From: Burkholderiaceae bacterium | GTDB lineage: Bacteria; Pseudomonadota; Gammaproteobacteria; Burkholderiales; Burkholderiaceae_E | Assembly (NCBI GenBank): GCA_024643785.1 | Contig: JAHEMI010000002.1 | Span: 1 to 62,919, forward strand | Reading direction: 5' to 3' | DNA length: 62,919 nucleotides | Part shown: positions 1-62,919 of the stretch, one piece after another | How positions within the stretch are numbered: position 1 is the stretch's first letter | How the letters are laid out: every line of letters starts with the position of its first letter | Notes under the pieces: model-generated | What the model saw: only the letters and a program-made list of their open reading frames with translations | The model's database searches: none | Told to the model about the DNA's origin: nothing | Program-made: the position numbers and the translations under genes

Positions 1-107
1 AGTGATTTGGCAATGAAGTAGCGGCCTGCGCGCACGATTTCCTCACCGTGCAGTTCCTCGGTCCTGACCGAGCGGTCACCAAGAGTGATGTGTAGGTACT
101 TGCGCAT
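1..107 (-). CDS. N-terminus of a possible aldehyde ferredoxin oxidoreductase family protein (partial)
   Basis: An open frame runs leftward from an ATG at 107 and leaves the window, so only about 35 residues are visible. It begins MRKYLHITLGDRSVRTEEL and continues to an AGRYFIAKSL stretch. This resembles the start of tungsten-dependent aldehyde:ferredoxin oxidoreductase (AOR) family proteins, which open with a short beta strand, an acidic segment and then a GRY-IAK-type helix. The resemblance is from memory and the fragment is short, so function is tentative. It is co-oriented with the pentapeptide channel gene at 285, about 180 bases upstream of it. No strong ribosome binding site is seen. 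Confidence 0.4.
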   Translation of the reverse strand, partial: MRKYLHITLGDRSVRTEELHGEEIVRAGRYFIAKS

Positions 108-284
108 ATCGAAGTCTCGCTTGTCTGAGCAGTAATCTCGCTGCAATGCCCCGGGTAGCCTTGCCAGTGAATTGGCAGGAACCAAGACTGCAAGGTTAAA
201 TGATTCCGTCGCTGTTGGGAGTTTTTGCGCCAGTACCGAGCGAATCTGGGTGCGGCCAAAGCGCAGCGCGAAACGTCCTCCCGG
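108..284. other. intergenic region with a short palindrome
   Basis: This gap lies between the channel gene (ending at 285) and the partial gene starting at 107. It contains the palindrome TGCCA-gtgaat-TGGCA at 162-177, which could be an operator for the downstream gene. No convincing promoter hexamers or terminator were seen. Confidence 0.35.
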
Positions 285-1292
285 TCAGCTTCTGCGCGCG
301 ATGGTATTGGCCAGGATCGCCAGTAGCAGACCGAGCGTGAAGTAACCGATGATGACCTCGCTGATCACGAGGATCTCGCCCAACAGGCTGTCAGCGGTCA
401 CGTCGCCGAACCCGAGCGTGGTGTAGGTCACGACCGAGTAGTAGAAGGGGGTGAACCAGGTCCTGGCCGAATTGGAATAGTCCATGATCTGCCAGTCAAA
501 CTTCATGTCCATCAGGTAGATCAACCCGTAAATGGTCGCGATGAGGAAGGCGTAGCCCGCCACCTTGGGCAGGCTTCTTCCGTGGTCGATCAGCGCCCAG
601 GCGCGAAACAGGAACAGCCCAGCCCTGCGAGAGCTGCCTGCCGGCTTGTCGAGCAGCATCTGCTGCAGGGTGTCGATATAGTCCTGGTCCTTGGCATCGC
701 GGACGAACAGGGCATTGCCATAGGTCGCGTCGACGCCGCGCACACCGTAGTAGAGCCCGGCCATCGCACGGAACCCGCCGTAGACAAGGTGGGTCACGTT
801 GGCGTCGGTAAGCTTCGCGAAATGAAACTTGGCCGCGGTGATATCGGAACGGCTCAGGTCGGCTCCCGACAGGTCGGCATGCGAAAAATCGGCGTTGCGA
901 AGGTTCGCCCCGCTCAGATTGGCCCCGGTGAGAACAGCGCCGCGAAAGTCGGCGCCCTCGCAATTGGTCGCTGACAAGTCCGCGTGGGAAAGATTGGCCT
1001 CCTGCAGGACGGCGCGCCCGAAATCGGCCTTGTAGAGCGCGGCCTTCTTCATCGCGGCGTTCGTCAGGTCGGCACCAGTGAATACCGAGTTCTTCAGGTT
1101 GGTGGCGCAGAAGTCCGCCTTGTAGAAATCAGCGTTCGAAAAATCGAGGTTGGCGAGGTTCTGGCCACTGAACCCGGACTCGCTGAAGTCACCGCCCCGG
1201 AACGCATCGGGCGCATCCGCCAGATGCGCCCGCGCTTCGTCCCAGGCGGCGCCACCTTCGATCAAGGCCTTCTTGAGTTCGTCTTTGTTCAT
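285..1292 (-). CDS. pentapeptide-repeat protein fused to a two-TM potassium-channel pore
   Basis: This 335-aa protein has an N-terminal block of A(D/N)L-type pentapeptide repeats (about residues 30-165), expected to form a right-handed quadrilateral beta helix. A linker follows, then a C-terminal two-TM ion channel module. The first TM is near residues 243-262. The pore helix and selectivity filter TLGFGD lie near 290-303, and the second TM near 309-332. The filter fits the K+ channel TxGYGD signature with F for Y, a common bacterial variant. The product should be an inner-membrane K+ channel with a cytoplasmic repeat domain as sensor or scaffold. It is the last gene of the minus-strand cluster, 39 bases after the stand-alone receiver. 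Channel identity is well supported; the gating signal is unknown. Confidence 0.85.
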   Translation of the reverse strand: MNKDELKKALIEGGAAWDEARAHLADAPDAFRGGDFSESGFSGQNLANLDFSNADFYKADFCATNLKNSVFTGADLTNAAMKKAALYKADFGRAVLQEANLSHADLSATNCEGADFRGAVLTGANLSGANLRNADFSHADLSGADLSRSDITAAKFHFAKLTDANVTHLVYGGFRAMAGLYYGVRGVDATYGNALFVRDAKDQDYIDTLQQMLLDKPAGSSRRAGLFLFRAWALIDHGRSLPKVAGYAFLIATIYGLIYLMDMKFDWQIMDYSNSARTWFTPFYYSVVTYTTLGFGDVTADSLLGEILVISEVIIGYFTLGLLLAILANTIARRS

Positions 1293-1331
1293 CAGGATGC
1301 GCCGCGGCCGGACTCGAAGCGGGCCAATGCA

Positions 1332-1697
1332 TCAGTTCCCGAGCAGGGCTTCGATCTTTCCCAGGAGCCGTGTCAGATCGACCGGTTTGGTGTCGTAATC
1401 ATCGGCCCCGGCCTCGAGCGCCTTTTCCATGTCGCCGGCCATGGCGTGGGCGGTCAGCGCGATGATCGGCACCTGCCTGGTGCGCTCGTCCCGCTTCAGG
1501 TGGCCCGCGGCTTCCCAGCCGTCCATCACCGGCAGGCTCATGTCGAGGAGGATCAGGTCGGGCATCTGTTCGATGGCCATTTCCACGCCCTGTTTGCCGT
1601 CAAACGCCATGGTCACTTCGAAGCCCTTCTTCTTCAGGCGTCGGGACAGCATGTCGCGGTTCATTTCGTTATCTTCGACCAGCAAGATCTTTGTCAT
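1332..1697 (-). CDS. stand-alone response regulator receiver (CheY-like)
   Basis: This is a 121-aa single receiver domain, starting MTKILLVEDNEMNRD. The acidic pocket (EDN), the phosphoacceptor Asp in ILLDMSLP, the conserved T in ALTAHA and the K in TKPVD are all present, so it should be phosphorylatable. There is no output domain. The start at 1697 is preferred over an in-frame ATG at 1712 because GGAAAGGACC lies just upstream of it. It sits between the receiver-DUF4062 gene and the channel gene on the same strand, so it probably shuttles phosphate in the same pathway, with the hybrid kinase at 7214 as the likely donor (inference). Confidence 0.9.
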   Translation of the reverse strand: MTKILLVEDNEMNRDMLSRRLKKKGFEVTMAFDGKQGVEMAIEQMPDLILLDMSLPVMDGWEAAGHLKRDERTRQVPIIALTAHAMAGDMEKALEAGADDYDTKPVDLTRLLGKIEALLGN

Positions 1698-1777
1698 CTT
1701 GGTCCTTTCCACACTGTTCGCAGAAGATCAAACCTTTGCACGGGCCCGTGTTCCCTGCAAGCAGCAGGGTCGGCCGG

Positions 1778-3250
1778 CTAGTCGGCACGGTCCGCGGCCA
1801 GGATGCGCTCGACCAGCTTCCTCATGTGCGTTTCAAGCATGGCGTCGAATTGGGGCGCGTCGTCGAAATTGTGGAACGCCGCGACATAGCTGCCGTCCGC
1901 ACCGATCAGAAAACGCTCGGCATAGCGGGCCAGGCGCTCGATCTGGTCGAGGCTCTCCAATACCATTTCCCGGTCCGCCAGCGAGACCTCGGGGGCGCCG
2001 GTCTTGCGGTAGAGCAACATCTCGGGGTGGCCGTTTTCACGAAAGCCGTGCAGGGCATCCTCGAACTCGAAAGCGGTGCCGGAATCATAGACCGTCCCGT
2101 CTTCGCGCAGGATCGTATCCGGCAGCGGCGAGCCGATTCGCGACCACAGGATCCCGATATAGATATCCGTCTGGCGCGGCGGATGGATCTGGGCCTGGAA
2201 GGTGTCCGAGGCCAACAGCGGCTCCTCTTCCCAGAGGATCGGGACCAGAAAGGCCTTGCCCGAGAATTCCTCGTTCAGTCGATTGATGACCGACTTGCAG
2301 ATCAGCCGTTCGGGGATCACGTCACCCGGGGACGAGATGAACACCCGCAACTGCCGCGCCACGTTTCGGCGCAGGCGGACCTTCTCGAGGCACGCGTTGA
2401 TCCGCGCGGTGAGCAGCACCGGGTTGAACGGTTTCGCAATGTAGTCCTCGGCTCCGTTCAGGATGCATTGCACGACCAGGTCGGAATCGTCGGACGCCGA
2501 CAGCATGATGACCGGAATGGTGCGCAGGCGCGAATTGCCCTGGATGATTTCAAGCACCTCGAGCCCGGACTTTCCCGGCATCATCTGGTCGAGAAGAATC
2601 AGGTCGAAACGCCGGTCCTGGAGCGCGGCCAGCGCCGCATCGCCATCGGCCACGCAACACGAACTGTAGCCGCTGCGGGCCAGGCGACGCGCCAGAAGTT
2701 CACGGTTGGCCGAATCATCGTCGACCACCAGGATCTCGCCGCCGACGCCGGCGATCGAGCCCTGCCTGCCCGCCGGTATCGCTGCCGGTTTGTCGCTCGG
2801 TCTGCCGGCACCTTTCCGGGCCGACTGTTCGAAACGAGCGACCACGGATTCCACCAGTTCCAGGACCACGGTCTGGGCCGACGCGATGCGGTCCAGGTCC
2901 GCGAGAATCTCGTCGCGTTCGCCCTCGATCGCGTCTTCGCGCAGCATCTCCGTATAGCCGGCGATATGGTTCAGTTGCAGGCGCAACTGGAACTGGGCGT
3001 CGGCGAAGCTGATTTCCTCGATCGCAGCCTTGGTGGCACCGAAATACTGGTCGATCTGGCCCAGCATCTTCTGGCCGGCATTGCGGATAGCCTCCAGATC
3101 GTTGGCCTGGAGCCCCGCGGCGTCATCCTCCAGCTCCTCGGCGATCATTTCGGCATAGCCGATGATGTGACCGATCGGCGTGCGCAGGTCGTGCCGCAAT
3201 TCCGACAGCATCGCCTTGAACTCATCGTGTCCCGTGTTGGCGCCAGTCAT
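1778..3250 (-). CDS. HisKA-like helices, receiver and TIR-like DUF4062 fusion protein
   Basis: This 490-aa protein has an unusual domain order. Residues 13-45 resemble a histidine-kinase dimerisation helix with the H-box RHDLRTP (H20). A second, degenerate copy of the helix follows near 88-105 (LQLNHIAGYTEML). There is no HATPase domain. Residues 172-290 form a receiver with acidic residues D177-D179, phosphoacceptor D221, S251 and K273. From about residue 299 comes a DUF4062 domain (LRVFISSPGDV), a TIR-related fold common in STAND-type signalling proteins, with WEEEPLLASDTFQ and a DIYIGILWSRIGSP core. It may act as phosphorylation-controlled effector or adaptor. The start lies 3 bases from the stop of the SLOG gene, so the two are probably co-translated. 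Enzymatic activity of the DUF4062 domain is unknown. Confidence 0.85.
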   Translation of the reverse strand: MTGANTGHDEFKAMLSELRHDLRTPIGHIIGYAEMIAEELEDDAAGLQANDLEAIRNAGQKMLGQIDQYFGATKAAIEEISFADAQFQLRLQLNHIAGYTEMLREDAIEGERDEILADLDRIASAQTVVLELVESVVARFEQSARKGAGRPSDKPAAIPAGRQGSIAGVGGEILVVDDDSANRELLARRLARSGYSSCCVADGDAALAALQDRRFDLILLDQMMPGKSGLEVLEIIQGNSRLRTIPVIMLSASDDSDLVVQCILNGAEDYIAKPFNPVLLTARINACLEKVRLRRNVARQLRVFISSPGDVIPERLICKSVINRLNEEFSGKAFLVPILWEEEPLLASDTFQAQIHPPRQTDIYIGILWSRIGSPLPDTILREDGTVYDSGTAFEFEDALHGFRENGHPEMLLYRKTGAPEVSLADREMVLESLDQIERLARYAERFLIGADGSYVAAFHNFDDAPQFDAMLETHMRKLVERILAADRAD

Positions 3251-3253
3251 CGC

Positions 3254-5002
3254 TCAGCCCGCCGCCGGCGGTTCGTGTTCACGATGGAAACGATGCGCCG
3301 ACCAGAGAAAGATCTCGGCCAGCGCCCTTTCCGCCAGATCGGTGACCACCCGAAGTCGGGAGTTCACGTCTGCCAGCACCTCCATCTGGTTGCTGGCCGC
3401 CACGAAGTAACGCCGCTGGTTGGCATATTGCCAGAGCAGTTCCCGCGTCGCCATCTTGCCCTGGTAGAGCTCCCACACCGCCAGCCACAGTGGCAGGAGG
3501 CCCATCAGGAATACCAGCCAGGTCTTGCCGTCGTAGCCGGCGATATGGGTTTCGTAGAGCGAATACTTGAACAGGATCAGGGCCAGTGCGCCGAGGACCG
3601 AGCCCAGCAACAAGGACGCCTTGATGACCTCGAGGCGCTCATGCTTGCGGTGCAAGACAGCCAGCTTGCGCGAGAAATAGCTGCATTGCTCGCCGATCCA
3701 GTGTTTGTGCACCAGCTCGAGCCGTTTGCCGTCGGCGACGTGCCGCTCAAAGGTCAGCGGCTCCATGCAGCGGACCGCATCCTGCAGCCATTCGAAACCC
3801 TTGAACCGGTCGACGCTCGTCAGGTTGACGATCCGCCGGGTGCTGAACCTCTGGCCAGCCCCGGAAACCAGCATGAAATACTGGACGCGCATTGTTTCCG
3901 CCAGCGCGCGATACGAGAGGTGTTTCGAGAACCAGCGTTGCCTGGCGCCAAGCTTGAACAGGCTATAGCCGACCAGAAAGAGGCCGACGTAGAACACCAG
4001 GAACAGCCCCAGGGCTGCGAGCTTGGCATAGACCAGGAAGAAGAACCCCATGGCAGCGGCGATCAGCGCAAACGCCCTGAACAGCTCGTCGGAAAACCTC
4101 TGGCTGGCCATCGCCAGCTGATCGGCACGCTGGAACTCGCGGTTGATGGCCATCGCCTGAACTGACGACCCGTTGCTGCTTTCCTCGGCCAGCGGATAAG
4201 TCGGAAACTGGCGGCCCTGTTCTGAATACCGATCACGGGCGTAGGACTCAAACCCTGCCCATCGGGCTGCGAACTGGGCCGGGATGCTGGCCACTTCGGC
4301 GAAGACCATGCCCGATGATTCCGACGCGAGATAGGACGCCTCGCCCATCTTGACCGCCCCCGGCGCGGATGCGCGCGGCGTTTTCAGCCAGATCACCAGG
4401 TCGCCGCAATTTTCGAAAGCTGGACCTTCGCTCCCGATTCCGGTCGCGCTGCCACGCTTGCCGGATCCGGACAGAAACGCCGAAACCACGTCCGAGGTCC
4501 CGCCTTTCTTCTCGAGCGCCTTGCCGTCCCAGAGCACCAGCAGCGCGTTGGAGCGGCGGACCAGAAAATCCATCAGCATCTGGTACTGGACAACCCGGGC
4601 CTCCGGGCTGTCCAGGCCGCCATTGGCCGCTTCGCCCGCCACCGGCAGTTCGTGGACCACCACCCGCTCATCATCGGCGAGCGCGGTGAAGCGGGCCAGG
4701 GCCTCACCTGCGAAGTCCTGTTCGTAATCCTGGCGCGGCATCGGCAGCACCGCCGAGACCGGCAGGCCGAGATCAAGCGCGACCTCGGTGACCAGCGTAT
4801 CTGCTCCTTCCGCCAGCCCGGTGACGACCCGCATCGGCAGGCGATCGAACCGCTCCTTCATGCCGGCAAGAACTGACCTGATCTGGGTTTTCAGCGCCTC
4901 CTCGTCGGCCGGGCAGCAGTCCCGGTGGCCGGTCACGCCGATGACGAACTCAAGCGCAATGACCGTTCCTGCCGCCTCGGACTCCCGCTGTTGCATCCGC
5001 AT
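3254..5002 (-). CDS. SLOG-domain protein with four transmembrane helices (SLATT-like)
   Basis: This is a 582-aa protein. The N-terminal part (about residues 18-215) is a SLOG/LOG-like Rossmann domain: VIGVTGHRD at 20-28, TGLAEGADTL at 61-70, LLVLWDG at 154-160 and GGTSDVV at 167-173. SLOG domains bind nucleotides or NAD-type ligands. The C-terminal half has two hydrophobic hairpins, near 308-349 and 461-512, separated by a cytoplasmic segment rich in basic residues. This resembles the SLATT type of SLOG-associated membrane effector. The expected role is a ligand-triggered membrane protein, possibly pore forming. It is the first gene of the four-gene minus-strand cluster and divergent from the CDGSH/ferritin-like gene. 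The domain call is strong and the ligand unknown. Confidence 0.8.
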   Translation of the reverse strand: MRMQQRESEAAGTVIALEFVIGVTGHRDCCPADEEALKTQIRSVLAGMKERFDRLPMRVVTGLAEGADTLVTEVALDLGLPVSAVLPMPRQDYEQDFAGEALARFTALADDERVVVHELPVAGEAANGGLDSPEARVVQYQMLMDFLVRRSNALLVLWDGKALEKKGGTSDVVSAFLSGSGKRGSATGIGSEGPAFENCGDLVIWLKTPRASAPGAVKMGEASYLASESSGMVFAEVASIPAQFAARWAGFESYARDRYSEQGRQFPTYPLAEESSNGSSVQAMAINREFQRADQLAMASQRFSDELFRAFALIAAAMGFFFLVYAKLAALGLFLVFYVGLFLVGYSLFKLGARQRWFSKHLSYRALAETMRVQYFMLVSGAGQRFSTRRIVNLTSVDRFKGFEWLQDAVRCMEPLTFERHVADGKRLELVHKHWIGEQCSYFSRKLAVLHRKHERLEVIKASLLLGSVLGALALILFKYSLYETHIAGYDGKTWLVFLMGLLPLWLAVWELYQGKMATRELLWQYANQRRYFVAASNQMEVLADVNSRLRVVTDLAERALAEIFLWSAHRFHREHEPPAAG

Positions 5003-5204
5003 CCACCCCCTGCCAGCTCCGGAAACGCTGCGTCCAGTCTAGTCGAATCCAATTGTTCGGGAAATTTCAACGCTATTGACCCGGCTGGCGGTGCGGAATC
5101 CGTCAGACCCTACGCGCTATGGCAGCATTTCTTAACAAGAATCGCTATCTGTGTGATGCTTGGTAGCGGCAAATACGAATCGTTACAGGAGCGGGAACGT
5201 CTAA
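5003..5204. promoter_or_regulatory. divergent promoter region of the signalling cluster
   Basis: These 202 bases separate the divergent starts of the SLOG gene (5002, minus) and the ferritin-like/CDGSH gene (5205, plus) and must carry promoters for both. AGGAG near 5188 lies about 12 bases before the plus-strand ATG. The region is more AT-rich around 5045-5200 than the flanking genes. No clear operator was recognised. Confidence 0.5.
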
Positions 5205-7169
5205 ATGACAAGTTCAGAGCCCAAGATTCGCATCGAGACGCGGGAAGAGCTGATCTACATGCTGGCCGAGGCCGCTGCGATCGAGCACAACGTGATGTGC
5301 TGCTATTTCTACGGCATCTGGAGCCTGAAACGCGGCGAGCATGACGGCTTGACGCCGGAGCAGGCGCGAATCGTCGCCTCCTGGAAAGGCGCGATGACCA
5401 GAGTCGCGATCGAGGAGATGACCCACCTGACGCTGGTCGCCAACCTGGCCGCAGCCATCGGTGCCGGGCCCCATTTTTCGCGACCCAATTTCCCGGTCCC
5501 GCAGGGCTATCACGCGGCTGGCGTGGACCTCGAGCTGTTCGGGTTTTCGCCCGCATTGATCGACCACGCGATATTCCTGGAGCGCCCCGAGGGTGTCGAC
5601 CTGCACGATGCGCCGGAATTCGTGCACCCGGCGGATTACCACCGGACCGCGCCCAAGGGCACGATCATGCCCAGCGCACAGGATTACCTGACCATCGGTC
5701 ATCTCTATCGCGGCATCATGCACGGTTTCAAGGTTCTGGCGGCTAAATTGGGCGAGGAAACGCTCTTCTGCGGCGACAAGACCGCCCAGGTCGGTCCTGC
5801 AGATGCGCCGCTGCCGGGATTGTCGCTGGTCACCGACCTGGCGAGCGCGACGGCGGCGATCGAGACGATTGTCACGCAGGGCGAAGGCGCCGCCCAGCAC
5901 TCCGAGGACAGCCACTACGCCAAGCTCTGTGCCCTGCGAGCGCAATTCGAGCAGCTGGCAAAGGACGATCCCGGTTTCGCCCCCGCCTTTCCGGTGGCCA
6001 GGAACCCGGTCATGCATCGCGAAGACCGCCAGGAAGGCTGCATCCTGATCGACAACCCCGCGGCTGTCGCGGTGCTGGATTTCGCCAATTCGGTCTACGG
6101 CCACATGCTGCGCTGCCTGGTGCAGTCATACGGCCGCGCTGCCGACGACGCCGACAACAAGCGCTTGTTCGTGACCCTGGCGCGCGAGTTGATGTCGATC
6201 CTGACGCCGGTTTGCGAGCACCTGGCCTCGCTCCCGGCCAGCGAGTCGGCGCCAGGGGTCAATGCCGGCATGACCTTTACCATGCTGCGCGACGTGGCGC
6301 GGGTGCCGGAAGGACGCGCCGAGATGCGCATGATGTCCGAGCGGATGGAGGAAATGGCCAATCAGGCAGATCGCCTGTTCCCCGCAGGCCACGCCCTCGA
6401 TGGCATCGGCGATGCACTGCGCGGACTGGCCTCGAAAATCAGCGCGCCGGGCGCGCCGCGCGTCGTCGCGGCGGTGAAACCGCATGACGACAAGCCAAAA
6501 CCGGCAGCGGCTGACCAGAGCGGCGCCGCTGAAACGGTCGGTCGCGAGGAAGGCCGGGACATGATCCTTAGCTTCGACACCAGTAAGTGCATCCACGCCC
6601 GGTTCTGTGTCCTGGGCGCGCCGGAGGTGTTCCTGTCCGGCGTCGAGGGCCAGTGGATCTGGCCCGACCGGATGGAAACCCAGGACCTGCGTGCGGTCGC
6701 CCACAACTGCCCGTCAGGCGCGGTGAGCTACGTTCCCAAGGGCGCTACCGAGGCCGAGCCCGCACCTCATGTGAACACGGTCAATATCCGCGAGGACGGA
6801 CCATACGCGTTTCACGCGCCACTCGAGCTCGATGGCGAGAAGGTCGGATTTCGCGCCACCCTGTGCCGCTGTGGCGCATCGAAAAACAAGCCTTTCTGCG
6901 ACAACTCCCATAAAGCGATCGGCTTCAAGGCTACCGGCGAGCCCGGCACGCGGCCGTCCGAGCCGCTCAAGGTCCGCAATGGTCCCCTGGTGGTCACGCC
7001 GCAGAAGAACGGCCCGCTCCAGGTTGAGGGCAACCTGGAAATAATCGCCGGGACCAACCGCAACGTTGACCGGGTGCAGAGAGTCCGGCTGTGTCGTTGC
7101 GGCGGCTCGAAGACCAAGCCCTTCTGCGACAACACCCATCTGAAAATCGGCTTCAAGTCTGACCGGTAA
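5205..7169 (+). CDS. ferritin-like, [Fe-S] and double CDGSH domain protein
   Basis: This 654-aa protein combines three metal-binding parts. Residues 10-250 look like the ferritin-like domain found in VioB-type proteins, with candidate iron ligands in AEAAAIEHN (E27/H28) and IEEMTHL (E70/E71/H74). Residues 453-512 match a divergent ferredoxin-like domain (Fer4_19 type) with C462, C468 and C502. Two CDGSH zinc-finger-type [2Fe-2S] motifs follow: C554, C556, C565, H569 and C630, C632, C641, H645, each with the expected 3Cys-1His ligands. A redox, iron or oxygen sensing role is plausible; no reaction can be named. The hybrid kinase gene begins 44 bases downstream, so the two probably form an operon. 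Domain calls are strong and the function unknown. Confidence 0.85.
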   Translation: MTSSEPKIRIETREELIYMLAEAAAIEHNVMCCYFYGIWSLKRGEHDGLTPEQARIVASWKGAMTRVAIEEMTHLTLVANLAAAIGAGPHFSRPNFPVPQGYHAAGVDLELFGFSPALIDHAIFLERPEGVDLHDAPEFVHPADYHRTAPKGTIMPSAQDYLTIGHLYRGIMHGFKVLAAKLGEETLFCGDKTAQVGPADAPLPGLSLVTDLASATAAIETIVTQGEGAAQHSEDSHYAKLCALRAQFEQLAKDDPGFAPAFPVARNPVMHREDRQEGCILIDNPAAVAVLDFANSVYGHMLRCLVQSYGRAADDADNKRLFVTLARELMSILTPVCEHLASLPASESAPGVNAGMTFTMLRDVARVPEGRAEMRMMSERMEEMANQADRLFPAGHALDGIGDALRGLASKISAPGAPRVVAAVKPHDDKPKPAAADQSGAAETVGREEGRDMILSFDTSKCIHARFCVLGAPEVFLSGVEGQWIWPDRMETQDLRAVAHNCPSGAVSYVPKGATEAEPAPHVNTVNIREDGPYAFHAPLELDGEKVGFRATLCRCGASKNKPFCDNSHKAIGFKATGEPGTRPSEPLKVRNGPLVVTPQKNGPLQVEGNLEIIAGTNRNVDRVQRVRLCRCGGSKTKPFCDNTHLKIGFKSDR

Positions 7170-7213
7170 CGGCTGCCCCCTCGCGCTCACTATCGCCGGA
7201 TGAGGAAATAGAA

Positions 7214-10200
7214 ATGGTTGCCAAGAAGAGCAAGATCGTTCCTGGATCGGCGGCGGACGTCGAGGGACTTGCGCGGCTGCCGGACGAGTTCAACAGCCCC
7301 GTTCTGCGGCTGAACTCCAGGGGGCAAACCCTCTATGCCAACAAGTTCTCGCGAACGATCCCCTCCTTGATCGACCCCGAGAACGAAAGGATCAACCCGG
7401 CACTGGCGAAGCAGGCGCGCGACTGCTTCAAGGCCGGATCGGTGAAGCGGCTGGACTTCCCGGTCGGTGACATCATCTACGAACTGGCGGTTGTCCCCGT
7501 TCCCGAACAGAAATACATCAACATCTACGGCAGGGATGTCACCGAAGCGCGTGAAGCTGCCGCTCACGCGATCAGCCTGGCCAAGTTCCCCGACGAAAAT
7601 CCCGCCCCGGTGATGCGCGCGCTGGGCAACGGCGATATCGTGTTCTGCAACCAGGCGTCGGAAACGATTCCTGGCGTGATCGAACGCGGCACTCCGCTCA
7701 GGCTGACTCCGTCGCTGGCCAAGACCAGCGCTGAAGCCATGGGGACGCGCACCATCCAGACTGTCAACCTGAAAAGCGGTGACCGGACCTTCCTGTTCAC
7801 GGTTTCGCCGATCGAGGGCGAGGAATACGCCAATATCTATGGCCGTGACATTACCTCGGAGATCGAAGCGCAGCAGTCGCTGGTCGAGGCGAATGCCCAT
7901 CTGGAGCGTCGGATCGCGGAGCGCACAGCGTCGGTGCGGCTGCTGCAGAACATCGTGCTGGCGGCGAACAGTGCCGAGAACTTCGAGGCGGCGCTGCAAT
8001 CCGCGCTCCATGAGATATGTACCTATACCCGCTGGCCGGTAGGTCACGCCTATATCGTTACAGCCCTTGAGGGCCGCAGCGAACTTGTCCCCAGCGGCAT
8101 CTGGCACATCGAGACTTCGTCCGCCCTGTCGAACCTCAGGCAGGCTACCGAACGGCTACGATTTGGCGATTCCGGCGACTTGCCGGGTCAGGTGGTTGCT
8201 GCCGGCCGCGAGGTCTGGGTCGAGAACCTGTCGACGCGCAAGGGGTTTCGCCGCAAGGAATTCATCAAGAAGGCCGGGCTCAAGTCCGCCATGGCATTCC
8301 CGGTCACGGTCGATTCGCAGGTGATTGGAGTTCTGGAATTCTTCGCCCACAACGTGACCCCGGCCAATATCGAAATCATCAAAACGCTGGAGCACGTCGG
8401 CGCACAACTTGGTTCGGTTGCCGAACGCAAGCGCGCCGAGGAAGCCCTTGCTCACAGCCAGAAGCAAGCCGCGGTGGCGCACTCGCGCCTGACCGACGCG
8501 CTTGAAGTGATGGGGCAGGCCTTCGTGCTGTTCGACAAGGATGACCGCATGATCCTGTTCAACGGGAAATATCGCGAGGTCATCAAGAGTTTCACCGGAG
8601 GCGTCGAACCCGAGATCGGCGACCATTTTTCGCAACAGTTGCGGATGAATGCCCCGATCCGCCATGCCGACAAGACTCCGGAAGCGCAAGAGGCCTGGAT
8701 TCAGAACGTCTTGAAGTTCCGCGCCCAAAACACCACCCGACAGTCCACGGACCAGGCCCCCGATGGCCGCTGGTACCGCACAGAGGGGTTCACGACGAGC
8801 GAGGGCGGAACGGTGTCGATCTATACCGACATCACCGATTCGAAGAAGAACGAAGAGGAACTGGCGATCGCACGCGATGCGGCGGTCCAGGCCAACTCGG
8901 CGAAATCGCAATTCCTGGCCAACATGAGCCATGAACTGCGCACGCCGCTGAACGCCATCATTGGCTATTCCGAGCTGTTGATCGACGATGTGAAGGATGA
9001 CGAGAACGACGATTACATCCCGGATCTGGAAAAGATCAAGAGCGCCGGCAAACACCTTCTCGGACTGATCAACGACATTCTTGACCTTTCGAAAATCGAG
9101 GTTGGCAAGATCGAACTCTATATCGAGGAATTTGATGTCGCCGAGATGCTCGCGGACGTTGCCAACACCATCAAGCCGCTGGTTGCAAAAAACGACAATG
9201 TGCTCGAGGTCAATATCGACAAGGAGATCGGCAAGGTTCATAGCGATCTGACCAAGCTGCGGCAGAACCTGTTCAACCTGTTGTCGAACGCCGCCAAGTT
9301 CACGAAGAAAGGCGGACTCAGTCTGCGCGCCACGACCGAAAAGTCTGCAGCCGGAGAGTTGTTGGTTTTCGCGGTCGCCGATCAGGGCATCGGCATGACG
9401 AAGGAGCAGCTGGAACGGGTGTTCGATCCGTTCACCCAGGCGGATTCATCGACATCCAAGAATTACGGCGGCACCGGGCTGGGCCTGACCATCACCCGCG
9501 AGTTCTGCCGGATGCTCGGTGGCGACGTCACGGCAACCAGCCAACCTGGCGTCGGCACCACCTTCACGATGAAGGTGCTGGCCGACGGCCGTTCGCTGCA
9601 GGTTGAAGATCAGCCCGACGCACCGCTGCGCTCCAGCAAGGTAAGTGATGACGCACCGCTGATCCTGGTCATCGACGACGACCTCAACGTGCGGGACATG
9701 TTGCAGCGCAACCTGGCGGCATCTGGATATCGGACAGTTGCGGCGGGCAGCGGCAAGGACGGCATCTCCAAGGCGAAGGAATTGCTGCCGGACGCCATCA
9801 CGCTGGACGTGATCATGCCCCATACCGACGGCTGGGCGGTGTTGACCGCGCTGAAGTCGAACGCCGACACAGCCCACATTCCGGTGGTAATGGTCACGAT
9901 TTCCGAGGACAAGCGCCTTGGCTTCTCGCTGGGGGCGTCGGAGTTCCTGTCCAAACCCGTGGATCGGAAAAAGCTCGTTGGCGTGCTCGAGCGCTTTCTC
10001 GGTCAGGGCGAAAACCGGACCGTCCTCCTGGTCGAGGATGACAAGGCAACGCGCGAAATCATGCGCAAATACCTGGCGAACGAAAACACGACCATCATCG
10101 AAGCGGAAAACGGCCGGGTCGGCATCAAGAAACTCTCCGAGACCAGGCCGGCACTGATCCTTCTCGATCTGATGATGCCAGAGATGGACGGATTCGGATT

Positions 10201-10399
10201 CATCGAGGAATACCGCAAGCGCCGGGAGTGGCACCAGGTTCCGATCATCGTCATCACCGCCAAGGTTCTGACCAAGGCTGAGAAAGCCAAGCTGGAAGGC
10301 TGGGTCGACGGCTTCTACAGCAAGCTCGATACCAGCATCGAGCAGGTGCTCAAGGATGTCAGCGCGCTGCTGCCGCCCTGCAAGACGCCGGACAAGTAG
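7214..10399 (+). CDS. PAS-PAS-GAF-PAS hybrid histidine kinase with two receivers
   Basis: This 1061-aa sensor kinase has no clear TM segment, so it is probably cytoplasmic. Two PAS-like domains (about 20-95 and 115-215) share the FPDENPAPVMR type of opening. A coiled stretch leads into a GAF domain (about 240-405), then a third PAS (about 425-545). The HisKA H-box MSHELRTPLN places the phosphorylated His at H573. A HATPase with NLLSNAAKF, GIGM and GGTGLGLTI motifs follows. Two receivers end the protein, with D865 and D985 as phosphoacceptors. The second receiver has YSKLD where KP is usual. It is the only full kinase in the cluster and the likely donor for the receivers encoded at 1332 and 1778 (inference). 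The input ligand is unknown; the neighbouring Fe-S protein suggests redox. Confidence 0.92.
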   Translation: MVAKKSKIVPGSAADVEGLARLPDEFNSPVLRLNSRGQTLYANKFSRTIPSLIDPENERINPALAKQARDCFKAGSVKRLDFPVGDIIYELAVVPVPEQKYINIYGRDVTEAREAAAHAISLAKFPDENPAPVMRALGNGDIVFCNQASETIPGVIERGTPLRLTPSLAKTSAEAMGTRTIQTVNLKSGDRTFLFTVSPIEGEEYANIYGRDITSEIEAQQSLVEANAHLERRIAERTASVRLLQNIVLAANSAENFEAALQSALHEICTYTRWPVGHAYIVTALEGRSELVPSGIWHIETSSALSNLRQATERLRFGDSGDLPGQVVAAGREVWVENLSTRKGFRRKEFIKKAGLKSAMAFPVTVDSQVIGVLEFFAHNVTPANIEIIKTLEHVGAQLGSVAERKRAEEALAHSQKQAAVAHSRLTDALEVMGQAFVLFDKDDRMILFNGKYREVIKSFTGGVEPEIGDHFSQQLRMNAPIRHADKTPEAQEAWIQNVLKFRAQNTTRQSTDQAPDGRWYRTEGFTTSEGGTVSIYTDITDSKKNEEELAIARDAAVQANSAKSQFLANMSHELRTPLNAIIGYSELLIDDVKDDENDDYIPDLEKIKSAGKHLLGLINDILDLSKIEVGKIELYIEEFDVAEMLADVANTIKPLVAKNDNVLEVNIDKEIGKVHSDLTKLRQNLFNLLSNAAKFTKKGGLSLRATTEKSAAGELLVFAVADQGIGMTKEQLERVFDPFTQADSSTSKNYGGTGLGLTITREFCRMLGGDVTATSQPGVGTTFTMKVLADGRSLQVEDQPDAPLRSSKVSDDAPLILVIDDDLNVRDMLQRNLAASGYRTVAAGSGKDGISKAKELLPDAITLDVIMPHTDGWAVLTALKSNADTAHIPVVMVTISEDKRLGFSLGASEFLSKPVDRKKLVGVLERFLGQGENRTVLLVEDDKATREIMRKYLANENTTIIEAENGRVGIKKLSETRPALILLDLMMPEMDGFGFIEEYRKRREWHQVPIIVITAKVLTKAEKAKLEGWVDGFYSKLDTSIEQVLKDVSALLPPCKTPDK

Positions 10400-10417
10400 C
10401 GGGCTCCAGACGCAAGA

Positions 10418-10440
10418 AAGCGCCCCACGGGGCGCTTCCT
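10418..10440. terminator. hairpin terminator between convergent transcripts
   Basis: AAGCGCCC-cacg-GGGCGCTT forms a strong GC stem just after the hybrid kinase stop. The tail is short on both strands (TTCCTT on plus, TTTCTT on minus), so it may serve the kinase and the minus-strand tRNA-Ser transcript alike. Confidence 0.7.
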
Positions 10441-10451
10441 TGCTGGAATCT

Positions 10452-10542
10452 TGGCGGAAGAGGTGGGATTCGAACCCACGTTACGGCGAAACCGTAAACC
10501 GGATTTCGAGTCCGGCGCATTCGACCACTCTGCCACCCTTCC
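10452..10542 (-). tRNA. tRNA-Ser(CGA)
   Basis: Read on the minus strand, the gene starts GGAAGGG and pairs with CTCTTCC at its 3' end, followed by G73 and an encoded CCA. The anticodon loop CTCGAAA gives anticodon CGA. A long variable arm (TTTACGG-tttc-CCGTAA type) is present, as required for serine tRNAs, and the T loop is GTTCGAATC. It lies 61 bases downstream of serS on the same strand, so this tRNA follows the gene for its own synthetase. Confidence 0.95.
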
Positions 10543-10603
10543 GCGGGACCGAGATCAACAGTCGAGGCCGCGGATTATAGCAGCCTGACCCGCCGTTCGC
10601 TGC

Positions 10604-11971
<1,368 letters not shown>

Positions 11972-11974
11972 TTA

Positions 11975-13276
11975 TCAGTCGGACCCGAGCGCACGCAGCG
12001 CCGCGAGCTTGTCGGCAATCTGTTTCTCGAGGCCGCGGTCGGTAGGCTCGTAGAAGCGCTCCGCCACGCCCTCCGGGAAATAGGTCTCGCCCGCCGCGAA
12101 TGCGTCCGGTTCGTCGTGCGCGTAGCGGTAGCCGCGACCGTATCCCAGTCCCTTCATCAACCTGGTCGGTGCATTGCGCAGATGCATGGGCACGGGGTCG
12201 GAGCCGTGCTCGGCGACGAACGCGCGGGCCTTGCCGTAGGCGACGTAGACGGCGTTGGATTTGGCCGCCACCGCCATGAAGACGACCGCCTGCGCCAAAG
12301 CCAGCTCACCCTCGGGCGTGCCAAGACGCTCGTAGACGTCCGCGGCGTTGAGCGCCATGGTCAGCGCGCGCGGGTCGGCCAGTCCGATGTCCTCGCTGGC
12401 CATGCGGATGATTCGCCGCGCCAGATAGCGCGGGTCGGCACCGCCGTCGAGCATCCGTACCAGCCAGTAGAGCGCGGCGTCAGGGTCCGAACCGCGCACC
12501 GACTTGTGCAGCGCACTGATCTGGTCGTGGAACGCCTCGCCGCCCTTGTCGAAACGGCGCAGGTTTTCGGAGAGCGCGTCCTCCAGAAATCCGGCTGCAA
12601 CGTTCGTCACCCCGGCCGCCTCCGCCGCCGCGGCGGTGATCTCGATGGCATTGAGCAGCCGCCGGGCATCGCCGTCGGCCCAGCCGATCAGCCGTTCACG
12701 GGCCTGGGCGTCGAAAGCGACGTCCGGCACCAGCCGGAGCGCGCGCTCGAAGAGCTCGTCGAGCTCGGCCGCGGTGAGTGGCTCCAGCACGTAGACCCGC
12801 GCCCGCGAGAGCAGCGCGCCGTTGACCTCGAAGGAGGGATTCTCGGTGGTCGCACCGATGAAGACGAACAGTCCGCGCTCGACGTGCGGCAGGAAGGCGT
12901 CCTGCTGCCCCTTGTTGAAACGGTGCACCTCGTCGACGAAGACGATGGTGCGCCGTCCGTGCGCCCGCTCGTGCTCGGCAACGGCCACCGCTTCGCGGAT
13001 TTCCTTGACCCCGCCGAGCACCGCCGACATCGCAATGAAGCGGGCATCGAGCGCACCGGCCATCAGCCGCGCCAGGGTGGTCTTGCCGACACCGGGAGGC
13101 CCCCAGAAAATCATCGAATGCAGGCGCCCGGAGGTGAACGCCACCCGCAGCGGCTTGCCAGCGCCGAGCAGATGCGACTGCCCGATGACCTCGTCGATGG
13201 TTCGCGGCCGCAGCCGCTCGGCAAGCGGTGCACCCGGATCGTCGGACTCCGCCGGCGTCAGCAGGTCCGCGCTCAC
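11975..13276 (-). CDS. rarA: replication-associated recombination protein A (AAA+ ATPase)
   Basis: This 433-aa protein is a RarA/MgsA clamp-loader-like AAA+ ATPase acting at stalled replication forks. Walker A (GPPGVGKTT) is at residues 59-67 and Walker B (FVDEVHRF) at about 112-120, followed by sensor motifs ([12 protein letters not shown]). The C-terminal tetramerisation region with YARGYRYAH-like [11 protein letters not shown] is present. The length is normal for the family. It lies between the MFS gene and serS; the serS start is 33 bases downstream. Confidence 0.95.
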
Positions 13277-13285
13277 GTAGCGATC

Positions 13286-14554
13286 CTAGGTTCCGACGGC
13301 GCCGGCCTGCGCACCGCGCACCCGGGTCCGCGCCCCGGCCCGGAAGGCGTTGACGATCAGCAGCCCCTGGAACAGCGCGATGCCAAGCCACACCATGCTG
13401 GGATGGCCCTGATCCATCAGTATTCCGAAGACCGCGGGCGAGACCGACATCCCGATGTCGAGCCCGGAATACACCACTCCGTAGACCCGGCCGGTCGCCC
13501 CCGGAGGAGCGGCACGCTTGACCAGCATGTCGCGCGAGGGCGTCGCCATCCCGGCCGCGAACCCCATGATCGCGAAGAAGACCGGGATCGACTTGCCCAG
13601 CGGCGGCAGCACTGCCACCGCGATGGCCACCACTGCCGCGATGCCGAAGCCGGCCCCGATCATCCGTTCGGCGCGTTGCGGGTCGCTGATCAGGTAGCCG
13701 CCCAGGAACATCCCGGCGGCAGTCGCGAACATGTAGGCGCTCAGACAGACGCCGACCAGCGCCAGCGGAACGTTATGGAGGTCGCTGGCGGCCTTGGCTG
13801 CAAAGCTCTGCACCCCGCCCAGCGCCATCGCAAAGGTCAGGAAGAAAGCGAAGCTCAGCCACACCGCCGGCAAACGCAGGAATGCGGTCGCCGACTCGGT
13901 TCCCGGAACCGGCGCCCCTGGTGCCGGCGCGGCGTGCTCGGTTACCGGCGTCGCCAGCCGTCGGCGATTGAACCAGACGGTGGCCAGCGCAGTGGCCGCG
14001 AGCAGCGCGGCGCCGACCATCGCCAGGCGCCAGCTGCCGGTGAGTGTCGTCAACCCGACCAGGAACACCGGCGCGGTGCCCCAGCCGAGACTGCCGGCCA
14101 CGCCGTGCATCGCGTAGGCGCGGCCCAGCCTGGCCACCGGTACCCGAGCGTTGATGATCGAGTAGTCGACCGGATGAAACGGCGCATTGCCCAGGCCAGC
14201 CAGAGCGGCCCCGACCAGCAGCATCGGATAGCCCGGGGCCACCGACAGCACCAGTGCGGCCAGTACGAACAGGGCCAGCGTGCCCAGCAGCACCGGCAAG
14301 GCCCCGACCCGGTCGACAACGAAGCCGGCCAGCGCCTGGCCACTGCCGGAGACGATGAAGAAAATACTCATCAGCAACCCCAGTTCCGCGTAGCTCAGAT
14401 CGAATGCGATCTTGAGCCAGGGGAACAGCGGTGCCAGGATCAGGTGGAAAAAGTGCGAAACACCGTGCGCGAACGAGATGACGCCAACGACCTTTCGGAC
14501 TTCGGTGCGCTGCTCTCTGGTCTCGTCACCGGCGATGGTGGATTGTGCGGTCAA
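13286..14554 (-). CDS. MFS transporter
   Basis: This 422-aa protein has about 12 hydrophobic helices in two halves and belongs to the major facilitator superfamily. The start FAHGVSHFFHLILAPLFPW and the N-terminal helix pattern resemble the fosmidomycin-resistance-like and related drug/sugar exporter branches, but the substrate cannot be read from sequence. It sits 9 bases upstream of rarA, between lolA and rarA, where many relatives have no gene, so it may be an insertion into the conserved lolA-rarA-serS order. Confidence 0.85.
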   Translation of the reverse strand: MTAQSTIAGDETREQRTEVRKVVGVISFAHGVSHFFHLILAPLFPWLKIAFDLSYAELGLLMSIFFIVSGSGQALAGFVVDRVGALPVLLGTLALFVLAALVLSVAPGYPMLLVGAALAGLGNAPFHPVDYSIINARVPVARLGRAYAMHGVAGSLGWGTAPVFLVGLTTLTGSWRLAMVGAALLAATALATVWFNRRRLATPVTEHAAPAPGAPVPGTESATAFLRLPAVWLSFAFFLTFAMALGGVQSFAAKAASDLHNVPLALVGVCLSAYMFATAAGMFLGGYLISDPQRAERMIGAGFGIAAVVAIAVAVLPPLGKSIPVFFAIMGFAAGMATPSRDMLVKRAAPPGATGRVYGVVYSGLDIGMSVSPAVFGILMDQGHPSMVWLGIALFQGLLIVNAFRAGARTRVRGAQAGAVGT

Positions 14555-14613
14555 GGTGGCTGATCCTCGTATTCATGGTGCATTGCAACCAAGCATAACG
14601 CATTGGCGCGGAC

Positions 14614-15252
14614 TTACTGGCGCAGCACGTCGGCGCCAGGGGGAATTGCGAAACGGAAGGTCTCCGGTGGCAACCTGAAGTCGCGCACCATGGTCGTGAA
14701 GGTAAACCAGGTCGTGCGGTCGAACGCATCGAGAACTTCCATCTGGATCGGCAGGCCGTTGCGAAAACCGATGGCGATCCGGTGCAGGCCGGCGTCGTGC
14801 GCCTTGGGCACCAGCTCGACCCAGGCGAGGCCGTCACGCTCGGCCAAGTCACGCAGTGCGAAGCTGCGCCCCGGGTCACCAGTGCCGAACAGCACCGCCG
14901 CCGGCGTCTGCCCCAGAGCCTCGCTGAGCTTCTTGACCACGACCTGGTTGAGGTCCCGATCGTAGAAGTAGAGCTGTTCTCCGTCGGCGACCATCAGCTG
15001 TTCAAAGGGCTTGCGCACTTCCCAGCGGAACTTGCCGGGTCGGGTGAACGCAAAGGTCCCGCTGGAGGTCTCGTTGGCGCGACCTCCCCGGCCGGGACTG
15101 ATCTGCTCGAAGTCGCCGCGCGCACTGGGCGTCGAAGTCATGAACGAGCGCAACTGCGCGATTGCCCCTGTTTCCTGCGCGCCCGTCCCCGGACTCGCCA
15201 GCAACAGCGCCATCATCGCCAGCAAGGCCATTTGAAAACGAACGCGCAGCAT
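14614..15252 (-). CDS. lolA: outer-membrane lipoprotein carrier protein LolA
   Basis: This 212-aa periplasmic chaperone carries lipoproteins from the LolCDE complex to the outer membrane. A signal peptide is visible (MLRVRFQMALLAMMALLLAS, then TGAQ). The mature part shows family features: ARGDFEQ, GTFAFTRPGKFRWEV, LYFYDRDLNQVVVK and the C-terminal FAIPPGADV. The frame stays open upstream into ftsK, but the ATG at 15252 followed by the signal peptide sets the start. It lies between ftsK and the MFS gene. Confidence 0.93.
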   Translation of the reverse strand: MLRVRFQMALLAMMALLLASPGTGAQETGAIAQLRSFMTSTPSARGDFEQISPGRGGRANETSSGTFAFTRPGKFRWEVRKPFEQLMVADGEQLYFYDRDLNQVVVKKLSEALGQTPAAVLFGTGDPGRSFALRDLAERDGLAWVELVPKAHDAGLHRIAIGFRNGLPIQMEVLDAFDRTTWFTFTTMVRDFRLPPETFRFAIPPGADVLRQ

Positions 15253-15340
15253 CGGTGACTCGTCGCGAAAATGCAGATCGGGATGCAAGGATACAACGAG
15301 AGGAGCGGCAAGCCGCGGCAACGCCCCGGAGCGCAGCCCC

Positions 15341-17737
15341 TCAGTCGTCGGCGGTGGTTGGCACCAGGATGTCGCGGTTGCCGTTGGTGGCCATGGTCGA
15401 GACCAGGCCGGATTTTTCCATTTGCTCGAGCAGCCGCGCCGCCCTGTTGTAGCCGATGCGCAGGTGGCGCTGGACCAGCGAAATCGACGCCCGGCGGTGC
15501 TTGAGCACGACCGCCACCGCCTGGTCGTACATCGGGTCGCTCTCGCCGTCGGCCCCGGCCTCGGCCAGGGTCTGCGACAGACCGCCGAAACCGACGGCGC
15601 TGCCGGTATCGGCCTCATCCGGAATCCCGCCCTCGAGGATGCCCTCGATGTAGTCGGGCTCGCCCAGGGTCTTCCAGTGCCCGACCACACGCTGCACTTC
15701 CTGGTCGGATACGAACGCCCCGTGGACCCGCACCGGCACGCCGCTGCCCGGCGGCAGGTAGAGCATGTCGCCATTGCCGAGCAGCGACTCGGCACCCATC
15801 TGGTCGAGGATGGTGCGCGAATCGATCTTGGACGACACCTGGAATGCGATCCGGGTCGGAATGTTGGCCTTGATCAGCCCGGTGATCACGTCCACTGACG
15901 GGCGCTGGGTAGCGAGGATCAGGTGGATCCCGGCGGCCCGCGCCTTCTGGGCCAGCCGCGCGATCAACTCCTCGACCTTCTTGCCGACCACCATCATCAG
16001 GTCGGCGAGTTCATCGATCACCACCACGATGGTCGGCAGCTTGGTCAGCGGCTCGGGTTGGTCTGGCGTCAGCGAGAACGGGTTGGGCACGAACTGCTCG
16101 CGGCGCGCGGCCTCGGCGATCCGGTTGTTGTAGCCGGAGAGATTGCGCACGCCGAGCTTGCTCATCAGCCGATAGCGCCGCTCCATTTCCCCGACGCACC
16201 AGTTGAGCGCGTTGCCGGCGTGGCGCATGTCGGTGACCACCGGCGCGAGCAGGTGCGGAATCCCCTCGTAGACGCTCATTTCGAGCATCTTCGGGTCGAT
16301 CATGATCATCCGGACCTGCGACGGGTCGGCCTTGTAGAGCAGCGACAGGATCATCGCGTTGATCGCCACCGACTTGCCCGACCCGGTCGTGCCGGCCACC
16401 AGCAGGTGCGGCATCTTGGCCAGATCGACCACCATCGCGTTGCCGGCGATGTCCTTGCCCAGCGCCAGCGTCACCAGCGAATTGCTCTCGGCGTAGGCCT
16501 GCGAACCGAGAATCTCGGTGAGTCGCACGGTCTGGCGCCGCGGGTTGGGCAGTTCCAGGCCCATCAGGTTCTTGCCCGGGATGGTCTCGACGACCCGGAT
16601 CGACACCAGCGACAGCGAGCGCGCGATGTCCTTGGAGAGATTGACGATCTGCGCGCCCTTGACCCCGGTCGCCGGCTCGATCTCGTAGCGCGTGATCACC
16701 GGCCCGGGATAGGCGGCCTCGACCCGCGCCGTAACGTTGAAGTCGGCGAGTTTCTTCTCGATCAGGCGCGAGGTGAAATGCAGCGTCTCTTCGGCCACCG
16801 CCGCCTGGCTCGGGGCCGGCGTGTCGAGCAGCGCCAGCGCCGGCAGCATGGTGTCGGCCGGCAGGTCAACGAAGAGCGTCTTCTGGCGCTCGGCCTCGGC
16901 ACGAACCGAAGGCGCGAGGTGGGTCACTGCCGGTTCGATGCGCACCGGCTCGCTGTCGTCGTCGAGGATCTTGCGCAACCCCTGGACCTGTTCGTCGCGG
17001 GCCACCGCGGCAGCTTCGCCGATCTGGCGGTCCTTGCGCTCGGAAATGACCCGGATGGTGCTGAGCACGGTCCATTCCAGGACCGCGCCGACGCGCTCGG
17101 CGATGGTCAGCCACGACCAACCCGACCACAGGCTGAAGCCCGCCGCGATGATCACGATCAGCCCGATCGTGCTGCCGACCGGACCGAGGGCATCGAACGT
17201 CGGATCCGCCAGCATGGTCCCGAGCATTCCCCCGGGCGCGAGCGGCAGATGGTCAGCGAGGCTCGACAGGCGCGATGCCTCGAGCGTCGCGCAGCCCGCG
17301 AACATCAGGATGAATCCGGCCCAGCGCTCCCAGGCAAAACGCCCTTCCGGGGGCTCGCGGGAGCGCGCCTCGCGCATGCCACGAATCACCGCTACCACCA
17401 GCAGCACCACCAACAGGTAGGCGCTGACGCCAAACAGGTAGAGCAACAGGTCGGCGAACCAGGCGCCGACGCGCCCGCCGGCATTGTTGATGACCAGCGC
17501 CGGAACCGCGTTCGACCAGCCGGGGTCGGACGGATCGTAGCTCAGCAGGATCAGGCCAAGGAAGACGGCCAGTGCCGCCAGCACGAGCCAGCCCAGTTCG
17601 TGAACCAGGCGCAGGACTCGCTCGGGCAGGCCAAACGCGCCCACCTCACCCGACCGGTTTGCCGTCCGTGCCGCGGAGCGGGACACCCCCCGCCCGGCGC
17701 CGCCGGCGGCCACTTGCGATGTTGCCGACCGCGCCAT
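15341..17737 (-). CDS. ftsK: DNA translocase FtsK
   Basis: This 798-aa septal DNA translocase coordinates chromosome dimer resolution and segregation with division. Four TM helices occupy about residues 35-210. A short linker precedes the RecA-like motor, with Walker A (GTTGSGKS) near residue 455 and a Walker B type [12 protein letters not shown]. The C-terminal gamma winged helix ([13 protein letters not shown]) recognises KOPS. Its start codon overlaps the stop of the upstream Crp-type gene by one base (TGATG), so the two are translationally coupled. It is shorter than E. coli FtsK because the linker is short. Confidence 0.97.
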
Positions 17738-18411
17738 CAGTGCAGGTATGACCGGATCTTGTCGCGTAATGCCAGCCGCCCGTTCTCAAGCGGCACGATG
17801 AAACCATCGAGCTCGAGGCCCTTCATGACCCGTGAGACCATCTCGCGCGAAGCGCCGATCATCTTGGCGATTTCCTGGCGCGGCACCTTCATCGGCACCA
17901 CCTTCTCGCCCTCGATGTCCTCGGAGAAATCGAGCAGGACCCGGGCCACCCGGCCATAGACGTCGAGCAGGGCCAGGGTTTCGATCTTGCGGTCGGCCTC
18001 GCGCAGGCGGTTCACCAGGCCGCGCATCACCGCCATGCAAATTTCGTTGCTGGTCAGCATCAGTTCGGTGAACGATTCCTTGCCGATCGCCAGGAAGTCG
18101 CATGACGAGAGCGTCACCACGCTCGCCGAGCGCGGCTCGTCGTCGATCAGGCTCATCTCACCGAAGAATTCGCCCGGGCCGAGTACCGCCAGGATCACTT
18201 CCTTGCCTTCGCCATCGGTGCGCTGCACCTTGGCCCGGCCCGAGAGCAGGTAGTAGAGCGCCTGCGACGGATCGCCCTCGGACACGATCGTGCGCCCCTT
18301 GGCAAAATTGCGCCGCACGGTGCTTGCCGCCAGCGTCTGCAGTTGCGCCTCGCTGAGACTTGCGAGCAGCGGAACGCGCTTCAGGAAAGCCAGATTGTGT
18401 TCTTGCACCAT
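17737..18411 (-). CDS. Crp/Fnr-family transcriptional regulator
   Basis: This protein of about 224 residues has an N-terminal cyclic-nucleotide-binding beta barrel ([32 protein letters not shown]) and a C-terminal winged helix with the recognition region [20 protein letters not shown]. No FNR-type cysteine cluster is seen, so it is closer to Crp than to Fnr. The start is taken at MVQEHN (18411), with a second in-frame ATG at 18426. It is fused by a one-base overlap to ftsK and divergent from trxB, occupying the position held by lrp in E. coli. Confidence 0.85.
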
Positions 18412-18532
18412 ATCAACCCCTTGCATAGCCAGCCTCGGACTTGACCGGACCAGCGTCAGTATAATCGGGGGCAGAGCCGATGCACAAGCAACAAAAGTGT
18501 GAAGATCACATTCTAAGCCGCTGATTTATTGA

Positions 18533-19519
<987 letters not shown>

Positions 19520-19560
19520 GGAAACGGGGCCCGGTATCTTCCGGGGCAGGAACAGACGCG

Positions 19561-20214
19561 ATGACACCCAAGTACGCGAGCCTCGCGGAACTGGCCAAGC
19601 TGCGCGACGAGATGCGCCGCGAAGCCGAACGCGAGGCCGAACTCTCCCGGGTCCGGTGTGAGCAGGAAGCCGCGCGACGGGCGCAGCGGGAACTCGAGCG
19701 CGATGCCTTTCGCAATGCCGTCACCGGCGTCCAGCCTATCGCTGCGCCACCGCGGGCGCTGCTGCGCAACCAGCCGCCGCCGCCCGAGCCGCGCCAGCGC
19801 GAGCGCGACGAACAGCAGGCCCTGGCCCAATCGCTCTCTGATGAAATCGACCTCGACCTGATCCTCGACACCGACGATCAACTCGCCTACCGGCGTGCCG
19901 GGGTCGGGCCGATGGTTCCTCGCCAGTTGCGCCGCGGCCACTGGACCGTCCAGCGCCAGCTCGATCTTCATGGCCACCGCGTCGACGAGGCGCGCGAGGC
20001 GCTCGCGGCCTTCCTCGCCGAATGCCGGCAGCGCGAGATCCGCTGCGTGCGCATCATCCACGGCAAGGGTTTGGGATCGTTCCGGCGCCAGCCGGTGCTC
20101 AAGGGCAAGGTAATGCGCTGGCTGGTCCAGCGCTCCGAGGTCCTGGCGTTCTGCCAGGCGCGTCCCGACGACGGCGGCGCCGGAGCGCTGCTGGTGCTGC
20201 TGGCGGCGCGCTAG
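19561..20214 (+). CDS. Smr-domain protein (putative endonuclease)
   Basis: This 217-aa protein has a charged, probably helical N-terminal half (rich in E, R and A) and a C-terminal Smr domain. The Smr signatures are QLDLHGHRVDEAREAL and the RCVRIIHGKGLGS loop (LDxHG and HGxG). Smr domains act as endonucleases on RNA or DNA or bind nucleic acid. It is convergent with glnB, with only 4 bases between the stops. It probably shares a transcript with trxB, 41 bases upstream. Confidence 0.88.
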   Translation: MTPKYASLAELAKLRDEMRREAEREAELSRVRCEQEAARRAQRELERDAFRNAVTGVQPIAAPPRALLRNQPPPPEPRQRERDEQQALAQSLSDEIDLDLILDTDDQLAYRRAGVGPMVPRQLRRGHWTVQRQLDLHGHRVDEAREALAAFLAECRQREIRCVRIIHGKGLGSFRRQPVLKGKVMRWLVQRSEVLAFCQARPDDGGAGALLVLLAAR

Positions 20215-20218
20215 CGAC

Positions 20219-22212
<1,994 letters not shown>

Positions 22213-22250
22213 GATCTGGTACTTTGGCGCGCCGGGCTGGCCAGCCCGAT

Positions 22251-23438
22251 TCAGGGCTCGGGACTTGCCGGCGAGACTTCCTCGGCAGCCAGCTTGTAAT
22301 AGCGATAGGCCTCGTCGCGGCGCTCGATGCGCTCGTAGAGCGAGCCGAGCACTTGGCGGGTCCGGCGGCTCGGCGCCAGCTTGTCGGCGCGTTGCAGAAA
22401 GTCTTCAGCCTTGCCCCACAGGCCCTCGGCCAGGCAGAGCTCGCCCAGCGCCGAGAGCAGCGCCGGATCGTCGCCATGGCGGCCACGCCACCTCTCGGCG
22501 CGAGCCAGCCGATCGCGTGCCGGCACGCTCGACAACTGCGTGTACAACCTCAGCAACCGTGGTGAAACCTGTTCCGCCAGAGCCTCCTCGACCAGGCGAG
22601 CGGCGCGCTGCTCGTCCCCGGCGCTGGCCAGAGCATGGGCCGCGGCGTCGATGATCTCGATGATCTGGCGATCGCGCCGCCCGAGTGAACGGTAGACGTC
22701 CCAGACGGCGTCGGCGTCGTCGCCGCGCAGCTTCAAGAGCGCCCGATAGGCGCGAATCTTGCTGCCCCGGATGGCGGCTGCCGGCAGCGCATCGCGCTTG
22801 TCGAGTTGTCCGAGCACCCCGAGCGCCCGGGTCCAGTCGTGGGCCCGCTCATAGGCGCGCAAGGCCAGGCGCAGCGCATGGATATGCCGCGACTTGCCGC
22901 TGTGCACGGCATCGATTTCGGCTGCGGCATCGCCCGGCCGGTCTTCATCGAGAGCGATCTCGGCACCGAGCAAGCCCGCTGCCAGCGCCCCTGAAGGACT
23001 CTCGCGGGCCACTTCCAGCCAGTGATCGCGGCGTTCCGTCTCCTGGACCGCGTGGGCAGCCTTGGCGCCCACCAGCGCCGCCACGCCCGCAACCGTCTCG
23101 TCGATGCGCGCCTTCCCGGCGAGGCGCTCGGCCCGGCCGAAGCGTCCTTCGAACAACGCCGTGACGGCATCGAGCAGCGCGGCCATGGCCCGTTCGCGCC
23201 GGCGCCGCGCCCGATATTCGGTGACCCGGCGCGACAGCGACATGGTCTGGCTCGCCGCCCGGATTGCCACGTACATCACCACGAAGGTGGCCAGCATGAT
23301 GATCACGGCGAAATTGACCGACAGGTCGATCCGGTACGGAGCCCAGAGAATCGACACGTTGCCGTTCTGGAAATGCAGCAGCAGTGCCAGCCCGACGGCT
23401 GCCGAGAGGACCAGGATCAGCCAGACGGCGCGGCGCAT
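22251..23438 (-). CDS. hemY: HemY-type membrane TPR protein
   Basis: This 395-aa protein has two N-terminal TM helices (about 3-22 and 40-60, with the HFQNGNVSILW loop between) and a long helical C-terminal part of degenerate TPR repeats in the periplasm or at the membrane. It is the proteobacterial HemY of the hemCDXY operon, named for heme synthesis, not the protoporphyrinogen oxidase of Gram-positives. Its exact role is not settled. It starts 4 bases after hemX and is followed by nadE. Confidence 0.9.
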   Translation of the reverse strand: MRRAVWLILVLSAAVGLALLLHFQNGNVSILWAPYRIDLSVNFAVIIMLATFVVMYVAIRAASQTMSLSRRVTEYRARRRRERAMAALLDAVTALFEGRFGRAERLAGKARIDETVAGVAALVGAKAAHAVQETERRDHWLEVARESPSGALAAGLLGAEIALDEDRPGDAAAEIDAVHSGKSRHIHALRLALRAYERAHDWTRALGVLGQLDKRDALPAAAIRGSKIRAYRALLKLRGDDADAVWDVYRSLGRRDRQIIEIIDAAAHALASAGDEQRAARLVEEALAEQVSPRLLRLYTQLSSVPARDRLARAERWRGRHGDDPALLSALGELCLAEGLWGKAEDFLQRADKLAPSRRTRQVLGSLYERIERRDEAYRYYKLAAEEVSPASPEP

Positions 23439-23442
23439 GAGA

Positions 23443-24513
23443 TTAGCGCTTCGAGTCGCGCGCGCCGCGCGCGCTGCGCACTGCCGCCAGACTCTCGCTG
23501 ACCGTTGGAATCGAGGTTGCCGCCCGGGCGGCCTTGAGCTGACGCAACTGCTCGATGGTGGCCACTACCTTGCGGTCGCCACGGTCATAGTAGGTTCCCA
23601 GCCAGCCGATCGCCCGCTCGAGATCGTTGCGAAACAGTGCATCGTTGCGGCCGACCAGGGTCAGCCGGGCGTTGAGCAGCAACAGGCGCAGGTTCTCGCG
23701 CAGGAAATATGCCTGTTCCGGGGCCACCAGCGCGGCGTCCGGCGCGTCGATCCGGCTCACCCGCACCAGTTGCGCCAGTTCCTCGCCCAACGCTCCGCCA
23801 CTGAACATTCTCCGGAACCAGTTCTGCTCTGGCGCAATGCCGCCGGTTTCGCCCCCGTTCGCAGGAGGCGCCGCCCGCTCACCAGGCAGCCTCGTGTGGC
23901 CAGCGATCAGGGTCAGCGCATCGATGCCGTCAACGATCGAATCCAGACGTGCCGCCAGAGCGAGGGCATCACCGCCCGATGCCGAACGCAGGCGCTCGAT
24001 GTCGCGGCCGATCGCGGCGCGCAAGCCGTGCAGCCGCGCGTCGTTGCCGCGCGCCAGTCGCTGGTCGGCGCTTTGCAGGGCGAAAAGTGCCCCCTGGGGG
24101 TTGCCGCCGGCGGCAAGCTGCTGCCCGGCCATGGTCACCGACGTCTCGACGTCCGCCAGGATGGCTTCGATGTTGTCCTCGGTGACCGCACGGTAGAGCA
24201 GTTCGAGTTGGGCCTGCTGGCCGAGCACCTCGGCGAGCTTGCTCTCGGCCACCGCAGCCCGGTTCTGGAGATCGCGTTCGAGGTCCCGGACCTGCGCCAG
24301 ATCGGCCTCCGATTTGGCGATCTTGAGTTCACCCTCGTGCACCCGCCGGGAAAGCTCCTGACCGGTGCGCTCCGACCAGCGCAGGACGTAGATTGCCAGA
24401 ATGGCCACCAACACCAGTGCCAACCATCCTGCCCAGCGCGCGGCCGCGGCGCCCCATCCGTCGGCGTGCGCGGGCGTGGACTCCTTTACCGGTTCGTTCC
24501 TGGTTTCGGCCAT
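23443..24513 (-). CDS. hemX: HemX-type membrane protein
   Basis: This 356-aa protein has one N-terminal TM helix (about 28-46, GWLALVLVAILAIYVL), a coiled-coil region rich in E, A and R (about 50-110) and a helical C-terminal domain. It belongs to the family often labelled uroporphyrinogen-III C-methyltransferase HemX, but no SAM-methyltransferase motif is present, so I do not assign that reaction. It is positioned between hemD and hemY, as in other proteobacteria. Confidence 0.9.
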   Translation of the reverse strand: MAETRNEPVKESTPAHADGWGAAAARWAGWLALVLVAILAIYVLRWSERTGQELSRRVHEGELKIAKSEADLAQVRDLERDLQNRAAVAESKLAEVLGQQAQLELLYRAVTEDNIEAILADVETSVTMAGQQLAAGGNPQGALFALQSADQRLARGNDARLHGLRAAIGRDIERLRSASGGDALALAARLDSIVDGIDALTLIAGHTRLPGERAAPPANGGETGGIAPEQNWFRRMFSGGALGEELAQLVRVSRIDAPDAALVAPEQAYFLRENLRLLLLNARLTLVGRNDALFRNDLERAIGWLGTYYDRGDRKVVATIEQLRQLKAARAATSIPTVSESLAAVRSARGARDSKR

Positions 24514-24554
24514 CAGCCTTGTCCGATTGTCTTGGCGCGCCGTGGCGGCACACC

Positions 24555-25313
24555 TTAGCCCGATTCTAGCGCGGCCTGCAGGCCACGTTCACCCGGCGCG
24601 ACCACCGCGGCGCTACTCCAGCCCAGTTCGGCCAGTGCGGTGGCGATGCGCTGATGTACCGCCAACGCGCGCTGGTTGCGGGCCCAGGCACCAAAGCCGC
24701 TGCGCTCAACCCAGTGGTCCAGTTGCCGCGCGCTCTCGCGGGTGGTCACCACGAAGACGACCGGGGCATTGCTGCGCGCCAGCGCGAGCAGTTCCTGCTG
24801 CGCCGCTGCGCCAGGTTCAGTCTGGCGCGACGCATAGATGATCCTCACGTCGAGCCGGGCGCCACGCTGCGCCAGGGTCTCGATCCAGTCGGTGCGCCCG
24901 CGCTCCCCGCGCAGCACCATCACCTGCCGGCCGTCGAATTCGGCCAGTTCGGGCAACGCCAGCAGGGCGTCGGCATCGTAGGGCGGGAACGGCGGATGGA
25001 TCACGTCCGGCGCGCCGCCCGGCGCCAGACCGGCGCGCAAGGCCTGCAGGCTGCCCGGTCCAACCACCGCCAGCCTGATGCCCGCCGGCAGCCGGTGGCC
25101 GAGCGCCGCGAGCAGGAATTCGGCCGCGCTCGGGCTGGTCAGAACGACTCGCTCATAGTCCTGCCACGAGGTGTCGGCCAGCCGGGCGAGTTCCGCGCCA
25201 TCGGGCACCAATTCGGCAAACGAACAGACTATGGGGTGGTGTCCGCCACGCCCCAGCTGCTCGGCCAGCGCCGCGACCCGCGGCTGCGGCTGGGTCAGGA
25301 CAACGGTGCCCAT
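24555..25313 (-). CDS. hemD: uroporphyrinogen-III synthase
   Basis: This 252-aa HEM4-domain enzyme closes hydroxymethylbilane to uroporphyrinogen III. The fold-typical features are the start VLTQPQPRVAALAEQLGR, the middle VVLTSPSAAEFLLAAL and the C-terminal VFVVTTRESARQLDHW. HemD is poorly conserved in sequence, so the call rests also on its place between hemC and hemX. The length is normal. Confidence 0.93.
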   Translation of the reverse strand: MGTVVLTQPQPRVAALAEQLGRGGHHPIVCSFAELVPDGAELARLADTSWQDYERVVLTSPSAAEFLLAALGHRLPAGIRLAVVGPGSLQALRAGLAPGGAPDVIHPPFPPYDADALLALPELAEFDGRQVMVLRGERGRTDWIETLAQRGARLDVRIIYASRQTEPGAAAQQELLALARSNAPVVFVVTTRESARQLDHWVERSGFGAWARNQRALAVHQRIATALAELGWSSAAVVAPGERGLQAALESG

Positions 25314-25357
25314 GGCCGCCTCTCAACCCCGGGATGCGACTGCCAGGGCGGGGGCCA

Positions 25358-26335
25358 TCAGTGTTCCCCGAGCCAGCGCTCCGCCCCCTGGGCGATCAGG
25401 GCCTGCGCTACCTGCGCGCCGATTTCCTCGGCAGCGGCGACCGAATCAGAGTCGGAGCGGGCGACGGATTCGAGCACTTCGCTGCCGTCCTCGGCTGCAA
25501 CCCGCGCCGTCAGGAGCAAGCCCGACTTGCCCTCGGGGATACAGAAAGCGGCCAACGGTACGCGGCAGCTGCCGCCCAGCAAGCGCGAAACGACCCGCTC
25601 GGCGCTCACCTGGGCCGTGGAAGCGGCATCGACCAGGGGCGCGAGCCATTGGACCATTTCCGGGCGATCAGCACGGGTCTCGATGCCCAGCGCGCCCTGC
25701 CCCGCGGCCGGCAGGCTGACTTCGGGCGCGATGATCGAGCGGATCCGTTGCGCGAAGCCAAGCCGCTTGAGGCCGGCGGCAGCCAGCACGATGGCATCGT
25801 ATTCGTCGCGGTCGAGCTTGGCCAGGCGAGTGTTGACGTTGCCGCGCAAGGAGCGGATATCGAGTTGCGGGAAGCGGGCCCGAATCTGGGCTGCGCGGCG
25901 CAGGCTCGAGGTGCCCAATCTGGCGCCCGGCGGCAGGCTTTCCAGATCGGCAAACTTGTTCGAAACAAAGGCGTCGCGGGGGTCTTCGCGATGGAGCACC
26001 GCCGCGAGCACGAACTGTTCGGGCATCTCCATCGGGACGTCCTTGAGCGAGTGCACGGCCAGATCGGCGCGCCCCTCGAGCAGCGCCACCTCGAGTTCCT
26101 TGATGAACAGGCCCTTGCCGCCAATCTCGTTGAGTGCCCGGTCGAGCACCCGGTCGCCCTCGGTCGTCATGCCGAGAATTTCAACGTTGCAGGCCGGATA
26201 GAGACCCCTGAGCAGGTCGCGAACGTGCTCGGCCTGCCACATTGCCAGGCGGCTTTCGCGCGAGGCGATCACCAGCCGGGACGGCGGCGCCAGGGTGGAC
26301 GGGGTGGACTGCTGGGAATTGTGGTCGGCGGTCAT
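25358..26335 (-). CDS. hemC: hydroxymethylbilane synthase (porphobilinogen deaminase)
   Basis: This 325-aa enzyme polymerises four porphobilinogens into hydroxymethylbilane. [14 protein letters not shown] near residue 25, KGLFIKELE near 74, HSLKDVP near 95 and [10 protein letters not shown] near 141 are family signatures. C257 in [10 protein letters not shown] carries the dipyrromethane cofactor. The N-terminal 18 residues are variable and could be trimmed by a later start. It lies 110 bases downstream of algR. Confidence 0.96.
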
Positions 26336-26445
26336 CGCGGTTTCCGTGGGCTGTCGCGTGCCGCGGTCCTACACCCCGGCACACGTTGGCCGCGCCGAGG
26401 GCACCGGACAATCCCGGCACCGAGCCACGGCACGGACTGCGAATT

Positions 26446-27246
26446 CTAGCTGACCAGTGTCTTTACCGTTGACCACTGCCGGCGGCTGACCGGCAGGCGT
26501 TCCGAAATATCGCGCAAGACCACCTGCCAGAACGGGTCTCCGCCCTCGGCGTCGCCGACCGGCGTCACCCGCTCGAAACCGGCGATCGAAGGCCGGGCAA
26601 CCAAGGCGTTGCGGTGGATGCGCACGAAGCGATCGCTGAACTCGTCTTCCAGCGAGGTCAGCGACTCCTCGATCAGCAGTTCGCGCTCGCGGGTGCGGAC
26701 GGTGATGTACTTGAGTTCGGCCTTCAGGTAGACGACTTCCTCGAGCGGCACCAGGATCACCCGGCCGCGCTCGTGGACCGAGAGATGCCGCCGGCGCGTG
26801 TTGGTGGCCCGCGCCAGTTCGTCGATCGACTCGCGGTTGTCTTCGGGCAGACGCGCCAGCGCCTTCTTGAGCGCCTCGTGCAAGCGCGGCGCACGCACCG
26901 GCTTGAGCAGGTAGTCGATGGCCCGGACTTCAAAGGCATCAACCGCAAATTCGTCGAACGCGGTGACGAAGATGATCTGCGGCATCACCCGGGGGTTTTC
27001 GGTCGACTGCGAGCGCGCCGAAACGTGGCGCGCCAGCTCGATCCCGGTCATCCCCGGCATCTGAATGTCGAGCAGCACGATCTGGGGATGGGTCAGCTCG
27101 ATCTGGGAGAGCGCCTCGGGGGCGTTGGCCGCCTCCCCGACGACCCGCACCGGGAACTCCGGGGCAAGGTCGGCGAGCAACTCGCGCAGGCGCGAGCGGG
27201 CTACCGGTTCGTCGTCAACGATGAGAATTGAAGTTACTTCTGCCAT
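26446..27246 (-). CDS. algR: LytTR-type response regulator AlgR
   Basis: This 266-aa protein has a receiver (about 5-125; D11/D12 pocket, phosphoacceptor D60 in VLLDIQMPG, LLKPVRAPRL) and a C-terminal LytTR DNA-binding domain (about 160-260; VYLKAELKYITVRT, RFVRIHRNALV). The ATG at 27246 is chosen because AGAGAGAAGG precedes it and the receiver begins right after. The frame stays open upstream inside the kinase gene. The gene overlaps the end of the kinase gene by 32 bases and precedes hemC, the classical algZ-algR-hemC order. Confidence 0.92.
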   Translation of the reverse strand: MAEVTSILIVDDEPVARSRLRELLADLAPEFPVRVVGEAANAPEALSQIELTHPQIVLLDIQMPGMTGIELARHVSARSQSTENPRVMPQIIFVTAFDEFAVDAFEVRAIDYLLKPVRAPRLHEALKKALARLPEDNRESIDELARATNTRRRHLSVHERGRVILVPLEEVVYLKAELKYITVRTRERELLIEESLTSLEDEFSDRFVRIHRNALVARPSIAGFERVTPVGDAEGGDPFWQVVLRDISERLPVSRRQWSTVKTLVS

Positions 27247-28369
27247 CTCGTTGCCTTCTCTCTTTGCGATATGGAAACAAAACCGTAGCCCGAAATTGCC
27301 CGTTTTCGACGCTGGTGTCCAGTTGTCCCTCAACGTCGAAGGTCAGTCTCAGGCGTTCGCGAACGTTCGACAGTGCCATCTGGTTGCCGGAACGCTCGTT
27401 CGGCAGTTCCGGAACCGGGTTGGAGATATCGACCCGAACCAGGTTGCCTGCCGTGCCGATAGTAATCGCAATCTCGCCCGGAGTGCTACGGGTCTCGATG
27501 CCGTGGTGCACTGCGTTCTCGATCAGCGGCTGGAGCAGCAGCGACGGCAGCAGCGCGTCGCCGGGCATGTCCTCGACGCGCCATTGCACCTGCAGACGCT
27601 CGGCCATGCGCAATTGCTCGATCGACAGGTATTCCTTGCACAACAGGACTTCCTCGTCGAGCGGGATCAGTTCGCGGCTGTCGCGCATGAACACCCGGAA
27701 CAGATCCGACAGGTTCTCGAGGATCCGCTCGGCCTGGCGGACGTCGCTGCGCATCAATCCCAGGACCGTGTTCAGGCTGTTGAAGAGGAAATGTGGCCGG
27801 ATCCTGGCTTGCAGGGCCTGCAGTCGCCCCTCGGCCTGCGCCGGCTGCAGCGCCTTGGTGCGCAATCCCAGCCATTCGATGATCGCGGCGGCGGCAGCAG
27901 CGGCAAAAACGGCCCGCAACACGATCCAGAACGCCAGTTCGGAGGCAAACATGGCGGGATGCAGACTTGACCCGACAAGGGCGCTGGTGAGCGCTGCGAT
28001 CAGCGCCGGGATTCCGGCGCCGGCAACCCATTGGACGCGCAACGGCGCTCCGGCAAGCATCCGGCGCACCGGGCAGAGCACCGCCATGCTCAGCAACAGG
28101 GTCGGCTCGACCACCAGGATGATCCGGCCCAGCGCCCACCAGGTCTCGATCGGGCCGGTCGCGAGCAGCGCAGCAGCCAACAGCGCTGCCAGGTTGACCA
28201 CCATGAACACCCGCAAAGCGATCCGGGAATTGCACAAATCCGGCAGCAGCCCGGCCTGGGCGCCGTCGGTAACACGGCGCACCGGCTCGGCCGGCGCCGC
28301 TCCCTCCTGACGCCGTGACTCGCCAGATGCCCCCCGGCTGCGTCGCTCGGTCGCCGTCTCGTCGCTCAT
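27215..28369 (-). CDS. algZ: LytS/AlgZ-type membrane histidine kinase
   Basis: This 384-aa protein has four TM helices (roughly residues 60-175) followed by a His_kinase (LytS-type) domain with ARIRPHFLFNSLNTVLGLM, which contains the phosphorylated His, and an HATPase with LIENAVHHGIE and ALSNVRERL. The start at 28369 (MSDETATERR) is chosen; the frame runs open to 28462. An N-terminal basic/acid-rich tail of about 50 residues precedes the first TM. It is expected to phosphorylate AlgR, whose gene it overlaps. AlgZR control virulence or surface traits in pseudomonads; the role here is unknown. Confidence 0.88.
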   Translation of the reverse strand: MSDETATERRSRGASGESRRQEGAAPAEPVRRVTDGAQAGLLPDLCNSRIALRVFMVVNLAALLAAALLATGPIETWWALGRIILVVEPTLLLSMAVLCPVRRMLAGAPLRVQWVAGAGIPALIAALTSALVGSSLHPAMFASELAFWIVLRAVFAAAAAAAIIEWLGLRTKALQPAQAEGRLQALQARIRPHFLFNSLNTVLGLMRSDVRQAERILENLSDLFRVFMRDSRELIPLDEEVLLCKEYLSIEQLRMAERLQVQWRVEDMPGDALLPSLLLQPLIENAVHHGIETRSTPGEIAITIGTAGNLVRVDISNPVPELPNERSGNQMALSNVRERLRLTFDVEGQLDTSVENGQFRATVLFPYRKERRQRDGRSNFNSHR

Positions 28370-28507
28370 CGCTGATCGTCCCCAGAATCCGGATGCCGGC
28401 AAGTTCCCCTGGCACACCCGCCTACCCCGACCGATATAATTCCCTGCTACGGCCGAAACCAATCCGCTCGGCCGCTCTCAACCGACTTACATGAGCCGCG
28501 GCCGATT

Positions 28508-29911
28508 ATGACAGATCAACTCTCCGCCAAAGACAAAGCGTGGTCGGGACGGTTTTCGGAGCCGGTCTCCGAACTCGTCAAGCGCTACACGGCCTCGGTC
28601 GACTTCGACCGGCGGCTCGCGTCGTGCGACATCGACGGTTCGCTGGCCCACGCTGAAATGCTCGCCGCCGTCGGCGTGCTGGGCCCCGACGACCTGGCCG
28701 CGATCACCAACGGACTCGAAACCATTCGCGGTGAAATCGCGCGCGGCGAGTTCAACTGGCAGCTCGACCTCGAGGACGTCCACCTCAATATCGAGAGCCG
28801 CCTTACCCAGCTTGCGGGGGTTGCCGGCAAGCGCCTGCACACCGCGCGCTCGCGCAACGACCAGGTAGCGACCGACATCCGGCTCTGGCTGCGCGAATCG
28901 ATCGACGCGATCATCGAACTGCTGCGCACCCTGCAACGCACCCTCGTCGAGCTCGCCGAGCGGGAAGCAGGCACGATCATGCCGGGGTTCACCCACCTGC
29001 AGGTGGCGCAGCCGGTGACTTTCGGTCACCACATGATGGCCTACGTCGAGATGTTCGCCCGCGATGCCGAACGGATGAGCGACTGCCGGCGGCGGGTTAA
29101 CCGCCTGCCGCTCGGCGCGGCAGCCCTGGCCGGCACCAGCTATCCGATCGATCGCAACCGGGTCGCACGCACGCTGGGCTTCGAGGCGGTCAGCGAGAAC
29201 TCGCTCGACGCCGTCTCGGATCGTGATTTCGCGATCGAATTCTGCGCGGCTGCGGCAATCGCGATGATGCATATCTCGCGGCTTTCCGAAGAACTGGTGA
29301 TCTGGATGTCGCCGCGCGTCGGGTTCGTGGCCCTGGCCGACCGCTTCTGCACCGGCTCGTCGATCATGCCGCAGAAGAAGAACCCCGACGTGCCGGAACT
29401 GGCCCGCGGCAAGACCGGCCGCGTCTATGGTCACCTGATCGGGCTGTTGACGCTGATGAAATCACAGCCCCTCGCCTACAACAAGGACAACCAGGAAGAC
29501 AAGGAGCCGCTCTTCGACACCGTCGACACCCTGGGCGATACGCTGCGGATCTTCGGCGACATGATGGCCGCCGTTGAAGTGCGTCCCGAACGAATGCGAG
29601 CCGCTGCCAGCGAGGGCTTCTCGACCGCCACCGACCTGGCCGACTACCTGGTGCGCAAGGGACTTGCGTTTCGCGACGCCCATGAAGCGGTGGCACTGGC
29701 GGTCCGTGCGGCCGCCGATCGCGGCGTCGACCTGGCTGATCTCTCGCTCGCGGAATTGCGCTCGTTCGCGCCGGTCGTCGAAGACGACGCCGCCGAGTTC
29801 CTGCGGCTCGAATCGTCGGTGGCTGCGCGCGATCATATCGGCGGCACCGCTCCGGCACAGGTTCTCGCCGCGGTGCGCCGCGCCCGGGCGCGGCTCGATG
29901 CCGATTCCTGA
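28508..29911 (+). CDS. argH: argininosuccinate lyase
   Basis: This 467-aa enzyme splits argininosuccinate into arginine and fumarate, the last step of arginine synthesis. Family motifs are WSGRFSEP at the start, [12 protein letters not shown] near 118, [12 protein letters not shown] near 160 and the fumarase-superfamily signature [12 protein letters not shown] near 283-294. The length is standard. It is divergent from algZ, with about 140 bases between the chosen starts. Confidence 0.97.
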
Positions 29912-30056
29912 TGTCGGATTTCCACATGCCACGGTAGGAACCCACGGTTTCTAGTAGCATTGCGCGTGGCGGGGGTACTGCCAGGCGGCTGGGATACAAC
30001 GAACGCCGCGGCCAGATCACCATCAATTTGCTGCTTCACAATTACTAGGAGACAAA

Positions 30057-31145
30057 ATGCAGAGACGTGAAATGCTCAAGAAAGTGGCCGCCGGCGCGGC
30101 TGCCACCGGCGCGCTTGCCGCACCGGGAATTGCCAGCGCCCAGGCGACCCTAAACTGGCGCTGCGCATCGAGCTTCCCCAAGTCGCTCGACACCATTTTC
30201 GGTGGCGCAGAAACGTTGCAGAAGCGCGTCGCCGAGGTATCTGGCGGCAAGTTCAATATCCGCGTATTTGCCGGCGGTGAAATCGTTCCCGGCCTGCAGG
30301 TTGCCGATGCCGTGATGAACGGCACGGTCGAGTGCGGGCATACGGCCCTGTACTACTACGTTGGCAAGGATCCGGTCTGGACGTTCGCCACCGCGATCCC
30401 ATTCGGAATGAACTTCCGCACCATGAATGCCTGGTGGATTCACGGCGGCGGCGAGCAACTGCTCAACAACGAGTTCTTCCACAAGCAAGGCGTCCATGCC
30501 CTGCTCGCCGGCAACACCGGTGGTCAGATGGGCGGCTGGTACAACAAGGAAATCAAGAGCGTCGACGACCTCAAGGGGCTGAAGTTCCGGATCGGCGGAT
30601 TTGCCGGCCAGATGCTGGCCAAGGTCGGCGCTGTCCCCTCGATGATCGCTGCCGGCGAGATCTATCAGGCTCTCGAACGCGGCACGATCGACGGCGCGGA
30701 GTGGATCGGACCGTACGACGACGAGAAACTCGGCTTCCAGAAGGTATCGAAGTTCTACTACTACCCGGGTTGGTGGGAGCCGGGCCCGGCGCTGCACCTG
30801 ATCGTCAACCTCAAGGTCTGGGAGTCGCTGTCCAAGGAATACCAGTCGCTGTTGACCGCGGCCGGTTACGAGGCCAACCAGTCGATGATGGCCAAGTACG
30901 ACTTCGAGAACCCGAAGGCGCTCAAGCGGCTGCTGGCGGGCGGGACGAAGCTGATGTCGTTCCCGAAATCGGTTATGGACGCCTGCTACCAGGCATCGAA
31001 GGATGTCTATGCCGAGACCAGCGCCAAGAATCCGCTGTTCAAGCGCATTCTTGATCATCAGCAGGCATTCCTGGCCGACGAGGTCCAGTGGCTGCGCCTG
31101 AATGAAGGCGCGTACGATTCCTACATGGGAACCATTCGCCGCTAA
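30057..31145 (+). CDS. TRAP transporter periplasmic substrate-binding protein (DctP family)
   Basis: This 362-aa protein carries a Tat-like signal (MQRREMLKKVAAGAAATGAL, cleavage after ASA-Q). The binding fold shows the conserved DLKGLKFRIGGFAGQM stretch with the ligand-binding Arg, and GTIDGAEWIGPYDDEKLG, which resembles TakP-type proteins that bind 2-oxo acids. The ligand is therefore probably an organic acid (inference). GGAG lies six bases before the ATG. The membrane subunits are about 1.3 kb away on the opposite strand, separated by a thiolase-like gene, so the transporter is split over two transcripts. Confidence 0.92.
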   Translation: MQRREMLKKVAAGAAATGALAAPGIASAQATLNWRCASSFPKSLDTIFGGAETLQKRVAEVSGGKFNIRVFAGGEIVPGLQVADAVMNGTVECGHTALYYYVGKDPVWTFATAIPFGMNFRTMNAWWIHGGGEQLLNNEFFHKQGVHALLAGNTGGQMGGWYNKEIKSVDDLKGLKFRIGGFAGQMLAKVGAVPSMIAAGEIYQALERGTIDGAEWIGPYDDEKLGFQKVSKFYYYPGWWEPGPALHLIVNLKVWESLSKEYQSLLTAAGYEANQSMMAKYDFENPKALKRLLAGGTKLMSFPKSVMDACYQASKDVYAETSAKNPLFKRILDHQQAFLADEVQWLRLNEGAYDSYMGTIRR

Positions 31146-31167
31146 GTTATTGAGTTTGACCAGTAGG

Positions 31168-31200
31168 AAGGCCGCGGGGGAAACCCCGCGGCCTTTTCAT
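31168..31200 (+). terminator. strong rho-independent terminator after the TRAP binding protein
   Basis: A 12-bp stem, AAGGCCGCGGGG paired with CCCCGCGGCCTT around a GAAA tetraloop, is followed by TTCATTTTT. It lies 23 bases after the stop of the plus-strand gene and separates it from the convergent thiolase-like gene. Confidence 0.95.
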
Positions 31201-31234
31201 TTTTCGGCTGGCACGGCTGCCGCGGGCGGCAGCT

Positions 31235-32401
31235 TCAGTGCCGGCGTTCGAGGATGCTGACGTAGTTGGCGACGGCCGAGCCGCCCATGTTGAATACCCC
31301 GACCAACTCGGCTCCCGGAACCTGCATGTCACCCGCCTCGCCCGCCAGTTGCATGGCGGCCAGCACGTGCATCGACACCCCGGTGGCGCCGACCGGATGG
31401 CCCTTGGCCTTGAGACCGCCCGAAGGATTGATCGGCAGTCGTCCGCCAGGGGCCACCACCCCTTCGGCAAGCAGCCGCGCGCCCTGCCCCACCGGCGCCA
31501 ATCCCATGGCTTCGTAGCTCAGGAGCTCAGCAATGGTGAAGCAATCGTGGACCTCCGCCAGCGAAAGGTCGTTGACGGTGCATCCAGCCGAGTCGAGCGC
31601 CCGCCGCCAGGCGCGGCGCGGACCCTCAAAGGACACCGCGTCGCGGCGCGACATCGGGAGGAAATCATTGACTTGAGCTCGGGCGCGCAGCGCGATCGCC
31701 CGCGGAAAGTTCTTCGCGACTTCGGCATCGGCGAGGATCACCGCCGCGGCGCCGTCAGAGACCAGCGAACAGTCGGTCTTGCGCAGGGGCGCGGCTACCA
31801 TCGGGTTCTTCTCCGAGACCGTATTGCAGAACTCGAAACCCAGGTCCTTGCGCATCTGCGCCCAGGGGTTGCGCACCCCATTGGCGTGGTTCTTGGCGGC
31901 GATCTGCGCCAGCGTCGCCGAGTGATCGCCATAGCGCGCGAAGTATTCCTGCGCCATCTGCGCGAAGATTCCCGGGAAAGTCATGCCGTGGGCGGCCTCC
32001 TCCCTGACATACGACGCGTTGCCCAGGATCCGGGCCACCTCGGAACCCGGCACGGAGGTCATCTTTTCGGCTCCGATCACCAGCGCGACGCGGGTCCTGC
32101 CCGATTCGATCGCATCACACGCAGCGTAGACTGCGGCGCCCCCCGAGGCACAGGCATTTTCCACGCGGGTTGCCGGCACCCAGCGCAATGAGTCGTCGGC
32201 CTGCAGCGCCAGCGATGAGGCAAAGATCTCCGGCACGAAGCCACCGTTGAGGTGGCCCAGCCAGACGCCCTCGACCTCCTTGCCACTGATGCCGGCATGC
32301 GCCAGCGATTCCCGTGCAACCCCGCTGATCAGGGTTTCAAAGTCCAGTGCGTCGAGCCGGCCAAATGGCGAATGAGCCCAACCTACGATGCATGCGCCCA
32401 C
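31235..32401 (-). CDS. thiolase-family acetyl-CoA acetyltransferase (SCP2-type)
   Basis: This 388-aa protein has the thiolase fold. The nucleophile is C84 in RVENACASGG. HDCFTIAEL (NEAF-equivalent loop, H-D-C-F) and the C-terminal GGLKAKGHPVGATG with the catalytic His are present. The sequence is closer to the SCP-x/lipid-transfer thiolase branch than to PhaA or FadA, which suggests cleavage of branched, steroid or aromatic acyl-CoAs (inference). It lies 28 bases downstream of the DctM gene on the same strand, so uptake of an acid and its CoA-dependent breakdown may be linked. Confidence 0.85.
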   Translation of the reverse strand: MGACIVGWAHSPFGRLDALDFETLISGVARESLAHAGISGKEVEGVWLGHLNGGFVPEIFASSLALQADDSLRWVPATRVENACASGGAAVYAACDAIESGRTRVALVIGAEKMTSVPGSEVARILGNASYVREEAAHGMTFPGIFAQMAQEYFARYGDHSATLAQIAAKNHANGVRNPWAQMRKDLGFEFCNTVSEKNPMVAAPLRKTDCSLVSDGAAAVILADAEVAKNFPRAIALRARAQVNDFLPMSRRDAVSFEGPRRAWRRALDSAGCTVNDLSLAEVHDCFTIAELLSYEAMGLAPVGQGARLLAEGVVAPGGRLPINPSGGLKAKGHPVGATGVSMHVLAAMQLAGEAGDMQVPGAELVGVFNMGGSAVANYVSILERRH

Positions 32402-32429
32402 GGTTACTCCCTCCGCTTGATCTCACCGG

Positions 32430-33908
32430 TCACTTCGCTGGTGCTGGCTCCCCGTAGGGATTGGCTGGCGCGCCATACGGGCTGTTGCCGCCTCCGCCGT
32501 AGATTCCGCCACCGCTGCCCGACGTGTAGTCGTTGGTCGGAGCCTCGATGCGAACATTGGTGGCGTCGACCTTCTTGTGTTCTCCGATCAGTGTATAGAC
32601 CATCGCCGGGAATGCGATCACCAGCAATAGCGCAAGCACCTGGACCGTAACGAACGGGATCACGCCGCGATAGATTGCGATCGTCGGCACCTCCTTTGGC
32701 GCGACGCTGCGCAAATAGAACAGCGCGAACCCGAATGGCGGCGTCAGGAACGAGGTCTGCATGTTCATGCCGATCATCACCCCGAACCAGACCAGGTCGA
32801 TGCCGAGCTTGTCTGCCACCGGCGCGAGCAGCGGGAGCACGATGAATGCAATTTCGAAGAAGTCGATGAAGAACCCGAGCGCGAACACGATCAGGTTGAC
32901 GACCACGATAAAGCCCATCTCACCGCCCGGGATCCTCAAGAACAGATGTTCGACCCACAAGTCCCCGTCCAGTGCCCGGAAACTCAGCGAGAACACCGTT
33001 GAACCAACGAGGATGAACATCACGAAGGTGGTGAGCAAAGCGGTCGACTTGCTGGCCTCGCGCAGCAGCTTGACGTTCATCCGCCCCTTGAGTGCTGCGA
33101 GCGCCATTGCTCCGACAGCTCCCATGGCGCCACCCTCGGTCGGCGTGGCGATGCCCATGAAGATCGTGCCGAGAACCAGGAAGATCAGCACCAGCGGAGG
33201 CACCATCACCAGCATCACGTGTGAAAACAGCGCCCAGCCGCGCAGCGTTCGCGCCTCGGGCGGCAAGGCCGGCAGCATCTTCGGTTTGATGATCGAAACC
33301 GCCATGATGAATAGCGCCAGCATTCCGACCAGCATCAGCCCCGGCACCACGGAGCCGAGGTACATGTCACCCACCGAGACGCCGAGCACGTCGGCCATGA
33401 CGATCAGCACCAACGATGGCGGCAGAACCTGCGCCAGGGTGCCAGAGGCGCAGATCACGCCAGTGGCGATGCGCATGTCGTAGCCGTAGCGGATCATCAC
33501 CGGCAGCGAGATCAGCCCCATCGCAATCACCGAGGCGGCCAACACACCGGTCGTAGCGGCGAGCAATGCACCGACGAAGATCACCGCATACGCGATCCCG
33601 CCGCGGATCGTGCCAAAGAGTTGCCCGATGGTGTCCAGCAAATCCTCGGCCATCCCGGATTTCTCCAGGATGATCCCCATGAACGTAAAGAACGGAATCG
33701 CGAGCAGCACCTGGTTGCCCATGATCCCGAATATTCGCTGCGGCAAGGCCTGCAACAAGGCGGGATGGAGCAACCCGGCCTCGATGCCGATCGCGGCAAA
33801 GAGCATGCCATTGGCGGCCAGTGCAAATGCCACCGGGAAACCCGACAGCAGCATTATTGCCAGCCCCCCGAACATCACTGGGGCCATCATTTCGTGCGTG
33901 AGTACCAT
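32430..33908 (-). CDS. TRAP transporter large permease (DctM)
   Basis: This 492-aa integral membrane protein has about 12 helices and DctM family features such as LLSGFPVAFALAANG near the start and PFFTFMGIILEKSGMAEDLL. Together with DctQ and the DctP-type protein it forms a sodium- or proton-driven solute importer. The last 60 residues form an unusual tail: a basic stretch, then a low-complexity Gly/Asn/Pro/Tyr run (SGSGGGIYGGGGNSPYG and NPYGEP). Typical DctM proteins end near residue 430. The DctQ gene is 41 bases upstream. Confidence 0.93.
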   Translation of the reverse strand: MVLTHEMMAPVMFGGLAIMLLSGFPVAFALAANGMLFAAIGIEAGLLHPALLQALPQRIFGIMGNQVLLAIPFFTFMGIILEKSGMAEDLLDTIGQLFGTIRGGIAYAVIFVGALLAATTGVLAASVIAMGLISLPVMIRYGYDMRIATGVICASGTLAQVLPPSLVLIVMADVLGVSVGDMYLGSVVPGLMLVGMLALFIMAVSIIKPKMLPALPPEARTLRGWALFSHVMLVMVPPLVLIFLVLGTIFMGIATPTEGGAMGAVGAMALAALKGRMNVKLLREASKSTALLTTFVMFILVGSTVFSLSFRALDGDLWVEHLFLRIPGGEMGFIVVVNLIVFALGFFIDFFEIAFIVLPLLAPVADKLGIDLVWFGVMIGMNMQTSFLTPPFGFALFYLRSVAPKEVPTIAIYRGVIPFVTVQVLALLLVIAFPAMVYTLIGEHKKVDATNVRIEAPTNDYTSGSGGGIYGGGGNSPYGAPANPYGEPAPAK

Positions 33909-33949
33909 GTTCTGAACGATCTCTATGAAGGTGGTGCCGGGCGGCGCGT

Positions 33950-34516
33950 CTAGCGGACTTCAACCACAGGTTCGTCGTCCTCATCGGGACCGACGCCTGT
34001 TCCGGTCCACGGGATCATCCCGCGCAGGAACGCCACCCGCTTTATCAGTTCAGAGATCGCCTGCAGGATCAGCAGCGCAAATCCGAGGGGAATCAGAATC
34101 TTCACCGGCCAACGCAACAGTCCCCCGACGTCGGTCGATACTTCGTCGATCGCCCAGGACGCTACGAACGCATCCCAGCCGAAATCCATGATGATCAGCG
34201 ACACCGGCAGCAACATGAAGATCAGGCCGAAAACTTCAATCCAGGCGTTCACCCTGTGGCTCATGCGCCCCGCCACCAGATCGATGCTGACATGTGCCCG
34301 ATGCAGCAATGCATACCCGGCGCACAGCAGGAAGACCGCCGAGGTCAGGTACCACTGGAGTTCGAGAAAGGCGTTCGAGCTGTAGCTAATGGTGTAGCGA
34401 ATGATCGCGTTGGCGGCACTGACCACGGCTGAAACCAGGATCAGCCAGTACGTGCTCCGGCCGACCAGTGTGTTGAGCGCGTCGATCGCCCTTGAAATTG
34501 ACAAGAGGAAATTCAC
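33950..34516 (-). CDS. TRAP transporter small permease (DctQ)
   Basis: This 188-aa membrane protein has four TM helices and the DctQ arrangement (RSTYWLILVSAVVSAANAIIRY; LELQWYLTSAVFLLCAGYALLHRAHVSID type core). It supports the DctM subunit in the TRAP transporter. The tail is acidic (GPDEDDEPVVEV). It is the first gene of the minus-strand DctQ-DctM-thiolase run. Confidence 0.92.
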   Translation of the reverse strand: MNFLLSISRAIDALNTLVGRSTYWLILVSAVVSAANAIIRYTISYSSNAFLELQWYLTSAVFLLCAGYALLHRAHVSIDLVAGRMSHRVNAWIEVFGLIFMLLPVSLIIMDFGWDAFVASWAIDEVSTDVGGLLRWPVKILIPLGFALLILQAISELIKRVAFLRGMIPWTGTGVGPDEDDEPVVEVR

Positions 34517-34653
34517 TACTGGTCTCCTGATGCGTCTTGTCCGCGACGTCGCTCTCTGGCGGCGTTGTGGTTGTGGCTTGCGCCGGACTTGTTATGCAAA
34601 TAGCCGCTTATTGTAGCCGCCGCGGCGCTCGCCACCGAACCACAGCCGGAAAC

Positions 34654-35004
34654 TTAAATTTGCGCGGCGATAATCTGCATCTCGACCCGGTAGGCCGGCG
34701 CCGCCAGCCGGGCTTCGATCGTGGCCCTTGCCGGCGTATGGCCCTGCGGCACCCAGGCATCCCAGACCGCGTTCATGGCGGCAAAGTCACGAATGTCGGT
34801 CAGGAAGATCGTCGCCTGCAGGATGTGCTGCTTGTCGCTGCCGTTCTTCGCGAGCAGGGCGTCGATCCGCGCCAGCACGCTTTGGGTCTGCTCGGCCACC
34901 GGCGCCTGGGGATCTTCCGCAACCTGGCCTGCCAGGTAGATCACGCCATTGTGGATCGCCGCTTCGCACATCCGCGGCCCGACTCCGTTTCTGGTAATTG
35001 CCAT
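34654..35004 (-). CDS. RidA/YjgF/YER057c family protein
   Basis: This 116-aa protein belongs to the RidA superfamily of small trimeric deaminases that clear reactive enamines/imines. IYLAGQVAED, the central IDALLAKNGSDKQHILQATIFLTD and the C-terminal RATIEARLAAPAYRVEMQ are recognisable, including the Arg that RidA uses to bind substrate carboxylate. It shares one base with the upstream hydrolase stop, so the two genes are translationally coupled. Confidence 0.92.
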   Translation of the reverse strand: MAITRNGVGPRMCEAAIHNGVIYLAGQVAEDPQAPVAEQTQSVLARIDALLAKNGSDKQHILQATIFLTDIRDFAAMNAVWDAWVPQGHTPARATIEARLAAPAYRVEMQIIAAQI

Positions 35005-35873
35005 CAGTCATTCCCTCCAAGAAATTCGTCAATCGTCGCAACCTGGTCGTCGGGAATCAGTGACGGTGCATGGCCGATTCCCGGGAAGTCGACGCGTTTG
35101 GCGCGCGGTCCGCGCTCGGTCATCGCCTGCGCCGTCGCGCTGGCAAACAGGTCTGAGTCGGCGCCGCGCAACAGCAGCGTCGGGCAGCTGATCGCGTCAT
35201 AGAACGGCCAGAGGTTGACCGGCGCCGTCACCGGCCCGGTTCGGAAAGGCGCCGAGATCGCCGGATCGTAGTGATAACGCCAGCGTGCGCCGTCCTGAAC
35301 GAAGTAATGGCGGGTGAGCACCTCAGCCTGCTCGTCGCTGAGCGGTCCGAAACTGGCGGTCAGCTCACGCACGGTGCGCACGCCTTCTTCACGGGTGTCA
35401 AAGCTGGTGTTCTGCCCCACGTAGCTGCCGATGCGAGTCAGGCCGCGCAGGTCGAGTTCGGGACCAATGTCGTTGAGCACCAGCCTGGCGATCGGCGTCC
35501 GCGCGAACGAGGCCAGGGTCATGCCGACCATCCCGCCCAGCGAGGTGCCAACCCAGGCGACTTGCTCGATGTCGAGGCGCGCGATCAGCGTGACGCAGTC
35601 GGCCACGTACTGGGGAAGCATGTAGAGCGACGGGTCGGGCGCCCAGTCGGACTTGCCCCGCCCGATCAGGTCGACGCAGATCACGCGGTGGCGTGCATTG
35701 AGTCGCTGCGCCAGCACGTCGAAGTCACGGCCGTTGCGGGTCAGGCCGTGGACACATACCACTGTCGCCAGCTCATCGGCCGGAGCGCAAGCCGCCGGCC
35801 ATTCCCAATAGGCCATGCGGTGCAAGCCCCGGGGGCTGGCGCAGGTAACGAAACGCAGGTTCGGTTCAGCCAT
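35004..35873 (-). CDS. alpha/beta hydrolase
   Basis: This 289-aa protein has the alpha/beta hydrolase fold: VCVHGLTRNGRDFD (oxyanion loop), the nucleophile elbow GTSLGGMVG, a catalytic-acid region near LLLRGADSDLF and the catalytic His in FPGIGHAPSL. Its substrate is not evident; homologues are often esterases or C-C hydrolases. It is coupled to the RidA-type gene by a one-base overlap. The start at 35873 is in good context with the fold. Confidence 0.88.
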   Translation of the reverse strand: MAEPNLRFVTCASPRGLHRMAYWEWPAACAPADELATVVCVHGLTRNGRDFDVLAQRLNARHRVICVDLIGRGKSDWAPDPSLYMLPQYVADCVTLIARLDIEQVAWVGTSLGGMVGMTLASFARTPIARLVLNDIGPELDLRGLTRIGSYVGQNTSFDTREEGVRTVRELTASFGPLSDEQAEVLTRHYFVQDGARWRYHYDPAISAPFRTGPVTAPVNLWPFYDAISCPTLLLRGADSDLFASATAQAMTERGPRAKRVDFPGIGHAPSLIPDDQVATIDEFLGGND

Positions 35874-35960
35874 CGCTTGGCTTCGCTAGAAATTGCCCGA
35901 AAGCGAAGTGTAAGCGTCTTGCCCGCGACGCGCAGGCGGACCGCTCACGGCCGGCTCCAT

Positions 35961-38411
35961 TCAGGAACCAGCCCCGGCGTCTATCCGCCAGTAAGGCGGC
36001 GCATCGAGCCGCGCCCGTTCGATCCGCGGCTCCTGACCCAGCCGATAGCGGATCGTGATCGCGCCGTGCCAGTCGCTGCGCAGGATGTCGATGCCGGCCG
36101 CGCGGTAGCGCGCCAGAACCTTGGGATTGGGGTGGCGGTAGCGGTTGCGATACCCGGCCTGGAACAGCGCCGTCCGCGGCGCCACCGCGGCCAGGAAACG
36201 CTCCGAAGATGAGGTCGTGCTGCCGTGGTGCGGGACAACCAGCAGGTCGGCATGCAGCGCTGACGGTTCCATGGTCCTCACCAGCAGGCGCTCCTGGGCA
36301 GTCTCGATGTCGCCGGTAAGCATCACGGTGGCTGCCGGGGTGGTGACGCGCAGGACACAGCTGCGGGCATTGGTCGGGGACTTGCGGGAAACCGGGTCGT
36401 CGTCACCGGGATTGAGGAAGATGAAGTCTGCTTCGCCCCAGCGCCACAGCTCGCCGCGCCGGCAGGCGAAATGGCGCGCGGCGCCAGCGCTGACCGGGTG
36501 ACCATCAGCCAGGGAACTGGCGACCCAGGCAACCGGAAAGTTGCCCAGCACCGCCAGTGCGCCGCCGGCGTGGTCGGCGTCGGCGTGCGAGACCACCAGC
36601 GCGTCGAGGCGGTCGATGCCGCGCGCGCGCAGGTAGGGGGTGATTACGCGGGTCCCCGCCTCGAGTTCCCCGCCGTAGACCGGACCGGCATCGAACAGCA
36701 GCCGGTACCCCGGTACCTCGATCAGCACCGCACTGCCCTGCCCAACGTCCAGCGCCGTCACCCAGATCTCACCGGCGGCGGGGCCGCGCGGCCCGGCCGC
36801 CAGCATCGGCAGCAACAGCGCCGCGCCCCAGCGCCGTGGCAGCAATGACACCGGGGACAGCAGCAGCGCACAGCCGGCAACTGCCAGAGCCAGCAGCAAC
36901 GGACCGGGGCGAGCCACGGTCCAGGTGGCCAGGGGCAGCGCCGCTGCCCAGTCGAGCAGCGCCAGCAGCAGCGAGCTGCTCCAAGCCGCCAGCCGCAGGA
37001 GCAAAGCGCCGAGCGGCGGCACGAGCAACGCCACGACGGTTGCTCCCAAGGTCAGCGGCGTGATCACGATCGATACCAGGGGGATGGCGAACGCATTGGC
37101 CAGGGGGCCAACCAGCGACACCGACGAGAAGAACAGTGCCCCCAGGGGCAAGAGCGCGATGGTCGCAGCCCACTGGGTTGCGACGGCCTCGGACAGCAGC
37201 CGGCGGCGCCGGACCCGGTGCGCCGACCCGAACAGCACGATCGCCGCGACCGCCGCGAAGGACAACCAGAACCCCGGGGAGAGCACCGCCCAGGGATCGA
37301 ACGCCGTGACTACCGCTGCCGCCAGCGCCAGAATGCTCGCCACCGAACGGGTCCGGCCGCTGATCAGCGCGCCGCCCGCCACGGCCAGCATCCAGCAAGT
37401 GCGCTGCGCCGGCACTCCCCAGCCCGCCAATCCGCTGTACAGGAAGGCCGCGCCCACCCCTATGGCCCAGGCCAGGGTCGGCACCGGCACCAGGAGCAGC
37501 GCGGCGCCGGGAACCAGGCGGCTGCGCAGCAATCGCCGGCTCAGCGCCACGACCATGCCCGCCAGCATCGTGATGTGCAAACCGGAGATGCTCATCAGGT
37601 GCCCGATCCCGGTCTGGTTGAAGACCCGCCACCAGCGCGCCGGAATCGCTGCCTGATCACCGATTGACAGCGCGATCACCGTGCCCCGCGCCGCCGGATC
37701 GGTGCCCGCCAGCGCTGCGACAATGGCGTCGCGCGCCGCCAGCCGGGCGCGCTCGAGCACGGTTGCGATGGTCCAGCGCTGCCCGGCGATCCGGAAATTG
37801 CCGGCGGCCTCGCCCGCCGCACCGACGACGCTGCCACTGGCGGCGATGCCCTCTTCGAGGGCGCGCAGTTCGCCATCGAAAGTTCCCGGGTTGACCAATG
37901 CGACGGCGCGCTTGAGCCGCACTGCCAGTTGCCAGCGCTCGCCGGGCCGTGGCGCGCCGATCGCCCGGCTCTGGCCACGACCGAAACCCTCGTACCAGCT
38001 CAGTTGGACCGCGCGCGCTGCCGGACAGTCGTTCGCCGCCCCGGGACAGGACTCGATGACGAAGCGAAAGCGCACCCCCCGGTCGAGCGGCTGGGGCAAC
38101 TGCGCGACATAGCCAGCCACCTGTAGTACCCGCCCCTCGTAGCTCGGGTCGATGCGCTCGGCCAGCGCACCGTGAACCCGCAGCACGATCAGCCCGGCGG
38201 CCAGTACCGCCAGTGCCGCCTTCATCGCAAGCTGGCCATGCCCGGCGAGGCCGAGCACCAGGCCGCCCGCAACCAGCAGCCAGGCCACTTGGGCGGCGGG
38301 AAGTTGCGGCAGCGCGTGCACCGCCAGCGCGACCAACGGCACCACCGCCGCGACCGGTATTCCGCCGGTGACGCCACGCCATGTTGCTGCTTGCTGTGGC
38401 CAGTTGCCCAT
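35961..38411 (-). CDS. comEC: DNA uptake channel ComEC/Rec2
   Basis: This 816-aa inner-membrane protein moves single-stranded DNA into the cytoplasm during natural transformation. An N-terminal hydrophobic part with a DUF4131-type periplasmic domain (about 25-200) is followed by the multi-TM competence domain (GIGHLMSISGLHITMLAG near 270) and a C-terminal metallo-beta-lactamase-like domain with SHADADHAGG, MLTGDIE and PHHGS metal-binding motifs. The MBL domain probably degrades the non-transported strand. No other competence genes are nearby. Confidence 0.93.
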   Translation of the reverse strand: MGNWPQQAATWRGVTGGIPVAAVVPLVALAVHALPQLPAAQVAWLLVAGGLVLGLAGHGQLAMKAALAVLAAGLIVLRVHGALAERIDPSYEGRVLQVAGYVAQLPQPLDRGVRFRFVIESCPGAANDCPAARAVQLSWYEGFGRGQSRAIGAPRPGERWQLAVRLKRAVALVNPGTFDGELRALEEGIAASGSVVGAAGEAAGNFRIAGQRWTIATVLERARLAARDAIVAALAGTDPAARGTVIALSIGDQAAIPARWWRVFNQTGIGHLMSISGLHITMLAGMVVALSRRLLRSRLVPGAALLLVPVPTLAWAIGVGAAFLYSGLAGWGVPAQRTCWMLAVAGGALISGRTRSVASILALAAAVVTAFDPWAVLSPGFWLSFAAVAAIVLFGSAHRVRRRRLLSEAVATQWAATIALLPLGALFFSSVSLVGPLANAFAIPLVSIVITPLTLGATVVALLVPPLGALLLRLAAWSSSLLLALLDWAAALPLATWTVARPGPLLLALAVAGCALLLSPVSLLPRRWGAALLLPMLAAGPRGPAAGEIWVTALDVGQGSAVLIEVPGYRLLFDAGPVYGGELEAGTRVITPYLRARGIDRLDALVVSHADADHAGGALAVLGNFPVAWVASSLADGHPVSAGAARHFACRRGELWRWGEADFIFLNPGDDDPVSRKSPTNARSCVLRVTTPAATVMLTGDIETAQERLLVRTMEPSALHADLLVVPHHGSTTSSSERFLAAVAPRTALFQAGYRNRYRHPNPKVLARYRAAGIDILRSDWHGAITIRYRLGQEPRIERARLDAPPYWRIDAGAGS

Positions 38412-38577
38412 CGGCCGATCGTGACCGCCAGCGGCGCGTAGCGAATCAACCCGGCGACCGAACGCAGGCTTACCTTGGGCCTAGTTCCGTCGCATCGACC
38501 GCACACCGTCCCCGGCCCGAACGCGGTATATTGCCCCTTACTGAGTCCGTATCATCGACTTGCAAGGAATTTGGGCC

Positions 38578-39675
38578 ATGAAGAAAGAAACTGTTGAGGC
38601 AACACAATTGCGGCGCCGGTGGGCGCCGACTGCGTTGGCAGCGCTGGCGATCGCGATCGCCGCACCATTCGCCAGCGCCGCCAGCGGGCCAGTCGCCACG
38701 CCGGCCGACGGTCGCAGTGGCAAGGCCGTTGTCGAATCCGTATGTCTCAACTGTCACCGCGCCGGCTTGCTTGGCGCCCCCAGGATCAACGATGCACCAG
38801 CCTGGCGACAACGCGCGGCCAAGGGACTGAGCGAGCTCACCTCGAGCGCCATGGAGGGGCTGCGCCAGATGCCCGATCACGGTGGCGACGCCAGCCTGAC
38901 CGAACTCGAGCTTGGCCGGGCGATCACCTACATGGTCAACCAGTCCGGCGGCAACTGGGTCGAACCGGCAACCCCCGGAACGCTCGCCAAGGCTCGCCCC
39001 GGCGAAGCTATCGTCAACGCCCGCTGCGCGAGTTGTCACGCCACTGGCATCGGCGGAGCGCCCAAGATCGGCGACACCGCCGCCTGGGCAGGACGCGCCC
39101 GGGAGGGACTCGGCGAACTCACGATGTCCGCGATCCGCGGACACGGCGGGATGCCCTCGCGCGGCGGACTGGCCAGCGCCAGCGACGCCGAGTTGCGCGC
39201 TGCGATCACCTACATGTTCAATCCGGCCGCGGTCAGTGCCCAGGCCGGCGCACCAGCCGGCAGCAAATCCAAGAAGCCGGTGGCACCAATGGGGGCCTAC
39301 CAGCGCACCGTGGCTGGCATGGACATCAACCTGGGCGTCGTCTCGTCGGCCCAGCTGGAGAAATTCCCGGCCAATTCGCCCGAGCGCAAGATGCACGGCG
39401 GCATTCCCAAGGGCAGCGACCAGCACCATCTGAGCGTCACGGTGCTCAACCACAATGACGGCACGGCGATCGCCAATGCCACGGTCAAGGTCAACGTCGA
39501 CGAGCCGGGGCTGTCGCGGATCACCAAGCAACTCGCGCCGGTGGTCATCGGGGTGCCGTTCTACGGTGGCTACGTGCCGCTTGCCGACAACGTGAAGTAC
39601 CGGATCAGCGTCGAGGTCCTGGCGCCGGGCGCCACCACCCCGGCGGTGGCCCAGTTCGATTACCGGAACAACTAG
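38578..39675 (+). CDS. dihaem c-type cytochrome with C-terminal beta domain
   Basis: This 365-aa periplasmic protein has a signal peptide (about 1-35, cleavage near ASAASG) and two cytochrome c5-like domains with CLNCH (C56/C59/H60) and CASCH (C150/C153/H154). The following Met residues (RQMPDHGG near 98 and HGGMPSRGG near 190) are candidate axial ligands. Residues 235-365 form a separate beta-rich domain of unknown function, with HHLSVTVLNHNDG and YGGYVPLADNVKY. The start at 38578 is chosen, since it begins the signal peptide. It should carry electrons in the periplasm; the partner is unknown. Confidence 0.88.
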   Translation: MKKETVEATQLRRRWAPTALAALAIAIAAPFASAASGPVATPADGRSGKAVVESVCLNCHRAGLLGAPRINDAPAWRQRAAKGLSELTSSAMEGLRQMPDHGGDASLTELELGRAITYMVNQSGGNWVEPATPGTLAKARPGEAIVNARCASCHATGIGGAPKIGDTAAWAGRAREGLGELTMSAIRGHGGMPSRGGLASASDAELRAAITYMFNPAAVSAQAGAPAGSKSKKPVAPMGAYQRTVAGMDINLGVVSSAQLEKFPANSPERKMHGGIPKGSDQHHLSVTVLNHNDGTAIANATVKVNVDEPGLSRITKQLAPVVIGVPFYGGYVPLADNVKYRISVEVLAPGATTPAVAQFDYRNN

Positions 39676-40475
39676 GCCAGCTCGCCCGGCACCAGTTCGC
39701 GCAGGCGCGGCAAGACGCGCAGCGCGTTGGCGCCGGTCGCGGCAATCGCATCGGCCACCGGGACACCGCGCAAATTCGCAAACGCCGCGGCGATAGCCGG
39801 CAGTTCTGCCGGACTGTTGCGGGAGCCGCTCGGCAACCACGCTGGTGCCATGTCGGGAGCGTCGGTCTCGAGCACGTGGGCTTCGGGCGGGAGCTCCGCG
39901 GCCAACGCGCGAATCCGGGTGGCCCGATCAAAGGTCATTGCCCCGCCGAAACCAAGCGCGAAGCCGAGGTCGAGAAAGATGCCGGCCTGCTGCCGGCTGC
40001 CATTGAAGGCGTGGGCGATGCCCCCGGAGACGCGAATCCGGCGCAGTTCGCGCAACAGATGGTCCTGGGAACGTCGCGCGTGCAGCAGTACCGGAAGCTC
40101 GAATTCGGCAGCCAGGCGCAGCTGCGCCTCGAGGAAGCGGCGCTGGCGCTCGTGATCCAGGCCGGGCACGAAATAGTCGAGGCCGATTTCCCCGACCGCC
40201 ACCAACCGCGGATCACCGCGTGCCGCCTCGAGCGCCCGGCGCAGGTGCACCAGGTCGTCGTCCTGGGCGTCATCGACATACATGGGGTGGATGCCCAGAG
40301 CGTAGCCGAGCCCGCTGTGCGCGTGCGCCAGCTCGCGTACTGCAGCAAAGTTCGCGACCGCGACTGCCGGCACCACGATGGCTGCAATCCCGCCGGCCCG
40401 ACACGTAGCGATGGTGGCATCACGATCGGCGGCGAATTCCGGCGCCTCGAGGTGGCAATGGGTGTCGATCAGCAC
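39672..40475 (-). CDS. TatD-family metal-dependent hydrolase (DNase)
   Basis: This 267-aa TIM-barrel protein has the TatD start MLIDTHCHLEAPEF with the HxH metal site, GEIGLDYF, LHARRSQDHLL and the C-terminal ETDAPDMAPAW. TatD proteins are Mg-dependent 3'-5' exonucleases. Its stop codon shares the CTAG tetranucleotide at 39672-39675 with the stop of the convergent cytochrome gene. The lolD gene is 12 bases upstream. Confidence 0.93.
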   Translation of the reverse strand: MLIDTHCHLEAPEFAADRDATIATCRAGGIAAIVVPAVAVANFAAVRELAHAHSGLGYALGIHPMYVDDAQDDDLVHLRRALEAARGDPRLVAVGEIGLDYFVPGLDHERQRRFLEAQLRLAAEFELPVLLHARRSQDHLLRELRRIRVSGGIAHAFNGSRQQAGIFLDLGFALGFGGAMTFDRATRIRALAAELPPEAHVLETDAPDMAPAWLPSGSRNSPAELPAIAAAFANLRGVPVADAIAATGANALRVLPRLRELVPGELA

Positions 40476-40487
40476 CGCGTCGCCCGT

Positions 40488-41186
40488 TCAGCTGGCCAGG
40501 TCGGCGAGCACCCCGTCGCGCAGCGTGCAGACCCGGTCGAGGCGCTCGGCCAGTTCATGGTCATGGGTGACGATGACGAAGGCGGTACCGGTCTCGGCCG
40601 CGAGCTGATCCATCAGGTCGAACACCTCGCGGGCGCTGGCGCGGTCGAGATTCCCGGTCGGCTCGTCGGCGAGCACACAGCGCGGCTCCGTAACCAGGGC
40701 CCGGGCCAGTGCCACCCGCTGGCGCTCGCCGCCCGACAGCTGCCCCGGCAAGTGGTGCAGCCGCGCCGCCAGTCCGACCCTGGTCAGGATCTCGCTGGCG
40801 CTCGCTTCGGCCTGGGCCTTGGGTTGGCGCCTGATGTAGAGCGGCATCGCGACGTTCTCGAGCGCGCTGAACTCGGGCAGCAGATGGTGGAACTGGTAGA
40901 CGAAGCCCAGCGACTGGTTACGCGCCTGGCCGCGTTCCGCCTCATCCATCCGGTCAAGCCGCCGGCCGAGCAACTCCACCGAACCGGAACTGGGATCATC
41001 AAGTCCGCCGAGCAGGTGCAGCAGGGTGCTCTTGCCCGAACCCGAGGCACCGATGACGGCTACCCGTTCCCCGGCGGCGACGCTGAGATCGACGCCGCGC
41101 AGCACGGTCACGGCCAGGGGTCCGCTGCCGTAGGTCTTGCACAGGCCCTGAGAGGCCAGCACGGTGGGCGCAAGCGCGTCATTCAT
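40488..41186 (-). CDS. lolD: lipoprotein-releasing ABC ATPase LolD
   Basis: This 232-aa ATPase powers extraction of lipoproteins from the inner membrane for hand-over to LolA. Walker [10 protein letters not shown], the ABC signature [15 protein letters not shown] and Walker [13 protein letters not shown] are intact. The start at [14 protein letters not shown] (41186) is chosen; the frame stays open to 41261. It overlaps the end of the permease gene by 8 bases, so the two are translationally coupled. Confidence 0.95.
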
Positions 41187-42435
41187 AGCGCAGCGCCTCG
41201 GCCGGACGGACCCGCGATGCCCGCCAGCTCGGGTAGAGCGTCGCGGCGAAAGCCAGCACACAGGCGGTCACGCCGATCAACGTGACGTCGTCGAGATGCA
41301 GGTCGCTGGGCAGGTGGTTGATGAAGTAGATGCCCTTGGGCAGGACCTGGAAACCGAACGTCGTTTCAATCGCAGCCATCACCGGTCCGACGTTCAGCGC
41401 CAGCACGACGCCAAGCGCCACGCCGGCGAAGGTCCCGAGCAGGCCGACCGACGCCCCCTGGACCACGAATACCTTCATCACGCTCGCCGGACTGGCGCCC
41501 AGGGTGCGCAGGATTGCAATGTCCGAGCGCTTGTCGGTGACGGTCATCACCAGCATCGAGACGAGGTTGAACGCCGCCACCGCGACGATCAGCGTCAGGA
41601 TGATGAACATCATGCGTTTCTCGATCTGGACCGCGGCAAACCAGTTGCGGTTCTCCTGCGACCAGTCCCGGATCATCAGGTCGCCAGGCAGAGTCCGGGC
41701 CAGCTCGCGGGCGATCGCCGGCGCCGCCAGCATGTCGCTGGTGCGCAGCCGCACCCCGGTCACGCCCTCGACCCGGAACAGTCGCGCCGCGTCCTCGATG
41801 TCCATCAGCACCATCGAGCTGTCGTACTCGTAGTGCCCGGCCTGGAAGATTCCCACTACCTGGAGCTGGCGCAGGCGGGGCACCAGCCCGGCCGGGGTAG
41901 TGCTGCCCTGGGGCACGATCAGCGTGATGCGATCGCCCATTCCGATGAGCAGCTGGTTGGCCATTTCGATGCCGATCGCCACGCCGTACTCGCCAGGAAC
42001 CAGCGCCGCGGCCGATCCGGCCACGAAGTGGGCCGCGAAATCGGCCACCGTCGGCTCGACCGCCGGGTCGATGCCGCGCACGATCACGCCGCGCACCGTC
42101 TCATCGCGGGTCAGCATCGCCTGCCCGGCCACGTAGGGGGCGCCGGCAAGCACCCGCGGGTTCTTCCTGGCCTCCACGACCAGGGTGCGCCAGTCGGTCA
42201 GCGGTGCCCGCCCGGCAAAAACCTCGATATGCGAGAGTACCGAGAGCATCCGGTCGCGCACCTCCTTCTGGAAGCCGTTCATGACCGAAAGCACCACTAT
42301 CAGCGCGGCCACTCCCAGCGCGATCCCGGCAACCGACAGGGCCGAGATGAAGGAAATGAAGCGATTGCGCTGCCCCGCGCCGCGGCTGGGACGGGTGTAG
42401 CGCAAGCCGATGAGGAGTTCGTAGGGTAGTTGCAT
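41179..42435 (-). CDS. lolC: lipoprotein-releasing ABC permease LolC/LolE
   Basis: This 418-aa permease has one N-terminal TM helix (near residue 25-50, [21 protein letters not shown]), a large periplasmic MacB-type domain and three C-terminal TM helices of the FtsX type. [15 protein letters not shown] and the [18 protein letters not shown] coupling helix are Lol family features. The start [13 protein letters not shown] at 42435 is chosen; the frame runs open to 42771 across the divergent gene. Only one Lol permease gene is here, so it may act as a homodimer or pair with a paralogue elsewhere. Confidence 0.94.
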
Positions 42436-42468
42436 GGGTCGCGGCAGAGTTTGCCATAGAATCGTCCC

Positions 42469-43539
42469 GTGACCGCAATCCTGCTGTGCGTCGGGGCCCT
42501 CGACGTCGAAAATGAAGCCCAGGGCCGGCTCGACCCGGCAGCCGCCGGACTGTTCCGTGGCGCCCTGGCGCGCGCACGCTGGCTCGGCGAAAGTTCGACT
42601 GCTGCCCGCGAGACCCGCGAAATGGCCCACGAGGCCTGGCTGCGCGAGACCTTCGGCGTCGCGCGCTCGGAAAGCGTAGGCGCCTATTCGGGATGGACCG
42701 AAGAAGAGCGCGCCCTGCCCGCCGACGACTGGATAGTGCGGCCGGTGCACCTGCAGCTGGCACGCGACCACATCATCCTGTCACCCGGCACCACGCCACC
42801 CGAGGGCCAGGAAGCCGAAGACCTGCTGGCGGTCGTCAACGATCATTTCGCCGGCCGTGGCGTCAGGCTCGAACAACTGGCGATCGGCCGCTGGCGCCTG
42901 CGCTGCGAGACGCCGCTGCAGCTTGCAGCGTGGTCGAGCGCCTTGGCGCGCGGCCGCGACATTTCCGACTACCTGCCGGAAGGCGACGACACCTGGCGCT
43001 GGCGCCGCCTGCACGATGAAATCCAGATGCTCTGGCACCAGCATCCGGTCAACGCCGCCCGTGAGGCGCGCGGCGAGGAACCGATCAACAGCCTGTGGAT
43101 CGAGGGCCGCAGCAGCGGGCTCACGACCGCGGCCGCGCCGTTTTCGCGGGCGCTCGCCCAGACCCCGCTGGTGGCCGGCCTGGCGCGGGCTGCCGGCGTG
43201 CCGGTGCGCGAGTGGACGCCGGCGGCAAGTGCCACTGATCCCGGGCACGGGGAACTGGTCGCGGCGCTGGGCGAAGCCCAACCGGTGTTGCTCGAGTTCG
43301 CGCTCTGGGACCAGGACACGGCCGGCGCCGATTGGCGCGGCATCACCACTGGCTGGGGCGCGCTGGCAGCCGCGCTGGCACCGGCACTGGAGCAGGCGCC
43401 GCGCAAGCAGCAACTCGAACTGGTGCTGACCGGACGCGAGCGCATCGTCAGGCTTGGCTGGAGTCCCGCCGACGGCTGGAAATTCTGGCGCCGCTTCGAC
43501 CCTGCCCGCCTGGCGGCGAGAGAACGGCGCGATGACTGA
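42469..43539 (+). CDS. RpfE-like protein of unknown function
   Basis: This 356-aa protein matches the RpfE-type proteins that sit next to recJ in Xanthomonas and betaproteobacteria, sometimes linked to cofactor-independent phosphoglycerate mutase-like folds. Visible features are ARETREMAHEAWLRE near 45, VRPVHLQLARDHIIL near 88, RGRDISDYLPEGDDTWRWRR near 160 and HQHPVNAAREARGEEPINSLW near 190. No catalytic motif is certain. Its stop overlaps the recJ start by 8 bases (ATGACTGA). The call rests on synteny and memory of the family. Confidence 0.7.
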   Translation: MTAILLCVGALDVENEAQGRLDPAAAGLFRGALARARWLGESSTAARETREMAHEAWLRETFGVARSESVGAYSGWTEEERALPADDWIVRPVHLQLARDHIILSPGTTPPEGQEAEDLLAVVNDHFAGRGVRLEQLAIGRWRLRCETPLQLAAWSSALARGRDISDYLPEGDDTWRWRRLHDEIQMLWHQHPVNAAREARGEEPINSLWIEGRSSGLTTAAAPFSRALAQTPLVAGLARAAGVPVREWTPAASATDPGHGELVAALGEAQPVLLEFALWDQDTAGADWRGITTGWGALAAALAPALEQAPRKQQLELVLTGRERIVRLGWSPADGWKFWRRFDPARLAARERRDD

Positions 43540-45241
43540 AGCGCTATTCCGGCGGCGCGAAGTGCCGGCCGCGGCGGCTTCGCGATTGCTCAGCGCCGGC
43601 CTCGACCCGGTGCTGGCTCGCGTGCTGGCGGCCCGGGGGATCGACTCGCCTGCGCAACTGGGCCTTGACCTGGCCGCCCTGCACCCGCCCGGCGCCCTGC
43701 TCGGAGCCGACCGGGCAGCGGCACTGCTCGCCGACGCGATTGCCGCCGGCGAGCGACTGTGTGTCATCGGCGACTACGACTGCGATGGCGCGACCGCCTG
43801 TGCGGTGGCCGTGCGCGGGCTGAGGATGATGGGCGCCACGGTCGACTACCTGGTACCCAACCGCTTCGAGCACGGTTACGGACTGAGTGAGGCAATCGTC
43901 GATCTGGCCACCAACCACCCGCGGCTGGGACGCCCGGACTGGCTGATTACCGTCGACAATGGCATCACCAGCGTCGCGGGGGTGGCCCACGCCAACGCCG
44001 CCGGGATGCGGGTAATCGTCACCGACCACCACCTGCCCGGAGAGGAACTGCCCGCGGCGGCGGCAATCGTCAACCCGAACCAGCGGGGCTGCGCGTTCCC
44101 GAGCAAGAACCTGTGCGGCGCCGGAGTGATGTTCTACACCCTGCTGGCGCTGCGCGCTGAAATGCGCGCGCGCAACGCCTTCCCGGGCGCCGAACCGCCG
44201 CTCGGGCAACTGCTCGACCTGGTGGCGCTGGGCACCGTCGCCGACGTTGTGCGACTCGATCGCAACAATCGGCTGCTGGTCGCCGCTGGCCTGCGCCGGA
44301 TCCGCGCAGGGCGCGCCAACGCCGGCATCCGCGCGCTGCTGCGGGTCGCCGGGCGCGACGAATACCGTACCGGCAGCACCGACCTGGGCTTTGCGCTCGG
44401 CCCGCGGGTCAACGCCGCGGGGCGCCTGCAGGACATTTCACTGGGCATCGAATGCCTGCTCAGCGACGACCCCGACGCCGCTGCCCTGCTCGCCGCCGAA
44501 CTCGACGGCATCAACCGCCAACGGCGCGGCATCGAGCAATCGATGCGCGAACAGGCGCTCGACGAGATCGGGGACTTTGACCCGGCGCGGCTGTGCGTCG
44601 TCGCGCACCGGCCAAATTGGCACGAAGGCCTGGTGGGGCTGGTCGCCGGACGCCTCAAGGAGCGGCTCCATCGGCCCGCTTTTGCGCTGGCGCCGGCCAG
44701 CGCCGAACCGACGATGCTGCGCGGCTCCGGACGCTCGATCCCGGGCGTGCACCTGCGCGATGTGCTCGAGCGGGTCAGCACCATTGCTCCCGGGCTGCTG
44801 GTGCGCTACGGCGGGCATGCGATGGCCGCCGGACTGACGATCCGCGCCGCCGAGCGCGAGCGCTTTGAACAGGTGCTCGAACAGGCGATCGCCGAGATGG
44901 CCGACCGCGCCGCTTTCGAGCGAGAACTGCTGACCGACGGCTCGCTCGCCGATGCCACCGTCGATCTCGCCCTGGCCGACACCCTGGCCGAGCAGATCTG
45001 GGGCCAGGGCTTTCCCGAACCGCTGTTCTGCGACCGGGTCGAAGTGCTTGGCCAGCGGGTGGTCGGCGGGGCCCACCTGAAACTCGACTTGCGTTTCGCC
45101 GGCCGACGGGTGGATGCGATCGCCTTCCAGCGCGTCGACCCGCTGCCCGAGTCAGCGGAAATCGCCTACCGGATCGGACGCAACGAATACCAGGGCCGCG
45201 CGACGATCCAGTGGCTGGTCGAGGCCGTCGCACCCTCGTAA
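43532..45241 (+). CDS. recJ: single-stranded-DNA exonuclease RecJ
   Basis: This 569-aa 5'-3' exonuclease works in recombination and mismatch repair. DHH-family motifs are clear: VIGDYDCDGATAC near 75, TVDNGIT and VIVTDHHLPGEELP near 165, and the DHHA1 motif GSGRSIPGVHLRDVL with RYGGHAMAAGLTI. The start MTEALFRRREVP at 43532 is used; an upstream in-frame ATG at 43454 lies deep inside the preceding gene. It is followed by prfB 72 bases downstream. Confidence 0.96.
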   Translation: MTEALFRRREVPAAAASRLLSAGLDPVLARVLAARGIDSPAQLGLDLAALHPPGALLGADRAAALLADAIAAGERLCVIGDYDCDGATACAVAVRGLRMMGATVDYLVPNRFEHGYGLSEAIVDLATNHPRLGRPDWLITVDNGITSVAGVAHANAAGMRVIVTDHHLPGEELPAAAAIVNPNQRGCAFPSKNLCGAGVMFYTLLALRAEMRARNAFPGAEPPLGQLLDLVALGTVADVVRLDRNNRLLVAAGLRRIRAGRANAGIRALLRVAGRDEYRTGSTDLGFALGPRVNAAGRLQDISLGIECLLSDDPDAAALLAAELDGINRQRRGIEQSMREQALDEIGDFDPARLCVVAHRPNWHEGLVGLVAGRLKERLHRPAFALAPASAEPTMLRGSGRSIPGVHLRDVLERVSTIAPGLLVRYGGHAMAAGLTIRAAERERFEQVLEQAIAEMADRAAFERELLTDGSLADATVDLALADTLAEQIWGQGFPEPLFCDRVEVLGQRVVGGAHLKLDLRFAGRRVDAIAFQRVDPLPESAEIAYRIGRNEYQGRATIQWLVEAVAPS

Positions 45242-45313
45242 TTGGCCGCCGGCACGGTTTTGCAGCCGATCGCTCGCTTATAATGTGGGGTTTACCAAAA
45301 CCGGTGCAAACCA

Positions 45314-46418
45314 ATGGAAGCCGAGCGCCTGAACCAGATCGAGACGCGAATCGCGGACCTCGGAGAGCGTGTTGCTGCTCTCAGGGGGTATCTTTGACTT
45401 CGAGAACCGCAAGAATCGCCTCGAAGTAGTAAACAGCCTGCTGGAATCGCCCAACGTCTGGGACGATCCGCAGCGCGCCCAGGAACTGGGACGCGAGAAG
45501 AAATCACTTGAATCGGTCGTCGAGTCGCTGTCCGGACTCGGCTCGACGCTGCGCGACGCCAGCGAACTGTTCGAAATGGCCAGCACGGAAGACGACGACG
45601 AGACGCTGCTCTCGCTCGAGACCGACATGGACGCGGTCAGCACCGATGTCGAGGGCCTCGAATTCCGGCGGATGTTCTCCAATCCCGCGGATCCGAACCC
45701 CTGCTTCCTGGAGATCCAGGCGGGCGCGGGCGGCACCGAAGCCCAGGACTGGGCGGCGATGCTGTTGCGCCAGTACCTGCGCTACTGCGAACGCAAGGAC
45801 TTCCAGGTTGAGGTGCTCGAAGAGTCCGAAGGCGACGTCGCCGGGATCAAGGGCGCCACGATCCGGGTCACCGGCGAATACGCCTACGGTCATCTGCGCA
45901 CCGAGACCGGGGTCCACCGCCTGGTGCGCAAGTCGCCGTTCGATTCGAGCGGCGGGCGCCATACCTCGTTTGCCTCGGTGTTCGTCTATCCCGAGATCGA
46001 CGACTCGATCGAGATCGAGATCAATCCCGCCGACTTGCGCATCGACACCTACCGGGCATCCGGCGCCGGCGGCCAGCACGTCAACAAGACCTCCTCGGCG
46101 GTCCGGATCACGCACAACCCGACCGGGACCGTGGTCCAGTGCCAGAACGATCGCTCGCAGCACCGCAACCGCGACGAGGCGATGAAGATGCTCAAGGCGC
46201 GGCTCTACGAGCTCGAGCAGCGCAAGCGCCAGGCCGAGCAGGACAAGATCGAGGCCGGCAAGAGCGACATCGGCTGGGGCCACCAGATCCGCTCCTACGT
46301 GCTGGACAATTCCCGCATCAAGGACCTGCGCACCAACGTCGAGACCAGCAACACCAAGGCCGTGCTCGACGGCGACCTCGATATCTTCATCGGGGCCAGT
46401 CTCAAGCATGGCCTGTGA
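45314..46418 (+). CDS. prfB: peptide chain release factor 2 with programmed +1 frameshift
   Basis: RF2 reads UAA and UGA stops. The gene starts at ATG 45314 and reads 27 codons to an in-frame TGA at 45395-45397. Translation must slip +1 at CTT-TGA-C and continue at GAC (45396) for about 340 residues, giving a 367-aa protein. The site AGGGGGTATCTTTGAC has the internal Shine-Dalgarno-like AGGGGG three bases before CTT, as in E. coli. Downstream, SPF in [10 protein letters not shown] (the UGA-reading motif) and [16 protein letters not shown] (the hydrolysis motif) are intact. Low RF2 levels favour the shift, so expression is autoregulated. lysS follows. Confidence 0.97.
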
Positions 46419-46461
46419 GCGCCCTGCCCGATCCCAGAAATCATCAAACCGCGGTGACCCA

Positions 46462-47994
46462 GTGAACAACGAAAGCCTGCCTGCCACGCCGAATCCGGCG
46501 CCCAGCGACGATAACCAGATCATTGCCGAGCGCCGCGCCAAACTGGCCCAAATTCGCGCCGCCGGGGTCGCTTTTCCCAACGACTACCGCCCCGAACACC
46601 GGGCCGGGACGCTGACCGAGCATTTCGGTTTCAAGTCGCGCGAGGAACTGGCGGCCGAGGAAGTGCCGGTGTCGCTGGCGGGGCGCATGATGCTCAAGCG
46701 GGTCCAGGGCAAGGCGAGCTTCGCCACCATCCAGGATGGCACCGGCCGGATCCAGCTCTGGCTCAACGACGAGGGCATCGGCGCCGAAGCCCACGAGGCC
46801 TTCAAGCACTGGGACCTCGGCGACATCATCGCCGCCGAAGGCACCCTGTTCAAGACCATGAAGGGCGAGCTTTCGGTGCGCTGCTCGCGGGTGCGCCTGC
46901 TCTCCAAGTCGCTGCGTCCGCTGCCCGACAAGTTCCACGGGTTGGTCGACCAGGAAGTGCGCTATCGCCAGCGCTACGTCGACCTGATGGTCAACGCGGC
47001 CGCCCGCGACACCTTCGTGCGGCGCAGCGCGATCATCCACGCGATCCGCTCGTTCATGCTCTCCAACGGCTTCCTCGAGGTCGAGACGCCGATGCTGCAC
47101 ATGATCCCCGGCGGTGCGATCGCGCGGCCGTTCGTGACCCACCACAACGCACTCGACCAGGAAATGTTCCTGCGTATCGCTCCGGAACTGTTCCTGAAGC
47201 GACTGGTGGTCGGCGGCTTCGAGCGGGTGTTCGAGGTCAACCGCAATTTCCGCAACGAGGGCATCAGCCAGCGCCACAACCCCGAATTCACGATGATGGA
47301 GTTCTACGCCGCCTACACCGACTACCGGTGGCTGATGGACTTCACCGAGGAACTGATCCGCGACGCAGCGATTGCCGCGACCGGGGCAACGGCGATGCCC
47401 TATCAGGGTGAGATGATCGACCTGGGCAAGCCGTTCGACCGGCTGACGATCACCGAGGCCATCGCCAAGTACGCGCCGGGCTACAGCACGGCACAGCTCG
47501 AGGACACCGCCTTCCTGCGCGCCGAATTGCAGCGCCTGGGGGTCGACACCGCGCAGCCGCAATTGCGCGCTGCCGGGCTGGGCGCGCTGCAGCTGGCGCT
47601 CTTCGAGGAAACCGCAGAGTCGAAGCTGATCCAGCCGACCTTCATCATCGACTATCCGATCGAGGTGTCGCCGCTGGCGCGCGAGTCCGATGAGCGCCCG
47701 GGCATAACCGAGCGCTTTGAACTGTTCATTACCGGGCGCGAGATGGCCAACGGTTTCTCGGAGCTCAACGACGCCGAGGACCAGGCGGCGCGCTTCCTGG
47801 AGCAGGTTGCGGCCAAGGAGGCCGGCGACGAAGAGGCGATGTACTACGACGCCGACTTCATCCGCGCGCTCGAATACGGTTTGCCACCGACGGGGGGCTG
47901 CGGGATCGGTATCGACCGACTGGTGATGCTGCTCACCGACAGCGCCAACATTCGCGACGTGATCCTCTTCCCGGCGCTCAAGCGCGAAGACTGA
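46462..47994 (+). CDS. lysS: lysyl-tRNA synthetase
   Basis: This class II synthetase of 510 residues charges tRNA-Lys. It has an N-terminal OB-fold anticodon domain (about 65-165), motif 2 [20 protein letters not shown] and motif 3 [15 protein letters not shown]. The start is taken as GTG at 46462 ([10 protein letters not shown]), preceded by GGTGA at 46453. An upstream ATG at 46408 overlaps the end of prfB and gives a less natural N terminus. It forms the recJ-prfB-lysS run. Confidence 0.95.
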
Positions 47995-48036
47995 GCCCGC
48001 GCGCGCCGGCGCCGCTCCGGCGGCGCAGCCGCAAGC

Positions 48037-48231
48037 TCAGTCGAGCTCGTCGATCCAGGCCTGCTGGATCGCTTCCAGGATGCGCTCGCCCGAGCGCTTC
48101 GGGTCGCCGGTAAAACCGGGCAGCGCCAGCACCATGTTGTGCAGATCGGTGAACACCAGGGTGCGTGGATCGGCTTCCGGGTGAGCCTCGGAGAGCGCAA
48201 TCGCGACGTCAAGGCTATCGGTCCAGTTCAT
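48037..48231 (-). CDS. iscX: Fe-S cluster assembly protein IscX
   Basis: This 64-aa acidic protein (MNWTDSLDVAIALSEAHPE ... VFTDLHNMVLAL ... WIDELD) matches IscX/YfhJ, which binds IscS and iron and tunes cluster assembly. It is the last gene of the isc operon, 41 bases downstream of fdx. The length is typical. Confidence 0.95.
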   Translation of the reverse strand: MNWTDSLDVAIALSEAHPEADPRTLVFTDLHNMVLALPGFTGDPKRSGERILEAIQQAWIDELD

Positions 48232-48272
48232 ATTCTTTCCTCCTCTGCTGCCGGGTCCCGGCGGGCGGCGCG

Positions 48273-48605
48273 TTACTCGCGTTCGAGGTTGATGGTGTAC
48301 TTGGGGAGTTCGATCACCAGATCGTCCTCACCCACTTCGACCTGGCACGAGAGTCGCGAGAGCATCGTCAGGCCCCAGGCCCGATCGAGCAGGTCGTCTT
48401 CCTTCTCCTGCGACTCGGCCAGCTTGTCGAAGCCCTCACGGACGATGACGTGACAGGTGGTACAGGCGCACGACATCTCGCAGGCATGTTCGATCTCGAT
48501 GCCGTGATCGAGCAGTTCGCGGCACAGGCCAGCGCCGGGTTCGACCTCGAACTCGGCCCCCTGGGGGCACAGGCTCTCGTGCGGCAAGACGAGAATTCGC
48601 GGCAT
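48273..48605 (-). CDS. fdx: ISC-type [2Fe-2S] ferredoxin
   Basis: This 110-aa ferredoxin supplies electrons for cluster assembly. The cluster ligands are in the CEMSCACTTC stretch and the later LSRLSCQV Cys, the adrenodoxin/ISC-Fdx pattern. The start MPRILVLPHESLCPQG is standard. It lies between hscA (2 bases upstream) and iscX. Confidence 0.96.
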   Translation of the reverse strand: MPRILVLPHESLCPQGAEFEVEPGAGLCRELLDHGIEIEHACEMSCACTTCHVIVREGFDKLAESQEKEDDLLDRAWGLTMLSRLSCQVEVGEDDLVIELPKYTINLERE

Positions 48606-48607
48606 GC

Positions 48608-50497
48608 TCAGCTCCCGATCTCGTTGATGCCGTGCCCGGCGAGTGCCCGGGCCACGGCGCGATCCATCCGGCGCGCGGCGAATCCTTCGGTGCCGATCGA
48701 CAGCGTGCTGATCGCCTGGCGAATCGCCTGCGCGTCGGCGCCGCCGCGGGCCTGCGCAAGCTTGACCAGTAACTGGTCGATGCGGGTGCGCTCGTCGGCG
48801 CCCAGCAGCGCGCCGTCCTCGGCCAGGGCAGCGTTGGTGGCCTCGAGCAGGCGCTCGGCCTCGACCTGTTGCTCGCGCAAGGCGCGCGCCTGGGCATCGG
48901 TGCCGGCCGAGTCGTGCGCGCTCTGCAGCATCGCGCCGATCTCCTCGTCGCTCAGGCCGTACGAGGGCTTGACCGCCACGCTCGCCGCCACCCCGCTCGA
49001 GAGTTCAGCAGCGGTGACCGACAGCAGGCCGTCGGCATCGACCTGGAAGGTCACCCTGATGCGCGCCGCGCCGGCGCCCATCTTCGGAATCCCGCGCAGT
49101 TCGAAGCGCGCCAGCGAACGGCAATCCTCGACCAGGTCGCGCTCGCCCTGGACGACGTGCAGCGCCAGCGCCGTCTGGCCGTCCTTGAAGGTGGTGAACT
49201 CCTGGGCCCGCGAGACCGGGATCGCGGCGTTGCGATAGACAATGCGCTCGACCAGACCGCCCATGGTCTCGATGCCTAGCGAGAGCGGAATCACGTCGAG
49301 CAGCAGCCAGTCGTCGCCGGCCGAGCGGTTGCCGGCCAGCAGGTTTGCCTGGGTGGCGGCGCCAAGGGCCACCACCTGATCGGGATCGATGCCGCTGAGC
49401 GGCTCCTTGCCGAAGAACCCGGCGACGGCACGGCGCACCTGCGGCATCCGCGTCGACCCGCCAACCAGCACCACTCCCTTGACTTCGTCGACGCGCAGCC
49501 GCGCATCGCGCAAGGCCTGGCGGGTGGCGTTGATGGTCCGGGCCAGCAGGTCGGCAGTCAGTTCCTCGAACCGTTCCGCAGTGAGGGGCAGGCGCACCCG
49601 CGTGGCTCCGGAAAGTTGCACCGAGAAGGTCGTCATCGGTTCGCGCGACAGCACCTCCTTGGCACGCCGGGCTTCGATCAGCAAGGCCCGCCAGTCGCCC
49701 GATTCATGCCAGTCGCCAGGCTCGACGTTGGCACCGCTCGAGCCCGTTTCGCGCAACGCCCATTCAACTATGCGCCGATCGAAATCGTCACCGCCAAGCG
49801 CGCTGTCACCGCCTGTTGCGACCACTTCGAAGACCCCCTTGGTGAGGCGCAGGATCGAAACGTCAAAGGTGCCACCGCCCAGGTCGTAGACCGCGTAGAT
49901 CCCCTCGGCGGCATTGTCGAGCCCGTAGGCCAGTGCGGCGGCGGTCGGTTCGTTGAGCAGGCGCAAGACTTCGAGTCCGGCAAGCCGGCCGGCATCGCGG
50001 GTGGCCTGGCGTTGGGCATCGTCGAAATAGGCCGGGACCGTGATCACGACCCCGTTGAGTTCGCCGCCAAGCGCCGCTTCGGCGCGCTGGCGCAGCGTCC
50101 GGAGAATGTCTGCCGACACCTCGACCGGGCTCTTGTCGCCGGCACGGGTGCGCAGGCGCACCATTCCGGGCGCATCGACCAGCCCGTAGGCGGCGCGGTC
50201 GATCTGAACGTCGTTGATGCCCCGTCCCATCAGGCGCTTGACCGAAACTACCGTGTTGGTCGGATCGGTACTGGCTTGCGCCAGGGCGTCTGCGCCCACC
50301 GCCACCGTGCCATCCGGGCAATAACGCACCACCGACGGCAGCAGGGCCCGCCCGCGCTCGTCCTCGATCACCTCGCTGGCCCCGGAGCGTACGGTTGCCA
50401 CCAGCGAATTGGTGGTGCCGAGGTCGATCCCCGCCGCCAGCCGGTGCTGGTGCGGGTCGGGAGCCTGGCCCGGTTCTGAGATCTGCAGAAGTGCCAT
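48608..50497 (-). CDS. hscA: Fe-S assembly chaperone HscA (Hsp70 type)
   Basis: This 629-aa Hsp70-family chaperone binds the LPPVK motif of IscU and helps release its cluster. The ATPase domain ([11 protein letters not shown] near 25, [13 protein letters not shown] near 155, [12 protein letters not shown] near 205, [12 protein letters not shown] near 345) is complete, followed by the substrate-binding domain. The spacing from hscB is 11 bases and from fdx 2 bases. Confidence 0.97.
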
Positions 50498-50508
50498 GTC
50501 TTGGTGGT

Positions 50509-51045
50509 TTACGCCAGTGCGGCGATTGATTCGTCGGCGCGTTCCAGTTCGGTGGCGAAACGGTCGACGAAAAGAAGCTGCCTGACCAGGTCGGCAGCGC
50601 CATGGTAATCGTGCTCGGCATCGAGCGCATGAGCGAGCTTGGTCGTGATCTCATCGCGCAGGCCAGCCAGTTCTGCGCCCAACTCCTCGAGCGCGCTGCG
50701 ATCGCGCGCCTGGGTTGCTTCCTCGAGCCGCTCGCGCCATTCGAGCTGGCGCATCAGGAAGTCCGCCGGCATCGCGGTATTGGACTCGATCTGGGGATCG
50801 ACACCGTTGATTTCACACAGGTAGCGACCGCGCGCGACCGGTTCGGCCAGGGTGCGATAAGCCTCGTTGGCTTGGGCCGAGAGTTGCTGCGCCAGGCGCT
50901 GCTCGGCCGCGCTGGTGCCGGTGTAGCGGTCCGGATGGACCGCCGTCATGACGCGCCGATAGACTTCGTCAAGCTGGCTGCGCTCGAGCGCGAAGACGGG
51001 CTTGAGCGAGAATAGTTCGAAGTGGTTTTTCTTCAGCGCATTCAT
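50509..51045 (-). CDS. hscB: co-chaperone HscB
   Basis: This J-domain protein of 178 residues recruits IscU to HscA. The J-domain (about 4-75) carries the HPD motif in [10 protein letters not shown], and the C-terminal helical bundle binds IscU. The start [12 protein letters not shown] at 51045 is preferred over 51063, because the family starts close to HFELF. A hairpin terminator lies between iscA and this gene. Confidence 0.93.
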
Positions 51046-51061
51046 ACGGTCGTTGCGACCC

Positions 51062-51090
51062 AAAAGAAAAAGGCGGCTTCATGCCGCCTT
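51062..51090 (-). terminator. hairpin with T tract between iscA and hscB
   Basis: On the minus strand, AAGGCGGC-atgaa-GCCGCCTT forms an 8-bp stem followed by TTTCTTTTG. It lies downstream of iscA and just before hscB, so it could end or attenuate the iscRSUA transcript and reduce hscBA-fdx-iscX expression. Confidence 0.8.
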
Positions 51091-51129
51091 CCCGAGCCAC
51101 CCAGCTCGACCCGGCGCCAAGCCGAGATT

Positions 51130-51453
51130 CTAGATCGTGAACGACTCCCCACAGCCGCACTCGCTCTTGACGTTGGGGTTATTGAACTGGAAACCCTCGC
51201 TCAAACCCTCGCGCACGAAATCCAGTTCGGTGCCATCGAGGTAGGGCAGGCTCTTGGGATCGACCAGCAGGCGCACCCCGTGGCTGACGAACTCGATGTC
51301 CTCGGGATTGGCGCCGTCAACGAATTCGATCTTGTAGGCCAGCCCCGAACATCCCGTGGTCTTGACGCCCAGCCGCACCCCAATGCCGGAGCCGCGCTTC
51401 TCCATGAAGCGGTTGACCCGGGATGCGGCGGCTTCTGTGAGAGTCACTGCCAT
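51130..51453 (-). CDS. iscA: A-type Fe-S carrier IscA
   Basis: This 107-aa A-type carrier has the three conserved cysteines: one in TTGCSGLAY near residue 37 and two in the SECGCGESF tail. The start [12 protein letters not shown] at 51453 is chosen; a TTG seven codons upstream is the only alternative. The family length is 107. It lies between iscU and the terminator before hscB. Confidence 0.94.
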
Positions 51454-51470
51454 TTCACGTTGCTCCGTGC

Positions 51471-51887
51471 TCAAGCTGCCTGATCCGACTCGGCCGGCAC
51501 TTGCGTGCTGCCATGCTTCTTGCGGTAGTCAGCGACAGCCGCCTTGATTGCGTCCTCGGCGAGGATCGAGCAGTGGATCTTCACCGGCGGCAGTGCCAGC
51601 TCCTCGGCAATGTCGGTATTGCGGATCGCGGCCGCGTCATCGAGCGAACGGCCCTTGACCCAGGAGGTGACCAGCGACGAAGAGGCGATCGCTGAGCCAC
51701 AGCCGTAGGTCTTGAACTTGGCGTCCTCGATGATGCCGGCCTCGTTGACCTTGATCTGCAGCTTCATCACGTCGCCACAGGCCGGGGCTCCGACCATGCC
51801 GGTCCCGACCTGGGGATCGGACTTGTCGAAGGCGCCGACATTGCGCGGATTCTCGTAGTGGTCGATGACTTTTTCGCTATAGGCCAT
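51471..51887 (-). CDS. iscU: Fe-S cluster scaffold IscU
   Basis: This 138-aa scaffold assembles [2Fe-2S] clusters. The three cluster cysteines are present in [26 protein letters not shown] and [10 protein letters not shown], and the HscA-binding LPPVK motif lies just before the last. An alanine/serine-rich extension of about 10 residues at the C terminus (VPAESDQAA) is longer than in E. coli IscU. It is 36 bases downstream of iscS. Confidence 0.97.
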
Positions 51888-51923
51888 GTCTGTTTCCCAA
51901 TTCCCTAGTAGTCCCGGCCGCGC

Positions 51924-53132
51924 TCAGTGGGCAGCCCACTGGACGGTGTCCAGATCAATTCCTTCCTGCGCCATTTCCCACAGGGGCGACATCTCGCGCA
52001 GCTTGCCGACCTTCTGGCGGAGCGTCGCGATCGCGAAATCGACTTCTTCCTCGGTGGTGAAGCGCCCGAGCGAGAAGCGAATCGAGCTGTGCGCCAACTC
52101 GTCGCTGCGCCCCAGTGCCCGCAACACGTAAGACGGCTCAAGGCTCGCTGACGTGCAGGCGGAACCACTCGAGACCGCGATGTCCTTGATCGCCATGATC
52201 AGCGACTCGCCCTCGACATAGTTGAAGCTGACGTTGAGGTTGTGCGGAATGCGCCGTTCGACGTCGCCATTGAGATAGACCTCTTCCATCTCGCTGAGCC
52301 CGCGCCAGAGCCGGTCGCGCAACATCCGGATGCGCTCGTTCTCGGTCGCCATTTCTTCGCGCGCCAACCGGTAGGCCTCGCCCATGCCGACGATCTGGTG
52401 GGTGGGCAGGGTTCCGGAACGCATGCCGCGCTCGTGGCCACCGCCGTGAATCTGGGCTTCGATCCGCACCCGCGGCTTGCGCCGCACGTACAGGGCGCCG
52501 ACGCCCTTGGGGCCATATGTCTTGTGGGCCGAGACCGACATCAGGTCGATCTTGAGCGCCTGCAGGTCGATCGGCATCTTGCCGGTGGCCTGGGCTGCGT
52601 CGACGTGGAAAATGATGCCGCGCGAGCGCAGCAACTCGCCGAAACGGGCGACGTCCTGGATCACGCCGATCTCGTTGTTGACCATCATCATCGACACCAG
52701 GATCGTGTCCGGGCGCAACGCCGCCTCGAACGCCACCGGGTCGATCAGGCCATCTTCCTGAACTTCGAGGTAGGTCACCGAGAAGCCCTGGCGCTCGAGC
52801 TCGCGCATCGTGTCCAGGGTCGCCTTGTGCTCCGTCCTGACCGTGATCAGGTGCTGGCCGCGCTCACGATAAAAGTGCGCCGCGCCCTTGATGGCGAGGT
52901 TCGACGATTCCGTCGCCCCTGAGGTCCAGACAATTTCGCGGGGATCGCAGTTGAGCAGCGCGGCAACTTGGCCGCGCGCTTCCTCGACCGCGTGTTCGGC
53001 AGTCCAACCGTAGGAGTGACTGCGCGAAGCCGGGTTGCCAAACTCGACATTCAGGTAGGGCACCATCTTCTCGACAACGCGCGGATCGACCGGGGTCGTG
53101 GCGGCATTGTCGAGGTAGATCGGCAGTTTCAT
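51924..53132 (-). CDS. iscS: cysteine desulfurase IscS
   Basis: This 402-aa PLP enzyme removes sulfur from cysteine for cluster and tRNA-thiolation pathways. The start [17 protein letters not shown], the PLP lysine in [10 protein letters not shown] and the active-site cysteine loop [17 protein letters not shown] are all clear. The frame extends upstream to 53360, but that overlaps iscR, so 53132 is used. It lies 11 bases from the iscR stop. Confidence 0.97.
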
Positions 53133-53143
53133 TGATGCAGTCC

Positions 53144-53668
53144 TCAAACCGTGCTGAGATGGCCCTGGTCGATCTTGATCTTCTGCAGGGTCGAGGTCGG
53201 GAATTCCAGCGCCGCCCGATGCTCCTTGAGCACCGAAAGCTTGCGGGACTTCTTGCCTTCGTCGCCCTTTTGCGACTCGACCAGTGCCGAGAGCTTCACC
53301 GACTGCAGGTACTCGACCATCTTCTGGTTGAGCGTCATCCACAGCTCGTGGGTCATGCACGGGCCAGACTCGGTGCAGTTGGACTTGCCGCGACAGCGGG
53401 TGGCGTCAAGGGGCTCGTCAACCGCAAACACGATGTCAGCCGCTGAAATCTCGCTCATCTTGCGAGCCAGTGAGTAGCCGCCGCCCGGGCCTCGGGTACT
53501 TTCGACGATCGCGTTGCGGCGCAACTTGCCGAACAGTTGTTCCAGGTAGGACAACGAGATATCCTGACGTTCTGCAATCCCGGCCAGCGTAACCGGGCCA
53601 AGATGTTCACGCATGGCCAGATCGATCATGGCGGTAACTGCGAATCGGCCCTTGGTCGTCAATCTCAT
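53144..53668 (-). CDS. iscR: Rrf2-family Fe-S regulator IscR
   Basis: This 174-aa regulator senses the cellular [2Fe-2S] supply and represses the isc operon. The winged helix includes [28 protein letters not shown], and the cluster-binding cysteines are in [16 protein letters not shown], with the C-x5-C-x5-C spacing of IscR. The start at 53668 ([11 protein letters not shown]) is typical; the frame is open to 53746. It is the first gene of iscRSUA-hscBA-fdx-iscX. IscR-type sites lie upstream. Confidence 0.96.
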
Positions 53669-53706
53669 GGCTAATCTCCAGCAAGTTTCGTTGCGACGGG
53701 TCAGGA

Positions 53707-53731
53707 ATACCCAACCATTTCGGTCAAGTAT
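53707..53731 (-). promoter_or_regulatory. IscR type 1 binding site upstream of iscR
   Basis: Read on the minus strand, the 25 bases ATACTTGACC-gaaat-GGTTGGGTAT match the known IscR type 1 consensus at 22 of 25 positions by my manual count. It lies about 39-63 bases upstream of the iscR ATG, where autorepression would act. Confidence 0.8.
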
Positions 53732-53756
53732 ATATTTTCCGACCATTTTAGTATAG

Positions 53757-53779
53757 AAACCATTTCCGGCAAATGGTTT
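53757..53779. promoter_or_regulatory. perfect inverted repeat upstream of the iscR site
   Basis: AAACCATTT-ccggc-AAATGGTTT is a perfect 9-bp inverted repeat about 90 bases before iscR. Its CC and GG pairs have the spacing of IscR type 2 sites, but the adjacent YA/TR positions differ. The ACCATTT core also occurs at 53714 and 53742. It may be a second IscR site or another regulator's operator. Confidence 0.5.
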
Positions 53780-53849
53780 TTTACATGGTGGCGCAGTATT
53801 TTGCGGAAAACCGCTAGCCCAAAAAAAAGGCCCCTCTCACCGCCCACTT

Positions 53850-53871
53850 CCGGGTCACCCGTGCGACCCGG
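53850..53871 (-). terminator. possible weak terminator after the phosphatase gene
   Basis: CCGGGTC-gcacgggt-GACCCGG on the minus strand can form a 7-bp stem 37 bases past the phosphatase stop. A run of eight T follows about 21 bases later, further than in a classical terminator. Confidence 0.35.
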
Positions 53872-53907
53872 TCAAACTAGCCTGGCGCGGCGCTGCTCGG
53901 CACGGCT

Positions 53908-54399
53908 TCAGGCGGCTGCGTACTGGGTAGAACGCCGCTTCACGACCTCGATCAGCCCGTTGCAGGCGTCTTCGATGTAGTCGAGAGTCTGTTCAAACCC
54001 CTGCGCATTGCCGTAGTACGGATCGGGGATCGTGGCCGACTCGTGGTCGGTAGCGAAGCGCATCAGCAGCTGCAACTTGTGCCGCAAGTGCTTTGGCGCC
54101 ATCTGCTGGAGCAGCGACAGGTTGTCCCAGTCCATGGCCAGGATCAGGTCGAACTCATCGAAATCCTTTTCCTTGACCCGGCTGGCCTGCAGGCCGGAGA
54201 TCTCGTAGCCGCGCCGCGCCGCTGCCGCCTGGGCACGGGGATCCGGCGCCTCGCCAACGTGAAATGCGTGCGTTCCGACCGAGCCAACCTGGACGGCCGA
54301 CTCCAGCCCGGCCTGACGCGCCAGGGCCCGGAATACCCCCTCCGCCATCGGCGAACGGCAGATGTTTCCGGTGCAGACGAATAGCACTCTAGTGTTCAT
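53908..54399 (-). CDS. low-molecular-weight protein-tyrosine phosphatase
   Basis: This phosphatase of about 163 residues has the P-loop VLFVCTGNICRSP, with C9 as the nucleophile and R15, and the general acid Asp in IPDPYYGNAQGF. It dephosphorylates tyrosine on proteins; targets are unknown. The start MNTRVLFV at 54399 is preferred over 54441 because the P-loop normally lies within the first 15 residues. It is between uvrB and iscR on the minus strand. Confidence 0.93.
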   Translation of the reverse strand: MNTRVLFVCTGNICRSPMAEGVFRALARQAGLESAVQVGSVGTHAFHVGEAPDPRAQAAAARRGYEISGLQASRVKEKDFDEFDLILAMDWDNLSLLQQMAPKHLRHKLQLLMRFATDHESATIPDPYYGNAQGFEQTLDYIEDACNGLIEVVKRRSTQYAAA

Positions 54400-54476
54400 G
54401 GCGAACGATATCGGTTCTCTTCTTCCCATTTCAATATCCATTTCAAGTTCTGTCTAGTCCCCCGCCCGTTCTGCCC

Positions 54477-56567
54477 CTAGGCAGCCCGTCCGGTCGCAAG
54501 CGTGAGTTCACTGGACCCCCCGGTTGCTCCAAAAACCCTTTCCTTCAAAACTGCAAGCTCGTCGCGGACCTTGGCCGCCCGTTCAAATTCCAGGTTCCTC
54601 GCATGCTCGAGCATCTCTTTCTCGAGCCGCTTGATTTCACGCGCCACGCCCTTCTCGCCCAGCGCGCTATAGCGCGACTCGACGTCGGCAACCCGGAGCG
54701 CCTGGGCAGCGGCCTGGCTCTCGCCGCCGATCCCGTCGATCAGTTCGCGCACCTGGCGGCGCACCCCGCGGGGCACGATTCCGTTGCTGGCGTTGAAGGC
54801 CACCTGGCGGTTGCGCCGGCGCTCGGTCTCCTCGATTGCCCGGCTCATCGAATCGGTGATCCGGTCGCCGTAGAGGATCGCGCTGCCCTGGAGATGCCGG
54901 GCGGCCCGCCCGATCGTCTGGATCAGGCTGCGGGTGGAGCGCAGGAAACCTTCCTTGTCGGCATCGAGAATCGCCACCAGCGAGACTTCGGGCAAATCCA
55001 GTCCCTCGCGCAGCAGGTTGATTCCCACCAGCACGTCGAAGACGCCGAGCCGCAGGTCGCGGATGATCTCGACGCGCTCGACGGTATCCACATCGGCATG
55101 CAGGTAACGGACCTTGACCCCGTGCTCGGAGAGGAACTCGGTCAGGTCTTCGGCCATGCGCTTGGTGAGCGTCGTCACCAGCACCCGGTCACCACGGCTC
55201 ACCCGCTCGCCGATCTCACTGAGCAGATCGTCGACCTGACTCGTCGCCGGCCGCACCTCGAGCGCCGGATCGACCAGTCCGGTCGGGCGCACCAGTTGCT
55301 CGACCACCTGGCCGGAACGCTCCATCTCGTATGGCCCCGGGGTCGCCGAAACAAATACGCACTGCCCGACCCGAGCCTCGAATTCCTCGAAACGCAGCGG
55401 CCGGTTGTCGAGGGCCGAAGGGAGCCTGAAGCCATAGTCGACCAGCGTCTGCTTGCGCGACCGGTCGCCCCGGAACATGCCGCCCAGCTGGCCCACCGTG
55501 ACGTGGCTCTCGTCGACGATCATCAGCGCGTCGGAGGGCAGGTAATCGATCAGCGTTGCCGGCGGATCGCCCGCCTTGCCGCCAACCAGGTGGCGCGAAT
55601 AGTTCTCGATGCCCTTGCAGAAACCGACCTCGTGGAGCATCTCGATGTCGAGCCTGGTGCGCTGTTCGATGCGCTGCGCCTCGACCAGCTTGCCCTCGCG
55701 CTGGAACAACGCGATCTGGTCGCGCAACTCGACCTTGATGTCCTCTATCGCCCGCAGCACGGTCGCCCGCGGGGTCACGTAGTGAGACGAGGGATAGACC
55801 GTGAAACGGGGAATTTTCTGGCGCACCCGGCCGGTCAGCGGATCGAAGAGCTGCAGGCTCTCAATTTCGTCGTCGAACAGTTCGATGCGCAACGCCAACT
55901 CCGCGTGTTCTGCCGGGAAGACGTCGATGGTCTCGCCCCGGGCACGAAACGTGCCGCGGGTGAACTCGGTCTCGTTGCGCTGGTACTGCATCGCCACCAG
56001 GCGCTGCAGCAGCGTGCGCCGGTCAATGCGGTCGCGCACGCGCAGCGTCAGGACCATCGCGTGATAGTCCTGCGGATTGCCGATACCGTAGATGCACGAG
56101 ACGCTGGCGACGATTATGGTGTCGCGCCGCTCGAGCAGCGATTTGGTCGCCGAGAGGCGCAGCTGTTCGATGTGCTCGTTGATCGACGAGTCTTTCTCGA
56201 TGTAGAGGTCGCGCTGCGCCACGTAGGCTTCGGGCTGGTAGTAGTCGTAATAGGAGACGAAATATTCGACCGCGTTATTCGGGAAGAACTCGCGCATCTC
56301 CGCATAGAGCTGGGCAGCCAGGGTCTTGTTGGGCGCCAGGACGAGAGCCGGACGGCCGGTGCGCGCGATGACCTGCGCCATCGTGAAGGTCTTGCCCGAA
56401 CCGGTCACACCCAGCAAGGTCTGGTAACTCAGGCCGTCGGCAAGCCCCGCGCACAGCTGCGCGATCGCCTCCGGCTGGTCGCCGGCGGGGCTGAACGGTT
56501 CATGGAGCTGGAAGGGGCTGCCTTCGAAGCTCACGAACCTTTGGCCGTCGCTTGCCGTCTTGGTCAT
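54477..56567 (-). CDS. uvrB: excinuclease ABC subunit B
   Basis: This 696-aa helicase-like subunit loads damaged DNA for UvrC. Walker A ([11 protein letters not shown]) is near 54-65. The beta-hairpin [11 protein letters not shown] and helicase motifs ([29 protein letters not shown]) follow. The C-terminal UVR motif ([20 protein letters not shown]) binds UvrC. The length is standard. No SOS box was recognised in the upstream region, by eye only. Confidence 0.97.
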
Positions 56568-56721
56568 CTGGAGGGGGTGGCCCGTGCTAATATTTACTTG
56601 ATTTAATGGTGTATTCGTTGCGCCGCAGCAAAATACGCCAGCCGAAGGGTTGCACTAGTCCACAACTGTTTTTCGGCCAATCGCGCATTATCGCCGCGGC
56701 GCCAGCAAAAAGCTAGTGGTC

Positions 56722-56738
56722 TGCACAAATATTGTGCA
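56722..56738. promoter_or_regulatory. NtrC-like palindrome upstream of the aminotransferase
   Basis: TGCACAA-ata-TTGTGCA is a perfect 17-bp palindrome with the TGCAC-N7-GTGCA outline of NtrC sites. It lies about 57-73 bases before the aminotransferase ATG in the divergent uvrB region. No sigma-54 promoter was seen, so NtrC control is a guess. Confidence 0.45.
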
Positions 56739-56794
56739 CGGAATCTCAGAAAAACCGGCATTTTTACCCACATATCAACTACTTAGGCTAAGCG

Positions 56795-58003
56795 ATGCAA
56801 ACCTCCATCTTCGCGACCGTCGAACTGGCGCCGCGCGATCCGATCATGGGCCTCACCGAGGCGTACAACCTCGACACGCGTCCCAACAAGGTCAATCTCG
56901 GGGCAGGTGTTTATACCAATGAGGCGGGTAAGGTTCCTCTCCTCGCTGCAGTGCGTGAAGCTGAGAAGCAGCGGATCGAAGCTGCGCTGCCGCGCGGCTA
57001 CCTGCCGATTGAAGGCATCGCGGCCTACAACCGCGCGGTGCAGGAAATGCTCTTTGGTGCCGATTCACCGCTGCTGAGCGGCGGCCGGGTCGCAACTTTC
57101 GGGGCCCTGGGAGGCACTGGAGCACTAAAAGTGGGCGCCGATTTCCTGCGGCGCATCAATCCGCAGGCCGGCCTGTGGATCAGCGACCCGAGTTGGGAGA
57201 ACCATCGGGCGCTCTTCGAAGCCGCCGGATTCAAGGTCCAGACCTACCCCTACTACAACGCCGATACCAAGGGAGTGCGTTTCGACGAGATGATTGCCGC
57301 GCTCGCCGCCCTCCCCGCCGGCTCGGTCGCGCTGCTGCACGCCTGCTGCCACAACCCGACCGGGGTCGATATCCAGCCGGAACAGTGGCAACAGGTAGTG
57401 GCAGCCCTGAAGAAATCTGGCGCTGTCCCCTTCCTTGACATCGCCTACCAGGGCTTCGGTGACGGCATCGAGGACGACGCAGTTGCGGTGCGCGCCTTTG
57501 CCGCCTCGGGAATGAACTTCTTCGTGGCCAGTTCGTTTTCCAAATCGTTCTCGCTCTACGGCGAACGGGTCGGTGCGCTGTCGATCATCACCAGCGACAA
57601 GGACGAGACTGCCCGGGTGGTCAGCCAGGTCAAACGCGTCATTCGGACCAACTACTCGACCCCTCCGACGCACGGTGAAGCCATCGTAGCAACCGTGCTC
57701 GCCGATCCCAAACTGCGCGGGTTGTGGGAGGAAGAGCTTGCCGGAATGCGCGACCGGATCCGGGAAATGCGGGCTGGGCTCGTCGAGCGGCTCAAGGCCG
57801 CCGGCGTGACCTCTGATCTCGACTACGTCGTGCGCCAGCGCGGGATGTTCTCGTATTCAGGGCTGAGTGCCGCCCAGGTCGAGCGTCTGCGCACCGAATT
57901 CGGCGTCTACGCGGTGAGTTCGGGTCGGATCTGCGTTGCCTCGCTCAACAAGGGCAACCTCGACACCGTGGCCAAAGCGATGGCAGCGGTGATGGCGGGC
58001 TGA
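56795..58003 (+). CDS. aspartate/aromatic aminotransferase
   Basis: This 402-aa class I PLP aminotransferase resembles AspC/TyrB. The PLP lysine is K250 in SSFSKSFSLYGERVG, and the substrate-binding TYPYYN, ACCHNPTGVDI and C-terminal GRICVASLN regions are intact. It should interconvert aspartate or aromatic amino acids with 2-oxoglutarate. AspC and TyrB cannot be told apart here. It is divergent from uvrB and ends 57 bases before tRNA-Asn. Confidence 0.93.
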   Translation: MQTSIFATVELAPRDPIMGLTEAYNLDTRPNKVNLGAGVYTNEAGKVPLLAAVREAEKQRIEAALPRGYLPIEGIAAYNRAVQEMLFGADSPLLSGGRVATFGALGGTGALKVGADFLRRINPQAGLWISDPSWENHRALFEAAGFKVQTYPYYNADTKGVRFDEMIAALAALPAGSVALLHACCHNPTGVDIQPEQWQQVVAALKKSGAVPFLDIAYQGFGDGIEDDAVAVRAFAASGMNFFVASSFSKSFSLYGERVGALSIITSDKDETARVVSQVKRVIRTNYSTPPTHGEAIVATVLADPKLRGLWEEELAGMRDRIREMRAGLVERLKAAGVTSDLDYVVRQRGMFSYSGLSAAQVERLRTEFGVYAVSSGRICVASLNKGNLDTVAKAMAAVMAG

Positions 58004-58060
58004 CTGAACAAAGCTGATTTGCAGCGCGGGGGCGACCCACGTTATTATTGAGGGCTGTAT

Positions 58061-58136
58061 TCCCCGATAGCTCAGCTGGTAGAGCGACGGACTGTTAATC
58101 CGCAGGTCCCAGGTTCGAGCCCTGGTCGGGGAGCCA
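58061..58136 (+). tRNA. tRNA-Asn(GTT)
   Basis: The 76-base gene starts TCCCCGA and ends TCGGGGA-G-CCA, pairing over seven bases, with an encoded CCA. The anticodon loop CTGTTAA gives GTT. D-loop AGCTGGTAGAG and T-loop GTTCGAGCC are normal. Its 3' part is repeated at 60003 and 60966, so it is the apparent attachment site for mobile DNA. Confidence 0.97.
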
Positions 58137-58145
58137 AGAAAAGCG

Positions 58146-58183
58146 ACAGGCTGGTAACGAAAGTTGCCGGCCTGTTTTGTTTT
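58146..58183 (+). terminator. terminator of tRNA-Asn
   Basis: ACAGGCTGGTAAC and GTTGCCGGCCTGT form a 13-bp stem with two G-T pairs around a GAAA tetraloop, followed by TTTTGTTTT. This exact unit, with one base changed in the stem, recurs at 60056 and 61000. Confidence 0.92.
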
Positions 58184-58211
58184 GAGGGTCGGTATTGGGG
58201 GGCGGTTGGGG

Positions 58212-58343
58212 CTACCCGCGGGTGCCCCAGAGTGGCCCATCAAAGCGCGCAGCCAGTGCCACCAGCGTCTGGTCGCCCTTGACGGCAGCGATAGCCACCT
58301 TCGCCTTGAATTCCGCTGTGTGGTTACGATGAGGTCTTCTCAT
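58212..58343 (-). pseudogene. IS3-family transposase OrfA remnant
   Basis: The frame from ATG 58343 reads MRRPHRNHTAEFKAKVAIAA and then VKGDQTLVALAARFD, which is the N-terminal helix-turn-helix of IS3-type OrfA transposases. It breaks off after RFD and ends at a stop at 58212 after GPLWGTRG, which is unrelated. The break coincides with the end of the repeat shared with 61037-61100, so the transposase was cut by the rearrangement at the tRNA-Asn site. Confidence 0.7.
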
Positions 58344-58458
58344 GCTCTCTGCTCCTTCGGACACTTCGGTCCATTGTTGCGGAGACTCCACTTATCCCGC
58401 TGTCCGATTTGCCGGGGGCACTTCTGCCGTGCCACCGTATGACGGGTTCACAGATGCG

Positions 58459-58929
58459 TTATACGTTCCGCCCCAGCGGTGGCCCCCAGTTGTCGCGCAA
58501 AGTGGCCATCAGATCGGAAAAGTCATCCTCTCCGATCCTACTTTTAAGAACGCCTTCCACCTCGGCAAGGCATTGCCTGGCATCAGCAATGACCGTCATC
58601 CCCTTTGGGGTCATCCGGATCAGTTTTTGATTTCGTCTCGTCGGATCATTCTCCAGGATAAGAATACCCAGTGCCTGTAGTTCGCGCGTCGTCCGATAGA
58701 CCGCCTGGCGAGTAACACCTGTGCGCCTGGCAACGGATGACGCATGCGTTTCCCCACAGTCGAGGTTTGCCAGGAATGCAAGGTGCGCGGCGCTCACCTC
58801 GGTCTGACCGCGGATCGCCATCAAGTGCAACAGGCTCAGAAGAACCCACTGCTGGGCATTGACAAGTAGTTGTCCAAGGGGAAGCACTGTAGCGGGTAAT
58901 GGTGAAGATCTTGTAAACTTGGTTGACAT
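58459..58929 (-). CDS. MarR-type winged-helix regulator
   Basis: This 156-aa protein has a MarR-like winged helix-turn-helix: SSVARRTGVTRQAVYRTTREL as the recognition region, then a wing (NDPTRRNQKLIRMTPKGM). It is divergent from the membrane-protein gene at 58989, the usual layout for a MarR repressor and its target. A 10-bp inverted repeat spans the gap. It lies in the island at tRNA-Asn. The ligand is unknown. Confidence 0.75.
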   Translation of the reverse strand: MSTKFTRSSPLPATVLPLGQLLVNAQQWVLLSLLHLMAIRGQTEVSAAHLAFLANLDCGETHASSVARRTGVTRQAVYRTTRELQALGILILENDPTRRNQKLIRMTPKGMTVIADARQCLAEVEGVLKSRIGEDDFSDLMATLRDNWGPPLGRNV

Positions 58930-58972
58930 ATGTAAAATCCTTGTGCAGACTTCTTGTCATCTAAGTTTACAA
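58911..58972. promoter_or_regulatory. inverted repeat across the divergent MarR/membrane-protein promoter
   Basis: TTGTAAACTT at 58911-58920 and AAGTTTACAA at 58963-58972 are perfect 10-bp inverted copies. One overlaps the 5' end of the regulator gene and the other lies just upstream of the membrane-protein gene. They are candidate half-sites for autoregulation. A -35-like TTGACA is at 58923 on the plus strand. Confidence 0.6.
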
Positions 58973-58988
58973 CATTGAAGGTCAGGAA

Positions 58989-59849
58989 ATGCACATCCTC
59001 AGGATCGTTCTTCGGCTAAATGCTGCCTCATGCCTCGTTTTCGGTGCGATCTTCCTATTACATCCGGAGGCAACCGCCCGACTGCTTGGCGCACCATCAT
59101 CTCTTGCAATTTTGTTTGTTGGCGTCGTGTTGCTGTTCAACGGTGGACATCTTGTCTGGGCATCGCAACGTCGTCAGCCGCGTCCCGCCGAAATCTATTA
59201 TTTCACCACGGGCGACCTGCTCTGGGTCTCGCTTACCATAGTACTGGTCGGGACTGAAACTTTCATCACCACAAGCGAGGGCATCATTGCCTCGTTGCTC
59301 GTTGCTGCCCTGGTCGGCGCTCTTGGCATACTCCAGGCGGCAATGTTGGGGAAGGTCAACAGGACGCAGGCAGGAGATGACCATTTGCCTGAGCATCTCT
59401 CAACAGCGCGAGCCATCGCAACATCCTGGCTATCGATGAAAACATGGGTGAAGTACTGGTTGCTTGGCTTAAATGCCATTTTTCTTGCAAGCGCCGCGTT
59501 CTGGCCCGACCCGCTGGCCCGCTTCAGTTTGACAGCGTATCTGGCATCTGCGCCGTGGCTCCTGGCAATAATGATCAGCCAGCGCGGCTTGACACGTTTT
59601 CTTGGGGTAGCCCACCTCATCCCCTGGATTCCATTGATGGTGTATTTGTTTCTACGATTTACCACTGAGATCGCCGGCCCCCAGATTTCGTACCACGACA
59701 CCCCTTTTCAATTCTCTTTCGCACTGACACTGCTGACTATGCTCGGCGTTTGCCTTTTGCTAGATGCCATTGACGTCTGGCGCTGGATACGCGGAGAGCG
59801 CTATCGTCTTGGGTCAGCGGCTGCGGCAAGACGCGGCGCATCGGCGTGA
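58989..59849 (+). CDS. integral membrane protein of unknown function
   Basis: This 286-aa protein has about eight hydrophobic helices with short loops, split by a hydrophilic loop near residues 120-145 (GKVNRTQAGDDHLPEHLST). I do not recognise the family. AGGTCAGGA precedes the ATG. It is divergent from a MarR-type regulator, so it may be the regulated partner, perhaps a transporter or stress membrane protein (inference). Confidence 0.65.
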   Translation: MHILRIVLRLNAASCLVFGAIFLLHPEATARLLGAPSSLAILFVGVVLLFNGGHLVWASQRRQPRPAEIYYFTTGDLLWVSLTIVLVGTETFITTSEGIIASLLVAALVGALGILQAAMLGKVNRTQAGDDHLPEHLSTARAIATSWLSMKTWVKYWLLGLNAIFLASAAFWPDPLARFSLTAYLASAPWLLAIMISQRGLTRFLGVAHLIPWIPLMVYLFLRFTTEIAGPQISYHDTPFQFSFALTLLTMLGVCLLLDAIDVWRWIRGERYRLGSAAAARRGASA

Positions 59850-60138
59850 AGCAAGTCGGGAATGAGGCAGTGGTATCGATCACCGACTCAGACACTGGCT
59901 GTTGAATTGCACTTAAAACTGACCCACCGGGGATGCGGAGTGCAGCAGAAAACTCGTTAGGAATCTTCTGCTTAGCGGCCATAGAAAAGACTCTCTGTTC
60001 TTCTGTTAATCCGCAGGTCCCAGGTTCGAGCCTTGGTCGGGAGCCAAGAAGAACGACAGGCTGGTGACGAAAGTTGCCGGCCTGTTTTGTTTTGGGGGTG
60101 CGCAGTTCGCCGCCGCCAAACTGCGGCAATGGCATTCC
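59850..60138. other. island junction without a gene
   Basis: These 289 bases hold the second tRNA-Asn 3' repeat (60003-60093). Around 59902-59932 the text TTGAATTGCACTTAAAACTGACCCACC resembles a terminal repeat of an insertion sequence, but I cannot name the family with confidence. No credible gene is seen. Confidence 0.4.
60003..60093 (+). repeat. second copy of the tRNA-Asn 3' end and terminator
   Basis: CTGTTAATCCGCAGGTCCC through GGGAGCCA repeats 58092-58136 of tRNA-Asn with one substitution and one missing base, then the terminator hairpin follows. The copy starts at the anticodon loop, a common crossover point for tyrosine recombinases. The 5' half of the tRNA is absent, so it cannot be a functional tRNA. 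Confidence 0.9.
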
Positions 60139-60843
60139 TCACATCTCTATGCCGTACTCCGCGCGAAACGTTGGATGGTTGATGATTTCCGAGATCGTCT
60201 TCTGCACGGCTGGCACGAACCCATGACGGGCACGCTGATAACGAAGGGCGCCGGAAAAGGCTCCCTCAAAGCTATAAGCTGTCTTGACGGTGTATGGGGC
60301 GCGGTCGCCAATCGTGACTATGACCTCGAGTTCCCACGAGTGACTCCCGATAAAACAGTAGACGTCGATCTTCTTCAAGGCTATGGAGACCTTTGTCCTG
60401 TCGGGACTCGCCGGTTGCTCGGACGCAGCGAGTTCTTGGTTGAAGGCTGATTGAAAATATTGCGTAAAGGTCTCATCCGCTCCTGAGTGAATTCCGGTGC
60501 CGCAATAAACTACTTTATCCTCGGGTGCGCAATCAACCGGAGGACTGTTCCCTTGCAGGTTAGATGGACTGCAGTCCCCGCTCGTACGAACCCGAGAAAC
60601 TTCGCCAAGTTCGACTGATCTCCGCGCTGTGCGGAGAACACTGACGTTGGAATCAGAAATCGTGTACGCGGGAATGAAAGGCGCGCCTGATCTAAGTTCT
60701 GGAGTCACAACTGCTGTGTCCGCGAGGCCGGCAAGCACGTCCGATGTCACGATGATCCCCGTTTGGACGCACCCACCAAGCTGGGTAGCCACGAGAAGTG
60801 CCGTCGCTTTGCGGTGCCAACCATTGGCGAATCCAGGAGCCAT
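60139..60843 (-). CDS. putative lipoprotein of unknown function
   Basis: This 234-aa protein starts with a basic N-terminus and a hydrophobic stretch ending in a lipobox-like LGGC (C25), so it may be exported and lipid-modified. The mature part has seven or so Cys, including two in DCSPSN and DCAPED contexts, which might form disulfides. I do not recognise the family. It lies between the second and third tRNA-Asn repeats, so it is probably cargo of the last cassette. Confidence 0.55.
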   Translation of the reverse strand: MAPGFANGWHRKATALLVATQLGGCVQTGIIVTSDVLAGLADTAVVTPELRSGAPFIPAYTISDSNVSVLRTARRSVELGEVSRVRTSGDCSPSNLQGNSPPVDCAPEDKVVYCGTGIHSGADETFTQYFQSAFNQELAASEQPASPDRTKVSIALKKIDVYCFIGSHSWELEVIVTIGDRAPYTVKTAYSFEGAFSGALRYQRARHGFVPAVQKTISEIINHPTFRAEYGIEM

Positions 60844-60965
60844 GTCTTCCTCCAGGTATTTGTGGCGGCCTCTTCGGGCTCGCTCACCGAGAACCTCGGG
60901 AACACACTACGCACTGGCCGGGGGTCCGTCTACTTACTCCGGCGTTACTTATTGTGGAAACTAAT

Positions 60966-61037
60966 GGTTCGAGCCCTGGTCGGGGAGCCAAGAAGTCCAA
61001 CAGGCTGGTGACGAAAGTTGCCGGCCTGTTTTGTTTC
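60966..61037 (+). repeat. third copy of the tRNA-Asn 3' end and terminator
   Basis: GGTTCGAGCCCTGGTCGGGG through AGCCA repeats the T-arm and acceptor of tRNA-Asn (58112-58136) exactly, followed by the same terminator. Similarity to the sequence after the intact tRNA continues to about 61100 (GGGTCGGTA-TGGGG and AGAGTGGCCC). This looks like the distal att site, with the tRNA-proximal sequence displaced by the insertions. Confidence 0.88.
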
Positions 61038-61132
61038 GGGGGTCGGTACTGGGGCGCGGGATGCATGGCTACCCCCCCCGCTGCTGCAGAGTGGCCCCAG
61101 GTGGCGCGACCGATGAACCATGTGAGGCACAT
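61038..61132. other. flank shared with the tRNA-Asn downstream region
   Basis: This stretch has GGCTACCC, AGAGTGGCCC and nearby blocks in common with 58185-58240, in the same order but with gaps. It seems to be the original sequence downstream of tRNA-Asn. No gene is seen. Confidence 0.5.
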
Positions 61133-62707
61133 CTACACGCCCCGCAAGAACCCCATCGCTCCAATAGGCTCCGCCGAAGTGGCGCAAAGCAGGCCTCCGA
61201 CAAAAGCCCCAACCACGCCACAGCTGGCAACATCAACCCCTGCCATGTACAGATTCTTGACGGGTGTGCGCGGCCGCAGCCAGGGGTTGCTGTAACGCTC
61301 GGGGGTTGATTCGAGGCCGTAGATGGCGCCCCGAGTGGCGCACGTAAAGTGCTCCGTGGACACGGGAGTCGACAATTCGGTGTAGGCGACCATCGGAGCG
61401 AGATCCGGCATATGCTTGAGCAATGCGCCCAGGAGCTGCTCAGAGAGTTTCTCCTTGAGGTCCATGTACTCTTGCCCGCGCTTCATCCATCTCGCGTCGC
61501 GCCATCGCGCGAAGTCTCCGTAGGGCACGAAGGTGACGATTTCTCCGGTGTGCAGCTGATCCGGGCCGGGATCGTGCTGTGGATTCTTGAGCGAAGGAAA
61601 GCTCGTATAGAGCACGGGCGCCTCCTCATTCCTGGAGAAATTCCAGGAGGCCGCTTCGTTGTCCCAGGTGCGATAGAACCATTTGTTGGCTGCTCCGGCC
61701 CCGGCCTTTCTGATGTCGCCCTTGAATCCGAGGTGGAGGCAGACGTACGCGGGGGAGGAGGCCAACTCGCCGATCGATTTCGCCCATTGCGCGTTGCGTT
61801 GGCGATCCGGCAGAAGCTTGCTCACGGTGGTGTGTGCGCCCGCTGCGCTCACGACGGCCTTGGCGCGGATCTCTTCGCCCGTATCCAGACGCACGCCGAT
61901 GGCCCGGTCGGACTTCACCAGGATCTTGTCAACCGCCGCCCGGATGCGCGTCCATCCGTCGGAGGCTGCGATGGTTGCCAGCATGCTGTCGGCGATGGAT
62001 CTGGCGCCGCCACGCGGATAGTGACCGCCATACCAGAAGTGTTTGGCGGCGGCGGCGTGGATACCCCACGATGAGCGGCTCGGGGGCGTGCCGTAGTACC
62101 CCCACTGCGCCGCGAGCACCGTGCGCAAACGCTCGTTGGAGGTAATGCGTTGCAGGCTGTCGCTAGTACGTTGCCGGAGAAACCGCTCGCCCTTCCTGGC
62201 AAGCAGCAGGTCAGTGGCTCGTGAAATTGGCCCACTGAAGATGCGCGACAGGAAGTAAGGCTGGAGAGCTTCCGAGATTTCCGCGACTTGACTCATGTAC
62301 TGCGCGATGGCGCCGCGTTCGGCCGGAAATGCCGCACCCAGCGCGTCCATTACCGCCAAGCGGTCGCTCGGGAATCCGATCCTGAAGTCATCCGGGAAGT
62401 AGAACTCGTCGTAAACGGTGGACAGCGGCTCCCACTCCAGCTTGCCGTTCGTGAGCTTGTGCATCACCCGCCCGACAACCGCCTTCTCCGAGACCTCACC
62501 GACCGCATGCACGCCGACATCCCAGACCCAACGCCTGCGTTTGAAGGTTTGTGTGAAGCCGCCGGGAACGTAATGTTGCTCCAGCAGTAGAACGCGCTTA
62601 CCCAACCTGGAGAGCAGTGCTCCGCAGGCCATCCCCCCCATGCCCGAACCGATGATGACGTAGTCCCAAACGCGGTCGGGAGAACTCGTGCTGTAGTTCT
62701 TTTCCAT
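61133..62707 (-). CDS. CrtI/RetSat-like FAD-dependent oxidoreductase
   Basis: This 524-aa protein has an N-terminal dinucleotide-binding motif (VIIGSGMGGMACGALLSRLG, residues 18-37) followed by LLLEQHYVPGGFTQTF, and a C-terminal FAD motif NLYMAGVDVASCGVVGA. These are the marks of phytoene desaturase and retinol saturase-like enzymes that desaturate or saturate polyene or isoprenoid substrates. The substrate cannot be read. It lies just past the last tRNA-Asn repeat, so it may be resident or part of a larger island beyond the window. Confidence 0.85.
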   Translation of the reverse strand: MEKNYSTSSPDRVWDYVIIGSGMGGMACGALLSRLGKRVLLLEQHYVPGGFTQTFKRRRWVWDVGVHAVGEVSEKAVVGRVMHKLTNGKLEWEPLSTVYDEFYFPDDFRIGFPSDRLAVMDALGAAFPAERGAIAQYMSQVAEISEALQPYFLSRIFSGPISRATDLLLARKGERFLRQRTSDSLQRITSNERLRTVLAAQWGYYGTPPSRSSWGIHAAAAKHFWYGGHYPRGGARSIADSMLATIAASDGWTRIRAAVDKILVKSDRAIGVRLDTGEEIRAKAVVSAAGAHTTVSKLLPDRQRNAQWAKSIGELASSPAYVCLHLGFKGDIRKAGAGAANKWFYRTWDNEAASWNFSRNEEAPVLYTSFPSLKNPQHDPGPDQLHTGEIVTFVPYGDFARWRDARWMKRGQEYMDLKEKLSEQLLGALLKHMPDLAPMVAYTELSTPVSTEHFTCATRGAIYGLESTPERYSNPWLRPRTPVKNLYMAGVDVASCGVVGAFVGGLLCATSAEPIGAMGFLRGV

Positions 62708-62919
62708 CGATCACTTTGTGCGCACATTCAGACGAATTGTCAAGATTCCGACGAATGCCTGAATTCTTCACTGCGTGTCGGCTCCGATCACGAAGGCGGA
62801 CGGATTTCGGCTACTTGAAACCTTCTCGCCGCGCGTCGTCGCGATCGCAACACGACTTCCATCCATGACTGGCGCGGCTACAGGGGGCAGGTCACCTGGG
62901 GAAGGTAATCATGGAGGCT
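62708..62919. promoter_or_regulatory. upstream region of the FAD oxidoreductase with operator-like repeats
   Basis: ATTCAG at 62726 and CTGAAT at 62759 are inverted, and GACGAAT occurs twice inside (62731 and 62750) in direct orientation. This clustered symmetry about 20-55 bases before the minus-strand ATG looks like a regulator site. An ATG at 62865 or 62911 on the plus strand could begin a divergent gene that leaves the window, but too little is visible to call it. Confidence 0.45.

Follow-up and report, generated by a model that had tools for sequence, protein, structure and literature searches.

The window, a stretch of 62,919 nucleotides at whose last position the contig ends, contains an intact tRNA-Asn(GTT) gene whose 3' part recurs downstream in two partial copies, with small gene cassettes in between (Table 1); no further tRNA was found by ARAGORN between this gene and the contig end. 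The recurrence of the tRNA-Asn 3' part with its hairpin terminator had been noticed in an earlier sequence-only reading and was borne out, as were the order of 5' truncation, from anticodon loop to T-arm, and cassette sizes of about 1.9 and 1.0 kb, which agree with the distances from start to start within the T-arm-anchored repeat family (1910 and 944 bp). The second copy begins at tRNA position 32 (E = 1.9e-36) and the third at position 52 (E = 2.4e-31), where both E-values were computed for one genome alone. Each copy includes a terminator hairpin (58145-58176, 60055-60086 and 60999-61030), and neither partial copy contains any remnant of the tRNA 5' half. The likeness of copies 1 and 3 extends, more weakly, about 35 bp past the 94-bp repeat, to approximately 58238 and 61097; these copies have 102-107 bp past the tRNA in common, at 80%, and the likeness of copy 2 ends at approximately 60099.

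Table 1. Features of the tRNA-Asn locus, in positions of the window.
Feature	Position	Strand	Basis
Intact tRNA-Asn(GTT), presumed integration target	58061..58136	+	ARAGORN
Hairpin of terminator after intact tRNA, family A	58145..58176	+	-24.0 kcal/mol, then T-run
IS3-family transposase gene fragment	58254..58430 (about)	-	DNA ~70% identical to annotated IS3 transposases
MarR-like regulator, 156 aa, cassette 1	58459..58929	-	MarR_2 and winged-helix matches, all under curated cut-offs
286-aa protein, cassette 1	58989..59849	+	No Pfam/NCBIfam match; hydrophobic by eye
Second copy, tRNA-Asn anticodon loop to 3' end plus terminator, separating cassettes 1 and 2	60003..60099	+	94% identity
234-aa protein, cassette 2	60139..60843	-	No Pfam/NCBIfam match
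Third copy, tRNA-Asn T-arm to 3' end plus terminator	60966..61059	+	90% identity
FAD-dependent oxidoreductase, 524 aa, carotenoid isomerase/desaturase-like	61133..62707	-	Pfam; NCBIfam under cut-offs

The DNA between the copies looks foreign because of its low G+C content and because each of two tested proteins was matched in only one of 74 family genomes. The cassettes have G+C contents of 55.1% and 56.1% compared to 65.5% in window positions 1-58000, where the lowest of 188 1.8-kb segments had 58.8%. The 286-aa protein, whose gene is oriented divergently from that of the MarR-like regulator, and the 234-aa protein were each matched solely in the window's own genome (E<=1e-8). The oxidoreductase behind the third copy was found at E<=1e-30 in nine of the 74 family genomes, the window's included, with no match in any of the three sisters; the stack therefore probably runs beyond the contig end, with the oxidoreductase probably its next accessory unit. 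A Pfam scan of the main ORFs showed no transfer genes in this array, which is cut by the contig end. Searches beyond the family returned no plasmid match to the 286-aa protein and one weak, partial plasmid match to the 234-aa protein, and the best 20 of 865 DNA matches to the array were to IS3 only. Among viral contigs, neither the 286-aa protein nor a sister integrase (see below) had a confirmed relative and two repeat patterns had no exact match, and the best 10 of 1154 phage matches to the tRNA gene were mostly phage tRNA-Asn genes.

Comparison with relatives, sampled as one genome per species, shows a conserved anchor with differing DNA after it. The order uvrB - aminotransferase - tRNA-Asn was found on one contig, with gaps of up to 5 kb allowed, in all three sister genomes and in nine of the 12 other family genomes from which a piece was taken. 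Although this order is kept, the DNA after tRNA-Asn varies, and arrays in the sister genomes have other ORFs between the same kind of repeat, some at this tRNA and some on different contigs. The sequence-only reading had named an unbroken region in close relatives, with repeats arising by plain tandem tRNA duplication, as the result that would overturn it. The region is not unbroken in the relatives, where other cargo lies between the repeats, and the interpretation of serial integration survives.

Further copies occur in the window's genome and in its sisters. In the window's genome, the 3-kb contig C17 adds three copies that flank single genes, and it may form one array with the window; three copies flank single genes on contig L133 as well. 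Copies on these two contigs are spaced 1.0-1.5 kb apart, giving units of 1.5 and 1.0 kb on C17 and 1.4 and 1.3 kb on L133, next to 1.9 and 1.0 kb in the window. The sister genomes contain 11 further partial copies. In these four genomes, tRNA-Asn is an insertion hotspot, with 16 partial copies versus six for five other tRNAs together, four being tRNA-Pro; the count of 16 omits G003:C113:22203-22237 (35 bp), which also resembles tRNA-Met and is ambiguous. The left edges of many copies fall at tRNA positions 30-40, within the anticodon stem-loop. The tRNA half and terminator are common to the repeats, the flanks mostly differ, and most copies have unrelated DNA on their 5' side, with the exception of a few pairs. 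Terminators of the copies form several sequence families, which we read as element lineages. Family A is found behind the intact tRNA in three genomes out of four and behind the window's partial copies as well, and the terminator types therefore do not resolve the order of insertion. Family B had no match in 200 genomes of the order, a sample with no known family B carrier.

The absence of an integrase from the window, as originally reported, is upheld: none of the main ORFs of the region is integrase-like, and genome-wide six-frame searches with PF00589 and PF07508 gave no match in the contig. PF07508 had no match anywhere in this genome, and its only PF00589 match is XerC-like. The suggested integrase with a matching att site was not found in this genome, although one may have escaped detection since the assembly is 96% complete and PF00589 recovered one Xer-type gene only. 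Recombinases do lie beside copies in sister genomes: one partial copy and a tyrosine integrase (418 aa, including an arm-binding domain) are 1.45 kb apart, and another copy touches the ORF of a 538-aa large serine recombinase. In G001, a terminase gene follows the intact tRNA-Asn. The closest family homologue of the sister integrase (66%, in G057) was also considered as a route to the recombinase and rejected, as the 18-kb piece around it contains no tRNA-Asn copy and no tRNA.

The region is very probably an additive genomic island formed by serial site-specific integration at tRNA-Asn. Integration at a tRNA 3' end, the core of the sequence-only reading, is supported by the low-G+C cassettes, by two proteins with no match at E<=1e-8 in any of the other 73 family genomes, and by the recombinases beside two sister copies. 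Integrative elements would enter the 3' part of tRNA-Asn one after another by site-specific recombination, each bringing its own tRNA 3' half and terminator; the tRNA gene would thereby be restored, and the older 3' half with its terminator displaced downstream as a partial copy. We infer integration as the origin of the copies, a crossover between the anticodon loop and the T-arm, and an order of insertion in the array. The window's units presumably lost their recombinase or were moved by that of another element; we favour decay somewhat over mobilisation in trans. Several observations count against integration. No recombinase lies in or beside the window's units and the sole PF00589 match in the genome is XerC-like; the repeat exceeds the length that integration into a tRNA needs; the terminator types give no insertion order; the closest homologue of the sister integrase sits in a piece without any tRNA; and five other tRNAs also have some partial copies.

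There are several potential alternatives to serial integration. Plain tandem duplication of the tRNA-Asn gene, with later decay of the 5' halves, would account for copies in the same orientation, behind the gene, with common downstream DNA, and G003:C100:662-730, whose gapped match begins at tRNA position 5, may be a whole gene that has decayed. However, low-G+C DNA without a match in relatives separates the copies, and the sister copies differ in terminator and sit on other contigs. Duplication is thus hardly credible, and for the window it was rejected on the foreign-looking DNA between the copies and the lack of 5'-half remnants. It is also very improbable that the array consists of integron cassettes with decayed attC sites. 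The array downstream of the same tRNA-Asn in G002 has convincing attC-like hairpins (L035 4250-4316, 4779-4835 and 5822-5884), G003:C120 has one (L041 398-467), and intI fragments are present in G001 and G003. Nevertheless, a purpose-written, uncalibrated finder that returned 17 hits over the two strands of a 6.1-kb stretch from a relative with an integron detected no attC-like site in window positions 58001-62919, C17 or L133, and weak hits only (five in 14 kb, both strands) in the G003:C5 array; the window's genome (G000, 96% complete) has no intI, as judged by TIGR02249 matches above cut-off. The integron reading was rejected for the window's array on the negative finder result, even though part of a sister array has attC-like sites.

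A possible but rather unlikely explanation is that the cassettes are non-autonomous units whose recombination site would be the tRNA 3' half plus terminator, with a recombinase acting in trans to move numerous cassettes, each 1-2 kb long with one or two genes, much as an integron integrase acts on attC sites. This would suit the compact units of the window, C17 and L133, in which no recombinase or phage gene is recognised, and the tRNA half and terminator common to repeats with mostly different flanks. However, PF00589 and PF07508 searches found no trans-acting enzyme in the window's genome, a single such enzyme might need common arm sites whereas the upstream DNA is mostly unrelated, and no circular form or mobility of the cassettes has been seen. 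A broader and more doubtful version would make the tRNA half and terminator an integron-like site common to elements of this Burkholderiales genus, at which recombinase-free single-gene cassettes are gathered by enzymes of phage and of tyrosine- and serine-recombinase islands, the array having merged with integron cassettes in one sister species.

Serial integration at tRNA-Asn has close parallels. Additive flexible genomic islands are described in reports on Alteromonas, Ca. Actinomarinales and Methylophilaceae, where fGI-2 of the last has recurring copies of the final 20 nt of tRNA-Lys and units of 330 bp-42 kb with 1-63 genes (PMC10872708, PMC4119200, PMC5217437, PMC7771536). Those islands have a tRNA as their fixed anchor, cassettes that end in partial tRNA copies, units of small size and content that differs among relatives, as here; the present array differs in its use of tRNA-Asn and in a repeat with a hairpin terminator of several sequence families, and the comparison covers one genome per species. 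The ssrA islands of Dehalococcoides likewise have many tandem 3'-end copies of an RNA gene downstream of that gene and include 15 islands without an integration module, proposed to be cis-mobilizable elements (PMC3146451). The window's units, lacking their own recombinase, would resemble such elements, but a conserved serine-recombinase module is common to 16 Dehalococcoides islands (PMC3146451), whereas the sister genomes here have unrelated recombinase types and the window none. A CIME is a unit bounded by att-like sites without recognised integration or transfer genes (PMC5704250). Direct att-like repeats do bound the window's units, and their tandem stacking at a tRNA 3' end is like CIME accretion (PMC5704250), although no helper element adjoins them in the window. 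The array resembles an integrase-less integron or attC cassette cluster in its row of single-gene cassettes and in the attC-like sites of a sister array, but has no attC-like site itself and no intI in its genome. The tyrosine recombinase within the element that tycheposons call for was not found in the window's contig (PF00589).

The locus is thus a fresh instance of a known way in which genomes grow, not of a new mechanism; the terminator inside the repeat is an unusual detail, and the locus is otherwise ordinary in kind. No paper on this tRNA-Asn locus was noticed in the literature searched, and no wider claim is made. What the locus adds is a hotspot of insertion, with units of unusually small size, in a little-studied group of environmental bacteria; its one tRNA is shared by recombinases of several types, by integron cassettes and by cassettes that lack a recombinase. 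If the terminator does travel with each element, this would explain how termination of tRNA-Asn and insulation of the cargo are maintained through repeated insertion.

The intact tRNA-Asn, the conserved anchor of the array, is followed downstream by two partial copies of itself (see table; the intact gene is copy 1), as the sequence-only reading had correctly reported in coordinates, order and spacing. The contig, C154, comprises the entire window (62,919 bp) and belongs to a genome (G000) of 2.66 Mb in 179 contigs that is 96% complete. Because their E-values in a search of this one genome were 1.9e-36 (copy 2) and 2.4e-31 (copy 3), the partial copies are not chance similarities.

Coordinates of the intact tRNA-Asn and its partial copies in the window, and of partial tRNA-Pro copies in the sister genomes G002 and G003
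Feature	Position	Orientation	Start and content
tRNA-Asn(GTT), intact	58061-58136		
Partial copy 2	60003-60099	same as tRNA-Asn	anticodon loop, position 32; includes hairpin terminator
Partial copy 3	60966-61059	same as tRNA-Asn	T-arm, position 52; includes hairpin terminator
tRNA-Pro(CGG), partial 3' copy	G003:C56:7955-7999		
tRNA-Pro(CGG), partial 3' copy	G002:C49:85835-85880		
tRNA-Pro(CGG), partial 3' copy	G002:C44:4819-4863		
tRNA-Pro(CGG), partial 3' copy	G003:C100:1020-1068		

Cassette 1 (~1.9 kb), between copies 1 and 2, contains an IS3 transposase fragment and genes for a MarR-like regulator and, in divergent orientation to it, a 286-aa protein, and cassette 2 (~0.9 kb) contains a single gene for a 234-aa protein. 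The 286-aa and 234-aa proteins belong to no known family, and in a family-wide search with these two cassette proteins, each was matched in one of 74 genomes, its own (E<=1e-8). The G+C content of the cassettes is 55.1% and 56.1%, compared to 65.5% in window positions 1-58000, where the lowest value among 188 windows of 1.8 kb was 58.8%. The FAD oxidoreductase stretch after copy 3 (61.7% G+C) is nearer to the genome value than the cassettes are; its protein has matches in 9 of 74 family genomes (E<=1e-30), with the three sister genomes all lacking one, and therefore the stack probably continues beyond position 62919. Profile searches (PF00589, PF07508) found no recombinase in the contig, and no phage or transfer genes were present among its main ORFs scanned. 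Genome-wide, the single PF00589 match is XerC-like (TIGR02224, 329 bits, just below the 335 cut-off) and, by eye, adjoins a dapF-like gene, and PF07508, the other recombinase profile searched, had no match.

tRNA-Asn is a hotspot in the genus, because its partial copies number 16 in the four genomes (5, 1, 5 and 5 in G000 to G003, leaving out one ambiguous copy) versus 6 partial 3' copies for the Ser, Met, Ala, Lys and Pro tRNAs together, a convenience choice of tRNAs at hand. One of the 16 (G003:C100:662-730; match from position 5, gapped) may be a decayed whole tRNA gene, and G002 and G003 contain four weaker extra sites with just the last tRNA bases and the terminator. tRNA-Pro, which accounts for four of the six other copies (one called a short tRNA-Pro gene by ARAGORN), may be a second hotspot. 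One clear partial tRNA-Asn copy each occurs in G029 and G045, two of the 12 other family genomes (of 70) from which pieces were fetched.

Except at G003:C100:662-730, the left edges of the copies lie at tRNA positions 28-65, many of them at 30-40. A hairpin and T-run were found within 85 bp at 18 of 23 partial sites (including the L133 piece described below and the four weak sites) versus 26 of 300 random stretches drawn from six of the loci; one of the 18 hairpins is weak and differs from the rest. The terminators form at least three sequence families, which may represent element lineages that each brought its own terminator; farther out, the DNA around copies that share a family is mostly dissimilar. 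Similarity between copies usually stops 40-100 bp past the tRNA, and upstream likeness was seen in few pairs (L008/L036, L036/L039, L043/L045).

Further arrays show the same arrangement. Contig C17 of G000 (3,079 bp) has three additional copies, more diverged than those in the window, around two genes, one of the YdjM family and one NAD(P)-binding/NmrA-like. One partial copy there runs straight into a tRNA-like 3' half in inverted orientation (L008:110-177). A terminator-pattern search recovered L133 (JACZJB010000172.1; 3,747 bp), with three copies around genes for a PEP-CTERM protein and a dienelactone hydrolase and, outside the copies, a weakly matching cupin gene. L133 has the array type and terminator of the genus yet is binned in an Anaerolineales MAG, and is probably mis-binned. 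The pattern's two other contigs, from Burkholderiaceae bacterium LH_M1 and LH_M2, have site patterns as in contigs of G003 and G002. Copies are 0.7-15 kb apart in the arrays measured; for the window, C17 and L133 the spacing is 1.0-1.9 kb.

Recombinases lie near some copies in the relatives. In G002 a tyrosine integrase of 418 aa, which has an arm-binding domain, is encoded 1.45 kb from a partial copy. On contig C120 of G003 an ORF for a large serine recombinase (538 aa; L041:4730-6346) overlaps a partial copy (6302-6347) at its 3' end, which suggests a serine integrase targeting tRNA-Asn. In G001, a terminase gene lies within 600 bp after the intact tRNA-Asn. On contig C269 of that genome, a partial copy and a reverse-transcriptase gene (PF00078), possibly of a group II intron, lie side by side (L039:1-519 and 1078-1132).

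The G002 array (L035:3346-8000, contig C39) is linked to integrons: attC-like hairpins occur in the units that come first after its tRNA-Asn. About 450 bp behind this tRNA are common to G003 (75%), and a ~240-bp stretch of the array, taken as attI-like, recurs at L041:2745-2508 (78%). Fragments of intI are present in G001 and G003, and the integron integrase profile TIGR02249 scored above cut-off in 16 of 74 family genomes, some of the genes not intact. A home-made, uncalibrated attC finder, counting both strands, gave 17 hits across 6.1 kb from an integron-bearing relative, 8 across 4.8 kb of the G002 array and 5, all weak, across 14 kb of the G003:C5 array. Positions 1-58000 of the window had 14 hits; positions 58001-62919, contig C17 and L133 had none. 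On these counts the link stands for the G002 array and is not shown for the window.

The best reading is that repeated site-specific integration at tRNA-Asn made the array. Each integration would restore tRNA-Asn and leave behind, as a scar, the previous 3' half with its terminator. The repeats, the low-G+C cargo absent from relatives, the conserved anchor, the hotspot and the recombinases near some copies in relatives are observed; the origin of the copies by integration, the crossover position and the order of insertion are inferred. The recombinases may have been lost, or the units mobilised in trans. Counting against integration, the profile searches found no recombinase beside the window's units, the similarity of copies 1 and 3 reaches over 100 bp past the tRNA end, and the nearest homologue of the G002 integrase is not located at a tRNA. 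As far as the accessible parts of the sources describe them, the closest known kinds are additive flexible genomic islands, which all features tested here fit (PMC10872708, PMC4119200, PMC5217437, PMC7771536), Dehalococcoides ssrA islands, 15 of which lack an integration module (PMC3146451), and the accretion of CIMEs, which the window's repeats and missing integration genes fit (PMC5704250). The array belongs to a known kind; its own traits are that the repeat carries a terminator and that the units are very small.
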